Made by a program: the position numbers and the translations under genes
Notes under the pieces: generated by a model
What the model was told of the DNA's origin: nothing
What the model saw: the letters and a program-made list of their open reading frames with translations, nothing else
Databases searched by the model: none
Part shown: positions 1 through 49,876 of the stretch, in pieces
How positions within the stretch are numbered: position 1 is the first letter of the stretch
Layout: each line of letters starts with the position of its first letter
DNA from: Minwuia sp.
GTDB taxonomy: Bacteria; Pseudomonadota; Alphaproteobacteria; Minwuiales; Minwuiaceae
Direction: 5' to 3'
NCBI GenBank assembly: GCA_029210175.1
Contig: JARGPL010000033.1
Span: 1-49,876 of the forward strand
Length of the DNA stretch: 49,876 bases

Positions 1-196
1 AACCTTTCCTCCTCTTGGCCCACCATTTTCTGTCTCACGCTCGGTTCGCTACGCGCACGCGCTCCGACGGGGCGGCGAACGGTCGCCGGACTGCCGTCGC
101 AGCCTGTTCGAAAGTTCAAACCTTTCCTCCTCTTTGGACGACCGTTTTCTGCCTCACGCTCGGTTCGCTATGCTCACGCGCTCCGACGGGGCAGCG
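1..196. repeat. Direct repeat, two copies about 78 bp long, 118 bp apart
   Basis: Copy 1 runs from about 1 to 78 and copy 2 from about 119 to 196. Both begin AACCTTTCCTCCTCTT, continue through CTCACGCTCGGTTCGCTA and end CGCTCCGACGGGGC, with scattered substitutions between them. The offset is 118 bp. Copy 1 touches the window edge, so an array could extend to the left. No convincing coding frame covers the repeat. It could be a dispersed intergenic repeat or the remains of a local duplication. Confidence 0.75.
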
Positions 197-272
197 GAGA
201 CGGGTTCTGGCGTGCATCGAAGGTGCAATGATACGCTTACCTGTCAGATTGGACGCCTTAGGGGAGGAAAGA

Positions 273-1482
273 ATGATCCATGATTTCACGGAATGCGGAC
301 CCGACCGCGTCGTCAGCGGCATCGGTGCACTGAGCGAACTGCCGGCATCATCGCGCATCTGGGTGTCGAGCGGGCGCTGGTGCTGACCGGGCAGACACTG
401 GCGACGAAGACGGACCTCGCCGCGAAGGTCGAGCGAACGCTCGGCGCGGCGCACGCTGGCACCTTCGCCGAATGCAGTCAGCATGTGCCTGCGGGCACGG
501 TTGACGCCTGCGTCGCGCAGGCGAAGGACGCTCGGGCGGACGCTCTGGTCGTATTTGGCGGTGGCAGCCCGATCGACACCGCCAAGATGGTGGTCAGGCA
601 CCCGGTCGATGCGGGCCATGCCGCGCCGCACCAGATCGTCATCCCGACCACGCTCTCGGCGGGGGAGTTCACCTACGCCGCCGGCATGACCGACGAGACA
701 ACACGGGTGAAGCATGGACCTGTCGATCCGGTGACACAGCCGGGGGTGATCCTCTACGATCCGGAGCTTGCGCGCTCGACACCCACGGAACTCTGGCTCA
801 CGACGGGCATCAAGGCGCTCGACCATGCAATCGAGGGGCTCTGGTGGCCAACCTGTCACCCGTTCCTGGAAACACTCCGGCTCGGCGCCATTGCCGATCT
901 GACGGTGCACCTGGCCCGATCCAGCGACCCGGATGCGCTGGAGGACCGGCTCGCCTGCCAGCATGCGGCGTGGAAATCGATCTGGGGCCTGTTGAGCGCC
1001 AGGAACGTCGGCTTCCGGCTGAGCCATCCACTCGGCCATCAGATCGGCGCCCGCTGGGACGTGCCGCACGGCGTCACCTCGCGCATCTCGCTGCCGGTGG
1101 CCGCACGCTTCCTGCATGAGCGGACGCGTGATGCGCAGGCAAAGATCGCCCGTGCCATGGGATGCCCGACGGCGACGCTGCGGCACCGGCAATCGAGGCG
1201 TTCTTCGATACGCTGGAGGTCCCGCGCCGACTTTCCCAGACGGGGGCCGTGCGCGCGGAGATCCCGCTGGTGGCCGAGGCCGTGGCGCATGAGCTCAGCT
1301 ATCTCGGCGCACCTGACGCGGATATCGCCACCCGCGACGCCCTGACGAAGCTGCTCGACGACATGTGGCAGGCGCGGGGTCGGGACGTTCGACCATTTGA
1401 TGGCTGGTGCGGAGCGGTCCGTCAAAAAGATGGAGCCGCACCAGCCCGCTCCCCCACCCGGCCACCCACTGGATCATCCTGA
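273..1482 (+). pseudogene. Broken iron-containing alcohol dehydrogenase (maleylacetate reductase-like)
   Basis: The gene starts at an ATG preceded by GGGGAGGAAAG, a strong ribosome site. Family features survive in three frames. The N-terminus is in one frame to about 340. The main body, with the nucleotide-binding VVFGGGSPIDTAK and the metal-binding stretch HPLGHQIGARWDVPHGV, is in a second frame to about 1160. The C-terminus (MPDGDAAAPAIEAFFDTL onward) is in a third frame. Each shift looks like the loss of one base. Intact members reduce maleylacetate or similar carbonyls with NAD(P)H in aromatic-compound degradation. No pathway partners lie nearby. Either the gene is decaying or there are two sequencing errors; the broken genes downstream favour decay. 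The last codons run into the inverted repeat at 1439-1513. Confidence 0.75.
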
Positions 1483-1513
1483 ATGGGTGGCCGGGTGGGG
1501 GAGCGGGCTGGTG
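1439..1513. terminator. Perfect 30-bp inverted repeat between convergent genes
   Basis: The left arm (1439-1468) and right arm (1484-1513) are exact reverse complements, separated by a 15-nt loop. The arms are very GC-rich and carry the core CCCACCCGGCCACCCA and its complement. The repeat lies between the rightward dehydrogenase remnant and the leftward hydrolase gene, where a bidirectional terminator is expected. Neither side has a clear T-run, and the arms are far longer than a usual intrinsic terminator. Confidence 0.7.
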
Positions 1514-1536
1514 TTGCAACCAGACATTGGACATTC

Positions 1537-2418
1537 CTAGTCGGCGATGAAGTCCCGCACCTTGTCGCTGAAGCCGTCAAGCCGGTCGTGCTGGACCCAA
1601 TGGCCAGCGCCTTCGAAGGTCACGATCTCTGCCGTGCTGAAATGCTTCGCGCGGCCATCATCTGCCGGGTTCGATGCCCAGCTTTCGGAGCCGTATACCA
1701 GCAGCGTCGGACAGGTGATGCGCGACCAGAGCTGCGCGATGGCGCGCCCCGGCATGTCATAGGGCGGCCAGGTGCGAACATAGTTGTCGAACTTCCAGCA
1801 ATAGGTGCCATCCTCATTCTGGATGACGCCCTGCTCCGTCAGATGGCGCGCCTGCTCGGGCGAGAGGTGCTTGTTCTCCTCCTGCATCCGGCGAAACGCG
1901 TCCTCGATGGAGGGATAGCGGCGCGGCATCCGCCCCGACAGCTTGCGCTGTTCCTCCACCCAGCTCTGCATGCGCTCGGCGAACGGCGTCTCACCCCGAT
2001 CCTTCAGGATCTTCGGCGACGGCCCCAACCCCTCGATCGCGACGAGCCTGCGGACGCTCTCCGGATAGATACCGGCGTAGCGCAGGGCGATATTGCCGCC
2101 GAGGGAGTGCGCCACGATGGTCACCGGCGCCAGTTCCTGCTGATGGATCAACTGCGCCAGGTCATAGACATAGCTGCTCATCGGATAATTGCCGTCTGTC
2201 GACCACTGGCTGTCACCATGACCGCGCAGATCCGGCGCAATGACGTGCCAGTCGTCGCGGAAACGCTCGGCCAGCCAGTCCCAGTTGCGGCAATGATCCC
2301 GGCCACCATGCACGAGCAGCAGCGGCGGCGCCTCCGGATTGCCCCAGTCGACATAATGCAGCCGCAGGCGCTGGGAGAAATAGGTCCGGGATGTCGGGCC
2401 AGTGCTGGATAGCGTCAT
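1537..2418 (-). CDS. Alpha/beta-fold hydrolase
   Basis: This is a soluble alpha/beta hydrolase of 293 aa, the usual size. The oxyanion-hole motif LLLVHGG lies near residues 34-39, the nucleophile elbow AHSLGG places the serine at about 105, and the late catalytic histidine in GAGHW is at about 273. The motif DLRGHGDS near 63-70 is typical of epoxide hydrolase, haloalkane dehalogenase and esterase-like members. I chose the ATG at 2418 over an in-frame ATG 39 nt upstream because it gives the usual short N-terminus and has GGAG about 10 nt before it. The substrate cannot be read from the sequence. The gene is intact although its neighbours are degraded. Confidence 0.85.
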   Translation of the reverse strand: MTLSSTGPTSRTYFSQRLRLHYVDWGNPEAPPLLLVHGGRDHCRNWDWLAERFRDDWHVIAPDLRGHGDSQWSTDGNYPMSSYVYDLAQLIHQQELAPVTIVAHSLGGNIALRYAGIYPESVRRLVAIEGLGPSPKILKDRGETPFAERMQSWVEEQRKLSGRMPRRYPSIEDAFRRMQEENKHLSPEQARHLTEQGVIQNEDGTYCWKFDNYVRTWPPYDMPGRAIAQLWSRITCPTLLVYGSESWASNPADDGRAKHFSTAEIVTFEGAGHWVQHDRLDGFSDKVRDFIAD

Positions 2419-2534
2419 CGCTTGCGAACTCCACGGTGAACAGTTGGTCGCGATCATACGCCTTCGGGGGGTCGGCTGTTAACTCCCGATCACGAGTGAA
2501 CCTTCGCGGTTTCGTGCATTCTTCATGCAAGGCC

Positions 2535-2957
2535 TCAATATTCCCCGGTGACCTTTCCCCTGACTTTCTTGAGGTCGCTCTGGCGGCGCTTGCTGTCGAG
2601 ACGGCGTTGTCTGGCACCCTTCGACGGCCTGGTGGCACGGCGCAGCTTTGGCGGCTCAGCCGCTTCGCGGATCAGCGCAACCAGCCTGTCCATCGCATCG
2701 CGGCGGTTCGGTTCCTGTGTCCGGAACCGGTTGGCCGTGATCACGATGATGCCATCCTTTGTCATGCGCCTGCCCGCAAGTGGCTTGAGGCGCAGGAAGA
2801 CCGCGTTCGAAAGCGACCGGCTTCGTCGCGCGTCGAACCGCAGCTGAACCGCACTTTCGGTCTTGTTCACCTTCTGCCCACCAGGGCCGGGTGAGCGAAT
2901 GAAGTGCTCCTCGATCTCGGTTTCATTGAGGCTGATGGACGGGGTTACCTGGATCAT
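2535..2957 (-). CDS. arfB: Peptidyl-tRNA hydrolase ArfB (YaeJ family ribosome rescue factor)
   Basis: The protein has 140 aa. It carries the release-factor GGQ motif in PGPGGQKVNK (about residues 24-33) and ends in a strongly basic tail rich in Arg and Lys. This is the ArfB layout: a catalytic domain 3 of release factors plus a tail that enters the empty mRNA channel of stalled ribosomes, where the GGQ loop hydrolyses peptidyl-tRNA. A larger open frame continues upstream, but the conserved start MIQVTPSISLNE fits the family, so the ATG at 2957 is used. The gene is transcribed leftward toward the hydrolase gene, about 115 bp away. Confidence 0.93.
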   Translation of the reverse strand: MIQVTPSISLNETEIEEHFIRSPGPGGQKVNKTESAVQLRFDARRSRSLSNAVFLRLKPLAGRRMTKDGIIVITANRFRTQEPNRRDAMDRLVALIREAAEPPKLRRATRPSKGARQRRLDSKRRQSDLKKVRGKVTGEY

Positions 2958-3198
2958 GGGACTGACTTGTAGCCTGAAATTGGTCTGAAACACGATTGCG
3001 AAATGGCGATCCCGCGGATGCATCCCCCACACCTTCGCGCGGCGTTTCCAGCGCCTGGGCGCACCGCAAGCCCGTCATCTGCAGGCCGGATGAAACATGA
3101 AATATCGGGCTTGCTTGCGTTGATTGTTCGATGTCGGCGGAGTCCTGTCACCGGCACAAGGTCGCTGGCGTTCTGCCTGATGACGGCCAGGCCCGTCC

Positions 3199-3762
3199 GT
3201 GGCTTGGCATCAGGACGGAACCACCCATTGGGATGCCCCCGACTGGGATCCGGATGCACATGGCTTCAACTTCATGGCGCAACTCTACCCGAGTACACCT
3301 GGCAACGGCGTTTGGGTGCTGCCCGGCAGTCACAGGCTGGGCCGGGTGGACATCAAGCGGCTGACAACGGAGAGCGGTTCCGAGCGCATCACAGGGGCCG
3401 TGCCGCTGATCTGCGACAGCGGCGATGTCATCATGACCAATCGCCAGCTGGTACACGGGTCGTTCGCAAATTCCTCACCCGACCGGCGCGTCACGGTGAA
3501 TGCCGGCTTCTTCGCCCGCAAACGGGTGTTGGGGGTCACGACAGAGCTGTTGTCGGGCGAGGAAGTCACATTTGATGAAGCCCGACTGAAGGAACGATCC
3601 CGCATGATCTCCGTTGATATCGATGCGCGACGGCAGCGATTCCCCGACGAATCTTCCTACATCTATCGTCCCGGCATCGGCCAGGAAGACGAAAACAGGT
3701 GGTGCGAAGATACCCGCCGCTCCATCGTCAGGAACTACAACCTGCGCGACATGTATATCTAG
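3199..3762 (+). pseudogene. Phytanoyl-CoA dioxygenase family protein, N-terminally truncated
   Basis: The 187-aa open stretch carries the Fe(II)-binding HxD pair in WHQDGTTHW right at its start, a jelly-roll segment with VWVLPGSH, the distal histidine in LVHGS (about residue 76), and a typical C-terminus. The family normally has 80-120 residues before the HxD motif. Upstream in this frame two stop codons lie at 3178-3183, and I find no clear N-terminal half in the other frames. The only start available is GTG, two codons before the metal site. Family members are 2-oxoglutarate-dependent hydroxylases. This copy is probably non-functional, although the retained metal ligands leave some doubt. 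Confidence 0.65.
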
Positions 3763-3789
3763 GCCGCGTCGGCTGGACAGCGGCAGGCT

Positions 3790-4170
3790 ATGGGCACGGG
3801 CATGAGCAATGACAGTGGCACAAGCAAGGATGCTGGCAAGACGTCCGGCAAGGAGAGCGCGATCCACTATTGCTTCGGTTCCCGCGAGGGACTTGTCGCC
3901 GCCATCCTGGAACTGCGCACCACCCCGATCAACGCCGCCCGCGTCGCAATGATCGGCGAGGCGCGGGCGAGACGGGGCAAGCTGCCGCTCGAATCCCGCG
4001 ACATTGCGGAGGCCATGACACGCCCGCTGGCGGATCACCTGCGCAGCAACCTGAAGGAAACCCATTACCTCCGGTTCCAGAGCATGCTCTGGCTCGACCG
4101 CCCGATCTGGAAGCAGTTCGAAAAGGATGAGCGAACCGAGGGCCTGAAGATGGGCCTGGACGCCTGCTGG
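3790..4170 (+). pseudogene. TetR-family regulator remnant lacking the DNA-binding helices
   Basis: The frame contains AIHYCFGSREGLVAAILELR, which matches the end of the TetR helix-turn-helix domain (normally YYHFGSKEGL), followed by a plausible ligand-binding helical region to about 4170. Before that match there are only about 25 low-complexity residues rich in Gly, Ser and Lys, so helices 1-3 are absent. The C-terminus breaks off where another frame takes over with an MBL-fold sequence. The start is 27 bp after the dioxygenase remnant, leaving no room for the missing domain. I read this as a deletion-generated fragment. Confidence 0.6.
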
Positions 4171-4767
4171 AAGCAATACCGTACCTGCCGATCCATGCGA
4201 TCCTCTACAGCCATGGCCATCTCGGCTACAATTTCGGCATTCCCGCCTATCTCGAACATGCCGCAGAACGGGGCGACCCGGCGCCGCGGCGCATCGCCCA
4301 TGCCAACCAGGTCCGTCGGTACCACCGCTATCTGGTGACCGCAGGCCTGCAAAGGCATCTGAACAGGATGCAATTCCCGGACGGTGGTCTTGGCAACACC
4401 TTACTCCAGCGACAATTTCCATTTCCCCACGGAGACGTTCGACCACAGCCTGACCATCGACGGTGGCGACCGGCAGATCGAGGTGTTTCACGCCCCGTCG
4501 GAGACCGACGACGCCATCGGCTTCTGGATCGCGGGGGAACGGGTGCTGTATGGCGGCTCCGCCGTCATCCAGTCCTGTCCCAATGTCGGCACGCCGCTGC
4601 GCACCATGCGCGACGCCATTCGCTGGGCCGAAACGCTGGCGCGGTCCGTCAAGCAGAGCCACCGCACCGCCATCGCGAAGATCTGCTGGCTGCCAGGCGT
4701 CGTATCCCCAACACGATCCACCTGGAGGTGGCCAGGCTGTCGTTGCAGGCGCTGGCTTTCCGTTTGA
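4171..4767 (+). pseudogene. Frameshifted MBL-fold hydrolase (alkyl-sulfatase-like) fragment
   Basis: From about 4180 one frame reads LPIHAILYSHGHLGYNFG, the metal-site region of MBL-fold, alkyl-sulfatase-like hydrolases. It continues through an Arg/His-rich stretch to HLNRMQFPD near 4380. The match then jumps to another frame from about 4390 (PTETFDHSLTIDGG, IEVFHAPSETDDAIGFW, VLYGGSAVIQS), as expected for the next strands of the fold. The N-terminus is missing because the piece is joined to the TetR remnant, and the C-terminus decays after about 4680. The canonical HxHxDH motif reads HGHLGY. Not functional as read. Confidence 0.6.
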
Positions 4768-4788
4768 CCCTTGCAGCGAAGAACGCGG

Positions 4789-5190
4789 ATGAAATTGGCG
4801 GATTCAGAAACCAGCACTGTCATTCTATATGACGGTTCCTGCCCGCTTTGCAGGGCCGAGGTCGGCATGTACAGCAGCGGGGACGCGGCGGAGGCGTTCC
4901 GCCTTGTCGATGTGTCCGAACCGGGCGTCGTTCTGCCACCATCTCTGGACAGCGAGCAGGCGATGGCGCGGTTCCACGTCATTGCAGAAGACGGACGGCT
5001 GGTGTCAGGCGCAGCAGCATTCGTCGAAGTCTGGCGGCACTTGCCGGGATGGCGCTGGGCAGCACGGGCAGCATCGGTTCCCGGGGCAACACCGGTGCTG
5101 GAGATCGCCTACCGACTGTTCCTGCATCTGCGCCCCACTCTCGTGAAGCTGTTTATTGTCGCGCAAAGGCTGCGATCAGCACTGCCTTGA
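4789..5190 (+). CDS. DCC-family thiol-disulfide oxidoreductase-like protein (DUF393)
   Basis: The protein has about 133 aa. The signature YDGSCPLCRAEV lies near residues 15-26 and supplies the CxxC pair that defines the DCC1/DUF393 family, which has a thioredoxin-like fold. A later stretch, LHLRPTLVK, is typical of the family C-terminus. The ATG at 4789 is preferred to an in-frame TTG 18 nt upstream. Members are presumed redox proteins; their partners are generally unknown. It follows the broken MBL gene and is the first clearly intact gene to the right of the decayed segment. Confidence 0.8.
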   Translation: MKLADSETSTVILYDGSCPLCRAEVGMYSSGDAAEAFRLVDVSEPGVVLPPSLDSEQAMARFHVIAEDGRLVSGAAAFVEVWRHLPGWRWAARAASVPGATPVLEIAYRLFLHLRPTLVKLFIVAQRLRSALP

Positions 5191-5273
5191 CCCGGCGACA
5201 TATCCTGTGGCGGCTCGATTTGTCATACTGCCCCAACCGTGGACCTGTCATTGCCATGGGTGGGGGAGGAAAG

Positions 5274-5372
5274 ATGACGCAATTTTCCGAACGGGACCGT
5301 TTCGTCCCGGGCCGGTCGGGCGACCGCCTGTCCGAACGTGACCTGGTGGATGCGCTGGCGGTTCTGACATGA
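5274..5372 (+). CDS. Small 32-aa open frame coupled to the CoA-transferase start
   Basis: The frame starts with ATG immediately after GGGGGAGGAAAG, one of the strongest ribosome-binding sequences in the window. It encodes a highly charged 32-residue peptide beginning MTQFSERDRF, and its TGA overlaps the ATG of the CoA-transferase (ATGA). That arrangement suggests translational coupling: the peptide would be a leader that delivers ribosomes to the next gene. I recognise no family. It could instead be the surviving 5' end of a lost gene. Confidence 0.4.
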   Translation: MTQFSERDRFVPGRSGDRLSERDLVDALAVLT

Positions 5373-6622
5373 CCGGTACTGCGCCAGAGCCAGGACCCGG
5401 TGGTGCGCTGGCCGGTATTCGCGTGCTGGACCTGACCCGATACGTCGCAGGGCCGCATGCCACCCAGATAATGGGCGACTTCGGCGCGGACGTGGTGAAG
5501 GTGGAGAGCCTGCCCGGTGGTGATGGCACCCGCTATGCCGACACCAATGCCGGGGCACCGGACAGCATGTTCTGGATGACCATCAACCGCAGCAAGCGCA
5601 GCCTGGCGCTGGACCTGCGGTCGCCGGAAGGTCTTGAGGTCCTGACGGAACTGGTGAAATCCGCCGATGTCCTGATCGAGAATTTCCGTCCCGGCGTGCT
5701 GGAAAAGATGGGCTTCGCCTGGCCTCGGCTGCAGACCCTGAACCCGCGCCTGATCCTGGCCCGCGTGTCCGGCTTCGGGCAGGACGGCCCCTGGGCGGGT
5801 CGCGCATCCTATGATCCGGTGATCCAGGCCCTGAGTGGCATCATGGAACTGACGGGGCAGCCCGACGGACCGCCAACGGTCTGCGGCACGATCATCACCG
5901 ACTATCTGACCGCGCTGCACGCGGTCATCGGCGTGGTGACGGCGCTGCAGGCGCGTGAACGGTCCGGCAAGGGCCAGTGGGTCGATGTTTCCATGCTGGA
6001 TGGCGCGACCAGCCTGCTGATGACGGCGATCCCCGAGTATCTGATGCTGGGTCGCCAGCGGACCCGGCGCGGCAACAAGAACCCGATTTCCGTCCCCTCC
6101 CACAGTTTCGAATGCAGCGATGGTCGCTACGTCCACCTGACGGCCTGGACCGATGGCGAGTTCGCCAAGCTGTCCACGGCGATGGCCATGCCCGACCTGC
6201 CGCGTGATCCGCGCTTCGTCGATGTTGCATCACGGCGTGCCAATGACCGCGCCATCGAGACAATCGTCGCCGGCTGGATGCTGCAGCGTGATTCCGTGGC
6301 CGCGGAGGACATTCTGCTTGCACATGGGCTGCCCGCCGCACGGGTCGCGACCATTGCCGAGATGGTGGACAGCCCACAGATGAAACACCGGGGCCACATC
6401 CGGGATGTGGAACATCCGCTGCAGGGCAAGATCCCCGTGGCCGGGCCAGCCATCCGGTTCTCGGAACATCCGATACCGGAGCGGCTGGAAACTCCGGTGC
6501 TGGGCCAGCATTCGGCAGAGGTGCTGCGTGACTGGCTGGGCCTGGACGACGCCGCGATCGATGCACTCTCCGCCGCGGGCACGGTCGAGACGGGACCGCC
6601 AGAAAGCGCGCGCACGACCTGA
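5369..6622 (+). CDS. CaiB/BaiF family III CoA-transferase
   Basis: The 417-aa protein has the family III CoA-transferase pattern. It shows VLDLTRYVAGPHATQIMGDFGADVVKVE near residues 19-46, INRSKRSLALDL near 72-83, a catalytic aspartate candidate at about 178 in GTIITDY, and the dimer-ring segment GKGQWVDVSMLDG. Such enzymes move CoA between carboxylic acids through an aspartyl-CoA thioester, often in carnitine, oxalate, bile-acid or racemase-type reactions. The substrate cannot be assigned. The start overlaps the small frame 5274-5372, and the gene has no metabolic partners next to it. Confidence 0.9.
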   Translation: MTGTAPEPGPGGALAGIRVLDLTRYVAGPHATQIMGDFGADVVKVESLPGGDGTRYADTNAGAPDSMFWMTINRSKRSLALDLRSPEGLEVLTELVKSADVLIENFRPGVLEKMGFAWPRLQTLNPRLILARVSGFGQDGPWAGRASYDPVIQALSGIMELTGQPDGPPTVCGTIITDYLTALHAVIGVVTALQARERSGKGQWVDVSMLDGATSLLMTAIPEYLMLGRQRTRRGNKNPISVPSHSFECSDGRYVHLTAWTDGEFAKLSTAMAMPDLPRDPRFVDVASRRANDRAIETIVAGWMLQRDSVAAEDILLAHGLPAARVATIAEMVDSPQMKHRGHIRDVEHPLQGKIPVAGPAIRFSEHPIPERLETPVLGQHSAEVLRDWLGLDDAAIDALSAAGTVETGPPESARTT

Positions 6623-6762
6623 ATCAGCGATTGGGCGGCTGGGAGTCGCGCGCCGGGGATTGCACCGGCGTTTCAATGCTTCCGACGGGTCGCAGGCGGC
6701 ATTGAATTCGCCACGCCACCAACCATCTGCAGGCGAGTGGTCCCTGCAGCGAGGCGTATCGA

Positions 6763-7476
6763 ATGAACCCCGGTGATTTGCTCCAACAGTTTCTCGGCAG
6801 TGGCACGACCGCAAGTCTGGGCAAGGCGGCAGGTGCAGCGCGCGACAAGGTGAACAGTCATGGCGTCGGCGGCTTTGCCGGTGGCATGGCGGCCGGTGGC
6901 CTGCTGGGTGTGCTGCTTGGCAACAAGAAGGCGCGCAAGATGGCTGGCGGCGTTGCCGGGTATGGTGCTGCCGCGGCGGTGGGAGCACTTGCCTTCAAGG
7001 CCTATCAGAACTGGCAGGGGGGCAAGGCCGCAGCGTCTGCTCCTGTGGCGACCAGTGCCGAGATGAACACGACCGCGCCGGAGGCATTCCGGATCGATCA
7101 CGCACCTGCGGCGGATGGCGCACCGTTCCAGCTCGCACTGATCAGGGCAATGATCGGCGCCGCGAAGGCGGATGGCCACGTGGATGCCACCGAACAGACC
7201 CTGATCTTCGAACATGTGGAAAAAATGGGTCTGGATGCCGAAGGCAAGGCCTTCGTGTTCGATTCACTGGGCAAGCCGGTGAATATCGATGAGGTGGCGT
7301 CGGCGGCATCGACCCAGGAACAGGCAGCCGAGATCTACCTTGTGTCCCGTCTCGCCATCGACCCCGACCATCCTGCGGAACGCGTCTACCTGGACGCGCT
7401 GGCACACAGGCTGAACCTGCCAGCGGATCTGGTCGCCCACCTGAACCGGCAGGTTGAGGCCGGGACCGGGGGCTGA
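6763..7476 (+). CDS. DUF533/TerB-like protein (YebE family)
   Basis: The 237-aa protein has a Gly/Ala-rich hydrophobic N-terminal half, with GGFAGGMAAGGLLGVLLGNKKARKMAGG around residues 35-63 and a likely membrane segment near 67-82. An acidic helical domain follows at about 120-230 with the TerB-like pattern AMIGAAKADGHVDATEQ. This matches the DUF533/YebE family of presumed inner-membrane proteins, whose function is not established. The neighbours give no hint: a CoA-transferase gene ends 140 bp upstream and an amidase gene starts 104 bp downstream. Confidence 0.8.
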   Translation: MNPGDLLQQFLGSGTTASLGKAAGAARDKVNSHGVGGFAGGMAAGGLLGVLLGNKKARKMAGGVAGYGAAAAVGALAFKAYQNWQGGKAAASAPVATSAEMNTTAPEAFRIDHAPAADGAPFQLALIRAMIGAAKADGHVDATEQTLIFEHVEKMGLDAEGKAFVFDSLGKPVNIDEVASAASTQEQAAEIYLVSRLAIDPDHPAERVYLDALAHRLNLPADLVAHLNRQVEAGTGG

Positions 7477-7580
7477 GCAGGCCAGAAAATCCTGCCGCTG
7501 GTGCAGAAGAACATTTTGCACGACGCGCCTGACACGCTCTACAAGAATGACGCAACGGGCGAGAAGCAGGGAACCGGTCA

Positions 7581-9029
7581 ATGAGTGCAACAGATGACAC
7601 GGGCGTGGATTTCCTGACCACGGACGCAACCGAACTGTCGCGCCTGATCGCCACACGGTCGGTTTCCTGCGTCGAGGTCATGACAGCCTGTCTCGACCGC
7701 ATCGACCAGGTGAACCCGACCTACAATGCCATCATCTCGTTGCGGGACCGCGATGCTCTGATCGGCGACGCCCGCACCGCCGACGCCGACCTGGCTGCGG
7801 GGCGGAATCGGGGATGGATGCATGGCTTTCCCCTTGCCGTGAAGGATCTGGCGGCCACTGCGGGCATCCCCACTACCTTTGGCTCGCTGCTGTTCGCGGA
7901 CAATGTGCCGGACGCGGATTGCCTGATGGTGTCGCGCCTGCGGGCCGCCGGGGCGATCATCATCGGCAAGACCAACACGCCGGAGTTCGGCCTCGGCTCC
8001 CACACCTTCAACCCGCTGCACGGCACCACGCGCAATGCCTGGAACCCGACCCTCAGCGCAGGCGGGTCCAGTGGAGGTGCCGCCGTTTCGGTGGCGCTGG
8101 GCATGCAGCCGGTGGCAGACGGCAGCGACATGATGGGGTCGCTGCGCAATCCCGGTGCCTTCAACAACATCCTCGGCATCAGGCCGTCCTTCGGGCGGGT
8201 GCCCAATGGCCCGAAGCCGGAGATCTTCGTGCATCAGCTGTCGACTGATGGACCGATGGCGCGCAGCGTCAGCGACCTGGCGCACCTGCTGGATGTTCAG
8301 GCCGGGCATGATCCATCCGTGCCGCTGTCGCAGGACAAGCCGCCGACACCCTTCGCCGCGGACCTGGATGCCGACATCGCGGGCAGGCGGATCGGCTGGA
8401 TTGGCGACTGGAATGGCTATTACGCGATGGAGGACGGCATTCTCGACCTCTGCGGTACCGCGCTGGGGGAATTCGAAAGTCTCGGCGCGACCGTCGAACC
8501 ATTGCTGCCTGATTTCGCACCTGAGGCTATCTGGTCATCGTGGGTGACCTTGCGCCAATGGTCGGTCGCGGGCGGCCATGCCGCCGACTTTGCCAAGCCG
8601 ACCCGGCGCGACCTGATGAAGCCGGAACTGCTGTGGGAGATCGAACACGGGCTGGAACTGTCCGCCCTGCAGGTGCACGAAGCCAGCGTGAGCCGGGCCG
8701 ACTGGTTCCGCTGTTTCATGGGGCTGTTCGAACAGGTCGATTTCATTGCCATGCCCACCGCCCAGGTATTCCCCTTCGATGCCGACATCCGCTGGCCGGA
8801 CCGGATCGCTGGCCGTGCCATGGACACCTATCACCGCTGGATGGAGGTGGTCATTCCCGCGTCCATGGCCGGGTGCCCGGCAATCAACCTGCCGGTTGGT
8901 TTCGACCCTGCAGGCCGTCCGATGGGTATCCAGATCCTGGGTCGCCCCCGCGGCGAGCAGGCATTGCTGCAGTTGGCGCGGCGCTATGAGGAAGCCACGA
9001 CCTGGCTGTCCATGCGGCCCGGGGTCTGA
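7581..9029 (+). CDS. Amidase signature family protein
   Basis: The 482-aa protein has the complete amidase-signature Ser-cisSer-Lys triad: Lys at about 88 in PLAVKDLA, the cis-serine in SAGGSSGGAAVS (163 or 164), and the nucleophilic serine at about 187 in SDMMGSLRNP. DMMGSLR replaces the commoner DTGGSIR and marks a subgroup often annotated simply as amidase. It hydrolyses an amide bond; the substrate is unknown. No GatB or GatC gene is adjacent and the C-terminus is not GatA-like, so a role in tRNA amidation is unlikely. It converges on marC. Confidence 0.88.
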   Translation: MSATDDTGVDFLTTDATELSRLIATRSVSCVEVMTACLDRIDQVNPTYNAIISLRDRDALIGDARTADADLAAGRNRGWMHGFPLAVKDLAATAGIPTTFGSLLFADNVPDADCLMVSRLRAAGAIIIGKTNTPEFGLGSHTFNPLHGTTRNAWNPTLSAGGSSGGAAVSVALGMQPVADGSDMMGSLRNPGAFNNILGIRPSFGRVPNGPKPEIFVHQLSTDGPMARSVSDLAHLLDVQAGHDPSVPLSQDKPPTPFAADLDADIAGRRIGWIGDWNGYYAMEDGILDLCGTALGEFESLGATVEPLLPDFAPEAIWSSWVTLRQWSVAGGHAADFAKPTRRDLMKPELLWEIEHGLELSALQVHEASVSRADWFRCFMGLFEQVDFIAMPTAQVFPFDADIRWPDRIAGRAMDTYHRWMEVVIPASMAGCPAINLPVGFDPAGRPMGIQILGRPRGEQALLQLARRYEEATTWLSMRPGV

Positions 9030-9050
9030 CGGTCAACGGCTGCGCGACGA

Positions 9051-9668
9051 TCACGGACCCCAGAGACTGCCATAGGATTTCAGCCCCTCCAGCGTGTTCG
9101 CAACCGCGACGGCGGAAAGGATCAGGCCCATGACACGGCTGATCACGCTGGCGCCCCCCTTGCCGATGACACGGTTGATCCCGCCAGAGGCCAGCATCAG
9201 GACATAGACAATCAGCAGCACCGCAAGCATCACGCCCGCGGTCTGCACCTGTTCCCAGATGCTGACGCGCGTGTTCTCCGTCAACAGCACGGCGGCCAGC
9301 ATGGCGCCAGGGCTGGCGATTGACGGCACCGCAAGCGGAAAGATCGCGGTTTCGCTGTGGTCATCGGCCAGGCGGACTTCCTCGTCCGGCTTGCTCTCGC
9401 CGAAGATCATCGACAGCGCAAACAGGAACAGCACGATGCCACCCGCGATCTGAAATGCCGACAGCGGAATCGCCAGCGCATTGAGGATGATCTCGCCCGC
9501 CGCAATGAAGAAGATCAGGATGCCCGCCGCGACGATGGTCGCCAGCAGTGCAATGCGTCGCCGCGTCTTCGCATCATAGCCATTGGTGACGGCAATGAAG
9601 ACGGGCACCGTCCCGATCGGGTCGATCACGGCGAAGAACACGATGAAGGTGGCAACGATATCGACCAT
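9051..9668 (-). CDS. MarC family integral membrane protein
   Basis: The 205-aa hydrophobic protein has about six predicted membrane segments. It carries the MarC hallmarks FFAVIDPIGTVPVFIAVT near residues 11-28, GGIVLFLFALSMIFG in the middle, and PLAVPSIASPGAM near 112-124. A hydrophilic acidic loop (ESKPDEEVRLADDHSE) separates the halves. The function of MarC proteins is unresolved; the older link to multiple antibiotic resistance was not upheld. The gene converges on the amidase gene with 21 bp between stops and lies 47 bp downstream of fabI. Confidence 0.9.
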   Translation of the reverse strand: MVDIVATFIVFFAVIDPIGTVPVFIAVTNGYDAKTRRRIALLATIVAAGILIFFIAAGEIILNALAIPLSAFQIAGGIVLFLFALSMIFGESKPDEEVRLADDHSETAIFPLAVPSIASPGAMLAAVLLTENTRVSIWEQVQTAGVMLAVLLIVYVLMLASGGINRVIGKGGASVISRVMGLILSAVAVANTLEGLKSYGSLWGP

Positions 9669-9715
9669 GCCGGGTCACCCTTGCGCTGCAGGCCAGGGAC
9701 GGGCCCGCCCGCCGG

Positions 9716-10519
9716 TCAGTCCTTGTCGTGAATCGTGTGCGGGTTGACCATGCCCATGACGTTGAAGCCGCTGTCCACATGGTGGACCTCGCCCGTCACA
9801 CCGGCTGACAGGTCGGACAGGAAATAGACCCCGGCACCGCCGACATCGTCCTGCGTGATCGCCCGCTGCAGGGGCGAATGATCGCGCGCCCAGCCATAGA
9901 CATAGCGGGCATCGCCGACCGCAGCGCCCGAGACGGTGCGCATGGGACCGGCAGAAATGGCATTGGCGCGGATGTTGTCCGGGCCGAGATCGACGGAGAT
10001 GTATCGCACGCTCGCCTCCAGCGCCGCCTTGGCCACTCCCATGACGTTGTAGCTGGGCATCCAGCGCTCCGACCCGGAAAATGACAGGGTCAGCAGGCTG
10101 CCCCCTTCGGTCATCAGCGGTGCCGCCAGCCGTGCCGTCTCGGTGAAGGAATAGCAGCTGATCGCCATGGTGTTGGTGAAATTGGCGGCTGTGGTGTCCA
10201 CATACCGGCCCTTCAGTTCGTTCTTGTCGGAATAGGCCACCGCATGCAGCACGAAATCCAGCCGATCCCAGGTCTGTCCGACCTTTTCGAACACCCGCGC
10301 CAGATCACCCGGGTTGGCCACGTCACAATTCTCCAGGAACGCGCCGTCAACCTGCTCTGCCAGTGGCTTGACCCGCTTCAGGAAAGCATCACCCTGGTAG
10401 GTGAAGCCCAGTTCCGCCCCTGCCGCATGCGCGGCCTTGGCAATGGCCCAGGCAATGGAGTGATCGTTCGCCACACCCATGATCAGCCCGCGGCGGCCCT
10501 GCAGCAGCTTGTCAGCCAT
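9716..10519 (-). CDS. fabI: Enoyl-ACP reductase (NADH) FabI
   Basis: The 267-aa protein is a short-chain-reductase-type enoyl-ACP reductase that performs the last reduction of each fatty-acid elongation cycle. The cofactor region GLIMGVANDHSIAWAIAKA (11-29) is typical of FabI. The catalytic Tyr-x6-Lys pair is Y157 and K164 in PSYNVMGVAKAA. The segment GPMRTVSGAAVGDARY resembles the FabI of other alphaproteobacteria. The position matching E. coli Tyr146 is Phe (LTLSFSGSE), which is unusual. It is the third gene of fabA-fabB-fabI, starting 3 nt after the fabB stop. Confidence 0.95.
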   Translation of the reverse strand: MADKLLQGRRGLIMGVANDHSIAWAIAKAAHAAGAELGFTYQGDAFLKRVKPLAEQVDGAFLENCDVANPGDLARVFEKVGQTWDRLDFVLHAVAYSDKNELKGRYVDTTAANFTNTMAISCYSFTETARLAAPLMTEGGSLLTLSFSGSERWMPSYNVMGVAKAALEASVRYISVDLGPDNIRANAISAGPMRTVSGAAVGDARYVYGWARDHSPLQRAITQDDVGGAGVYFLSDLSAGVTGEVHHVDSGFNVMGMVNPHTIHDKD

Positions 10520-10522
10520 CTA

Positions 10523-11746
10523 TCAGTCCTCGAACCGCTTGAAGATCAGACTGGCGTTGGTGCCACCAAAGCCAAAGCTGTTCGACATGACGCAGTTCAG
10601 GCCCGCATTGTCTATGCGTTCGCGCACCAGCGGATAGTCAGCGGCACCATCGTCCAGATTGTCGATATTGACGGACTTGGCCAGGAAATCGTGGCGCAGC
10701 ATCAGCAGGGAATAGATCGCTTCCTGCACACCCGCGGCACCCTGGCTGTGGCCTGTCAGGCTTTTCGTGGAACTGACATGGGGCAGGTCGGTATCTGCAA
10801 ACGCCCGCCGGATGGCATCCAGCTCGACGATGTCACCCACCGGCGTCGCCGTGCCGTGCGCGTTGATGTAATCGATCTTCGTGTCGCCAATGGTGGACCG
10901 CGCCAGCTGCATGCAGCGTTCCGCGCCCTCACCGGACGGGGCGACCATGTCGACGCCATCGGAGGTGGCACCGTAGCCGACGATTTCGGCGTGGATGGTC
11001 GCACCGCGCGCCTTGGCATGCTCCAGCTCCTCGAGCACAAGGATGCCACCGCCGCCCGCGATCACGAACCCGTCGCGGTCCTTGTCGTAGGCCCGGCTGG
11101 CCTCTGTCGGGCGATCGTTGAACTTGCTGGACATGGCGCCCATGGCGTCGAACAGCATGGACAGGGTCCAGTGCAGTTCCTCACCACCACCGGCAAACAT
11201 GATGTCCTGCTTGCCCAGCTGAATGCTCTCCATCGCGTTGCCGATGCAATGCGCGCTGGTGGAACAGGCGGAGGAGATGGAATAGCTCATCCCCTTGATC
11301 TTCATCGCCGTCGAGAGATTGGCGGAATTGGTCGATGACATGCAGCGCGGCACCATGTAGGGGCCGATTCGCTTCACGCCCTTTTCCCGCGCGATGTCCG
11401 CGGCCTGCACCTGATTGGATGTCGACGGACCGCCGGACCCGGCGATCAGGCCGGTGCGCGGGTTCGAAACCTCGTCATCCTCCAGACCCGCGTCGGCAAT
11501 CGCCTGCTGCAGGGCAATGTAGTTGTAGGCCGCGCCGCCGCCCATGAACCGCAGCACGCGCCGGTCGATGTGATCTGCCGGATCCAGCTTGATGGAGCCC
11601 TGGATCTGGCTCCGCATCCCGATCTCTGCATATTCCGGCGCGAACTCGATACCGGATCGCGCGGTCTTCAGGGATTCAGTAACCTCATCGGCGTTGTTGC
11701 CGATTGACGAGACAACACCGAGACCTGTGACGACAACTCGTTTCAC
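10523..11746 (-). CDS. fabB: Beta-ketoacyl-ACP synthase I FabB
   Basis: The 407-aa condensing enzyme has the Cys-His-His triad: C161 in [10 protein letters not shown]297 in [11 protein letters not shown] and H333 in GHSQGAAGV. The N-terminus [21 protein letters not shown] and the full length fit FabB. In fatty-acid synthesis it elongates the cis-3-decenoyl-ACP made by FabA, which commits carbon to unsaturated chains. It lies 17 bp downstream of fabA and just before fabI, the standard alphaproteobacterial order. Start and stop are well supported by the operon spacing. Confidence 0.97.
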
Positions 11747-11763
11747 GAAAAACCCTCGATTCT

Positions 11764-12273
11764 TCAGGTGGTGGTGAAGAGGCCGACGCGCATGTCCTTG
11801 GCCGTGTAGATATCCTCGCCGTCAGCCTTCACAACGCCGTCGGCGATGCCCAGCACCAGCCGGCGTGCAATCGTGCGCTTGATGGATAGATGATAGGAAA
11901 CCATCTTCACGGTTTCCAGTACCTGCCCGCCGAATTTCACCTCACCAACGCCCAGCGCACGGCCCCGGCCCGGCAGGCCGAGCCAGCCAAGATAGAAGCC
12001 GACAGCCTGCCACATGGCATCAAGGCCAAGGCAGCCCGGCATCACCGGGTCGGTCTCGAAATGGCACTTGAAGAACCAGAGGTCAGGATTGACGTCGAGT
12101 TCGGCAATGATCTCCCCCTTGCCATACTCACCGCCCTCATCACTGATCCTGGTGATGCGGTCGAACATCAGCATTGGCGGCAGGGGCAGGCGGGCGTTGC
12201 CCGGTCCAAACAGTTCACCATGGCCGCATTGCAGCAACTCTTCGTAGGAAAAGCTCGTCTTCCGATCCGTCAA
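11764..12273 (-). CDS. fabA: 3-hydroxydecanoyl-ACP dehydratase/isomerase FabA
   Basis: The 169-aa hot-dog-fold enzyme dehydrates 3-hydroxydecanoyl-ACP and isomerises the trans-2 product to cis-3, the entry point to anaerobic unsaturated fatty acid synthesis. The catalytic pair is H71 in [14 protein letters not shown] and D85 in CLGLDAMWQ, matching the E. coli pair H70 and D84. It is the first gene of the leftward fabA-fabB-fabI operon and is divergent from irr across about 226 bp, so the two operons may share control sequences. Confidence 0.97.
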
Positions 12274-12408
12274 GGCGTGACCCCGCTTCGTTTGCCTACC
12301 CGGTCGGTGCGCCGCACCGCCAGACTGTCATGCTGATTTCTGTTTCGGACTATAGCCTTATGGCCGGGCAGACAAAACCCGCAAATCTGGGGTTCTGATT
12401 GCCATGCC

Positions 12409-12441
12409 TGCTGCCTCCCTGCTGCCTCCCTGCTGCCTCCC
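12409..12441. repeat. Three tandem copies of an 11-bp unit upstream of irr
   Basis: The unit TGCTGCCTCCC occurs three times without interruption and is followed by TGCGGGCTT. The array ends about 60 bp before the irr start. An open frame in phase with irr runs through it, but the extension has no conserved features, so I treat the repeat as part of the fabA/irr intergenic region. A copy-number change would alter promoter spacing and, because 11 is not a multiple of 3, would disrupt any longer irr frame. Confidence 0.8.
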
Positions 12442-12499
12442 TGCGGGCTTCCGGGGCGGGGGGCTTCTCCTCGACGGTGCGGCTACCTATATTGAACGG

Positions 12500-12913
12500 A
12501 TGATGAGCATGGCAGACCAGATCATTTCGGATCGACTGCGCGCGGCAGGGTTGCGCCCGACACGTCAGCGTCTGGCGCTGGCGGCGCTTCTGCTGTCAGC
12601 CGGACCCCGTCATCTGACGGCCGAGATGCTGTACGACGAAGTGCGGAAAGCGGGCGTTACCGTGTCGCTGGCCACCGTCTACAATTGTCTGCACCAGTTC
12701 ACGCAGGCCGGGATGGTTCGGGAAGTCGTGGTGGATCCGGGCCGATCCTATTTCGATACCAACGTGTCGGAACACCATCATTTCTACCATGAAGCGACCG
12801 GCACGCTGACCGATATTCCGGGCGAGACGATCCCGCTCGGCACCCTGCCCGCCGCCCCTGAAGGCAAGGTCATCGACCGTGCGGAGGTCATCATCCGGCT
12901 GCGTGACGCCTGA
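12500..12913 (+). CDS. irr: Fur-family iron response regulator Irr
   Basis: The protein has about 137 aa. The winged-helix part contains RPTRQRLALAALLLS and VSLATVYNCLHQFTQAGMV, typical of the Fur superfamily. The HHH motif in SEHHHFYHE (about residues 92-94) is the haem-binding and signature motif of Irr rather than Fur. Irr accumulates under iron limitation and represses or activates haem and iron genes through ICE boxes. Three in-frame ATGs cluster at 12500, 12503 and 12509; a longer frame back to 12404 looks spurious. The gene is divergent from fabA and followed by rubrerythrin, whose promoter carries an ICE-like palindrome. Confidence 0.93.
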   Translation: MMSMADQIISDRLRAAGLRPTRQRLALAALLLSAGPRHLTAEMLYDEVRKAGVTVSLATVYNCLHQFTQAGMVREVVVDPGRSYFDTNVSEHHHFYHEATGTLTDIPGETIPLGTLPAAPEGKVIDRAEVIIRLRDA

Positions 12914-13009
12914 GAACTGTCTGCGGGATCGTTCCCTGCATGCCCGGCCCGCCACGTCTGACATCGCGACATCATGAGGGCGTGGCCCGACGCAACGGCA
13001 TTTTCTGTC

Positions 13010-13025
13010 TTTGGAATAATTCCAA
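13010..13025. promoter_or_regulatory. ICE-like palindrome, candidate Irr operator
   Basis: The sequence TTTGGAATAATTCCAA has inverted half-sites TTGGAA and TTCCAA three bases apart. It matches the Irr iron-control-element consensus (TTTAGAA-N3-TTCTAAA) except for A-to-G and T-to-C changes that preserve the symmetry. It ends 4 bp upstream of a -35 element and lies 97 bp after the irr stop codon. Its place just upstream of -35 suits activation better than blocking, but that is inference. Confidence 0.6.
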
Positions 13026-13029
13026 TCCA

Positions 13030-13057
13030 TTGACCTCGCGCATTCGCACCCCATAAT
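13030..13057 (+). promoter_or_regulatory. Predicted sigma-70 promoter of rubrerythrin
   Basis: TTGACC (13030-13035) and CATAAT (13052-13057) are separated by 16 bp. The predicted start near 13064 gives a leader of about 55 nt, ending in the strong ribosome site GGAGGAGG (13103-13110), 8 nt before the rubrerythrin ATG. The ICE-like palindrome sits directly upstream. Confidence 0.55.
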
Positions 13058-13118
13058 CAGACAAGCGGCATCAGTGATGATCGCCGCTCGCATCATCATT
13101 TCGGAGGAGGACAAGCTC

Positions 13119-13535
13119 ATGTCGCTGAAGGGTTCGAAGACAGAAGAGAGCCTGAAGGAAGCCTTTGCAGGCGAATCACAGGCCAACCGCCGCTATCTCT
13201 ATTTCGCGCAGAAGGCTGACGTCGAAGGCTACAACGACGTGTCCAGCGTCTTCCGCTCCACGGCAGAGGGTGAAACCGGTCATGCACACGGTCACCTGAA
13301 GTTCCTGGAAGAGGTCGGTGATCCGGCAACGGGTGAGCCGATCGGTTCCACCGAAGCCAACCTGAAAGCCGCCATCGCGGGCGAAACGCACGAGTACACC
13401 GACATGTACCCGGGCATGGCGAAGACCGCGCGTGACGAAGGCTTCGACGAGATCGCTGACTGGTTCGAGACGCTGGCGAAAGCGGAAAAGAGCCATGCTG
13501 GCCGGTTCCAGAAGGCCCTGGACTCCATGGGCTGA
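13119..13535 (+). CDS. Rubrerythrin (short form, no rubredoxin domain)
   Basis: The 138-aa ferritin-like diiron protein has the complete rubrerythrin ligand set: E19 in AGESQAN, E52 and H55 in GETGH, E89 and E92 in GETHEY, and E123 and H126 in AEKSH. Rubrerythrins reduce hydrogen peroxide in the cytoplasm. The C-terminal rubredoxin domain that normally supplies electrons is absent, so a separate donor is needed. The ATG at 13119 is chosen for its GGAGGAGG ribosome site; a longer frame from 13074 lacks one. It lies between irr and an Fe-S protein gene, suggesting iron-dependent control and a donor encoded next door. The codons are regular, consistent with strong expression. Confidence 0.93.
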
Positions 13536-13559
13536 TTGCCCGGGAGTTGACGGAAAAGT

Positions 13560-13586
13560 CCGGGGGCGGACCAGTGTCGCCCCCGG
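13560..13586 (+). terminator. GC-rich hairpin after rubrerythrin
   Basis: Two perfect 9-bp arms, CCGGGGGCG (13560-13568) and CGCCCCCGG (13578-13586), enclose a 9-nt loop 24 bp after the rubrerythrin stop. No T-run follows, so termination is likely incomplete. It may cap an abundant single-gene rbr transcript while allowing read-through into the Fe-S gene. Confidence 0.5.
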
Positions 13587-13670
13587 TACTCCGCAACCCC
13601 GACATCATCGCCTCGCGGGGATCGCGATGCCCGCACCCGACCCAGACCTTATTCATGGTGGAGATGACAG

Positions 13671-15020
13671 ATGGAAGGCGGCCTTGGCGCGCCGGAGCGG
13701 CATCCGCTCGACTGGCAAAGCGACAGCTTCTACGACACGGACGCGATCGACGCCGAACTGCGGCGCGTGTTCGACATCTGTCACGGCTGCCGATTGTGTT
13801 TCAATCTGTGCGACAGCTTTCCGCGCCTGTTCGACCTGATCGACGAGAGCGAGTCGGGTGAGCTGGACACCGTCGCCTCCGCCGATTTCAAGCCGGTGGT
13901 CGACGCTTGCACGTTCTGTGACATGTGCTTCATGTCCACCTGCCCCTACACCCCGCCCCACGAATTCCAGCTTGATTTCCCGCATCTGATGCTCCGCTAC
14001 CGCGCGACGGAGCACAAGCAGGGCAAGACCCCGTTCTGGGACAAGCAACTGACGAAGACCGACCGCAACGGCAAGCTGGCCGGGCTGACCGCCCCCGTCG
14101 CCAACTGGGCAACGGACCGCGGCAACAAGATCACACGCCCCATCCTGGAGGACATCGCCGGCGTCGACCGCAATGCCGACCTGCCGAAGTTCCACGCCAG
14201 GAGCTTCACCGCCCATGCGGCGCACCCGCCGGCGCGCAATGCCGACGCCCCGGCAGCAGCGCGCAAGGCGGTGCTCTACGCCACCTGCTTCGTGAACTAC
14301 AACAACCCCGGTATTGGCACGGCGACCCAGGCCATCCTGGCCGCGAACGGCGTCGAGACGGAGGTCGTCTACCCCGAATGCTGCGGCATGCCGCAGCTGG
14401 AACAGGGCGACCTGGAAGATGTAGCCCGGCGCGCGAAGAACGTGGCGCTGGCCCTGAAGCCCTGGATCGAGGACGGCTATGACGTCATTGGTCTGGTGCC
14501 ATCCTGCGCGCTGATGCTGAAGTTCGAATGGCCACTGATGCTGCCTGACGACCCGGACGTCGCGCGCCTGGCGAAGGCGACCCGCGATGTGGCGGAATAC
14601 GTCGTCGACATCGCCCGGAACGAAGGCCTGGTGGCGGAACCGAAGCCACTGCAGGGCGGTGTCAGCCTGCATCTCGCCTGCCATGCACGGGCTCAGAACA
14701 TGGGCCAGAAGGCCGCGGAAATGCTGCGACTGATCCCCGACATGGACCTGAAGATCATCGAACGCTGTTCCGGCCATGGCGGCAGCTGGGGCATCAAGAA
14801 GGACAATTTCGAGACCGCAATCAAGGTCGGCAAGAACGGCGCGCGTACCGCCGGGCGCGAGGACAAGGCCCACGTGGCATCCGAATGTCCGCTGGCCGGG
14901 GTCCACATGCTGCAAGGCATGGAACGGCTGCACGCGGAAAATCCGGACACGTTCAAGGCACCTCCATCCGTCGCCAGTCACCCGATCGAGCTGTTCGCCA
15001 AAGCCTGCGGCCTGACCTGA
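13671..15020 (+). CDS. GlpC-like Fe-S oxidoreductase with two 4Fe-4S motifs and CCG-type domains
   Basis: The 449-aa protein has a ferredoxin-like N-terminus with cysteines 37, 40, 43 and 47 (CHGCRLCFNLC) and 80, 83, 86 and 91 (CTFCDMCFMSTCP). Two cysteine-rich domains of heterodisulfide-reductase/GlpC type follow. The first has C206, ECCGMPQ (about 236-242) and C279; the second has C337 in HLACHAR and C366 in ERCSGHGG, where the usual CCG reads CSG. No membrane segment is evident. GlpC-like proteins pass electrons to quinone or disulfide acceptors. Placed between rubrerythrin and a DUF3501 gene, it is a good candidate electron donor to the rubrerythrin diiron site. That role is inferred, not shown. 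Confidence 0.85.
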   Translation: MEGGLGAPERHPLDWQSDSFYDTDAIDAELRRVFDICHGCRLCFNLCDSFPRLFDLIDESESGELDTVASADFKPVVDACTFCDMCFMSTCPYTPPHEFQLDFPHLMLRYRATEHKQGKTPFWDKQLTKTDRNGKLAGLTAPVANWATDRGNKITRPILEDIAGVDRNADLPKFHARSFTAHAAHPPARNADAPAAARKAVLYATCFVNYNNPGIGTATQAILAANGVETEVVYPECCGMPQLEQGDLEDVARRAKNVALALKPWIEDGYDVIGLVPSCALMLKFEWPLMLPDDPDVARLAKATRDVAEYVVDIARNEGLVAEPKPLQGGVSLHLACHARAQNMGQKAAEMLRLIPDMDLKIIERCSGHGGSWGIKKDNFETAIKVGKNGARTAGREDKAHVASECPLAGVHMLQGMERLHAENPDTFKAPPSVASHPIELFAKACGLT

Positions 15021-15081
15021 AGCCAGCCGGGCCTGATCGCCTGCCCCTGTTCCTGCGCCTCCGACCAACAGTGAGGATCCC

Positions 15082-15675
15082 ATGATCGAACGTCATACGT
15101 CCCTGAAAGCCGAGCATATCCTGCCGCCTGATCGGTTCGCGGCCGAACGCAGTGCGCTGCAGGCCGAACTGCGCGCCCACAAGCAGCATCGCCGCATCGA
15201 TGTCGGGCCGTTCGCTTCCGTGTTCTTCGAAAGCTACTTCACCATGTGGTGGCAGACGCAGGAGATGCTGCGTGTCGAAGGCGGCGGGGCCGAACAGCTG
15301 GTGGATGAGCTGGAGGCCTATGCGCCGCTGGTCCCGTCCGGTCGCACACTGACGGCCACCATGATGCTGCAGATCGAGGATCCGGTGCGACGCCAGCGGG
15401 AACTGTCGCGCCTCGGCGGCATCGAGCATGAGGTATCGGTCGTCATCGATGGTGTTGCGGTGAAGGGAGAGGCCGATGACGACCTCGACCGCACCAACGC
15501 GGACGGCAAGGCATCATCCGTGCATTTCTTCATCTTCAGCCTGTCCGATGCCCAGGCGGCGGCAATGAAGGATGGCTCGGCAGAAGTCCAGTTGCGCATC
15601 AGCCACCCGAATTACAATCACATGGCCGGGCTGACCGCGGACCAGATCGCGTCGCTGGCCGCCGACCTGAGCTGA
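15082..15675 (+). CDS. DUF3501 family protein
   Basis: The 197-aa protein has the features of DUF3501: FESYFTMWWQTQEMLRVE near residues 49-66, a middle segment beginning LTATMMLQIEDP, and the C-terminal ISHPNYNHMAGL. No cofactor motif is evident and no cysteine ligand set is visible. Family members usually sit next to rubrerythrin and a cysteine-rich Fe-S protein, as here, so it is probably a subunit or assembly partner of that Fe-S protein. It starts 61 bp after the Fe-S gene and likely shares its transcript. Confidence 0.82.
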   Translation: MIERHTSLKAEHILPPDRFAAERSALQAELRAHKQHRRIDVGPFASVFFESYFTMWWQTQEMLRVEGGGAEQLVDELEAYAPLVPSGRTLTATMMLQIEDPVRRQRELSRLGGIEHEVSVVIDGVAVKGEADDDLDRTNADGKASSVHFFIFSLSDAQAAAMKDGSAEVQLRISHPNYNHMAGLTADQIASLAADLS

Positions 15676-15729
15676 CGGGCTGGCTGCCTGAATGGCTGCC
15701 CGACAGACTGAACGGAGAACCGGACGCGA

Positions 15730-16296
15730 TCAGTCCCGACGCCCGATATCGAGCCGGGCGCGCCCGTAACTGCGTGTGTCGAGGGCCGAGAAACCATCGG
15801 GCCAGGTGAAGCCGTCCTTGCCATCGGTTTCCACGACGACCAGGGCGTCGGGGGCGAACCAGCCGGCATCGAGGAAACCGAGCAGGGCGGGTGCGGCCAT
15901 ACCCTGCCCGTAGGGCGGGTCAAGCAGGACCAGATCATGGATCCGCGGTGCCCGGCGCGGCCGCGTTGCATCGGCGCGGATCACCCGCACGTCGTCCGCC
16001 GCGCGCGCCTTGGCAATGTTGCGGTTCAGGATGCGCAGCGACGCATCTGCCTGTTCGATGAACGTGACGGCTGCGGCTCCGCGCGACAGGGCTTCCAGAC
16101 CCAGCGCCCCGGTACCGGCGAAGATGTCGAGCACGATACAGCCTTGCGGCGCGGCGCCGTGGGGGCCACGAAACATCTCATTGTGCGCCAGCAGGTTGAA
16201 CAGCCCTTCCCGCGTGCGGTCGGCGGTGGGGCGGATCGTGGTGTCGTTTCCGCCGTCAAGCTTCAGCCCCCGCATGCGGCCGGCAACAATGCGCAT
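15730..16296 (-). CDS. rsmD: 16S rRNA (guanine966-N2)-methyltransferase RsmD
   Basis: The 188-aa SAM-dependent methyltransferase has motif I VLDIFAGTGALGLEALSRGA (about 55-74) and the N6/N2-type catalytic motif LLDPPYGQG (about 124-132). MRIVAGRMRGLKL at the start is the RsmD N-terminal signature. It methylates G966 of 16S rRNA during 30S assembly. It is the last gene of the leftward pgsA-to-rsmD run, 48 bp after rluB, and the two rRNA-modification genes are commonly adjacent in alphaproteobacteria. Confidence 0.95.
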   Translation of the reverse strand: MRIVAGRMRGLKLDGGNDTTIRPTADRTREGLFNLLAHNEMFRGPHGAAPQGCIVLDIFAGTGALGLEALSRGAAAVTFIEQADASLRILNRNIAKARAADDVRVIRADATRPRRAPRIHDLVLLDPPYGQGMAAPALLGFLDAGWFAPDALVVVETDGKDGFTWPDGFSALDTRSYGRARLDIGRRD

Positions 16297-16344
16297 GATC
16301 AGCGCTCCGTCCGCATGGAGTAGCCCGCACCCGCCATCATCCGC

Positions 16345-17160
16345 TCAGCCCTTGGTGGATTCGCGACGGATGTCATAGACCCCGCGTACGGCCCGGCGCA
16401 GTTCGAACCCCGGAACTTCCGTGACCTCGCCACGCTGCATCTTGTCCAGCGCGAAGGGGCCGTAGCGGGTGCGGATCAACCGGTTGACGGTCAGCCCGGC
16501 GGCTTCCAGGGCACGGCGAACCTCCCGATTTCGGCCCTCGGCCAGTTCCACCAGAATCCAGCTGTTGCGCCCCACGGTCTGGCGCTCCCCCGACTGCCGC
16601 TCCACCGTCGCCTTGATCGGCCCGAACTGTTCTCCATCGACCCGAATGCCATCTGCCAGCCGGGCCAGCCGTTCCGGTTCCGGCGTTCCGAAGGCGCGGG
16701 CACGATACTGGCGCACCCAGCCGGTGGACGGCAGTTCCAGCGCCCGTTTCAGACCGCCGTCGTTGGTCAGCAGCAACAGCCCTTCCGAATTCAGGTCCAG
16801 CCGCCCGACCGTCATCACCCGCGGCAAGCGCTTCGGCAAATGATCGAAGATCGTCGACCGACCCTGTTCATCGTTGGCGCTGGTGACCAGCCCGGATGGC
16901 TTGTAATAGCGCCAGACACGGGTTGGTTCCGGCGCAGCGACCGGTTTTCCATCCACCAGAATGGTATCGTCCGGGCCGACGTTCAGGGCCGGCGATGACA
17001 GTCGTTTGCCATTCACGGAGACACGACCGGCATCGATCATCCGCTCGACTTCGCGCCGGCTGGCGACACCCGCACGGGCCAGGCGCTTGGCGATGCGTTC
17101 GCTGACCGCACCGTCCGGGGCCGCGTCGCCGCCATCAGATGCATTTCCCCGTCGGCTCAT
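16345..17160 (-). CDS. rluB: RluB/RsuA-family 23S rRNA pseudouridine synthase
   Basis: The 271-aa protein has an N-terminal S4 RNA-binding domain (ERIAKRLARAGVASRREVER, about 21-40) and the pseudouridine synthase catalytic motif GRLDLNSEGLLLLTNDG with Asp at about 122. Layout and size fit RluB, which converts U2605 of 23S rRNA, rather than the smaller RsuA; the choice rests on similarity only. Its ATG overlaps the moaE stop by 4 nt, so it is translated with the molybdopterin genes. Confidence 0.88.
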   Translation of the reverse strand: MSRRGNASDGGDAAPDGAVSERIAKRLARAGVASRREVERMIDAGRVSVNGKRLSSPALNVGPDDTILVDGKPVAAPEPTRVWRYYKPSGLVTSANDEQGRSTIFDHLPKRLPRVMTVGRLDLNSEGLLLLTNDGGLKRALELPSTGWVRQYRARAFGTPEPERLARLADGIRVDGEQFGPIKATVERQSGERQTVGRNSWILVELAEGRNREVRRALEAAGLTVNRLIRTRYGPFALDKMQRGEVTEVPGFELRRAVRGVYDIRRESTKG

Positions 17161-17606
17161 GACCAGCGCTCCGTTGCAGTATCGTCAGTGGCCCGGGATT
17201 CGACCCACTTCGGCCCGTCCGGCGTGTCTTCCGACTTCCAGAAAGGTGCCTTCGTCTTCAGCCAGTCCATCAGGAACTCCGCCGCGCGGAACGCCTCGCC
17301 CCGATGGGCGGAGGCGGCGATGACCAGCACGATGCGCTCCCCCGGTTCCATGCGGCCAAAGCGGTGCACGATCAGGCTGGCCTGAATGTCGAACCGTTCA
17401 TGCGCCTCCGCTTCAATTGCCGCCAGCGCTTTCTCGGTCATGCCCGGATAATGTTCCAGGGTCAGCGCCCCGACGTTGCGGTCATCGGAGAAATCCCTGA
17501 CCAGGCCGGTGAAACTGACGACACCGCCAATGTCCTTCCGCCCGGTCAGCAGGGCGTCCATTTCCCGACTGACATCGAAGTCATCGCGCTGCACGCGGAC
17601 AGACAT
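17157..17606 (-). CDS. moaE: Molybdopterin synthase catalytic subunit MoaE
   Basis: The 149-aa subunit forms molybdopterin synthase with MoaD and adds two sulfurs to cyclic pyranopterin monophosphate. Recognisable parts are GAVVSFTGLVRDF-type text (here DIGGVVSFTGLVRDF), LEHYPGMTEKAL, VHRFGRMEPGE, and the active-site lysine region KAPFWKSEDTPDG near the C-terminus. It starts 3 nt after moaD ends and overlaps rluB by 4 nt. Confidence 0.96.
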   Translation of the reverse strand: MSVRVQRDDFDVSREMDALLTGRKDIGGVVSFTGLVRDFSDDRNVGALTLEHYPGMTEKALAAIEAEAHERFDIQASLIVHRFGRMEPGERIVLVIAASAHRGEAFRAAEFLMDWLKTKAPFWKSEDTPDGPKWVESRATDDTATERWS

Positions 17607-17609
17607 GGA

Positions 17610-17861
17610 TCAACCGCCCGTCATGGGCGGGAAGAAGGCCACTTCATCGCCATCCGACACCGGCGCATCCAGCTTTGCGGTTTCCTGATTCACGGCGGCG
17701 CGAATCTGTTTCACATCAGCGAAGGCGTGGGCAAATCCGGGGCCACGCTCGGCCAGCCGCGCGATCAGGTCCTGCACCGTCGCCGTGCCTTTCGGCAAGG
17801 GCCAGGTTTCCTCATGCACGCCGGTGCGTTCCCGGATCCAGGCGAAATAGAGCAGTTTCAT
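17610..17861 (-). CDS. moaD: Molybdopterin synthase sulfur carrier subunit MoaD
   Basis: The 83-aa ubiquitin-fold protein ends in Gly-Gly (FFPPMTGG), the tail that is adenylated and thiocarboxylated before sulfur is passed to the molybdopterin precursor by MoaE. The N-terminal MKLLYFAWIRERTG is typical. It overlaps moeA by 4 nt and is followed directly by moaE. No MoeB/HesA-type adenylating enzyme is encoded in the window, so the activating enzyme must be elsewhere. Confidence 0.95.
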   Translation of the reverse strand: MKLLYFAWIRERTGVHEETWPLPKGTATVQDLIARLAERGPGFAHAFADVKQIRAAVNQETAKLDAPVSDGDEVAFFPPMTGG

Positions 17862-19129
17862 GAAAGCGCCTCCCGGAAAGAGATGAAGCTCAACCTATCG
17901 CCAGGCGCGACCTGCGTCACGTCTTCCGCGATCTCGATCAGCCCATCGCTGTCAGTGAGAGAACGGATCACACCCGATCCCTGCTTCGGGTAGCGGCTGG
18001 CGACCAGGTCCGCGCCTGCAGCCGCAGCCGGATCGACCGTCAGCGTGCCGCGCAGCCATTCCCGCCGGTCGGGCTTCGATGTCATGGCAAATCCGGCGCG
18101 CACCGGCCAGCGGCGCAGCGGCTGCGGCACCGCGCCCTCCAGCCGGTCCAGCAGGGGACGGACAAACATCAGGAAGCAGGCCATGACCGCGACCGGATTG
18201 CCCGGCAATCCGACCAGGGCACGGCCCGCAACATGACCAAAGGCCAGCGGTCGCCCCGGCTTCACCGCCAGCCGCCATAGATGTATCGCACCCAGGTCGC
18301 TGACGACGGTGCGCACATGATCCTCATCGCCCGTCGATGCCCCGCCGGAGGTCAGGATCAGGTCGGAATGCCGCGCGGCATCCGCCAGCGCCTGCCGGAC
18401 GACAACAGGATCGTCAGGCAGCACGCCACCATCCACCGCCGCGATACCGATGCGGCTCAGCAGGGCCAGCAGCATCGGCCCGTTGGCGTCATGCACCTGC
18501 CCGACGGCCGGGGCACCACCGCGGCGCAGGATCTCGTCACCGGTGGAAAAGATGGTCACGCGTGGCCGGACATGCACCCGAACCTGTGTCAGTCCCCCGG
18601 CGGCGAGCAGCGCGATCTCTGCCGGACCCAACCGCCGCCCCTGCCCCAGCAGCTTCGCACCCGCCGCGATGTCCTCCCCCGCGCGGCGGCGATTGGCCCC
18701 CGGTTTCAGACCATGGGGTATCGTCACATGGCCTGTCGCATCGACCGCCACATCTTCCTGCATCACCACCGTATCGGCACCTTCGGGGACGATCGCGCCC
18801 GTGAAGATGCGCACGGCGGTGCCTGGCGTCAGGGCGGCCGCGAACGGATGCCCCGCGGCGGCCCGCCCCGCGACGGGCAATACGGTATCCCCGTCAGCGG
18901 CGCTGTCGGCGAAGCGGAAGGCATAGCCGTCGACAGCGGCATTGTCGGCAGGTGGCGAGGCACTGATGGCGGACACATCCTCAGCCAGCACATGTCCGGC
19001 GGCGTCGCCCGGGGTCATGATCTGGCCCGGGGTCACTGCCGGCACCCGTTCGGCGATGCGCCGGGTCGCCTCCGCCGCCGTCATCAGGGGACCCCCGAAG
19101 GCGAAACAGTCGTCGCTGATCTGGCTCAT
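17858..19129 (-). CDS. moeA: Molybdopterin molybdenumtransferase MoeA
   Basis: The 423-aa enzyme inserts molybdate into adenylated molybdopterin. Visible features are DDCFAFGGPL at the start, AAVDGYAFR, the region TGAIVPEGADTVVMQED, FSTGDEILRRGG, the repeated TGDE-type SGGASTGDEDHV, and GLPGNPVAVM. The start keeps the N-terminal extension seen in alphaproteobacterial MoeA rather than the internal ATG 15 codons later. It overlaps mobB upstream and moaD downstream by 4 nt each. Confidence 0.95.
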   Translation of the reverse strand: MSQISDDCFAFGGPLMTAAEATRRIAERVPAVTPGQIMTPGDAAGHVLAEDVSAISASPPADNAAVDGYAFRFADSAADGDTVLPVAGRAAAGHPFAAALTPGTAVRIFTGAIVPEGADTVVMQEDVAVDATGHVTIPHGLKPGANRRRAGEDIAAGAKLLGQGRRLGPAEIALLAAGGLTQVRVHVRPRVTIFSTGDEILRRGGAPAVGQVHDANGPMLLALLSRIGIAAVDGGVLPDDPVVVRQALADAARHSDLILTSGGASTGDEDHVRTVVSDLGAIHLWRLAVKPGRPLAFGHVAGRALVGLPGNPVAVMACFLMFVRPLLDRLEGAVPQPLRRWPVRAGFAMTSKPDRREWLRGTLTVDPAAAAGADLVASRYPKQGSGVIRSLTDSDGLIEIAEDVTQVAPGDRLSFISFREALS

Positions 19130-19641
19130 GATCGCACCTGGGCGGCCGCGAAGTCGGCAATGGCGTCAATGGCGTCCAGTCCGAATACCGGCCGACCGTC
19201 CGGTATGCCGGTGACAGCATCACTGACCACTGCCAGGACAGTCGGATCATCGGGATAGAGCGGCGGCTTGCCGGTGGCTGCGCGATGTACCTCGATCTTC
19301 GAATGCATGCTGGTCTTGTAGCCTTCGACCAGCACCAGATCGACGGGGGCGAGCCGGGCCAGAAGTTCATCCAGCCCCGGTTCGGCTTCGTCGCGCAGTT
19401 CCCGCATCAGGGCAATGCGGCGGTCGGATGCGATCAGCACCTCCGTCGCCCCGGCCTGCCGGTGTCGCCAGGTATCCTTGCCCGGCGTGTCGATGTCAAA
19501 GCGGTGGTGCGCGTGTTTCACCGTCGACACACGGATCCCCCGATCCACCAGCACCGGGATCAGGCGGGTGATCAGCGTCGTCTTGCCGGACCCGCTCCAC
19601 CCGGCGATGCCGAGCACGGCCTGACGGCGGTCAATACTCAA
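19126..19641 (-). CDS. mobB: Molybdopterin-guanine dinucleotide biosynthesis adaptor MobB
   Basis: The 171-aa P-loop GTPase has the Walker A motif GWSGSGKTT at about residues 14-22, TVKHAHHRFDID, and VLVEGYKTSMHSKIEVHR. MobB assists MobA in converting molybdopterin to the guanine dinucleotide form. No ATG fits; the start is a TTG at 19641 that overlaps the pgsA stop by 4 nt, giving tight coupling and probably low initiation. A longer in-frame extension upstream lies inside pgsA and is not credible. Confidence 0.9.
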   Translation of the reverse strand: MSIDRRQAVLGIAGWSGSGKTTLITRLIPVLVDRGIRVSTVKHAHHRFDIDTPGKDTWRHRQAGATEVLIASDRRIALMRELRDEAEPGLDELLARLAPVDLVLVEGYKTSMHSKIEVHRAATGKPPLYPDDPTVLAVVSDAVTGIPDGRPVFGLDAIDAIADFAAAQVRS

Positions 19642-20216
19642 GATGCATCGTCCATGAACTGCGGCAGGGCCGCACGCAGATAGGCGTACCCCGTCTGCAG
19701 GGCGAGATAGCCCGCAACCCAGAACAGCACCAGGCCCGGAAGCTCGGTCAGGTCGAGCGGCACCAGCAGGACTGTCAGCGCCAGCATCTGGGTGGTTGTC
19801 TTCCACTTGGCCAGTCCGCTGACCGGCACCTCCACCTGACGGAAGGCAAGGAATTCGCGCAGGCCCGACACGAACATCTCCCGACACAGGATCGCGATGG
19901 CCGGGATCACGTGCCAGCCGCCGATGGTACCGAAACTGACCAGCATGACGATGATGGCCACGACCAGCAGCTTGTCCGCCATCGGGTCCATGAACTGGCC
20001 CAGCTTGCTGCCTGCATTCCAGTGGCGCGCCAGCTTGCCGTCCAGCCAGTCCGTCACGCTCGCCATCATGAACAGGATCAGCGGCAACCAGTCGGACCAG
20101 GGCGCAGGCAGGAAGAACGCAATCAGCAGAAACGGGATCGCAGCCACGCGCAAACCCGTGAGCACGTTGGGGACATGCCGCTGCAGCGCCGTCGGATTGC
20201 TGGTTCGATCGATCAT
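19638..20216 (-). CDS. pgsA: CDP-diacylglycerol-glycerol-3-phosphate 3-phosphatidyltransferase
   Basis: The 192-aa integral membrane enzyme makes phosphatidylglycerol phosphate. The CDP-alcohol phosphotransferase signature DGx2ARx8Gx3Dx3D is complete: D59, G60, A63, R64, G73, D77 and D81, in the stretch from DWLDGKLAR to DPMADK. Several hydrophobic helices surround it. As first gene of the leftward run it is translationally coupled to mobB, so a membrane-lipid gene drives the molybdenum-cofactor operon. Confidence 0.95.
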   Translation of the reverse strand: MIDRTSNPTALQRHVPNVLTGLRVAAIPFLLIAFFLPAPWSDWLPLILFMMASVTDWLDGKLARHWNAGSKLGQFMDPMADKLLVVAIIVMLVSFGTIGGWHVIPAIAILCREMFVSGLREFLAFRQVEVPVSGLAKWKTTTQMLALTVLLVPLDLTELPGLVLFWVAGYLALQTGYAYLRAALPQFMDDAS

Positions 20217-20252
20217 GCGGCGGACCTTAGATGATTTCGAAGCCCCACGACA

Positions 20253-21266
20253 TCAGGCTTGTTGCTGTTGCGCCAGTGTGACCGGGCGATCCGCAATCAC
20301 CCGGGCCAGCGTATCGCGCAGATCGCGCACCTCGGCCCCCGCAATCACCCCATGTGCCCGCATCGCGCGGTGCGCGGCGGGCAGATTGTAGAACGGGATC
20401 GCCGGATACATGTGGTGCTCGATATGAAAGTTCACGTTGCAGGGGAAGAACAGCCAGATCAGCAGCGGGTTCCCCAGATTCGTCCGCGCCGCATGCAACG
20501 GCGACGCGGTATCGGTGACAGCGCCGTGTTCGCAGATCGCCCGCAGGCGCAGGATCGGCTGCAGGAACGTCACCAGCGGCAAGGCCCAGAGCAGCAGATA
20601 TTCGACGAAGACACCGCTGAACAGGGCCACGACCGGGGCCAGCACATGGAACCCCAGCACCCACCAGCGATCGGCCTGCGCCGCCGCCCGCAGCCGCGGC
20701 GACGTGTCGTCCAGGGGGCGGCTGCCGCTGTCGTGGGCTGCATTGACCTTGGGGCTGCCGAAGAAATAGCGATAGGTCTTGAACGCGGTCAGTCCCAGCA
20801 GATCGCGCGTCAGCTTGGCGAACAGGTAATCGCGGCCCCGGGGATAGCCCGCATGGATCGGCAGGTCGGGATCCTGCGGTTCGTAGAGATGATTGTGGTG
20901 CAACCGGTGCACCACGCGATAGGCGGGCATCGAGATGCCGACCAGCATGCCCATGATCCGGCCGACCCGGTCATTCAGCGCACGGTCGGTGAACAGCCGG
21001 TAATGCGCGGCATCATGGGCGATCACGAAACAGGCCTGCTGGCGCGATGCGATCAGGATCATGCAGACAAAGATGACCAGCGGTGTCCGGAACGCCATGG
21101 CAATGGCCATGAGGACCAGGATGGTCAGCAGCAGCTTCCCGATTTCGCGCCAGGCGAGGGCATCGTTCTGGCGCGTCAGTTCCCGGACCACGGCGGGCGG
21201 CAGGGACCGCCGTTCCTGCCCCAGTCGGAACGCTTCCCCCGGTTCGGAAAGCACGGCTTCTGTCAT
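20253..21266 (-). CDS. Membrane fatty acid desaturase family protein
   Basis: The 337-aa protein has the three histidine boxes of membrane diiron desaturases and hydroxylases: HDAAH (about 84-88), HRLHHNH (about 120-126) and, late in the sequence, NFHIEHHMYP. Hydrophobic stretches around 45-75 and 100-120 and in the middle are predicted membrane helices. It probably desaturates or hydroxylates lipid chains; substrate and position are unknown. The gene is divergent from an adenylate cyclase gene with only 45 bp between the starts and lies 36 bp upstream of pgsA in the same direction. Confidence 0.88.
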   Translation of the reverse strand: MTEAVLSEPGEAFRLGQERRSLPPAVVRELTRQNDALAWREIGKLLLTILVLMAIAMAFRTPLVIFVCMILIASRQQACFVIAHDAAHYRLFTDRALNDRVGRIMGMLVGISMPAYRVVHRLHHNHLYEPQDPDLPIHAGYPRGRDYLFAKLTRDLLGLTAFKTYRYFFGSPKVNAAHDSGSRPLDDTSPRLRAAAQADRWWVLGFHVLAPVVALFSGVFVEYLLLWALPLVTFLQPILRLRAICEHGAVTDTASPLHAARTNLGNPLLIWLFFPCNVNFHIEHHMYPAIPFYNLPAAHRAMRAHGVIAGAEVRDLRDTLARVIADRPVTLAQQQQA

Positions 21267-21311
21267 GATGTTTCAACCATTAATGATCTTGTTGGGATCT
21301 TCAGCCTATAA

Positions 21312-23165
21312 GTGTCAGAACATACCGCATCAACGCAACAGAAGCACCGCATGCCCCAGGTCTACAAGCGCACGTTCGTTCACACATTCTCTGAATCGGT
21401 AGAGGCCGTCTGGCCAGCACTGGCAGATACCGCACGCTATAACGAGGCGGCCGGCTTTCCGAAGCAGCAGATCGAGGAACGGCCGCAGTCCGATGGTACC
21501 ATCCGCATTTTCGCGGAGGCGAAGTTCGGCAAGGTTGCGCTTGCCTGGGAAGAATTTCCGGTTGAATGGGTCCTGCACAAGTGGTTCTGGCACTGGCGCG
21601 AGTTCAGCAAGGGGCCGATGGCGACCCTGGGCGCGCTGGCAACATTCAAGCCGACGGCGGATGGCGGTTGCACGTGTCACTACGAGATCGAGGTGACGCC
21701 GGCCAATGCCTTTGGCTGGCTGATCCTGAACACGGCGTTCTTCAGAAGCGCGAAAGCTGATTTCCACCGCCTTTGCCAGGAGGCCGAGACCTGGGCCAAG
21801 GGCGTCAGCCCGATGCCGTTCGAAATCATGGCCCACCAACTGGATGACGCCGCCCGGCGGCGGGTGGACGGCATGGTCCTGGCGCTGGAACGCTCCCCCT
21901 ACGGTCACGGCCTCGGCGAACGGCTGGTCGACTGGGTTCTGCAGGCATCGGAGATCGACCTGGTGCGCATCCGCCCCATCGCCCTGGCGCGGGAAATGGG
22001 TGTCGGTACCCGACAGATGGTGGAGGCCTGCCTGCAGGGTGTGCGCGTGGGGCTGCTGCAACAGCGCTGGGATCTGCTGTGTCCGCGCTGTCGCGGTGCC
22101 AAGCTGACGGTTGACGGCCTGGACCAGTTGCCGGAAGAAGCCCACTGCAGCGCCTGCAACATCGACTACGATCGGGATTTTGCCAGCAACGTTGAACTGA
22201 CCTTCAACCCGGCGGCGGCCCTTCGATCTGTCTATGATGGTGAGTTCTGTCTGGGGGGGCCGCGCACGACGCCGCATGTGATGACCCAGGTGAAGGTCGA
22301 TGCAGACGGCACCCGGCGGCTGGAGGGACACGTCCCCGCCGGGGATTTTCGCCTGCGGACGCTGGATTCCGGCCCCTATCTGGAGATCGATCACCCGGGC
22401 GGCCCCTTCCCGGAACTGATCATCATGGACAACGAGGTCGTGGCCGGGCCGGTCCAGCCGGAGGGCGAGCTTGCCTTTCGCAACCAGACCTACCGCCCGC
22501 GGATCGCCATCATCGAACGCCGCGAATGGGCCCGTGACGCGCTGACGGCGGAGCGGGTGACCACCTATCAGGCGTTCCGCGACATCTGCGCCTCGGAGCG
22601 GCTGCGCCCCGGCGATGGCGCCGGTGTCAGCCAGGTCGCCCTGATGTTCACGGACCTGAAGGGATCGTCTGACCTGTACCGCCGGGTCGGTGACGCCCTG
22701 GCCTATGGTCAGGTGCGCAGCCACTTCGCCTTCCTGGCGGAGAAGGTACGCAATCACGATGGTGCCGTGGTCAAGACCATGGGCGATGCGGTACTTGCCG
22801 CGTTCGCCGAACCCGCAGACGCGGTAAGGGCCGCCATGGAGATCCAGGCCGAGATCGAAGGCTTCAACCAGCGCAACCAGGCCGACCTGGCGGTGAAGAT
22901 CGGCGTCCATAGTGGATCGTGCCTCGCCGTGACCCTGAACAACCGGCTGGACTATTTCGGCCAGACCGTGAATCTGGCTGCCCGCCTGCAGGGACAGGCC
23001 ATGGGTGGCGAGATCGTCGTCTCGGGCCGCCTTTACGACGATCCGACCGTCCAGCCCCTGCTGGAACCGCTCGGCCTCAGCGAGGAAAAGGCCACCCTGC
23101 GGGGTTTCAACCTGCCCGAACGGCTCTGGCGTTTGCCGATGCCTACCAGTCCAGGCGGGGCATGA
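21312..23165 (+). CDS. Class III adenylate cyclase with N-terminal SRPBCC and zinc-ribbon-like domains
   Basis: The 617-aa protein begins with a START/SRPBCC-like domain (about 16-165). A helical region and a zinc-ribbon-like knuckle follow, with C257, C260, C279 and C282 (LCPRC and CSAC), then a beta-rich DUF5939-type segment (about 290-400) and a class III cyclase domain (about 438-610). Metal-binding aspartates are D448 in MFTDLKG and D492 in KTMGDA. K488 and the NLAAR stretch (N554, R558) point to ATP rather than GTP. No membrane helix is seen. A lipid-binding input is plausible given the SRPBCC domain and the adjacent desaturase gene, but this is inference. GTG at 21312 gives the longest frame; ATG at 21351 is an alternative. 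Confidence 0.85.
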   Translation: MSEHTASTQQKHRMPQVYKRTFVHTFSESVEAVWPALADTARYNEAAGFPKQQIEERPQSDGTIRIFAEAKFGKVALAWEEFPVEWVLHKWFWHWREFSKGPMATLGALATFKPTADGGCTCHYEIEVTPANAFGWLILNTAFFRSAKADFHRLCQEAETWAKGVSPMPFEIMAHQLDDAARRRVDGMVLALERSPYGHGLGERLVDWVLQASEIDLVRIRPIALAREMGVGTRQMVEACLQGVRVGLLQQRWDLLCPRCRGAKLTVDGLDQLPEEAHCSACNIDYDRDFASNVELTFNPAAALRSVYDGEFCLGGPRTTPHVMTQVKVDADGTRRLEGHVPAGDFRLRTLDSGPYLEIDHPGGPFPELIIMDNEVVAGPVQPEGELAFRNQTYRPRIAIIERREWARDALTAERVTTYQAFRDICASERLRPGDGAGVSQVALMFTDLKGSSDLYRRVGDALAYGQVRSHFAFLAEKVRNHDGAVVKTMGDAVLAAFAEPADAVRAAMEIQAEIEGFNQRNQADLAVKIGVHSGSCLAVTLNNRLDYFGQTVNLAARLQGQAMGGEIVVSGRLYDDPTVQPLLEPLGLSEEKATLRGFNLPERLWRLPMPTSPGGA

Positions 23166-24000
23166 CGGCACGAGGTGCGACGCCGGCGGCGGCGCAGGCG
23201 GCGGCGACTGCGGACGTGTCCACCGCACCATCGACCAGGAAATCGCTGGAATGAACGCCTGATGCGACCAGCACGGCTGCGATTCCCGCGTCATGCGCAC
23301 CCTGGATATCGGTGCGGATGGTATCGCCGATCATCAGGCAACGGCTGAAATCCACATCCTCCAGCACGCTGCGGCAATAATCATAGGCGTTCGCATAGGG
23401 CTTGCCGTACCAGTGCGCGGTGCCGCCCAGGTCCTCATACGCCAGCGCCAGCGCCCCGGCGCAGGGTTCCAGCGTGTCCCCATGCTGCACCACATAATCC
23501 GGGTTGGCACAGACAAGGACCAGCCCGGCATCGCGTGCGGCCTGCAGCCGGGGCTGGTAGTCAGCCACGGTTTCCCGTGTCACATCATCCAGCCCGGCGC
23601 ACAGCACGAAATCCGCCCCGGTCGGATCCGTGACCTCGGTGAAGTCCAGCCCCGCGAGGACTGAGCGGTCGGCAGGCTTGCCCCAGAACAGGAATCGTCG
23701 GCCAAAGGGCGCATCATGCAGGTTCATCCCGTGCCGCACCAGATCACCGGAGGCGACGACCCGGCGGTAGAGCCCGCGATCGATGCCCATTTCCTGCAGG
23801 CGCTGATCGACATCGGTTCCAAGACGCGGCGCATTCGACAGCAGGATCACCGGCCTGCCCGCTGCGGCCAGCCCTTCCAGCGTGCGCACCGCACCGGGGA
23901 AGGCCTGAACCCCATTGTGGACCACGCCCCAGAGGTCGAACAGGAACGCGTCATGATCCGCGGCCACTGGTGCCAGATTCTCGATCGCCGGGATTGTCAT
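23143..24000 (-). CDS. HAD-superfamily class IIA hydrolase (TIGR01459-like)
   Basis: The 285-aa protein has the motif FLFDLWGVVHNG near residues 19-30, with the nucleophilic Asp at about 22, LLSNAPR as the motif II region, and GKPYANAYDYC followed by MIGDTIRTDIQGAHDAG as motifs III and IV. This is the class IIA HAD layout, like NagD and phosphoglycolate phosphatases; the Trp two residues after the nucleophile is normal for this subgroup. The substrate is unknown. Its 3' end overlaps the cyclase gene by 23 bp on the opposite strand. Confidence 0.88.
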   Translation of the reverse strand: MTIPAIENLAPVAADHDAFLFDLWGVVHNGVQAFPGAVRTLEGLAAAGRPVILLSNAPRLGTDVDQRLQEMGIDRGLYRRVVASGDLVRHGMNLHDAPFGRRFLFWGKPADRSVLAGLDFTEVTDPTGADFVLCAGLDDVTRETVADYQPRLQAARDAGLVLVCANPDYVVQHGDTLEPCAGALALAYEDLGGTAHWYGKPYANAYDYCRSVLEDVDFSRCLMIGDTIRTDIQGAHDAGIAAVLVASGVHSSDFLVDGAVDTSAVAAACAAAGVAPRAVMPRLDW

Positions 24001-24056
24001 GGTGCCGCCTCGCCTGCTGGTGCCGAAAGTCCTGTGTCCGGCAGGCGATACCCCGT

Positions 24057-25646
24057 CTAGGTGGTGGCGTCCAGCGCATCGGCCATGGCGCGCAGCTTTG
24101 CCTTCTGGATCTTGATGCCGTTGGCGGACTGGGTCGTGGGGAACGCATCCAGCGCGACCACACGGGCGGGCACCTTGTAGCGGGCGAGACCTTCGGCACA
24201 GAAGGCGATCACCGCAGCCTCGTCAAACGCAGCCTGGTGCGCTGCCAGCACGAAGGCGACGGACCGGTTGCGACCGGCGACGGTGGCACCCACCACCTGC
24301 ACGTCATCGACGGACGGATGTTCCAGCACCCGCGCCTCGATCTCCGCCGGGGCGACCAGAAACCCGCCGAGACGCAGCACGTCACCCATTCGGGACAGAA
24401 AGATGAAACCACCGTCCGCCGTCAGTTCAGCCAGATCACCGGTGCGGATGAAGCCATCATCGGTGAGCGTTTCCGCCGTTGCTTCCGGATTGCGGAAATA
24501 CTCCATCATCTGTGACGGGCCACGCGCTTCCAGCTCCCCGGCCTCACCAACCCCCAGCAGCGCACCGGATTCCGGATCGCGCACGCGGATCGCCGCGCTG
24601 GGCGACGTGGGCAGACCGCCCCCATGGCGGCGCACCGCCACCGGTGCATCCGGATCCCAGTGGGAATAGAGCGCCTGCACCTCCGACATGCCATAGACAC
24701 CCAACAGGCACATGCCGCGCGCGTCTGCCCGGTCCACGATGTCATCCAGGGCCGCATTGAAGCTGCCATAGACGCCGTAGCGGAAATCAGGGAATGGCAC
24801 CGGTTCATCCGTCGCACCGAGCATCATGTTGTACATGTCATCGGATCCGGCGGTATGAGTGATGCGATACTGCTGCATCAGGCGCACCGCCTCCGCCGTG
24901 TCATAGAACGGCATGACCACGGTCGTGCGCCCTGACACCAGCGCCGCCATGACCTGCGACAGCCCGAAGACGCCACACATGGGCATTGCCAGCAGGTGGG
25001 TCACGCCCGCATCCCGCCAGTGGAACCGGTCCGCAACTTCCTGCGCGTGATCGGCAATGCTGGATTGCGGGTGCAGCACGAACTTCGGCGCCTTGGTTGT
25101 GCCGGACGTGGTGAAGATGGCGCAGCCGATGGTGGCATGCGCCTGGTCGGCCACCATCTCCGCCGACGCATCCAGATCACCATAGCCGACGGTCGTGACG
25201 CCAGGAATATCGGGCAGGCGCGGCGGGGCCTCACCCTCCCCATAGACCACCAGATGTTCCAGCCCGGACAGTTTTTCCGGTTCCACCTCGGCCAGGATGC
25301 CGGCGAAATCGATACCCTTGAATCCGGGCCAGCAGAACAGCACCTTGGCGCCGGAACGGCTGACGATATCCCCCACCTCGATCGCGCGATACCGGGTGTT
25401 GACCGCCGTCGCGATGGCCCCCAGCCGCCCGCAGGCGAAGAAGGCGGCGAGGTAGGCGGGCGCGTTCGGCATCCACAGCGCCACCCGGTCACCGAGGCCA
25501 ACCCCCAGGTCCGCCAGCCCCTGCGCCACCCGCCGGGAGGCGGCGGCCAGATCGGCGTGGCTGACAGGCCGGTCGCGATAGATCAGCGCGGGACGGTCAT
25601 CCGCCCGGCCCGCAGCGATGTCGAGAAGTTCGGTCAGATTGATCAT
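24057..25646 (-). CDS. AMP-dependent acyl-CoA synthetase/ligase
   Basis: The 529-aa adenylate-forming enzyme has the phosphate-binding loop TTSGTTKAPK (about 179-188), GVYGMSEVQAL as the A5-like motif, IRTGDLAELTADGGF as the A7/A8 region, RMGDVLRLGGF, and the C-terminal lysine region NGIKIQK. It activates a carboxylic acid with ATP and CoA; chain length and type cannot be told. It lies 56 bp upstream of the HAD gene in the same direction, so the two may be cotranscribed. Confidence 0.88.
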   Translation of the reverse strand: MINLTELLDIAAGRADDRPALIYRDRPVSHADLAAASRRVAQGLADLGVGLGDRVALWMPNAPAYLAAFFACGRLGAIATAVNTRYRAIEVGDIVSRSGAKVLFCWPGFKGIDFAGILAEVEPEKLSGLEHLVVYGEGEAPPRLPDIPGVTTVGYGDLDASAEMVADQAHATIGCAIFTTSGTTKAPKFVLHPQSSIADHAQEVADRFHWRDAGVTHLLAMPMCGVFGLSQVMAALVSGRTTVVMPFYDTAEAVRLMQQYRITHTAGSDDMYNMMLGATDEPVPFPDFRYGVYGSFNAALDDIVDRADARGMCLLGVYGMSEVQALYSHWDPDAPVAVRRHGGGLPTSPSAAIRVRDPESGALLGVGEAGELEARGPSQMMEYFRNPEATAETLTDDGFIRTGDLAELTADGGFIFLSRMGDVLRLGGFLVAPAEIEARVLEHPSVDDVQVVGATVAGRNRSVAFVLAAHQAAFDEAAVIAFCAEGLARYKVPARVVALDAFPTTQSANGIKIQKAKLRAMADALDATT

Positions 25647-25733
25647 GCAGGCAATGTTAGGTCAGGCGTTGCCGGGCTGTCATGCCGTTATGGGCATGGC
25701 CGGTCTGCTTGCCGTCGATATGTCAGGGACAGA

Positions 25734-26486
25734 TCAGCCCCTGGCATCGCGCGCGCGGGCGATCATCGACAGCATCTGTTCGGTGCTGATCGCGCCGGGA
25801 ACGACCTGATCGCCGATGATGAAGCCGGGGGTGCCGGTGATGTTCAGCGCGCGGGCCAGTTCATAGTTGGTCGAGATTGCGGCATCGACCTCCGGCGCGT
25901 CCATGTCGCGGCGCAGCGCCTCTATATCCAGGCCAAGGTCCAGGGCGATGGCCAGCACCTTTGCCAGCGAATAGCTGCCGCGTTCCTGCATCAGGGCGAC
26001 ATGCATGTCGTAATAGCGATCCTGCCGCGCGGCAGCGATGGCCGCACGGGCGGCAAGCACCGAATCCTCACCCAGGATCGGGAATTCCTTGAACACCAGC
26101 CGCACATTGCCGTCCTGGGTGATCGCCTCCATCAATGCCGGGAAGGCGCGCTTGCAATAGCTGCAGCGGTAATCGAAGAACTCCACCACCGTCACGTCAC
26201 CATCCGGGTTGCCGGCCACGAACCGGCCCGTGGGGTCGTCGAGCTTCGTCATGTGTGCGGCAATCACCGCCCGCGACCGCTCCGCCTCCGCCAGCTGCTC
26301 GCGGCGCTGCATTTCCTGCAGCGCTTCCACGATCACTTCCGGATTGCGCACCAGATAGTCGCGCACGATCTGTTCGATCACTGCCTTGTCCGGTACCGCA
26401 GCGCCTTCATCGACCTTGTGGCTGTCCGCCAGGACCGGCAGGGCCATGAACAGACAGATGATGCTGGCGAAAATGGTTCTGATCAC
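25734..26486 (-). CDS. DsbA-family periplasmic thiol-disulfide oxidoreductase
   Basis: The protein has 250 aa. A signal peptide (IRTIFASIICLFMALPVLADS) leads to a helical linker, then a thioredoxin fold with the active site FFDYRCSYCKRAF (C108 and C111) and the cis-proline loop ITGTPGFIIG. This is the DsbA/Com1-like group that oxidises or isomerises periplasmic disulfides. I chose GTG at 26486 because AGGAG lies 8 nt upstream and because it places the signal peptide at the N-terminus; the longer frame to 26561 adds a non-signal stretch. It follows a periplasmic M48 peptidase gene, suggesting shared envelope quality control. Confidence 0.88.
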   Translation of the reverse strand: MIRTIFASIICLFMALPVLADSHKVDEGAAVPDKAVIEQIVRDYLVRNPEVIVEALQEMQRREQLAEAERSRAVIAAHMTKLDDPTGRFVAGNPDGDVTVVEFFDYRCSYCKRAFPALMEAITQDGNVRLVFKEFPILGEDSVLAARAAIAAARQDRYYDMHVALMQERGSYSLAKVLAIALDLGLDIEALRRDMDAPEVDAAISTNYELARALNITGTPGFIIGDQVVPGAISTEQMLSMIARARDARG

Positions 26487-26593
26487 GGGGCGGACTCCTG
26501 TAAGGCGACGCTGGGTGCTTTGCCCCTTCTGCCTGCCCAGGCGCGCCACCGCAAGCCACATCGGTGTGATTCCGTGCCTGACGCGGCAGGAAA

Positions 26594-28090
26594 CTACCGC
26601 GCCCGGCGGCGGATGGTCTGGACTGCGTTCTGGATATCCAGCGCCCGGTAATAGTCCGGGCCGCCGTTGGGCAGGATGGTCAGGGCGCGGGTCGCCTGTT
26701 CCTCGGCAAAGTCGAACTGGCCGCTGTGGAAATACTGTTCCGCCCCGGCCAGCAGGGACATGCCGCGATCCCCACTGCGACCATGCACCAGCGCCAGTTG
26801 CCGCCAGGCATCGGCGTTGTCGCTCTCATAGCGAAGCACTTCCTCCAGAAGCGTCCGTGCCTCGGTATCCGCTTCCGGTGTGTTGGTGCTGATCAGGGCC
26901 TGGGTCAGCATGGTGGTGACAGCCGCGTGCTGGATACGCTGCTGCGCCTCCCGCAGCGGCGGCAGGGCGTCGGCGACCCGGCCCCCTTCCAGCAGGATCT
27001 GGCCACGCAATTCGACGAAATAGGCATTGTCGGGATTGTCCGCGATCAGCACGTCGATGTCCGCCAGCGCCTGGTCGGTCCGCGCCAGCCGCATCAGCGC
27101 CACCGCCCGAGCATAGCGCGCGACCTCCGACGTGTCCGTCATGGGGTAGTCCCGCAGGATCTGCTTCGGGTCCTTGACGAAGCCGGACAGCTTGGCACGC
27201 ATCAGATTGTGGGCGCGGATCAGTTCCGGCGGGTCGGGCTGATCATACAGTGGCGATCCCTTGACCCGGGTTTCCAGCGCTTCGATGCGTTCATAGCTGA
27301 CAGGATGGGTCCGCAGGTAACTGTTGGAGGCACGGGCACCGACCAGAAAATCCTGTTCGTCCAGCACCCGCAGGAATTCGACGATACCACGCGGCGACCA
27401 GCCGGCCTTTTCCATCAGGTCGACAGACGCCTGGTCAGCCGCTGATTCCTGATTGCGGGAATAGGTCAGAAACAGCTGCGTGCCCGCGGACGAGCCACCG
27501 GCGATCAACCCCCCGGCAGCGCGCCCGTCACCAGCAGCAACCGCAGCCAGCCCGCCCAGCAGAGCGGCGATGATGGAAATGGTCTGTGCATTGGCCAGCG
27601 CGTCGGCGGTGCGCGACAGGTGTCCGCCCCGGATATGGCCGGTTTCATGCGCCAGCACGCCGACCAGCTGTCGCGGCAGTTCGGTGCGCAGGATCAGCCC
27701 GGTAAAGATGAACACCCGCTGCCCCCCGGCCACGAAGGCATTCAGCGACGGATCATTGACCAGATACGTCCGCGCCACGCGGGTATCCAGGTTGGCCGCC
27801 CGGAACACCGGCTTGGCGTAGAGCGCGAGGATATGTTCTATTTCCGCGTCCCGTACCAGATTGAGAGGTCGGTTCTGGGCACAGGCCGGGGTGGAGAACA
27901 GCACGAACAGCGCCAGGGCCGTCAGCGACGACAAGATGCGGGCCGCGGCACGGGAAACACCCTCTCGCCGGGGCAGGCATGCATCGGACTGCCGAAATTC
28001 TGGCTGAGGGGACACTGAAATTGGTGACACCGGCTTTGAAACCGCTGGCTTTGAAACCGCTGGCTTTGGGAACACTGGCTTTGGGAACAC
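26594..28090 (-). CDS. M48 family metallopeptidase with TPR repeats (BepA-like)
   Basis: The 498-aa protein has a hydrophobic export segment at about 50-71 (SLTALALFVLFSTPACAQ), an M48 zinc peptidase domain with the HExxH motif AHETGHIRGGHL (H148, E149, H152) and the later Glu in NQESAADQ, and a C-terminal half of TPR helices (about 300-490). The layout matches BepA, which handles misassembled outer-membrane proteins. The GTG at 28090 has AGGAGG 8 nt upstream. The first 20 residues are pentapeptide repeats of KPVFP/KPAVS type encoded by a 15-bp tandem repeat, giving an unusually long n-region. Slippage or a downstream GTG may vary the N-terminus. Confidence 0.88.
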   Translation of the reverse strand: MFPKPVFPKPAVSKPAVSKPVSPISVSPQPEFRQSDACLPRREGVSRAAARILSSLTALALFVLFSTPACAQNRPLNLVRDAEIEHILALYAKPVFRAANLDTRVARTYLVNDPSLNAFVAGGQRVFIFTGLILRTELPRQLVGVLAHETGHIRGGHLSRTADALANAQTISIIAALLGGLAAVAAGDGRAAGGLIAGGSSAGTQLFLTYSRNQESAADQASVDLMEKAGWSPRGIVEFLRVLDEQDFLVGARASNSYLRTHPVSYERIEALETRVKGSPLYDQPDPPELIRAHNLMRAKLSGFVKDPKQILRDYPMTDTSEVARYARAVALMRLARTDQALADIDVLIADNPDNAYFVELRGQILLEGGRVADALPPLREAQQRIQHAAVTTMLTQALISTNTPEADTEARTLLEEVLRYESDNADAWRQLALVHGRSGDRGMSLLAGAEQYFHSGQFDFAEEQATRALTILPNGGPDYYRALDIQNAVQTIRRRAR

Positions 28091-28091
28091 T
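28032..28091. repeat. Four tandem 15-bp repeats overlapping the M48 peptidase start
   Basis: Two copies of GGCTTTGAAACCGCT (28032-28061) are followed by two of GGCTTTGGGAACACT (28062-28091). On the minus strand they encode Lys-Pro-containing pentapeptides at the very N-terminus of the M48 protein, and the outer units each supply a GTG that can act as a start. The ribosome site AGGAGG lies at 28099-28104. Because 15 is a multiple of 3, copy-number changes stay in frame. Confidence 0.85.
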
Positions 28092-28167
28092 GGGTGGACC
28101 TCCTGAGGGCCAGGTATGCCGGTTCGGCAGAATGTGATGAACCGATGTTATTGAAGGAAAACATGGC

Positions 28168-29310
28168 ATGAAAGTGTCGAAGCGTGGAGCAGTTCCGCCC
28201 TTTTATGTGATGGAAGTGATGAAAGCCGCCGCCGCGCGGGAGGCGGAGGGCAAGTCCGTGCTGCACCTGGAGGTCGGGCAACCTGCCACACGGGCGCCGG
28301 AATGGGTGCGCCGGGCCGCCATGGCCGCGGCGGGTGAGGCGCGCCTTGGCTACACCGATGCGCTGGGCATGCCGGAACTGCGCGCCCGCATCGCCCGGCA
28401 TTACAAGGACTATTACGGGGTGCGCGTCCCCGCCGAGCGGATTGCGGTGACGACCGGATCGTCCGGCGCGTTCCTGCTGTCGTTCCTGGCAACGATGGAT
28501 GCGGGCGACCGGATCGCCCTCGCGGAACCGGGCTACCCCGCCTATCGCAACATCCTGGCATCGCTGGATATCGAGGCTGTCGGCGTGCCGACCGGACCGG
28601 AAACGCGTTTCCAGCCGACCCCGGACCTGCTCGACCAGGTCGAAGGCCCGCTGGATGCGTTGCTGGTCGCGACCCCGGCAAACCCGACAGGGACCATGCT
28701 CGACACCGAATCCATGCGGGACCTGATCAGCTATTGCGACCGCCGCGACATGCGCCTGATTGTCGATGAGATCTATCACGGCATCACCTATCACGGCCCC
28801 GCGGTAACGGCGGCGGCGCTGAGTGACCGGGTGATCATCATCAACAGCTTCTCGAAGTACTTTTCCATGACCGGCTGGCGGCTGGGCTGGATGGTGGTGC
28901 CGGAGGACCTGCACAGGTCTGTCGAATGCCTGGCCCAGAACCACTTCATCTCCCCGCCCGCGCTGTCGCAACATGCGGCCATCGCCGCCTTCGACTGCAT
29001 GGAGGAGGTGGAGGCCAACATGGTTCGCTATCGCCAGAACCGTGACCTGCTGCTGGCGGAATTGCCCAAGGCAGGGTTGGACGATCTGGCCCCGGCGGAC
29101 GGGGCATTCTACATCTACGCAAATGTCAGCCGTCTGACGAATGACTCGGTGGCGTTCTGTCAGCGCATGCTGGCAGAAACCGGCATCGCCGCGACACCGG
29201 GCATCGACTTCGACCCGCCGCGTGGCCATCAGTACGTGCGGTTTTCCTTCGCGGGCACGCCCGAGGACATGGCGGAAGCGGCGGAGCGGCTGAAGGTCTG
29301 GCTGGCGTGA
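28168..29310 (+). CDS. PLP-dependent aminotransferase, class I/II
   Basis: The 380-aa fold-type I enzyme has LEVGQPATRAP near 34-44, LGYTDALGMPELR near 60-72, N172 in ANPTGT, D200 and Y203 in VDEIYHGI, the PLP lysine at about 230 in SFSKYFSMTGWRLGW, and the carboxylate-binding Arg in YVRFSFA near the end. It transaminates an amino acid with a 2-oxo acid; the exact substrate is not clear and it may be an aspartate/aromatic-type enzyme. It is divergent from the M48 gene, and its stop overlaps the start of a small Fe-S protein gene. Confidence 0.92.
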   Translation: MKVSKRGAVPPFYVMEVMKAAAAREAEGKSVLHLEVGQPATRAPEWVRRAAMAAAGEARLGYTDALGMPELRARIARHYKDYYGVRVPAERIAVTTGSSGAFLLSFLATMDAGDRIALAEPGYPAYRNILASLDIEAVGVPTGPETRFQPTPDLLDQVEGPLDALLVATPANPTGTMLDTESMRDLISYCDRRDMRLIVDEIYHGITYHGPAVTAAALSDRVIIINSFSKYFSMTGWRLGWMVVPEDLHRSVECLAQNHFISPPALSQHAAIAAFDCMEEVEANMVRYRQNRDLLLAELPKAGLDDLAPADGAFYIYANVSRLTNDSVAFCQRMLAETGIAATPGIDFDPPRGHQYVRFSFAGTPEDMAEAAERLKVWLA

Positions 29311-29981
29311 AGGCATTCGCCCTCGAAGCCGAGGCAGATGCGGTCGGTGTCGCGCGGGTGCGGCCCGAATGGATATATGCGGAGCATGCGAACAGCCCGG
29401 GCGCGGCGCTGCCCAATGTGATCATCGTGCTGGTACAGATGGACCACGCGGAACTGGCCACGGCACCGGATCCGCCGTCGGTGGTGGAGGTGATGCGCCA
29501 GTACAATCGCGGCACCCGTGTTGCCCGTGCCGTGGCCGACAGCATTCGCGAACAGGGGTACATGGCGGTGCCGCACGGTGGCCCGGTCGGCGGACCACTG
29601 GTCATGGTGCCCGCAGCGATCGCGGCGGGGCTGGGGGAACTGGGCAAGCACGGGTCGATCATCAACCGGCGTTTCGGGTCGTCATTTCGCCTGGCGGCGG
29701 TGCTGACCGACATGCCACTGGATGCGGATCAGCCCGATACCTTCGGTGCAGACGACTTCTGCCAGAACGGCCAGGTCTGCAGCCGCGCCTGCCCGCCGGA
29801 TGCGATCGGGGACGCCAAGCAGACGGTACGCGGGGTGGAAAAGTGGTACGTCAACTTCGACCGCTGCGTACCCTGCTTCAACCAGACTTACGGCTGCGGC
29901 ATCTGCGTCGCGGTCTGCCCCTGGAGCCGCCCGGAAGTCGGCCCGAAACTGCTGCAGAAGATGTTGCGCCGCCTGCCGTGA
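29307..29981 (+). CDS. 4Fe-4S protein related to the C-terminal half of QueG/reductive dehalogenases
   Basis: The 224-aa protein starts with a GTG that overlaps the aminotransferase stop (GTGA). The middle segment GLGELGKHGSIINRRFGSSFRLAAVLTDMPL (about 109-138) is shared by epoxyqueuosine reductase and reductive dehalogenase families. Two cysteine groups follow: C152, C158 and C162 (CQNGQVCSRACP), and C187, C190, C197, C200 and C204 (CVPCFNQTYGCGICVAVCPW). The cobalamin-binding N-terminal domain of QueG is missing, so it is probably an electron-transfer protein and not QueG itself. Coupling to an aminotransferase suggests a shared pathway that I cannot name. Confidence 0.7.
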   Translation: MKAFALEAEADAVGVARVRPEWIYAEHANSPGAALPNVIIVLVQMDHAELATAPDPPSVVEVMRQYNRGTRVARAVADSIREQGYMAVPHGGPVGGPLVMVPAAIAAGLGELGKHGSIINRRFGSSFRLAAVLTDMPLDADQPDTFGADDFCQNGQVCSRACPPDAIGDAKQTVRGVEKWYVNFDRCVPCFNQTYGCGICVAVCPWSRPEVGPKLLQKMLRRLP

Positions 29982-29999
29982 AAATCACGCCAGACCCGC

Positions 30000-30767
30000 T
30001 CAGTCGCCGCCGAAGCTGCCGCCGCGACCGATACCTTCGGCAAAGCGGCTGGCACCGGCCTGTGCCTCGGTCTGCTTGGCGACCTCAGCACGACCCGCCT
30101 CCGCCACCAGACATTCCGATTCAACGCCATCGAAAGCGGCGAAGACCGAGGCCCGGTCGGCCAGCATGGCCCGCGGCGGATGCTGTGCGATGCCGAGCGC
30201 CAGTTCCCGCGCGATCTTCAGCGCCTGGCCAGCTTCGGCCCGGCGGTCGGCAAGACCCATCGCCAGCGCCTCGTCGATGCGTACCTCGCGCCCCGTCAGC
30301 ATCATGTCAAGGGCGCGGGACTGCCCGATCAGTCGCGGCAGCCGGGTCGGCGTGCCGTCGCTCATCGGCACCCCGAAGCGGCGACAGAAGACACCGAAGA
30401 CCGCTGTTTCACTGGCCACCCGCAAATCGGCCCAGAGCGCCACACCCAGTCCGCCCGCAACCGCATGGCCTTCCACCGCAGCGATCACCGGTTTCATGCA
30501 GGGGCGCGACAGGGGGCCATCGGCTCCGGCCCAGGCCTGATAGGTCGCGCCTTCGGACGCCAGCTGTTTCAGGTCGGCCCCGGCGCAGAATCGCCCGCCC
30601 GCACCGGTCAGCAGCACCACGGAAACCGCGTCATCCGCCTCCACCGTCGCGATGGCCCGGCCCAGTTCGGCAGCCGTTGCCGGGTCCAGCGCATTGCGTG
30701 CCCGGGGGCGATTGATGGTGATCGTTGCCACCGGTCCATCATGCTGCAGCAGGATGGCGTCGGTCAT
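30000..30767 (-). CDS. Enoyl-CoA hydratase/isomerase (crotonase) family protein
   Basis: The 255-aa crotonase-fold protein has the oxyanion-hole regions FCAGADLKQLA and VEGHAVAGGLGVAL. In the position where classical hydratases carry the two catalytic glutamates it reads VFGVFCRRFGVPMSDGTPTRLPRLIG, so at least the first Glu appears replaced. A standard hydratase reaction is therefore doubtful; crotonases with such changes include isomerases, hydrolases and decarboxylases. The ATG at 30767 begins the typical MTDAILLQHDG. It starts 13 nt after the stop of a small gene and is probably cotranscribed with it. Confidence 0.85.
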   Translation of the reverse strand: MTDAILLQHDGPVATITINRPRARNALDPATAAELGRAIATVEADDAVSVVLLTGAGGRFCAGADLKQLASEGATYQAWAGADGPLSRPCMKPVIAAVEGHAVAGGLGVALWADLRVASETAVFGVFCRRFGVPMSDGTPTRLPRLIGQSRALDMMLTGREVRIDEALAMGLADRRAEAGQALKIARELALGIAQHPPRAMLADRASVFAAFDGVESECLVAEAGRAEVAKQTEAQAGASRFAEGIGRGGSFGGD

Positions 30768-30780
30768 GATACCCGCCCCG

Positions 30781-31026
30781 TCAGTTGGCCGGTCCGGAAC
30801 CGTCGTTGCCCAACAGTTCCACCATGTCGCGCAGCGCATCCTTGGCCGAACTGCCCAGCGCGGTCTGCATCGCCTGCACCAGGGTCGCCATGACTGCGGC
30901 CGAGAAGACTTCCCGGTCCAGCCCGCGTTCCTGACTTTCCTCCAGCGCCAGATCCAGGTGGCGGGTGATGATCTCCGCCGCTTCGGCGAGTTTCTGCGGC
31001 GTCGAGGGATCGTTGAAATCGGTCAC
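30781..31026 (-). CDS. Small helical protein of unknown function (81 aa)
   Basis: The frame starts at GTG 31026 with GGAG 8 nt upstream and ends 13 nt before the crotonase start. The 81 residues are predicted to be nearly all helix (KLAEAAEIITRHLDLALEES, FSAAVMATLVQAMQTAL) with an acidic tail. I recognise no family. Good ribosome site, operon spacing and normal codon use support a real gene. A much longer open frame in the same phase reaches back to 32217 but is antisense to folP and not credible. Confidence 0.6.
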   Translation of the reverse strand: MTDFNDPSTPQKLAEAAEIITRHLDLALEESQERGLDREVFSAAVMATLVQAMQTALGSSAKDALRDMVELLGNDGSGPAN

Positions 31027-31131
31027 GGGGCTGCTCCGTCTGTTGGCTGTCTCTGCCACCAACAGAACCGATATGTCTGCGCCGGACAAGCGCCAAGGAT
31101 GCTTGCCGTGATGCCCGTCTTGCGATAGCGG

Positions 31132-32274
31132 GTGGTCATGGACACGACAGATGGCATCGGCACCTGGCGTCGCGTGGGCGATCCACGTGACCTGTACGCG
31201 ACAGCTGGCAGCGAAGGCATGGTGACATTCCATGCGCTGCCCGTTCGGGACGTGACCGGCGAACTGCTGGCCATCGACGTGGTGGCGCGCGGCGCTGAGA
31301 CACGCCGCTGGCGAACCGGGGCGGACGGCGCGATGGCGCTGGCCGCCAGCTTGCCGGATGCGCCAGGCCGCGCGTTGAGCGCCAGCCTGCGCGGAATCAG
31401 GATGGCGAGCGAACGACAGCGGAATCGCGCCGCCACCGCCGTCATGGGTATCGTCAATGTCACGCCCGACAGTTTCTCCGATGGGGGCGTCGCTGCCGAA
31501 CATGCCACGGCCATCGCCAGGGGCCGCCAACTGGCGGGTGAGGGCGCTGCCATCATCGACGTGGGGGGGGAATCGACGCGACCGGGTGCTGAACCGGTCG
31601 CGGCGGGCGAGGAATGGCGGCGGGTTGCCCCGGTGCTCGAAGCATTGCTGGCCGACGGCCACTGCATATCCATCGATACCCGCAAGGCCGCGATCATGGC
31701 AAAGGCCGGGGCGCTGGGGGTGCCGATCATCAATGACGTCAGCGCCCTGACCCACGACCCAGCCGCGCTGGCCGCCGTGGCCCCGCTGGATGCGCGTGTC
31801 GTGCTGATGCATGCCCAGGGTGATCCGACCACCATGCAGCAGAACCCGACCTATGACGATGTGGTGCTGGATGTGTTCAGCCAGCTGCAGGCCCGCATCA
31901 GCGCCTGCGTGACCGCCGGCATCGCACCGGACCGGCTGATTGCCGATCCGGGCATCGGGTTCGGCAAGACGTTCCCCCAGAATCTCGCCCTGCTGCGCCA
32001 TCTGCCTCTGTTCGAAGGGCTGGGCGTGCCCTTGCTGGTCGGTGCCAGCCGCAAGGGTTTCGTTGGCTGGCTGACCGGTGTGAAACAGGCGGGTGACCGG
32101 CTGGGTGGGTCGCTGGGCGCAGCGCTGTTTGCCGCAGCGCAGGGGGCCGATGTATTGCGGGTGCATGACGTGCGTGAAACGGTCGAGGCGCTGACTGTTT
32201 TCGGTGCGGCCGGTCACGGTGTGGCCGTGTCGGACGCGCTACGACATGGACAGGTGCCCGAGCGTTCGGCATAG
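31132..32274 (+). CDS. folP: Dihydropteroate synthase FolP with N-terminal extension
   Basis: The 380-aa protein contains the DHPS signature MGIVNVTPDSFSDGG (about 105-118), IIDVGGESTRPGAEPV, IINDVSAL, DPGIGFGKT and LLVGASRKGF. It condenses p-aminobenzoate with hydroxymethyldihydropterin diphosphate in folate synthesis. Ordinary DHPS has about 280 residues; the extra 100 at the N-terminus are common in alphaproteobacteria but have no assigned role. The start could be GTG at 31132 or ATG at 31138. glmM follows 70 bp downstream, the usual folP-glmM pairing. Confidence 0.94.
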   Translation: MVMDTTDGIGTWRRVGDPRDLYATAGSEGMVTFHALPVRDVTGELLAIDVVARGAETRRWRTGADGAMALAASLPDAPGRALSASLRGIRMASERQRNRAATAVMGIVNVTPDSFSDGGVAAEHATAIARGRQLAGEGAAIIDVGGESTRPGAEPVAAGEEWRRVAPVLEALLADGHCISIDTRKAAIMAKAGALGVPIINDVSALTHDPAALAAVAPLDARVVLMHAQGDPTTMQQNPTYDDVVLDVFSQLQARISACVTAGIAPDRLIADPGIGFGKTFPQNLALLRHLPLFEGLGVPLLVGASRKGFVGWLTGVKQAGDRLGGSLGAALFAAAQGADVLRVHDVRETVEALTVFGAAGHGVAVSDALRHGQVPERSA

Positions 32275-32344
32275 AATCTGCTTCCTGAGCGCGCTGAGAC
32301 GAAACAGAGACGCAACAGACCTCCAGAATGGGCCATGAGAGAAC

Positions 32345-33697
32345 ATGTCACGCAAACTTTTCGGAACCGACGGGATCAGGGGACGGACGAACACGGCCCC
32401 GATGACGGCAGAAACCGCGTTGGCCGTTGGTCTGGCCGCGGGCCGCATCTTTACCCGGGGTGCGCACAAGCACCGGGTGGTGATCGGCAAGGACACGCGC
32501 CTTTCGGGGTACATGCTGGAACCTGCGCTGGCCGCCGGCTTCACCTCCGTCGGGATGGACGTGATCATGGTCGGGCCGCTGCCGACACCTGCCATCGCCA
32601 TTCTGACCCGGTCCCTGCGGGCGGACATGGGGGTCATGATCTCCGCATCGCACAACCCCTATGAGGACAATGGCATCAAGCTGTTCGGGCCGGACGGGTT
32701 CAAGCTGTCGGACGAGACCGAGATCGCCATCGAGGAAGAAATGGCAGGGGGCTGTGATCAGGGCCTGGCAGAAGCCAGCAATCTCGGTCGCGCCCAGCGG
32801 CTGGAAGACGCCGGGGGTCGATACATCGAATTCGTGAAGAACACGTTCCCGCGTGGCCGCACCCTGAACGGGCTGAAGGTCGTGGTCGATTGTGCCAATG
32901 GTGCCGCATACAAGGTCGCACCGGCTGCCCTGTGGGAGCTGGAAGCCGATGTGATCTCGGTTGGGGTCGCACCGAACGGCACCAACATCAATGACGGCTG
33001 TGGCTCGACCGCGACCGGGATGTTGCGGGAAAAGGTGCTGAAGCTGGGGGCCGACGTCGGCATTGCGCTGGACGGGGATGCCGACCGGCTGATCATGGTC
33101 GATGAGAAGGGTCAGGAAGTGGATGGCGACCGTCTGATGGCACTGATCACAACCCATATGGCCGCACAGCAACGGCTGACGGGCGGTGGGCTGGTGGCGA
33201 CCGTCATGTCGAACCTTGGCCTTGAACACTATGTGAAGGGGATGGGTCTGGAACTTGTCCGCACACAGGTCGGCGACCGCTACGTGGTGGAGCGGATGCG
33301 GAGTGACGGCTACAATGTCGGCGGCGAAAAATCCGGCCACATCGTGCTGACCGACTACGCAACCACCGGCGACGGCACGCTCGCCGCACTGCAGGCCCTG
33401 GCCGCGATTGCGGAAACGGGCAAGCCGGTTTCGGAAGCCGTTGCCCTGTTCGACCTGCTGCCGCAGGTGCTGAAGAATGTCCGCTTTGGCGCCGGCGCCC
33501 CGCTGGAAGACGCCACCGTGAAGGCCGCAATCGCCGAAGGCGAGGCGCGATTGGCAGGGATGGGCCGGGTGCTGATCCGCAAGTCAGGGACGGAGCCGCT
33601 GATCCGCGTCATGGCGGAAGGTGATGACGAGGGGCTGGTGGAGAACGTGGTCGATGACATCTGCGCCGCCATCAAGGGCATCTCGTCCAGTGGCTGA
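32345..33697 (+). CDS. glmM: Phosphoglucosamine mutase GlmM
   Basis: The 450-aa enzyme converts glucosamine-6-phosphate to glucosamine-1-phosphate for UDP-GlcNAc. Motifs are [11 protein letters not shown] at the start, the phosphoserine loop [15 protein letters not shown] with Ser at about 102, the metal loop ALDGDADRL, the sugar loop GGEKSGHI, and the phosphate-binding [12 protein letters not shown] near the C-terminus. It lies between folP and thiD; the thiD start overlaps its stop by 8 nt. Confidence 0.97.
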
Positions 33698-34496
33698 GGG
33701 CGCGCGCGGGCGGGTTCTGATCATTGCCGGATCTGATTCCGGCGGCGGTGCGGGCATCCAGGCCGACCTGAAGACGGTCACCGCGCTCGGCGGCTATGCC
33801 GCAACGGCGATCACGGCCCTGACTGCCCAGGATACCCATACCGTTCATGGCATTCAGGAAGTGCCCGACGCATTCATCGCGCAGCAGATCGCGGTCGTGG
33901 CGGATGACATCGGCGCGGATTGCGTGAAGACCGGCATGCTGCATCGCCGCTCCGTCATCGAAGTCGTCGCCGAGAGTCTGGACGCGCACCTGTCCGGCGT
34001 GCCGGTGGTGATCGACCCGGTGATGGTGGCCAAGGGCGGTGCCCGACTGCTGGACGATGACACGACGGACACACTGATGGCGTTGCTGCTGCCCCGCGCC
34101 AGCCTGCTGACCCCCAACCTGCCGGAAGCCGAAGCTCTGACCGGACTGACGATCAGCACAGTGACAGACATGGAACGCGCAGCGGCACGCCTGCTGAGAG
34201 CGGGCGCGGCAGCGGTGCTGCTGAAAGGCGGGCACCTGGAAGGCCCCGCGCTGACGGACCTGTTGCTGACAGGCGATGGCGAACGGCATGTCTTCACCGG
34301 GCAACGCATCGACAGCCGCAACACCCATGGCACCGGCTGTACAACAGCCTCTGCCGTTGCCTGTGGAGTGGCGCAGGGACTCAGCCTGCATGACGCCACG
34401 GTAAGGGCCCGCGCCTATGTTCGCACCGCCATCCTGACCGCCCCGGGCTTCGGTGGGGGTCATGGCCCGCTGAACCATGGCCACACCCTGGGCTGA
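33690..34496 (+). CDS. thiD: Hydroxymethylpyrimidine/phosphomethylpyrimidine kinase ThiD
   Basis: The 268-aa ribokinase-fold enzyme phosphorylates HMP and HMP-phosphate in thiamine synthesis. It shows [21 protein letters not shown] near residues 9-29, [29 protein letters not shown], and the anion-hole motif [13 protein letters not shown]. The GTG at 33690 overlaps the glmM stop by 8 nt; longer frames start inside glmM. No other thi genes and no TPP riboswitch are visible nearby. Confidence 0.94.
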
Positions 34497-34507
34497 GGCC
34501 TGAACTT

Positions 34508-36274
34508 TCAGGACCTGGTATCGGTTTCGCGCATCTTTGCCAGCAGATCCTGCAGATCCGCATGGGCGAGCTGGCGGCGGGCATCCACCGCCTGGCGCGC
34601 AGCACTCTGCGGCATGCCGATATCGACCAGCAGACCCTCCGCCAGATGCAGACCGGCCTCCAGCGCTTCCGGCACCACCTGATCGGCACCCTTCCGGGCC
34701 AGGCGCGAGGCATGGGCATTGTCGCGGGCGCGGGCGTGAACGATGAGGTTGGGCCAGTTGTGGCGTACAACGGCCACGATCCGCTCCGCATCCAGCTGGC
34801 GATCCAGCGTGACAACCAGCGCCGCAGCGCGGTCTGCCCCCAGACGTTTCAGCATCTCCGGATGGCTGGCGTCGCCAAAGACCACACCGCGACCTTCCTT
34901 GCGGTAACGTGCCACCCGCTGGGCGTCGATATCGATGCTGACGTGGTCGATTTCCTGCGATGAAAGGGTGCCGGCAACCGAACGTCCGACACGGCCATAG
35001 CCAACGACAATCACATGTTCCGCAAGGTCTTCCGACAGTTCCGCACCCGCGGCACCCCGCCTGGCCGAGCGATCTTCCAGACGGATCGCCAGACGCATCC
35101 CCAGATTGGCCATCAGCGGTGTCACCAGCATGGTCAGGCTGGCCACGATCAGCATGAACTGCGCCGTATCCTGTGGCAGCAGCCCCTGTACCAGCGCCAT
35201 GCCCACGACCAGGAACGCGAATTCCCCGCCCTGAAACAGCAGGATGCCGCTTTCCAGCGCGACCGGCACCGGCTGCCCGAACAGGCGGGCGAGCACGAAG
35301 ATGATCGGAACCTTGATCAGCATCAGACCGATGACCGATGCGGCCAGCCATTCGGGATCGTTGCCCAGGCTGGTGATATCGATACCCATGCCGACAGAGA
35401 CAAAGAACAGCCCCAGCAGCAGGCCCTTGAAGGGTTCGATGTCGACCTCGATCTGATGGCGATAATCGGTCTCTGCCATCAACAGCCCGGCGAGGAAGGC
35501 CCCGAGCGCCATCGACAGGCCCGCCATCTCGGTGGCGACCGCAATGCCGATGATCAGCAGCAGGACCAGCGCCAGGAACATCTCCGGCCCCGATTCCCGG
35601 CCCAGTACCCGGAAGATCGGCCGAATGACGAAGCGCCCGACAACCATGATCAGCACGACGGCCACGGCCGCCTGCACCATGGCCAGGCCAAAGGCCAGCG
35701 CCGGGGAGCCATCGCCCCTGGCAGCAAGCGCGACGACAAGGAACAGGATCGGCAGCACCGCAAGGTCCTGGAACAGCAGGATGGCAAAGCTGGTGCGACC
35801 AGTGGGGGTTGCCATCCGGCCCCGTTCGGCCAGCAGCTGCATCACAACTGCGGTCGATGACAGGGCGAAGCTGGCCCCCAGCACGATGGCCGCGGCGGCA
35901 TTGTTGTCGAACAGGGTTGCCACCAGACCGATCACCGTACCGGTGATCAGCACCTGCGCGCCGCCCAGGCCAAAGACAAGCCTGCGCATGGCCCGCAGCC
36001 GTTCCAGCGACAGTTCCAGACCGATCATGAACAGCAGGAAGACCACGCCGAGTTCGGCAATGGATCGCACGGATTCCGGATCCCCGATCGCGATATACTG
36101 CAGCCAGGGCACGGATTCCGCGAACCGGGCCAGGCCGAAGGGGCCGAGAATGACGCCGACGATCAGGAATCCCAGCACCGGGCTGACCCGCAGCCGTTGC
36201 AGAATCGGCACCACGACACCGGCCGCCGCCAGGAACACCAGCAATTCACGGAGAAGGTCGGAGCCTTCGTGCAT
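34508..36274 (-). CDS. CPA2-family monovalent cation:proton antiporter (KefB/KefC-like) with TrkA-N domain
   Basis: The 588-aa protein has about twelve membrane segments over residues 5-380, including [13 protein letters not shown] and [38 protein letters not shown]-type text typical of CPA2. A cytoplasmic Rossmann RCK/TrkA-N domain follows with [18 protein letters not shown] (about 410-427) and [22 protein letters not shown]. Such proteins export K+ or Na+ in exchange for protons, gated by nucleotide or glutathione ligands. No KefF/KefG-type ancillary gene is adjacent. It converges on thiD with 11 bp between the stops. Confidence 0.92.
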
Positions 36275-36377
36275 GGTCCCGGTTTCCTTTGCTGTCGCGC
36301 CGATCAGGACAGGATAATGGCATCACCGGCGACGTTCCGGCAATCGCCACATCCGGTCGGAAACCAGCCAAAGGCCA

Positions 36378-37805
36378 TTACCGGGGCAGCAGCGTCTCAC
36401 CCATCAGGAAGGCATCGACCGAGCGGGCGCACTGGCGACCTTCACGGATCGCCCAGACAACCAGGCTCTGGCCGCGCCGCATGTCACCGCAGGCAAAGAC
36501 GCTCGGGCTCGATGTCAGGTAATCATCGGTATTGGCCAGCACGTTGCCGCGCTGATCCTTCTCCACCGCAAGATCATCAATCATGCCTTCATGCACCGGG
36601 CTGACGAAACCCATGGCCAGCAACACCAGATCAGCTTTCAGTTCGAATTCCGAGCCCGGGATCCGGGCAAAGCCCTTGTCGGGTCCTTCGCAACGGGCGC
36701 ATTCGATGGCAACGACCTTGCCGTCCTCGCCACGCAGGCGCGTGGTCATGACCGCGAAATCACGCGCCGCGCCTTCGGCCTGGCTGGATGAGGTGCGCAT
36801 CTTCAACGGCCAGTCCGGCCATGTCAGAGCCTTGTCTTCGCGCTCCGGCGGGGCAGGCATGATTTCAAGCTGGTTCACCGACAGGGCACCCTGGCGGAAG
36901 CTGGTACCGATGCAATCGGACCCGGTATCGCCACCACCGATAACGATGACGTGCTTGCCCTCTGCGGTCACTTCGTCGATGTCGCCCAGCGGTTCGTCAC
37001 TGACGCGCCGGTTCTGCTGCGGCAGGAAATCCATCGCGAACATGACGCCATCCAGATCGCGACCCGGCACCGGCAGGTCACGCGGGGCTTCCGCACCACC
37101 CGACAGGATCACGGCGTCATACTCGGCCAGCAGTTCATCGACGGACTTGTCGACGCCCACATGCACACCACCGATGAACATCACGCCCTCGGTCTGCATC
37201 TGTGACAGGCGGCGGTCGATCAGATGCTTTTCCATCTTGAAGTCTGGAATGCCGTAGCGCAGCAGGCCACCCATCTTGGCGTTCTTCTCGAACACATGCA
37301 CCCGATGACCGGCCCGGGCAAGCTGTTGCGCCGCAGCCAGACCGGCAGGGCCGGAACCCACCACCGCGACCGTCTTGCCGGTGCGGTGAGCCGGTATCTG
37401 CGGCTCCACCCAGCCTTCGCGGAAGGCACGGTCGACGATGGCGCATTCGATGGTCTTGATGGTCACCGGGCTGTCATCGATGTTCAGGGTACAGGACGCC
37501 TCGCACGGGGCGGGGCAGATGCGACCGGTGAATTCGGGGAAGTTGTTGGTGGAATGCAGCACCTCCGCCGCCTCTCGCCAGCGCCCGTTGTAGACCAGGT
37601 CATTCCAGTCCGGGATGATGTTGTTCACCGGACAGCCCTGATGGCAATAGGGAATGCCGCAGTCCATGCAGCGCGCGCCCTGCGACTTCAGCTCATCCTC
37701 GCTCAAGGGCACAACGAACTCGCGGAAATGCTTCACCCGCTCTTCGGCCGGACGATAGGTGCGGTCCTTGCGCTCGATCTCCAGGAAACCGGTGGTCTTG
37801 CCCAT
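36378..37805 (-). CDS. gltD: Glutamate synthase small subunit GltD
   Basis: The 475-aa NADPH-binding subunit feeds electrons to GltB. N-terminal cysteines ([17 protein letters not shown] and CPAPCEASC) bind the 4Fe-4S clusters. [21 protein letters not shown] is the FAD-binding site and [15 protein letters not shown] the NADPH site. The sequence is complete and collinear with known GltD. Its ATG overlaps the gltB stop by one nucleotide (TGATG), so the two subunits are translationally coupled. Confidence 0.97.
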
Positions 37806-40800
37806 CAGTCATCTCCTCCTGGCAGTGCATCCGCGTCGGCGGCGGCTGCTTCTTCGGCCCGCAGTTCGTTCAGGGCCCGGGCATAGTCGCGCGGGGTCAC
37901 CTTGACGATCTTCGACATGGTGCCTTCGAAGTCTTCCAGCAATGCCCTGGCGCGGGCGCTGTTGGTGTAGTGCAGCTGCCGTTCCAGCAGCATCCGGATG
38001 CGGCTGGCGTCATGGCGCAGGTGGTTCGACAGGTCGTCACCTTCCGGCGCGATGTCCGTTGCATCGACGCTGGACAGGTCCACCATTTCGGCGTTGCAGC
38101 GGCGGGCAAAGTCACCCCGTTCATCCAGCACATAGGCAATGCCGCCTGACATGCCGGCAGCGAAATTGCGCCCCGTCGGCCCGATCACCAGCACGATACC
38201 GCCGGTCATGTATTCGCAGCCGTGGTCGCCCACGCCCTCCACCACGGCCGTCGCGCCGGAGTTGCGGACGCAGAACCGCTCCCCCCCCACACCACGGAAG
38301 TAGCATTCACCGGCGATCGCGCCATACATCACGGTATTGCCTATGATGATGCTCTGTTCCGGCACGATCTGCGATGCGGGGTCGGGATAGATGGCGATAC
38401 GGCCACCGGACAGACCCTTGCCGACGTAGTCATTGCCGTCACCGCACAGTTCGAAGCTGACGCCCCGGGCCAGGAAGGCGCCGAAGCTCTGCCCCGCCGT
38501 GCCGGTGAACTTCACCGAGATCGAATCTTCCGGCAGACCCGCGTGGCCGTAACGCTTGGCCACTTCCCCCGACAGCATGGCACCGGTGGTGCGGTTGTTG
38601 TTGCGGATCGGCATCTCGATCTGAACCGGCTTGCCCTCCGCCAGGGCGGGTTCGGCCCGGGCGATCAGGTCACGGTCCAGGATCTCGAAGATATCATGCT
38701 CCTGGCGTTCGGTATTGCGGACGGCCACACCCGCCGCGACCTTCGGGCGATGGAACAGGCGTGTGAAGTCCAGCCCCTTTGCCTTCCAGTGGTCGATCGC
38801 CTGCTTCTTGTTCAGCAGGTCCGTGCGGCCGATCAGCTCATCAAGGTGACGCACACCCATGGCCGCCATCAGCTCGCGCACTTCCTCCGCCACGAAGAAG
38901 AAATAGTTGATCACATGCTCCGGCGTGCCCTGGAACTTCTTGCGCAATTCCGGGTCCTGGGTGGCGACACCCACGGGGCAGGTGTTCAGATGGCACTTGC
39001 GCATCATGATGCAGCCCGCAGCGATCAGCGGTGCGGTGGCAAAGCCGAACTCATCGGCCCCCAGCAGCGCACCAACGATCACGTCGCGCCCGGTCCGCAG
39101 ACCGCCATCGACCTGCACCGCGATGCGACCACGCAGCCGGTTCAGCACTAGGGCCTGCTGGGTTTCGGCCAGGCCGATTTCCCAGGGGCTGCCCGCATGC
39201 TTGATGGACGTCAGCGGGCTGGCACCCGTACCGCCCTCGTAACCGGAGATGGTCACATGGTCGGCCTTGGCCTTGGACACACCGGCGGCGACGACACCGA
39301 CACCGACTTCCGACACCAGCTTCACCGACACATCGCCCGTTGGATTGACGTTCTTCAGGTCATAGATCAGCTGCGCCAGATCCTCGATCGAATAGATGTC
39401 ATGATGCGGCGGCGGGGAAATCAGACCCACGCCCGGCGTCGAATGCCGGACCCGCGCAATCACCTTGTCGACCTTGTGGCCGGGCAGCTGACCGCCCTCA
39501 CCGGGCTTTGCACCCTGGGCCATCTTGATCTGCATCATGTCGGAATTGACCAGGTATTCGGCAGTCACACCGAACCGGCCCGACGCGATCTGCTTGATCG
39601 CCGAGCGTTCCGAATCGCCATTCGCCAGCTTGACGAAGCGTTCCGGCTCCTCGCCGCCCTCACCGGTGTTCGACTTGCCGCCCATCCGGTTCATGGCAAT
39701 GGCCAGGGTGGTGTGGGCCTCACGACTGATGGAACCGAACGACATGGCACCGGTGGAGAAGCGCTGCACGATATCCGCTGCCGACTGAACTTCTTCCAGC
39801 GGCACCGGATTGTCGGACATGGTGATCTCGAACAGGCCACGCGGGGTCAGCAGGTCGCGGCTCTGATCGTTCACGATCCGCGCGTACTCGCGATATTTCT
39901 CCTGCGCATCACCGCGTACCGCATGTTGCAGCAGTCCCACCGTCTCCGGCGTCCAGACATGCGCGTCGCCGCGGATGCGGAACGCATAGTCACCGCCCAC
40001 ATCCAGCGCGTTGCGATAGATCGGCACATCGTCATAGGCCATGCGATGGCGTTCCACGGTCTCCGCCGACAACACGTCCATGCCAACACCTTCGATGCGG
40101 GTATGGGTACCGGGGAAGTAGGTCGCGACGAACGCGCTCGACAGGCCAACGGCGTCAAAGATCTGCGCACCGCAATAGGACTGGTAGGTCGAGATGCCCA
40201 TCTTGGACATGACCTTCAGGATGCCCTTGCCGATCGCCTTGATGTAGTTCTTGTGGATCCGCTTCTCGTCTTCCGGCGCGATGCCCGGATGCATGTCGGT
40301 CAGCGTCTCGAATGCCAGCCACGGATTGATCGCCTCGGCACCATATCCGGCCAGAACCGCGAAATGGTGTACTTCGCGGGCTTCGCCGGTTTCCACCACC
40401 AGACCGACCTGCGTGCGCAGGCCATTGCGCACCAGATGATGATGCACGGCAGAGGTTGCCAGCGCGGCCGGGACCGGCACCCGGTCCATGTCGACGGCGC
40501 GGTCGGACAGGATGATGATGTTCTCACCCAGCTCGACGTATTCCTGCGCTTCTTTCTGCAGGGCCGCGATCCGTGTCGCCATGCCTTCCGGCCCTTCGGC
40601 CTTGTCGAAGGTGATGTCCAGTGTCTGGGCGTGGAATTCGTTGGTCGGCACGTCCTCGATATGCCGGATGCGTTCCAGATCCTCGTTGTTCAGGATCGGC
40701 TGCGACACCTCCAGCTTCATGTGTGCGCCACCGCCCAGACCCAGCAGGTTCGGGCGCGGCCCGATGAAGCTGGTCAGCGACATCACCAGTTCCTCGCGGA

Positions 40801-42418
40801 TCGGGTCGATCGGCGGGTTGGTGACCTGGGCGAACAGCTGCTTGAAGTAGTTGTAGAGCGGCTTGCCCTTGGACGACAGCGCCGGAATAGGCGTGTCATT
40901 GCCCATGGAACCGATGGCCTCGGCACCGGTATCCGCCATTGGCTGCATCAGGAACTTCAGGTCTTCCTGCGTGTAGCCAAACACCTGCTGCATATCCAGC
41001 ATGGTGGTGCGGTTGGGCTTCATCGGCGGCATGGCCGGGGGCAGATCGCTGATCTTCAGCTGGCTGTCGGCAACCCACTTGCCATAGGGCTGGCTGGCCG
41101 CGATCTCTGCCTTCAGGTCCTCGTCGGAGACGATCTCGCCCTTTTCGGTATCGATCAGCAGCATCTTGCCGGGCTGCAGCCGCCACTTCTTGCGGATGCG
41201 TTCTTCCGGCACCGGCAAGGTGCCCGCTTCGGATGCCAGGATGACCCGGTCATCGTCCGTCACGATGTAACGCGCCGGGCGCAGGCCGTTGCGGTCCAGC
41301 GTGGCGCCGATCTGGCGGCCATCAGTGAACGCCACCGCGGCCGGGCCGTCCCACGGCTCCATCAGTGCGGCATGATATTCGTAGAACGCCTTCTGGGCCG
41401 GATCCATCAGCGGATTGTTGTCCCAGGCTTCCGGGATCAGCATCATCATGGCGTGGCTGAGCGGATAGCCGGCTGCCACCAGCAGTTCCAGCGCATTGTC
41501 GAAGCTGGCCGAATCCGACACGCCATCGGCGATCAGCGGCCACAGCTTCTTCAGGTCATCACCCAGCAGGTCCGACTTCAGCGCGTTGCCGCGTGCGGCC
41601 ATCCAGTTGACGTTGCCCCGCGCGGTGTTGATCTCGCCATTGTGGCAGATCAGGCGGAACGGGTGCGCCAGCGACCAGGCCGGGAAGGTGTTGGTGGAAA
41701 ACCGCTGATGCACCAGCGCCAGCGATGACGAGAAACGCGGGTCGGTCAGATCGGTGAAATAACTGCCGATCTGTTCCGCCAGCAGCATGCCCTTGTAACA
41801 GATCACCCGCGAAGAACTGGTGGTGACATACAGCATTCCGGCTTCGCGATGATCGATCTTGCGGGACTCGATGGCAGCCTGCTTGCGGATCACGAACAGT
41901 TTCCGCTCGAACGCATCCTGATCGGTCATCGACGGATCGCGGGCGACGAACATCTGGCGAATGACCGGCTCGACAGCCAGCACGCTCTCGCCGATGCCAT
42001 CACGGTTGACCGGCACGTCGCGCCAGCCCAGCACCCGCTGGCCCTCGGCCACGGCATAGCGTTCCAGCATGTTCTCGCACAGCACCCGAATGTCGGGGTC
42101 CTTGGGCAGGAAGACGTTCAGGACACCATAGTGACCCACTTCCGGCAGGTCGAAATCACAGACCTCACGGAAGAAGGCATCCGGAATCTGGACCAGGATA
42201 CCCGCTCCGTCGCCCTCAAGCGGATCAGCCCCGACCGCACCACGATGCGTAAGGTTCACAAGGACCTGCAGTCCCTGGGAAACAATGTCGTGCGATTTTC
42301 GCCCCTTGATATCGACAACGAAACCGATACCGCACGCATCATGTTCGTTGCGCGGATCATAGAGGCCCTGCTCGGGCGGCAGGCCGTAGGCGCGAGGCGT
42401 CCCAGTCTGTCGCGTCAT
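37805..42418 (-). CDS. gltB: Glutamate synthase large subunit GltB
   Basis: The 1537-aa enzyme makes two glutamates from glutamine and 2-oxoglutarate. A short propeptide precedes the glutaminase nucleophile C29 in [13 protein letters not shown]. The class II amidotransferase domain runs to about residue 430. The central domain and FMN-binding synthase domain ([29 protein letters not shown]) are followed by the 3Fe-4S cysteines in [19 protein letters not shown] and a beta-helix C-terminal domain. TGGAGA lies 6 nt before the ATG. With gltD it forms the main ammonia-assimilation route when nitrogen is limiting. Confidence 0.98.
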
Positions 42419-42717
42419 GCGATCTCCATCGTCTCAACATAAGCCGTGCTCGGAAGGGCCGGACGTGCTGCGTGCAGGCACGGCCGTCGTCGGCCCGACG
42501 GCGGTCGCGGCAATAAGATGCCGTTTGAAATTGAGGGTTCAGCCGTCGATCAGGGGCGCGGTTCCCCCGCGCGCATCCCATCTCTGTACCGTCCCCCCGG
42601 ACGTCACCCCTCTGACAGGTGCGAGCCGGGTCTTATGTCAGACAGGCTGACCTTTAGCAAGCACCCCCATGCGCGCCGTCGCCGGTACGGAGGGAACCTG
42701 ATCATGCCACCACGATC

Positions 42718-42746
42718 CTGCGGCACAATCAAGCGCCGTGCCGCAG
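42718..42746. other. GC-rich hairpin in the gltB/etfB intergenic region
   Basis: CTGCGGCAC (42718-42726) and GTGCCGCAG (42738-42746) form a perfect 9-bp stem around an 11-nt loop. It lies upstream of the predicted etfB promoter and about 300 bp before the gltB start, so it could belong to the gltB leader or to a small RNA. No T-run marks it as an intrinsic terminator. Confidence 0.4.
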
Positions 42747-42824
42747 CAGGCTGCATTGTCGCACGCGGCGGCACCCGCCTGCAGGCCACCGGATTCCGCG
42801 CATGGGGCTGCGCATTACGGTTCG

Positions 42825-42853
42825 TTGACACCCCCAACCTGCCTTACTATTGT
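42825..42853 (+). promoter_or_regulatory. Predicted sigma-70 promoter for etfB-etfA
   Basis: A perfect TTGACA (42825-42830) and TATTGT (42848-42853) are separated by 17 bp. The predicted start near 42860 leaves a leader of about 125 nt before the etfB ATG, longer than usual. Confidence 0.55.
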
Positions 42854-42984
42854 GCGCCGCACCATCAGGAGTGCTGTATTTGAGGCAATTCGGCTGGTGA
42901 TACGTTTTCAACGTTGGCGCTGCTCTGAACCAGGGTGTGCGCCTTCAATTTCGACTCTGACAAAGATTTAAGGGAACCGACCAG

Positions 42985-43734
42985 ATGAAGGTACTCGTCG
43001 CTGTCAAGCGCGTGGTCGATTACAACGTGAAGGTACGCGTCAAGGCGGACCAGAGCGGAGTGGACCTCGCCAACGTCAAGATGTCCATGAACCCGTTCGA
43101 TGAGATCGCCGTCGAAGAAGCCGTGCGGCTGAAGGAAGCTGGCACCGCGACCGAGGTCGTGGCCGTTTCCATCGGTGTGCAGCAGGCGCAGGAGACCATC
43201 CGTACCGCGCTGGCGATGGGCGCTGACCGTGGCATCCTGATCAAGTCCGACACCGAAGTGCAGCCGCTGGCCGTAGCCAAGATCCTGAAGGCCGTTTGCG
43301 ATGAGGAGAAGCCGGACCTGGTGATCCTGGGCAAGCAGGCGATCGATGATGACTCCAACCAGACCGGCCAGATGCTGTCCGCGCTGCTGGGCTGGAGCCA
43401 GGGCACCTTCGCGTCCGAGGTCAGGATCGACGGCGACCATGCCGAAGTGACCCGGGAAGTCGATGGCGGCCTGATGACGGTCAAGGTGAAGATGCCGATG
43501 ATCGTCACCACCGACCTGCGCCTGAACGAGCCGCGCTACGCCAGCCTGCCGAACATCATGAAGGCGAAGAAGAAGCCGATCGACATGAAGGACGTCGGCG
43601 ATCTGGACGTCGATGTCGCCCCGCGGCTGAAGACCCTGAAGGTAACGGAACCGCCGAAGCGTCAGGGCGGTATCAAGGTCGAGAGCATCGCGGAACTTGT
43701 CGACAAGCTGAAGAATGAAGCGGGAGTGATCTGA
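42985..43734 (+). CDS. etfB: Electron transfer flavoprotein beta subunit EtfB
   Basis: The 249-aa subunit binds AMP and docks acyl-CoA dehydrogenases. It begins [20 protein letters not shown] and contains [35 protein letters not shown] and the recognition-loop region [20 protein letters not shown]. Length and motifs match bacterial EtfB. Its stop overlaps the etfA ATG by one base (TGATG), coupling production of the two subunits that carry electrons from beta-oxidation to the quinone pool via ETF-QO. Confidence 0.97.
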
Positions 43735-44663
43735 TGGGCATTCTGGTAGTTGCTGATCATGACAATGCGGCGCTGAACCCGGCGACCCTGTCTGCGGTGA
43801 CCGCAGCCACGGAAATGGGCGGCGACGTGCACGTGCTGGTCGCGGGCAGTGGTGCAGGTGATGTCGCGGCGGAAGCCGCGAAGATTGCCGGTGTGGCCAA
43901 GGTCCTGCACGCCGACGGCGCGCACCTGGAACACCAGCTGGCCGAATCCGTGGCTTCGCTGATCGTCGGTCTTGCCGGGGATTACAGCCACATCGTGGCT
44001 GCGGCGACGACGTCGACCAAGAACATCTTCCCCCGCGCCGCGGCGTTGCTGGACAGCCAGCAGATCTCCGAGATCATCGCGGTGGAAAGCGCCGACACCT
44101 TCGTGCGTCCGATCTATGCCGGCAACGCCCTGGCGACCGTGCAGTCATCCGACGAGACCAAGGTGATCACCGTGCGCCCGACCAACTTCGCCAAGGCGGA
44201 TGCGGAAGGCGGTTCGGCCGATGTCGCCGAAGTGGATGCCGGTGAGGACAGTGGCCTTTCCAGCTATGTCGGTGCCGAGCTGTCCAAGTCGGACCGTCCG
44301 GAACTGGCCGCCGCCAAGATCGTCATCTCCGGCGGTCGTGGCATGCAGAACGGCGACAACTTCGAAATGCTCTACAAGGTCGCCGACAAGCTGGGTGCCG
44401 CCGTGGGTGCCAGCCGCGCCGCGGTCGATGCGGGCTTCGTCCCCAACGACATGCAGGTCGGTCAGACCGGCAAGGTCGTGGCCCCGGAACTTTACGTCGC
44501 GGTCGGTATTTCCGGCGCGATCCAGCATCTGGCGGGCATGAAGGACTCCAAGGTCATCGTGGCCATCAACAAGGACGAGGAAGCGCCGATCTTCCAGGTG
44601 GCCGATTATGGCCTCGTCGCTGACCTGTTCCAGGCAGTGCCGGAACTGGACGCTGCCCTCTGA
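43734..44663 (+). CDS. etfA: Electron transfer flavoprotein alpha subunit EtfA
   Basis: The 309-aa FAD-binding subunit has the C-terminal FAD domain with [57 protein letters not shown] and [13 protein letters not shown], all diagnostic for EtfA. It forms the ETF heterodimer with EtfB. It is followed about 100 bp later by a 3-hydroxybutyryl-CoA dehydrogenase gene, so the cluster joins fatty-acyl-CoA oxidation with its electron carrier. Confidence 0.97.
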
Positions 44664-44765
44664 CCAAGACGACCGGGACCGGTGGTGGCGCAGCCGCGCA
44701 GTGCCATCGGTCCCGCATTTCCCGCCGTGAACGACCTCAGTTCCAAACAGATGGATGACAGCCGG

Positions 44766-45653
44766 ATGAGTGACACCTTTGAAATCCGCTCGATCGGCGT
44801 GATCGGTGCGGGCCAGATGGGCAATGGTATCGCGCATGTCTGTGCGCTGGCCGGTTATGACGTGGTCATGAATGACCTCAATCAGGACCAGCTGGACAAG
44901 GCCATGGAAGTCATCGACGGCAACCTGGCGCGCCAGACCGGACGTGGCCGGATTTCCGAAGAGGACCGGCTGGCCACCATGGCGCGGATCAGGCCGACCA
45001 CCGATCTGGCCGTTGTCGGACCCTGCGATCTGGTGATCGAGGCCGCGACGGAAGACGAAGCCCTGAAGAAGGTCATCTTCCAGAGCCTGAACGAACATCT
45101 GGGCGAGCAGACGCTGATCGCCTCCAACACCTCCTCCATCTCCATCACCCGTCTGGCGGCGACCTCCGACCGGCCGGAACGGTTCATGGGCATGCATTTC
45201 ATGAACCCGGTCCCGGCCATGAAGCTGGTGGAACTGATCCGTGGCATCGCGACGGAGGACACCACCTTCAACGCGGTCCGCGAAGTGGTGATGCGCCTCA
45301 ACAAGACGCCGACGGCAGCGGAAGATTTCCCGGCCTTCATCGTCAACCGCATCCTGCTGCCGATGGTCAACGAAGCCATCTACACGCTGTACGAAGGCGT
45401 CGGTTCCGTCGATGCCATCGATACCGCCATGAAGCTGGGCGCCAACCACCCGATGGGTCCGCTGGAACTGGCCGACTTCATCGGTCTGGATACCTGCCTG
45501 GCCGTCATGCAGGTGCTCTACGACGGGCTTGCCGATACCAAGTACCGCCCGTGTCCGTTGCTGGTGAAGTACGTTGAAGCCGGCTGGCTCGGCAAGAAGA
45601 CCAATCGCGGTTTCTACGACTATCGCGGCGACGTCCCCGTCCCCACCCGCTGA
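44766..45653 (+). CDS. 3-hydroxybutyryl-CoA dehydrogenase
   Basis: The 295-aa enzyme oxidises 3-hydroxyacyl-CoA with NAD or reduces acetoacetyl-CoA in reverse. The Rossmann motif GVIGAGQMGNGIAHV lies at about residues 9-23, the NAD-binding acid in MNDLNQD at about 38-44, the catalytic region MGMHFMNPVPAMKLVELI follows, and the C-terminal helical domain ends with LGKKTNRGFYDY. The ATG at 44766 gives the standard N-terminus; upstream in-frame starts exist at 44751 and 44682. It belongs to the etf cluster and converges on an MFS gene. Confidence 0.94.
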   Translation: MSDTFEIRSIGVIGAGQMGNGIAHVCALAGYDVVMNDLNQDQLDKAMEVIDGNLARQTGRGRISEEDRLATMARIRPTTDLAVVGPCDLVIEAATEDEALKKVIFQSLNEHLGEQTLIASNTSSISITRLAATSDRPERFMGMHFMNPVPAMKLVELIRGIATEDTTFNAVREVVMRLNKTPTAAEDFPAFIVNRILLPMVNEAIYTLYEGVGSVDAIDTAMKLGANHPMGPLELADFIGLDTCLAVMQVLYDGLADTKYRPCPLLVKYVEAGWLGKKTNRGFYDYRGDVPVPTR

Positions 45654-45654
45654 C

Positions 45655-45666
45655 CCGGGTACCCGG
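45655..45666. other. Perfect 12-bp palindrome between convergent stops
   Basis: CCGGGTACCCGG is its own reverse complement. It lies 2 bp after the 3-hydroxybutyryl-CoA dehydrogenase stop and 18 bp before the end of the convergent MFS gene. It may contribute to a shared terminator, though the hairpin has no loop and no T-run. Confidence 0.35.
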
Positions 45667-45684
45667 CAGGTCACTCGAAAGCGC

Positions 45685-46893
45685 TCAGACCTGCTGTCGC
45701 CGCGCGGCCAGCGGGATCGCGATGGTGGCCACCAGGGCCAGGCCAAAGCAGATCCAGATCATCACACCATAGCCGCCCAGGTCCCAGAACCAGGCGGCGG
45801 CGAGCGGGGCGATGGCATAGCTGGTCATGGTGATGGCGGCGACTGTGCCTGAAATGGCACCAAAGCCGTCCCGCCCCAGCAGTTCCGCCGTGACCACGGG
45901 CCGGGTGATCGAATTGACGCCGACCCCCGCCCCCTGCAGCACCACGAAGACCACGATCAGTGCCGGTGCGGCGGCAGTGCCGAGCAGGGCCAGCGCCGCC
46001 ACCGCCATGGCACCAAAGGCAAACGACGTGATCCGCACCATGGAGATGTGGCGTTCCGCCGCCATCATGGCCAGCCGCCCGGCGACCTGCATCGGCCCCA
46101 CCATCGACGCGGCCAGCACCACTGTTTCGGGCGGCAGGTTCTGTTCCTGCAGCAGGGGCATCAGGTGATTGATCAGCATGCCGTGGTTCATGGTGATGGC
46201 GGCAAAGGCGATGGCGATGAACCAGAAAGTCGGGCGCGCGATCAGCCGCACGGGCCGGGGCGCATCCAGTGGCTTCGGCGGCGGCGCGATGAACGGCAGC
46301 GCGCGTTCGATCCGGCCCGTGGCGATCCAGGTCAGCGGCACCGTCAGCACCAGGATCAGCCCGGCGAATACCATGATGCTCGACCGCCAGCCGCCGACCT
46401 CGGCAATGGCGAAGGCGGTGGGGAACGACACCGTGCCCGCAAAGCCCGCGACGAGGGAAATCAGGGTGATCGGTCGCTTGGCCTCCGCGCCATAGTGGTG
46501 GGTGATGAAGGCGAAACAGGGTTCATAGAGCGACATGGCCATGGTGCAGCCGAGCAGGATCCAGACCGCCAGGAACTGGGTCTGCGTCTCCACCTGCGAC
46601 AGCACCAGCAGCAGCAGCGCGGCAAGCACCGGACCGCCGGTCAGCAGGTATCGCCCGTAACCCCGGTCGATCAGCCGCCCCACCAGCGGCGCGAAGGCCG
46701 CCGAGGCAATCAGCGCAAGGGTCAGCGCGGCTGACAGGTCCGTCTTCGACCAGCCGAGATCCGCCTCCCAGCGCGCCAGCAACCCCGCGAAACTGTAGAA
46801 CACCCCGGCCCAGACCACTGTCTGCGCGATGGCCAGTGGCAGGATGGCCTGCCGCCAGGAAAGAGGGAGGGCGACCTGGGATGCGGCGGCCAT
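45685..46893 (-). CDS. Major facilitator superfamily transporter
   Basis: The 402-aa protein has about twelve hydrophobic segments in two halves with a hydrophilic, Pro-rich central loop (ALPFIAPPPKPLDAPRPVR). The motif GRLIDRGYGRYLL near residue 71 corresponds to the MFS loop 2-3 signature. It resembles proton-coupled organic-anion transporters of the oxalate/formate or monocarboxylate type, but the substrate cannot be fixed. It lies 5 bp downstream of cysS and converges on the 3-hydroxybutyryl-CoA dehydrogenase gene. Confidence 0.9.
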   Translation of the reverse strand: MAAASQVALPLSWRQAILPLAIAQTVVWAGVFYSFAGLLARWEADLGWSKTDLSAALTLALIASAAFAPLVGRLIDRGYGRYLLTGGPVLAALLLLVLSQVETQTQFLAVWILLGCTMAMSLYEPCFAFITHHYGAEAKRPITLISLVAGFAGTVSFPTAFAIAEVGGWRSSIMVFAGLILVLTVPLTWIATGRIERALPFIAPPPKPLDAPRPVRLIARPTFWFIAIAFAAITMNHGMLINHLMPLLQEQNLPPETVVLAASMVGPMQVAGRLAMMAAERHISMVRITSFAFGAMAVAALALLGTAAAPALIVVFVVLQGAGVGVNSITRPVVTAELLGRDGFGAISGTVAAITMTSYAIAPLAAAWFWDLGGYGVMIWICFGLALVATIAIPLAARRQQV

Positions 46894-46898
46894 CGGGC

Positions 46899-48287
46899 TT
46901 ACCCCTCGATGCGCCAGGTGGTGCCGCCTGCACCATCCTCCAGCACCACACCGCGCGCCGCCAGGTCATCGCGGATCTCATCCGCCCGCGCGAAGTCACG
47001 GGCCTTGCGCGCCGCCTGCCGCGCCGCGATCAGCCCCTCGATCTCGACCGCATCAACACCGCTGGCGCTCTGCTTCGCGGCGAACCAGTCTGCCGGGTCC
47101 CGCTGCAGCAGCCCCAACAGCCCGGCGCCATCGATCAAGGCGGCACGCAGCCGCTGGCGTTCGGGCCCCGATGCCGCTTCCAGCGCCTTGGCGATGCGGA
47201 ACATCTCCGCGATGGCCTTGGGCGTGTTCAGGTCTTCCGACAGCGCCTGGACAATGGCACCGACGTCCGGGTCATCCGCCGCAATGGTGCCCCCGGCAGC
47301 ATCCGCCGTGTCGCGCAACAGCCCGTAGAGCCGGTCGAGAGTCTTCTGCGCCTGTTCCAGGCCGCTGGGCGAGAAATCCAGCGGATGGCGATAATGCCCC
47401 GACAGCAGCAGCCAGCGGATCACTTCCCCCGGCCATTCGGCGCGCAGGGCGGAGATCAGCAGCACATTGCCGATGGACTTCGACATCTTGGTACCATCGA
47501 CGCGCAGCATGGCATTGTGCATCCAGTAACGCGCGAACGGCTCCCCCCCATGGGCACAGGTACTCTGCGCGATCTCGTTCTCGTGATGCGGGAAGATCAG
47601 GTCCTGCCCGCCGGCATGAATGTCGATGGTGCGACCCAGGTGGGTCTCCGCCATGGCGGAACATTCGATGTGCCAGCCCGGGCGACCCCGGCCCCAGGGG
47701 CTTTCCCAACCGGGCATGTCGGCGGTCGACGGCTTCCAGAGCACGAAGTCCGCCGGGTCCTTCTTGTAGGGCGCGACCTCTACCCGGGCACCGGCGATCA
47801 TCTCGTCGCGGCTGCGGTTGGACAGGCGGCCATAGTCGTCGAACGAGCGCACGTGGAACAGCACATGACCGTCGACCTCATAGGCATTTCCCGCCGCGAC
47901 CAGTTCACTGATCATGGCGATCAGTTCCGGCATGGTCTCCGTCACCCGTGGCTCCACATCCGGCGGCAGCACGCCCAGTTCCGCCATGTCGGCACGGTAG
48001 ATCGCGATGTAGCGGTTGGTGATGGTGTCGATGGGCACGCCCTCGGCGCGGGCCTTGTCGTTGATCTTGTCCTCGACGTCGGTGATGTTGCGCGCATAGC
48101 GGACCTGCGGATACAGCCTGCGCAGCAGCCGGTACAGCACGTCGAACACCACCGCCGGACGGGCGTTGCCGATGTGCGGATCATTGTAGACGGTCGGCCC
48201 GCAGACATACATCGTCACGCACGCAGGGTCAGCGGGAACAAAGGCTTGCTTCTGCCGGGCGTAGGAATTGTAGATCGTCAGGGTCAT
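46899..48287 (-). CDS. cysS: Cysteinyl-tRNA synthetase
   Basis: The 462-aa class I synthetase has [18 protein letters not shown] with the HIGH-like motif and the first zinc cysteine, [11 protein letters not shown], the zinc ligands in WHIECSAM and [11 protein letters not shown], and the KMSKS signature in [12 protein letters not shown]. The C-terminal anticodon region is present. The ATG at 48287 yields the usual [14 protein letters not shown]; 19 extra codons upstream are not conserved. The start faces folE across about 295 bp. Confidence 0.97.
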
Positions 48288-48582
48288 GGCTCTGGTCCGC
48301 TGCGGGGGGCGTCTGGGGCACTTATCGACCCTCCACCCGGGCAACGCAACCCATCCGGGTCAGCACGGATGACATCCCCGTGCCTGTGGGCAATAATCGG
48401 GGGCGGACTGTTGTGAAACGCGCCCGCCGCCATATCTAGGGAAGTCGGCTCTGGAACCAGCCTGGCATTGGTCAGGCGGGATTGATCCACCGGTGCCATG
48501 CCGACGTAACATGGCGTGATGAGTAGCTGATCGACGCGGCCTGGTACGGGCCCACGGACTGGACGAGGAAGGACGACGAGCC
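48288..48582. other. 295-bp divergent region between cysS and folE
   Basis: A weak promoter-like pair, TTGTGA (48411-48416) and TATCTA (48433-48438) with a 16-bp spacer, points toward folE. No T-box or other leader structure for cysS is evident, and no credible small gene was found. Confidence 0.35.
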
Positions 48583-49221
48583 ATGGATGCTCTGGTAACG
48601 GAACCCGGCGAGGGTATCGAAGGGCGGGAGTATGATCCCGCAACCGGCAAGACCCGTCCCAGCCGTGAACAGGCTGAAGCGGCTGTCCGCACGCTGATCG
48701 AGTGGGCCGGTGACAACCCGGACCGTGAAGGCCTGCTGGACACGCCGAAGCGGGTGGCCCGCGCCTATGAGGAATTCTTCGCCGGCTACGACGAGGACCC
48801 CGAGGAAGTGCTGGGCCGCACATTCGAGGATGTGGAGGGCTATGACGACATCGTCATGCTGCGCGACATCCGCATCGAGACCCATTGCGAACACCACATG
48901 GTGCCGATCATCGGCAAGGCGCATGTCGCCTATTTCCCCAATGGCAAGGTCGTCGGCATCAGCAAGCTGGCCCGCGTCGTGGAAATCTACGCCAAGCGCC
49001 TGCAGACCCAGGAAACCATGACGGCACAGATCGCCACGACGTTCGAAAAGGTGCTGCAGCCCCGGGGCGTTGCCATCATGATCGACGCCGCCCACCAGTG
49101 CATGACCACCCGTGGCATCAAGAAGCCCGGCGTGTCCTGCATCACCACCCGCTTCACCGGCCTGTTCCGCGAAGACCGCGACATGGAACGCCGCTTCCTG
49201 GATCTCGCACGCGGGATCTGA
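48583..49221 (+). CDS. folE: GTP cyclohydrolase I FolE
   Basis: The 212-aa enzyme converts GTP to dihydroneopterin triphosphate, the first step of folate synthesis. The zinc ligands are C102 and H105 in [10 protein letters not shown] and C173 in [25 protein letters not shown] and [20 protein letters not shown] are family signatures. A purine-rich ribosome site (AGGAAGGACGACGAG) precedes the ATG. The zinc-dependent FolE type, rather than FolE2, is present. Confidence 0.97.
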
Positions 49222-49335
49222 GGGGGCCTGGGGCAGAATTTGGGATGGTGGCGGATCGGCTTCCGAAAAACAAAGATTTTTTAGAACGCTTAATCAATAT
49301 GTGACACTTGTGCGCGCATTGTCTTGTGCACCAAT

Positions 49336-49353
49336 CCAGTTTTCGCAAACTGG
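49336..49353. promoter_or_regulatory. Short hairpin/operator-like inverted repeat before the PAS gene
   Basis: CCAGTTT and AAACTGG form a perfect 7-bp inverted repeat around the loop TCGC, ending 34 bp upstream of the PAS gene start. It could be an operator, a leader hairpin or chance; the surrounding DNA is AT-rich compared with the window. Confidence 0.35.
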
Positions 49354-49387
49354 CTACCGTCCCAAAAGCTAGGCGTTTTCCATTCTG

Positions 49388-49759
49388 ATGTCGGTTGTCA
49401 AAAAATACCATTTAGCGTTCGAGATTTCACCGGTACCGATGTTGCTCGCATCGGAAACGGGTGAAATTGTCCTCGCAAATACTCGCATTTGTGATCTCTT
49501 CGAATATGAAGATGGCGAACTCTTGAGTTTGAACGTTGATATGCTAGTCCCGGAATCGGCACGTGGATACCATCCGGAATTGCGCAATGCATACGCCAGA
49601 TTACCGATGAAGCGGACTATGGGTGCTGGTCGTGACCTGAATGGCATAACGAAATTTGGCAACACCATCCCACTGGAATTGGGATTAGAACCTGTTGTTG
49701 ATGGAGATCGCGTGTTCGCACTTGTTGCTGCAATAGAGCACTTCTATTTACCGGTGTGA
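49388..49759 (+). CDS. Stand-alone PAS-domain protein
   Basis: The 123-aa protein is essentially one PAS fold: AFEISPVPMLLASETGEIVLANTRICDLFEYEDGEL-type text at about 10-45, a middle MLVPESARGYHPELRNAY, and the closing strands TIPLELGLEPVVDGDRVFALVAAIEHF. No kinase, GGDEF, HTH or other output domain follows; the frame ends with TGA at 49759. It may signal through a partner, or be the surviving sensor piece of a larger gene. Base composition is visibly AT-richer than all neighbours, and codons such as TTA, ATA and AAT are frequent, suggesting acquisition. The ligand is unknown. Confidence 0.65.
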   Translation: MSVVKKYHLAFEISPVPMLLASETGEIVLANTRICDLFEYEDGELLSLNVDMLVPESARGYHPELRNAYARLPMKRTMGAGRDLNGITKFGNTIPLELGLEPVVDGDRVFALVAAIEHFYLPV

Positions 49760-49876
49760 TTGGCGACCTTGAGGTAATGCGTGACTGGCTGGCGTCAGTT
49801 TCTGCCTGCTCTCGTGGCTTTCTGCTCTCGCTGCTACGCTTGGGCCCCTCTGGTCTCCCAGAACACATACCTGCGC
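49760..49876. other. Right-edge sequence without a recognised feature
   Basis: The last 117 bp are pyrimidine-rich on the plus strand and contain no supported gene start. A leftward frame crosses it but has no recognisable similarity and is antisense to the PAS gene. Confidence 0.3.

Follow-up and report, generated by a model that had tools for sequence, protein, structure and literature searches.

Within the 49,876-nucleotide stretch of Minwuia sp. DNA analysed here (the window), a Fur-family iron response regulator gene of the IrrA type (irr, 12500–12913), assigned by profile match and sequence, is followed in the same direction by genes encoding a rubrerythrin (RBR; rbr, 13119–13535), an Fe-S protein (RFO; 13671–15020) and a DUF3501 protein (15082–15675), all on the plus strand. 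Between irr and rbr, and on the same strand, lie the palindrome TTTGGAATAATTCCAAT (13010–13026), a putative Irr site of the iron control element (ICE box) type, and a sigma-70-like promoter (13030–13057) comprising a −35 hexamer TTGACC (13030–13035), a 16 bp spacer and a −10 hexamer CATAAT (13052–13057), from which transcription would be expected to start near 13064. The intergenic gaps measure 135 bases between RBR and RFO and 61 bases between RFO and DUF3501, and no terminator-like site was found across 12880–15760 (0 vs 1.8 expected), so that a single transcript is plausible. A first-pass annotation had described this three-gene set, following irr in one direction, as beginning at 13010; gene calls and Pfam confirm the set, whereas its supposed start is the first base of the ICE-like palindrome.

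The 138-residue RBR comprises a single ferritin-like domain, matching the Pfam Rubrerythrin family (PF02915, E = 1.1e-30) across residues 10–133; no rubredoxin domain occurs among its Pfam matches, as had been claimed, and the sequence contains no cysteine. Alignment to sulerythrin, the diiron ligands of which are the same, places those of RBR at E19, E52, H55, E89, E123 and H126, with E92 nearby, in keeping with the earlier claim that the set is complete. Of the sulerythrin ligands, E53 and E126 are named in a PDB title and E92 in an excerpted published passage. The closest solved rubrerythrins by PDB sequence comparison are Burkholderia RBR (4di0, E about 1.6e-71) and sulerythrin (4.9e-53), with the two-domain RBR 1b71 more distant (E = 5e-30). 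RBR thereby has the properties by which Cardenas et al. 2016 define group 4, namely a ferritin-like domain only, genomic adjacency to DUF3501 and a COG0247-type Fe-S protein, and greater proximity to sulerythrin and 4DI0 than to two-domain RBR. On sequence grounds, it belongs to the RBR-RFO-DUF3501 system, termed ‘aerobic-type rubrerythrin’ in 2016 by Cardenas, Quatrini and Holmes, which has the same three clustered genes and the same single-domain RBR (PMC5114695). Single-domain architecture is likewise shared with sulerythrin, described in excerpt as reacting rapidly with H2O2 but very slowly with O2, and with ferriperoxin of Hydrogenobacter thermophilus, for which peroxidase activity and a mutant phenotype are reported (PMC3317640); by analogy, the window RBR would be a peroxidase. 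In H. thermophilus, RFO is encoded apart (PMC5114695, in part), whereas the window RBR sits in an irr-linked operon. The same three proteins form a mitochondrial rubrerythrin system in Andalucia and other protists, to which the authors ascribe an alphaproteobacterial origin; there the genes are unlinked and the proteins predicted to be mitochondrial (PMC7050145, in part), in contrast to the clustered genes of the window.

The 449-residue RFO carries two 4Fe-4S motifs, C37-C40-C43-C47 and C80-C83-C86-C91, which are invariant in 50/50 aligned sequences and on which the Pfam 4Fe-4S models score below their cut-offs, together with two stretches of the CCG domain (PF02754); no transmembrane helix is evident. 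Non-cubane cluster binding of the HdrB/SdhE type is associated with the CCG motif C-x31-39-CC-x35-36-C-x2-C, to which neither CCG1 nor CCG2 of RFO conforms. Across the same 50 sequences, CCG1 features C206, C237, C238 and C279, with methionine (49) or isoleucine (1) at position 282, while CCG2 features C337, C366 and C406, with serine (47) or alanine (3) at position 367 and alanine at 409; CCG2 is consequently without two of the five usual cysteines, the standard motif is absent in 50/50, and three histidines in this region (H338, H369 and H412) are invariant. The two 4Fe-4S motifs and the two cysteine-rich domains previously ascribed to the protein therefore exist, but the second domain does not hold the usual cysteine motif, and RFO may for this reason not be a plain electron relay. 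Like GlpC, HdrB, LutA and EtfD, RFO has two CCG domains, and its predicted fold, computed from an alignment of 49 of the best 80 loci plus the window with most Pelagibacteraceae left out, resembles LutA (an integrative model; Z 22.4), EtfD (Z 21.6 over 367 residues) and HdrB (Z 18.4). It differs from all four in the Cys-Ser of its second CCG domain, which has no CXXC, and in a conserved CSGHGG loop. RFO shares 27% identity with E. coli GlpC. Assignment as GlpC itself was rejected, RFO falling short of the cut-offs of two NCBIfam models: it reaches 186.8 bits where the equivalog cut-off is 278, and 116.1 where that of the second model is 279.9.

The DUF3501 protein (197 aa) was identified by both profile match (PF12007, 181.3 bits vs a cut-off of 25) and fold, the model, built from 54 of the best 80 loci plus the window with most Pelagibacteraceae left out, corresponding to PDB 3fjv (Z 24.5, rmsd 1.6 over 187 residues). 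In a PDB sequence search, 3fjv was the sole strong match (E = 1.8e-45; next 0.59). Assignment of a function from the fold was rejected, the best match besides 3fjv being CrdA at a Z of 7.2, within the commonplace range. The proposal that DUF3501 aids electron transfer found no support; as a near-constant companion of the module, it is perhaps a docking or maturation factor.

Co-occurrence across genomes bears out the view that the three proteins constitute one module. Among 142 alphaproteobacterial genomes, the relatedness of which means that counts are not independent events, DUF3501 occurs in 70, a close RBR in 67 and RFO in 67, with DUF3501 and RBR together in 66; these figures leave out 15 RBR matches below 75% identity, counted apart, three weak second RBR matches (G073:C5, G089:C39 and G047:C7), and RFO matches of at most 31% identity, comprising the only matches in G043 and G075 and weak second matches in G087, G044, G122 and G056. 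A pair of RFO and DUF3501 commonly found without rubrerythrin, which would have spoken against the module, was sought and rejected, with no intact case in the 142 genomes or in the best 80 of 499 named loci. Of the 67 RFO-bearing genomes, only two pair RFO with DUF3501 and lack an RBR match: the G081 contig opens with the final part of RBR, and in G027 an unrelated gene cuts RFO short and a 100-N gap lies inside DUF3501, indicating a broken or misassembled locus as opposed to an intact pair. Within the best 80 of the 499 named loci, nearly all alphaproteobacterial, RFO adjoins DUF3501 in 80/80 and RBR is present in 73; in the remaining seven, RFO starts no more than 250 bases from the end of a contig. 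All 12 loci newly added by a phylum sample, six of them outside Alphaproteobacteria, hold the three genes. Incomplete sets comprise G112 (81% complete), with RBR and DUF3501 present and RFO not found, and G016, G033 and G096, with RBR and neither partner.

The link of the module to iron, proposed in the first-pass annotation, proved real and stronger than claimed, resting on both the adjoining irr and the ICE box. The irr product matches IrrA (NCBIfam NF045678, 196.3 bits vs a cut-off of 150) and features an HHHFYHE histidine cluster and a single cysteine, with no Cys-Pro haem motif; an irr-like gene lies immediately upstream of RBR in 58/67 genomes. The window ICE box agrees with TTTAGAA-N3-TTCTAAA at 11/14 positions and carries an A-to-G change in one arm that is matched symmetrically in the other. 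Scanning for ICE-like sites with up to three mismatches returned one against 0.95 expected, which is chance level, so that the weight rests on the exact match and on comparison with relatives. A box of at least 11/14 occurs upstream of RBR in 52/61 genomes with Irr (0.92 expected) and in 0/6 without; of the nine Irr-bearing genomes lacking one, two reach 8/14 only. In a second set, a 12/14 box is present in 4/4 genomes with Irr, all of which (G235, G317, G321 and G348) have irr located elsewhere, vs 0/8 without. SAR11 loci, counted apart because AT-rich DNA raises the background, have a 12/14 box in 25/26 (0.79 expected). More distant RBR matches (<75% identity) have a box of at least 11/14 in 3/15, divided between 2/6 with an irr match (0.33 expected) and 1/9 without (0.75 expected). 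No box at 11/14 was found upstream of RFO (n = 47) or DUF3501 (n = 54).

Autoregulation of irr alone was rejected as an explanation for the box, which is sited between the end of irr and the start of rbr, and which persists at rbr where irr is elsewhere, as in G057 and G091 (13/14), Methylocystaceae and the second set. Loci without an adjoining irr retain the box in 7/10 cases (0.08 expected), all seven being Methylocystaceae with near-identical sites; in G112, the third case of irr elsewhere among the 142 genomes, the match is 11/14 only and is equalled by 13/200 shuffles. Upstream of irr itself, boxes at 11/14 occur in 11/37. Spacing relative to the promoter is likewise conserved: in the window the −35 hexamer starts four bases past the last box base, and TTGAC follows the box in 44/52 loci, 33 of which share an identical offset (0.38 expected), with eight boxes lacking it at the usual place. 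TTGAC at the fixed distance also occurs in 28/35 further named loci and 24/25 SAR11 loci. A promoter scan of 89 upstream regions, excluding SAR11 and including two duplicate pairs (L180 = G051 and L227 = G001), left 16 without a promoter-like pair, and 29 of the other 73 carry the pair at another offset.

Irr control of a ferritin-like or rubrerythrin-like gene through an ICE box, as proposed here, is known for mbfA, the rubrerythrin-VIT1 iron exporter of rhizobia and Rhodobacter, the product of which is a different, membrane protein, unlike the window RBR. As a control, albeit a thin one, six VIT1-type loci were inspected; three held a plausible mbfA frame, of which only L294 has a box (12/14). 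That box is 29 bases away from the start codon, and no TTGAC-type promoter was found there at the rbr offset. The RBR operon is probably a target of Irr through the putative box, as conservation in relatives suggests, with Irr predicted to bind there. The main text of Cardenas et al. 2016 contains none of the terms Irr, Fur, regulator or ferric uptake (PMC5114695). A literature search at the level of titles and abstract openings returned nothing linking the aerobic rbr operon to a neighbouring irr or an ICE box; Rodionov et al. 2006 or RegPrecise may well list it. The present analysis adds the irr neighbour and the putative ICE box locked to the promoter, in most of the related genomes examined.

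Taken as a whole, the locus is quite likely explained by a peroxidase, its donor and DUF3501 expressed from one promoter under Irr. The RBR diiron site would reduce hydrogen peroxide, and perhaps organic peroxides; RFO, as a soluble relative of the GlpC/HdrB/EtfD carriers, would most likely use its clusters to re-reduce RBR, standing in for the lost rubredoxin domain; DUF3501 perhaps serves in docking or maturation; and the one promoter would be directly under Irr through the box abutting the −35 hexamer, such that operon expression would follow haem or iron status. The substitution of RFO for rubredoxin, advanced in the first-pass annotation, is already published, Cardenas et al. 2016 having suggested that RFO compensates for the absent rubredoxin domain (PMC5114695, in part); quinol or a thiol as the ultimate electron source, also proposed there, is without support. 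Ferriperoxin, active in vitro with NADPH and ferredoxin-NADP reductase (FNR) and no RFO (PMC3317640), raises the doubtful but serious prospect that RBR draws on such a general donor, or on ferredoxin, with RFO and DUF3501 repairing, metallating or reactivating the diiron site under oxygen. The occurrence of some RBRs without RFO, and the loss of the standard motif from an RFO CCG2 that keeps invariant H338, H369 and H412, fit that arrangement; however, the relationship of RFO to electron carriers does not, and the Km of 1.6 mM for H2O2 obtained with FNR is poor (PMC3317640, in part), suggesting that the natural partner is something other than FNR. An iron-storage or ferroxidase role for RBR would explain iron regulation and accords with the ferritin-like fold and with the term putative ferroxidase applied to the rbr product in an excerpted Pelagibacter study, but is improbable given the ferriperoxin activity and mutant phenotype (PMC3317640, in part) and the reported reaction of sulerythrin with H2O2 and hardly with O2.

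For the donor-and-peroxidase module under Irr, the direction of control is a matter of finer balance. Repression at low iron or haem, with release at high iron or peroxide, would parallel mbfA and bfr, which in Bradyrhizobium are reported to be Irr-repressed and released by iron or H2O2; we give it an even chance. The near-consensus −35 with its conserved TTGAC fits a promoter needing no activator, and the box is positioned such that Irr could cover the −35. At R. sphaeroides ccpA, transcription is reported in excerpt to start downstream of the Irr box and, when iron is limiting, to be ~1.8-fold higher in the absence of irr, so that activation cannot be read from a box placed ahead of the start. 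Against repression, the R. sphaeroides mbfA start falls inside its box (from an excerpt), while the window box precedes and abuts the −35 at one fixed spacing, and Pelagibacter rbr is reported in part to rise 1.57-fold on iron limitation. A fuller proposition, in which the module is a direct Irr target in Alphaproteobacteria and at least one genome outside, the box is spacing-locked to the −35, Irr activates when haem is short, and the altered second cluster domain of RFO is a dedicated reductase site for RBR, is in its entirety rather unlikely; if true, it would amount to a haem-sparing switch, in which haem catalases and peroxidases give way to a haem-free diiron peroxidase served by its own Fe-S donor. 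The sequence TTAGAATNATTCTAA also resembles a PerR box, and the 7-1-7 form of the site and the peroxide role of the operon would suit PerR or another Fur-family regulator; this has little probability, however, since in two sets the site is found where the genome has an Irr homologue, and irr itself adjoins rbr in 58/67.

For electron supply to single-domain rubrerythrins in aerobes, Cardenas et al. 2016 proposed RFO and deferred the RFO-less case to experiment (PMC5114695, in part). The tie to Irr provides a physiological handle, predicting when the module should be made and pointing to laboratory organisms suited to testing it, Azospirillum and Methylocystis both being among the named loci; it is also relevant to the mitochondrial versions of these three proteins in several protists (PMC7050145, in part). 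The genome of the window contains three ICE-like sites in all: besides that at rbr, one (L094) is flanked by a gene for an iron-transporter-like binding protein and by another gene, and one (L092), perhaps a chance occurrence, follows adk and precedes rpsM, the genes in both cases being named by sequence reading.

The window locus places irr (12500-12913, + strand; NCBIfam IrrA, above cut-off) ahead of rbr (13119-13535, +; Pfam Rubrerythrin), the gene for the Fe-S partner protein RFO (13671-15020, +; Pfam CCG) and a DUF3501 gene (15082-15675, +; Pfam DUF3501), and the first-pass annotation of rubrerythrin, Fe-S and DUF3501 genes behind irr on one strand is borne out by Pfam, NCBIfam and motifs. 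A rubredoxin domain is absent from the window rubrerythrin (RBR), for which alignment to sulerythrin gives the diiron ligands E19, E52, H55, E89, E123 and H126, part of the underlying ligand list being presumed. The trio is an aerobic-type rubrerythrin system, and the locus a well-placed member of a system already described: the available sections of Cardenas et al. 2016 (PMC5114695) present RBR, RFO (a name of theirs) and DUF3501 as a conserved cluster, with all three genes together in 185 of 4461 genomes, and the module is treated further in PMC7050145 and PMC7852563, as far as the available text of these extends.

Among 142 alphaproteobacterial genomes, DUF3501 matches were found in 70, RBR at an identity of at least 75% in 67 and RFO in 67, a count that excludes two genomes with weak matches only; 66 hold both DUF3501 and RBR. 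In the four with DUF3501 and no RBR match, the end of an RBR is seen at the contig start (G081), the contig start cuts DUF3501 itself (G127), an unrelated gene shortens RFO and a 100-N gap lies within DUF3501 (G027), or the start of RBR abuts the end of DUF3501 (G007); the last two loci (L136 and L151) are broken, through decay, or misassembled. G112 has RBR and DUF3501 and no RFO that could be found, and G016 carries a lone RBR at 79% identity. Beyond the 67 genomes, single RBRs without RFO and DUF3501 occur in G033 (L134, 63%) and G096 (L135, 57%), much more diverged, as if RFO and DUF3501 constrained RBR. A named genome collection was scanned through DUF3501, and its best 80 of 499 loci, two of which duplicate genomes of the 142, contain RFO in 80/80 and RBR in 73/80, the RFO match starting <250 bases from a contig end in the 7 lacking RBR. 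DUF3501 is present in 17/299 genomes of a phylum sample, 5 of them already in the class set; all three genes were found in each of the remaining 12, which were fetched, 6 of these lying outside the class. The RFO/DUF3501 pair without RBR, whose frequent occurrence the first-pass annotation named as counter-evidence, did not prove common in the 142 genomes, the best 80 of 499 named loci or the 12 phylum-sample genomes.

Both 4Fe-4S motifs of RFO (C37/40/43/47 and C80/83/86/91) are invariant in 50/50 aligned sequences (window and 49 of the best 80 of 499 loci). Between RFO and E. coli GlpC the identity is 27% across 309 alignment columns. The second CCG domain of GlpC has CC and a CXXC end; in that of RFO, C366 precedes S (47 sequences) or A (3) and A409 comes after C406, with H338, H369 and H412 invariant across the same 50. 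The predicted RFO model (mean pLDDT 89.2) matches the electron carriers LutA (integrative model; Z 22.4, rmsd 2.4, 227 residues), EtfD (Z 21.6, rmsd 3.7, 367 residues) and HdrB (Z 18.4, rmsd 3.2, 241 residues), and the hypothetical Helicobacter protein 3kwl (Z 17.3); membrane-like hydropathy is reached by no 19-residue segment of RFO (maximum 1.38). RFO residue 446 is cysteine in the window and tyrosine in 47/50 aligned sequences. DUF3501 (predicted model pLDDT 92.5; solved relative 3fjv, Z 24.5) has 29 invariant residues across 55 sequences (window and best 80 of 499 loci), none of them cysteine, so that, judged from sequence, a thiol or Fe-S role of DUF3501 itself is unlikely.

In the mechanism favoured here, peroxide would oxidise the diferrous site of RBR, RFO would hand electrons back, DUF3501 may assist docking or upkeep, and Irr would set the dose of the module. 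Ferriperoxin, an RBR of similar kind, is reported in the available part of PMC3317640 to be active with FNR in vitro and required for growth at 10% oxygen; its Km with FNR is millimolar, so a better donor may exist. Cardenas et al. 2016 (PMC5114695, available sections) suggested that RFO compensates for the missing rubredoxin domain, so the first-pass idea that RFO stands in for rubredoxin was already published, and its electron path repeats that proposal. Experiments on RFO were not found in the available portions of the literature on the module (PMC5114695, PMC7050145, PMC7852563 and PMC3317640 among it).

Worth carrying forward is an Irr box with locked spacing, present in most relatives examined. 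A gene resembling irr (match to the window Irr at E 1e-20 or below) directly precedes rbr on the same strand in 58/67 genomes, with a median of 190 bases separating the two matches; it lies elsewhere in 3/67 and is absent from 6/67. In the named collection, irr is upstream of rbr in 62/73 named loci (best 80 of 499). Between irr and rbr is situated a predicted Irr site, the iron control element or ICE box (13010-13026), whose consensus we take to be TTTAGAA-N3-TTCTAAA and which was scored as letters matched out of 14 at <=300 bases from rbr, with expectations from dinucleotide shuffles. Scores of at least 11 occur in 52/61 Irr genomes (0.92 expected), of at least 12 in 37/61 (0.09 expected), and of at least 11 upstream of rbr in 0/6 genomes without Irr (Fisher p 5e-5 for box against Irr presence, ignoring kinship); two of the nine Irr genomes without a box at 11 score only 8. 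In the phylum sample, four genomes with an Irr homologue (E <1e-20), encoded far from rbr in all four, score 12 or 13 of 14, and the eight without Irr 11/14 at most (p 0.002). Within the best 80 of 499 loci, a box at 11/14 is found in 0/47 RFO and 0/54 DUF3501 upstream stretches and in 11/37 upstream of irr itself; it is kept in 7/10 loci without adjacent irr (0.08 expected), all seven being Methylocystaceae with near-identical sites. The window box is the variant TTTGGAATAATTCCAAT, with an A-to-G change mirrored in the opposite arm and the same in sister genome G082, and its score was reached by 0/200 shuffles.

Alignment of upstream regions on the box (51 with room) revealed one further conserved block, TTGAC, 20 bases after the box begins: counted from that point, it stands 18 to 23 bases on in 44/52, is missing from this range in 8/52, and falls at exactly 20 bases in 33/52 (0.38 expected from its rate elsewhere in the same DNA). 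Among the best 80 of 499 named loci, TTGAC recurs in 28/35 further loci excluding SAR11, at exactly 20 bases in 21, and at 20 bases in 24/25 SAR11 loci. With the -10 hexamer also scored, the box centre precedes the -10 centre by 35 to 45 bases in 44/73 promoters, against 0.8 expected from shuffled flanks. The window promoter, with -35 TTGACC (13030-13035, +) and -10 CATAAT (13052-13057, +), is the sole promoter-like site within 12880-15760 (0.3 expected). Spacing between the box and the start codon is variable (73 to 168 bases, 10th to 90th percentile), and box and promoter are thus retained together as a unit.

By its sequence the window Irr has the histidine cluster and lacks Cys-Pro, presumably the haem motif of Irr. 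The fixed position of the box just upstream of the -35 would suit an activator contacting RNA polymerase, and agreeing with activation is the rise of the putative Pelagibacter rbr SAR11_0399 by 1.57-fold (P 0.025) on iron limitation, according to the part of that report available; RBR, RFO and DUF3501 are present in 26/26 Pelagibacteraceae named loci, and an ICE box at 12/14 in 25/26 (best 80 of 499). The conserved near-consensus -35 would suit a promoter repressed by being covered. In the available accounts of R. sphaeroides, mbfA starts inside its Irr box, and ccpA starts downstream of its box and is expressed more highly without irr under iron limitation, which points to repression from an upstream box as well; as iron or H2O2 triggers Irr degradation in Bradyrhizobium, again from excerpted sources, repression would act as a peroxide switch.

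G348 (L251), from outside the class, encodes an Irr homologue and carries an ICE box scoring 13/14 at its rbr, and the DUF3501 scores of the in-class G235 (L252) and G321 (L257) resemble those of non-class genomes, a pattern that hints at transfer of the operon together with its site. A second ICE-like site in the window's genome (L094, G000:C40:18799-18815) lies upstream of a gene for an Fe(III) transporter-like binding protein. Divergent from irr are fabI-, fabB- and fabA-like genes (9716-12273, - strand; names by reading), and in G096 a fabA-like gene adjoins the lone diverged RBR, the two not being separated by any irr match. Tandem repeats are found at 12407-12444, just upstream of irr, where the 11-base unit CCTGCTGCCTC is perfectly repeated in 3.5 copies, and at 28027-28093, with a 15-base unit in about 4.5 copies.
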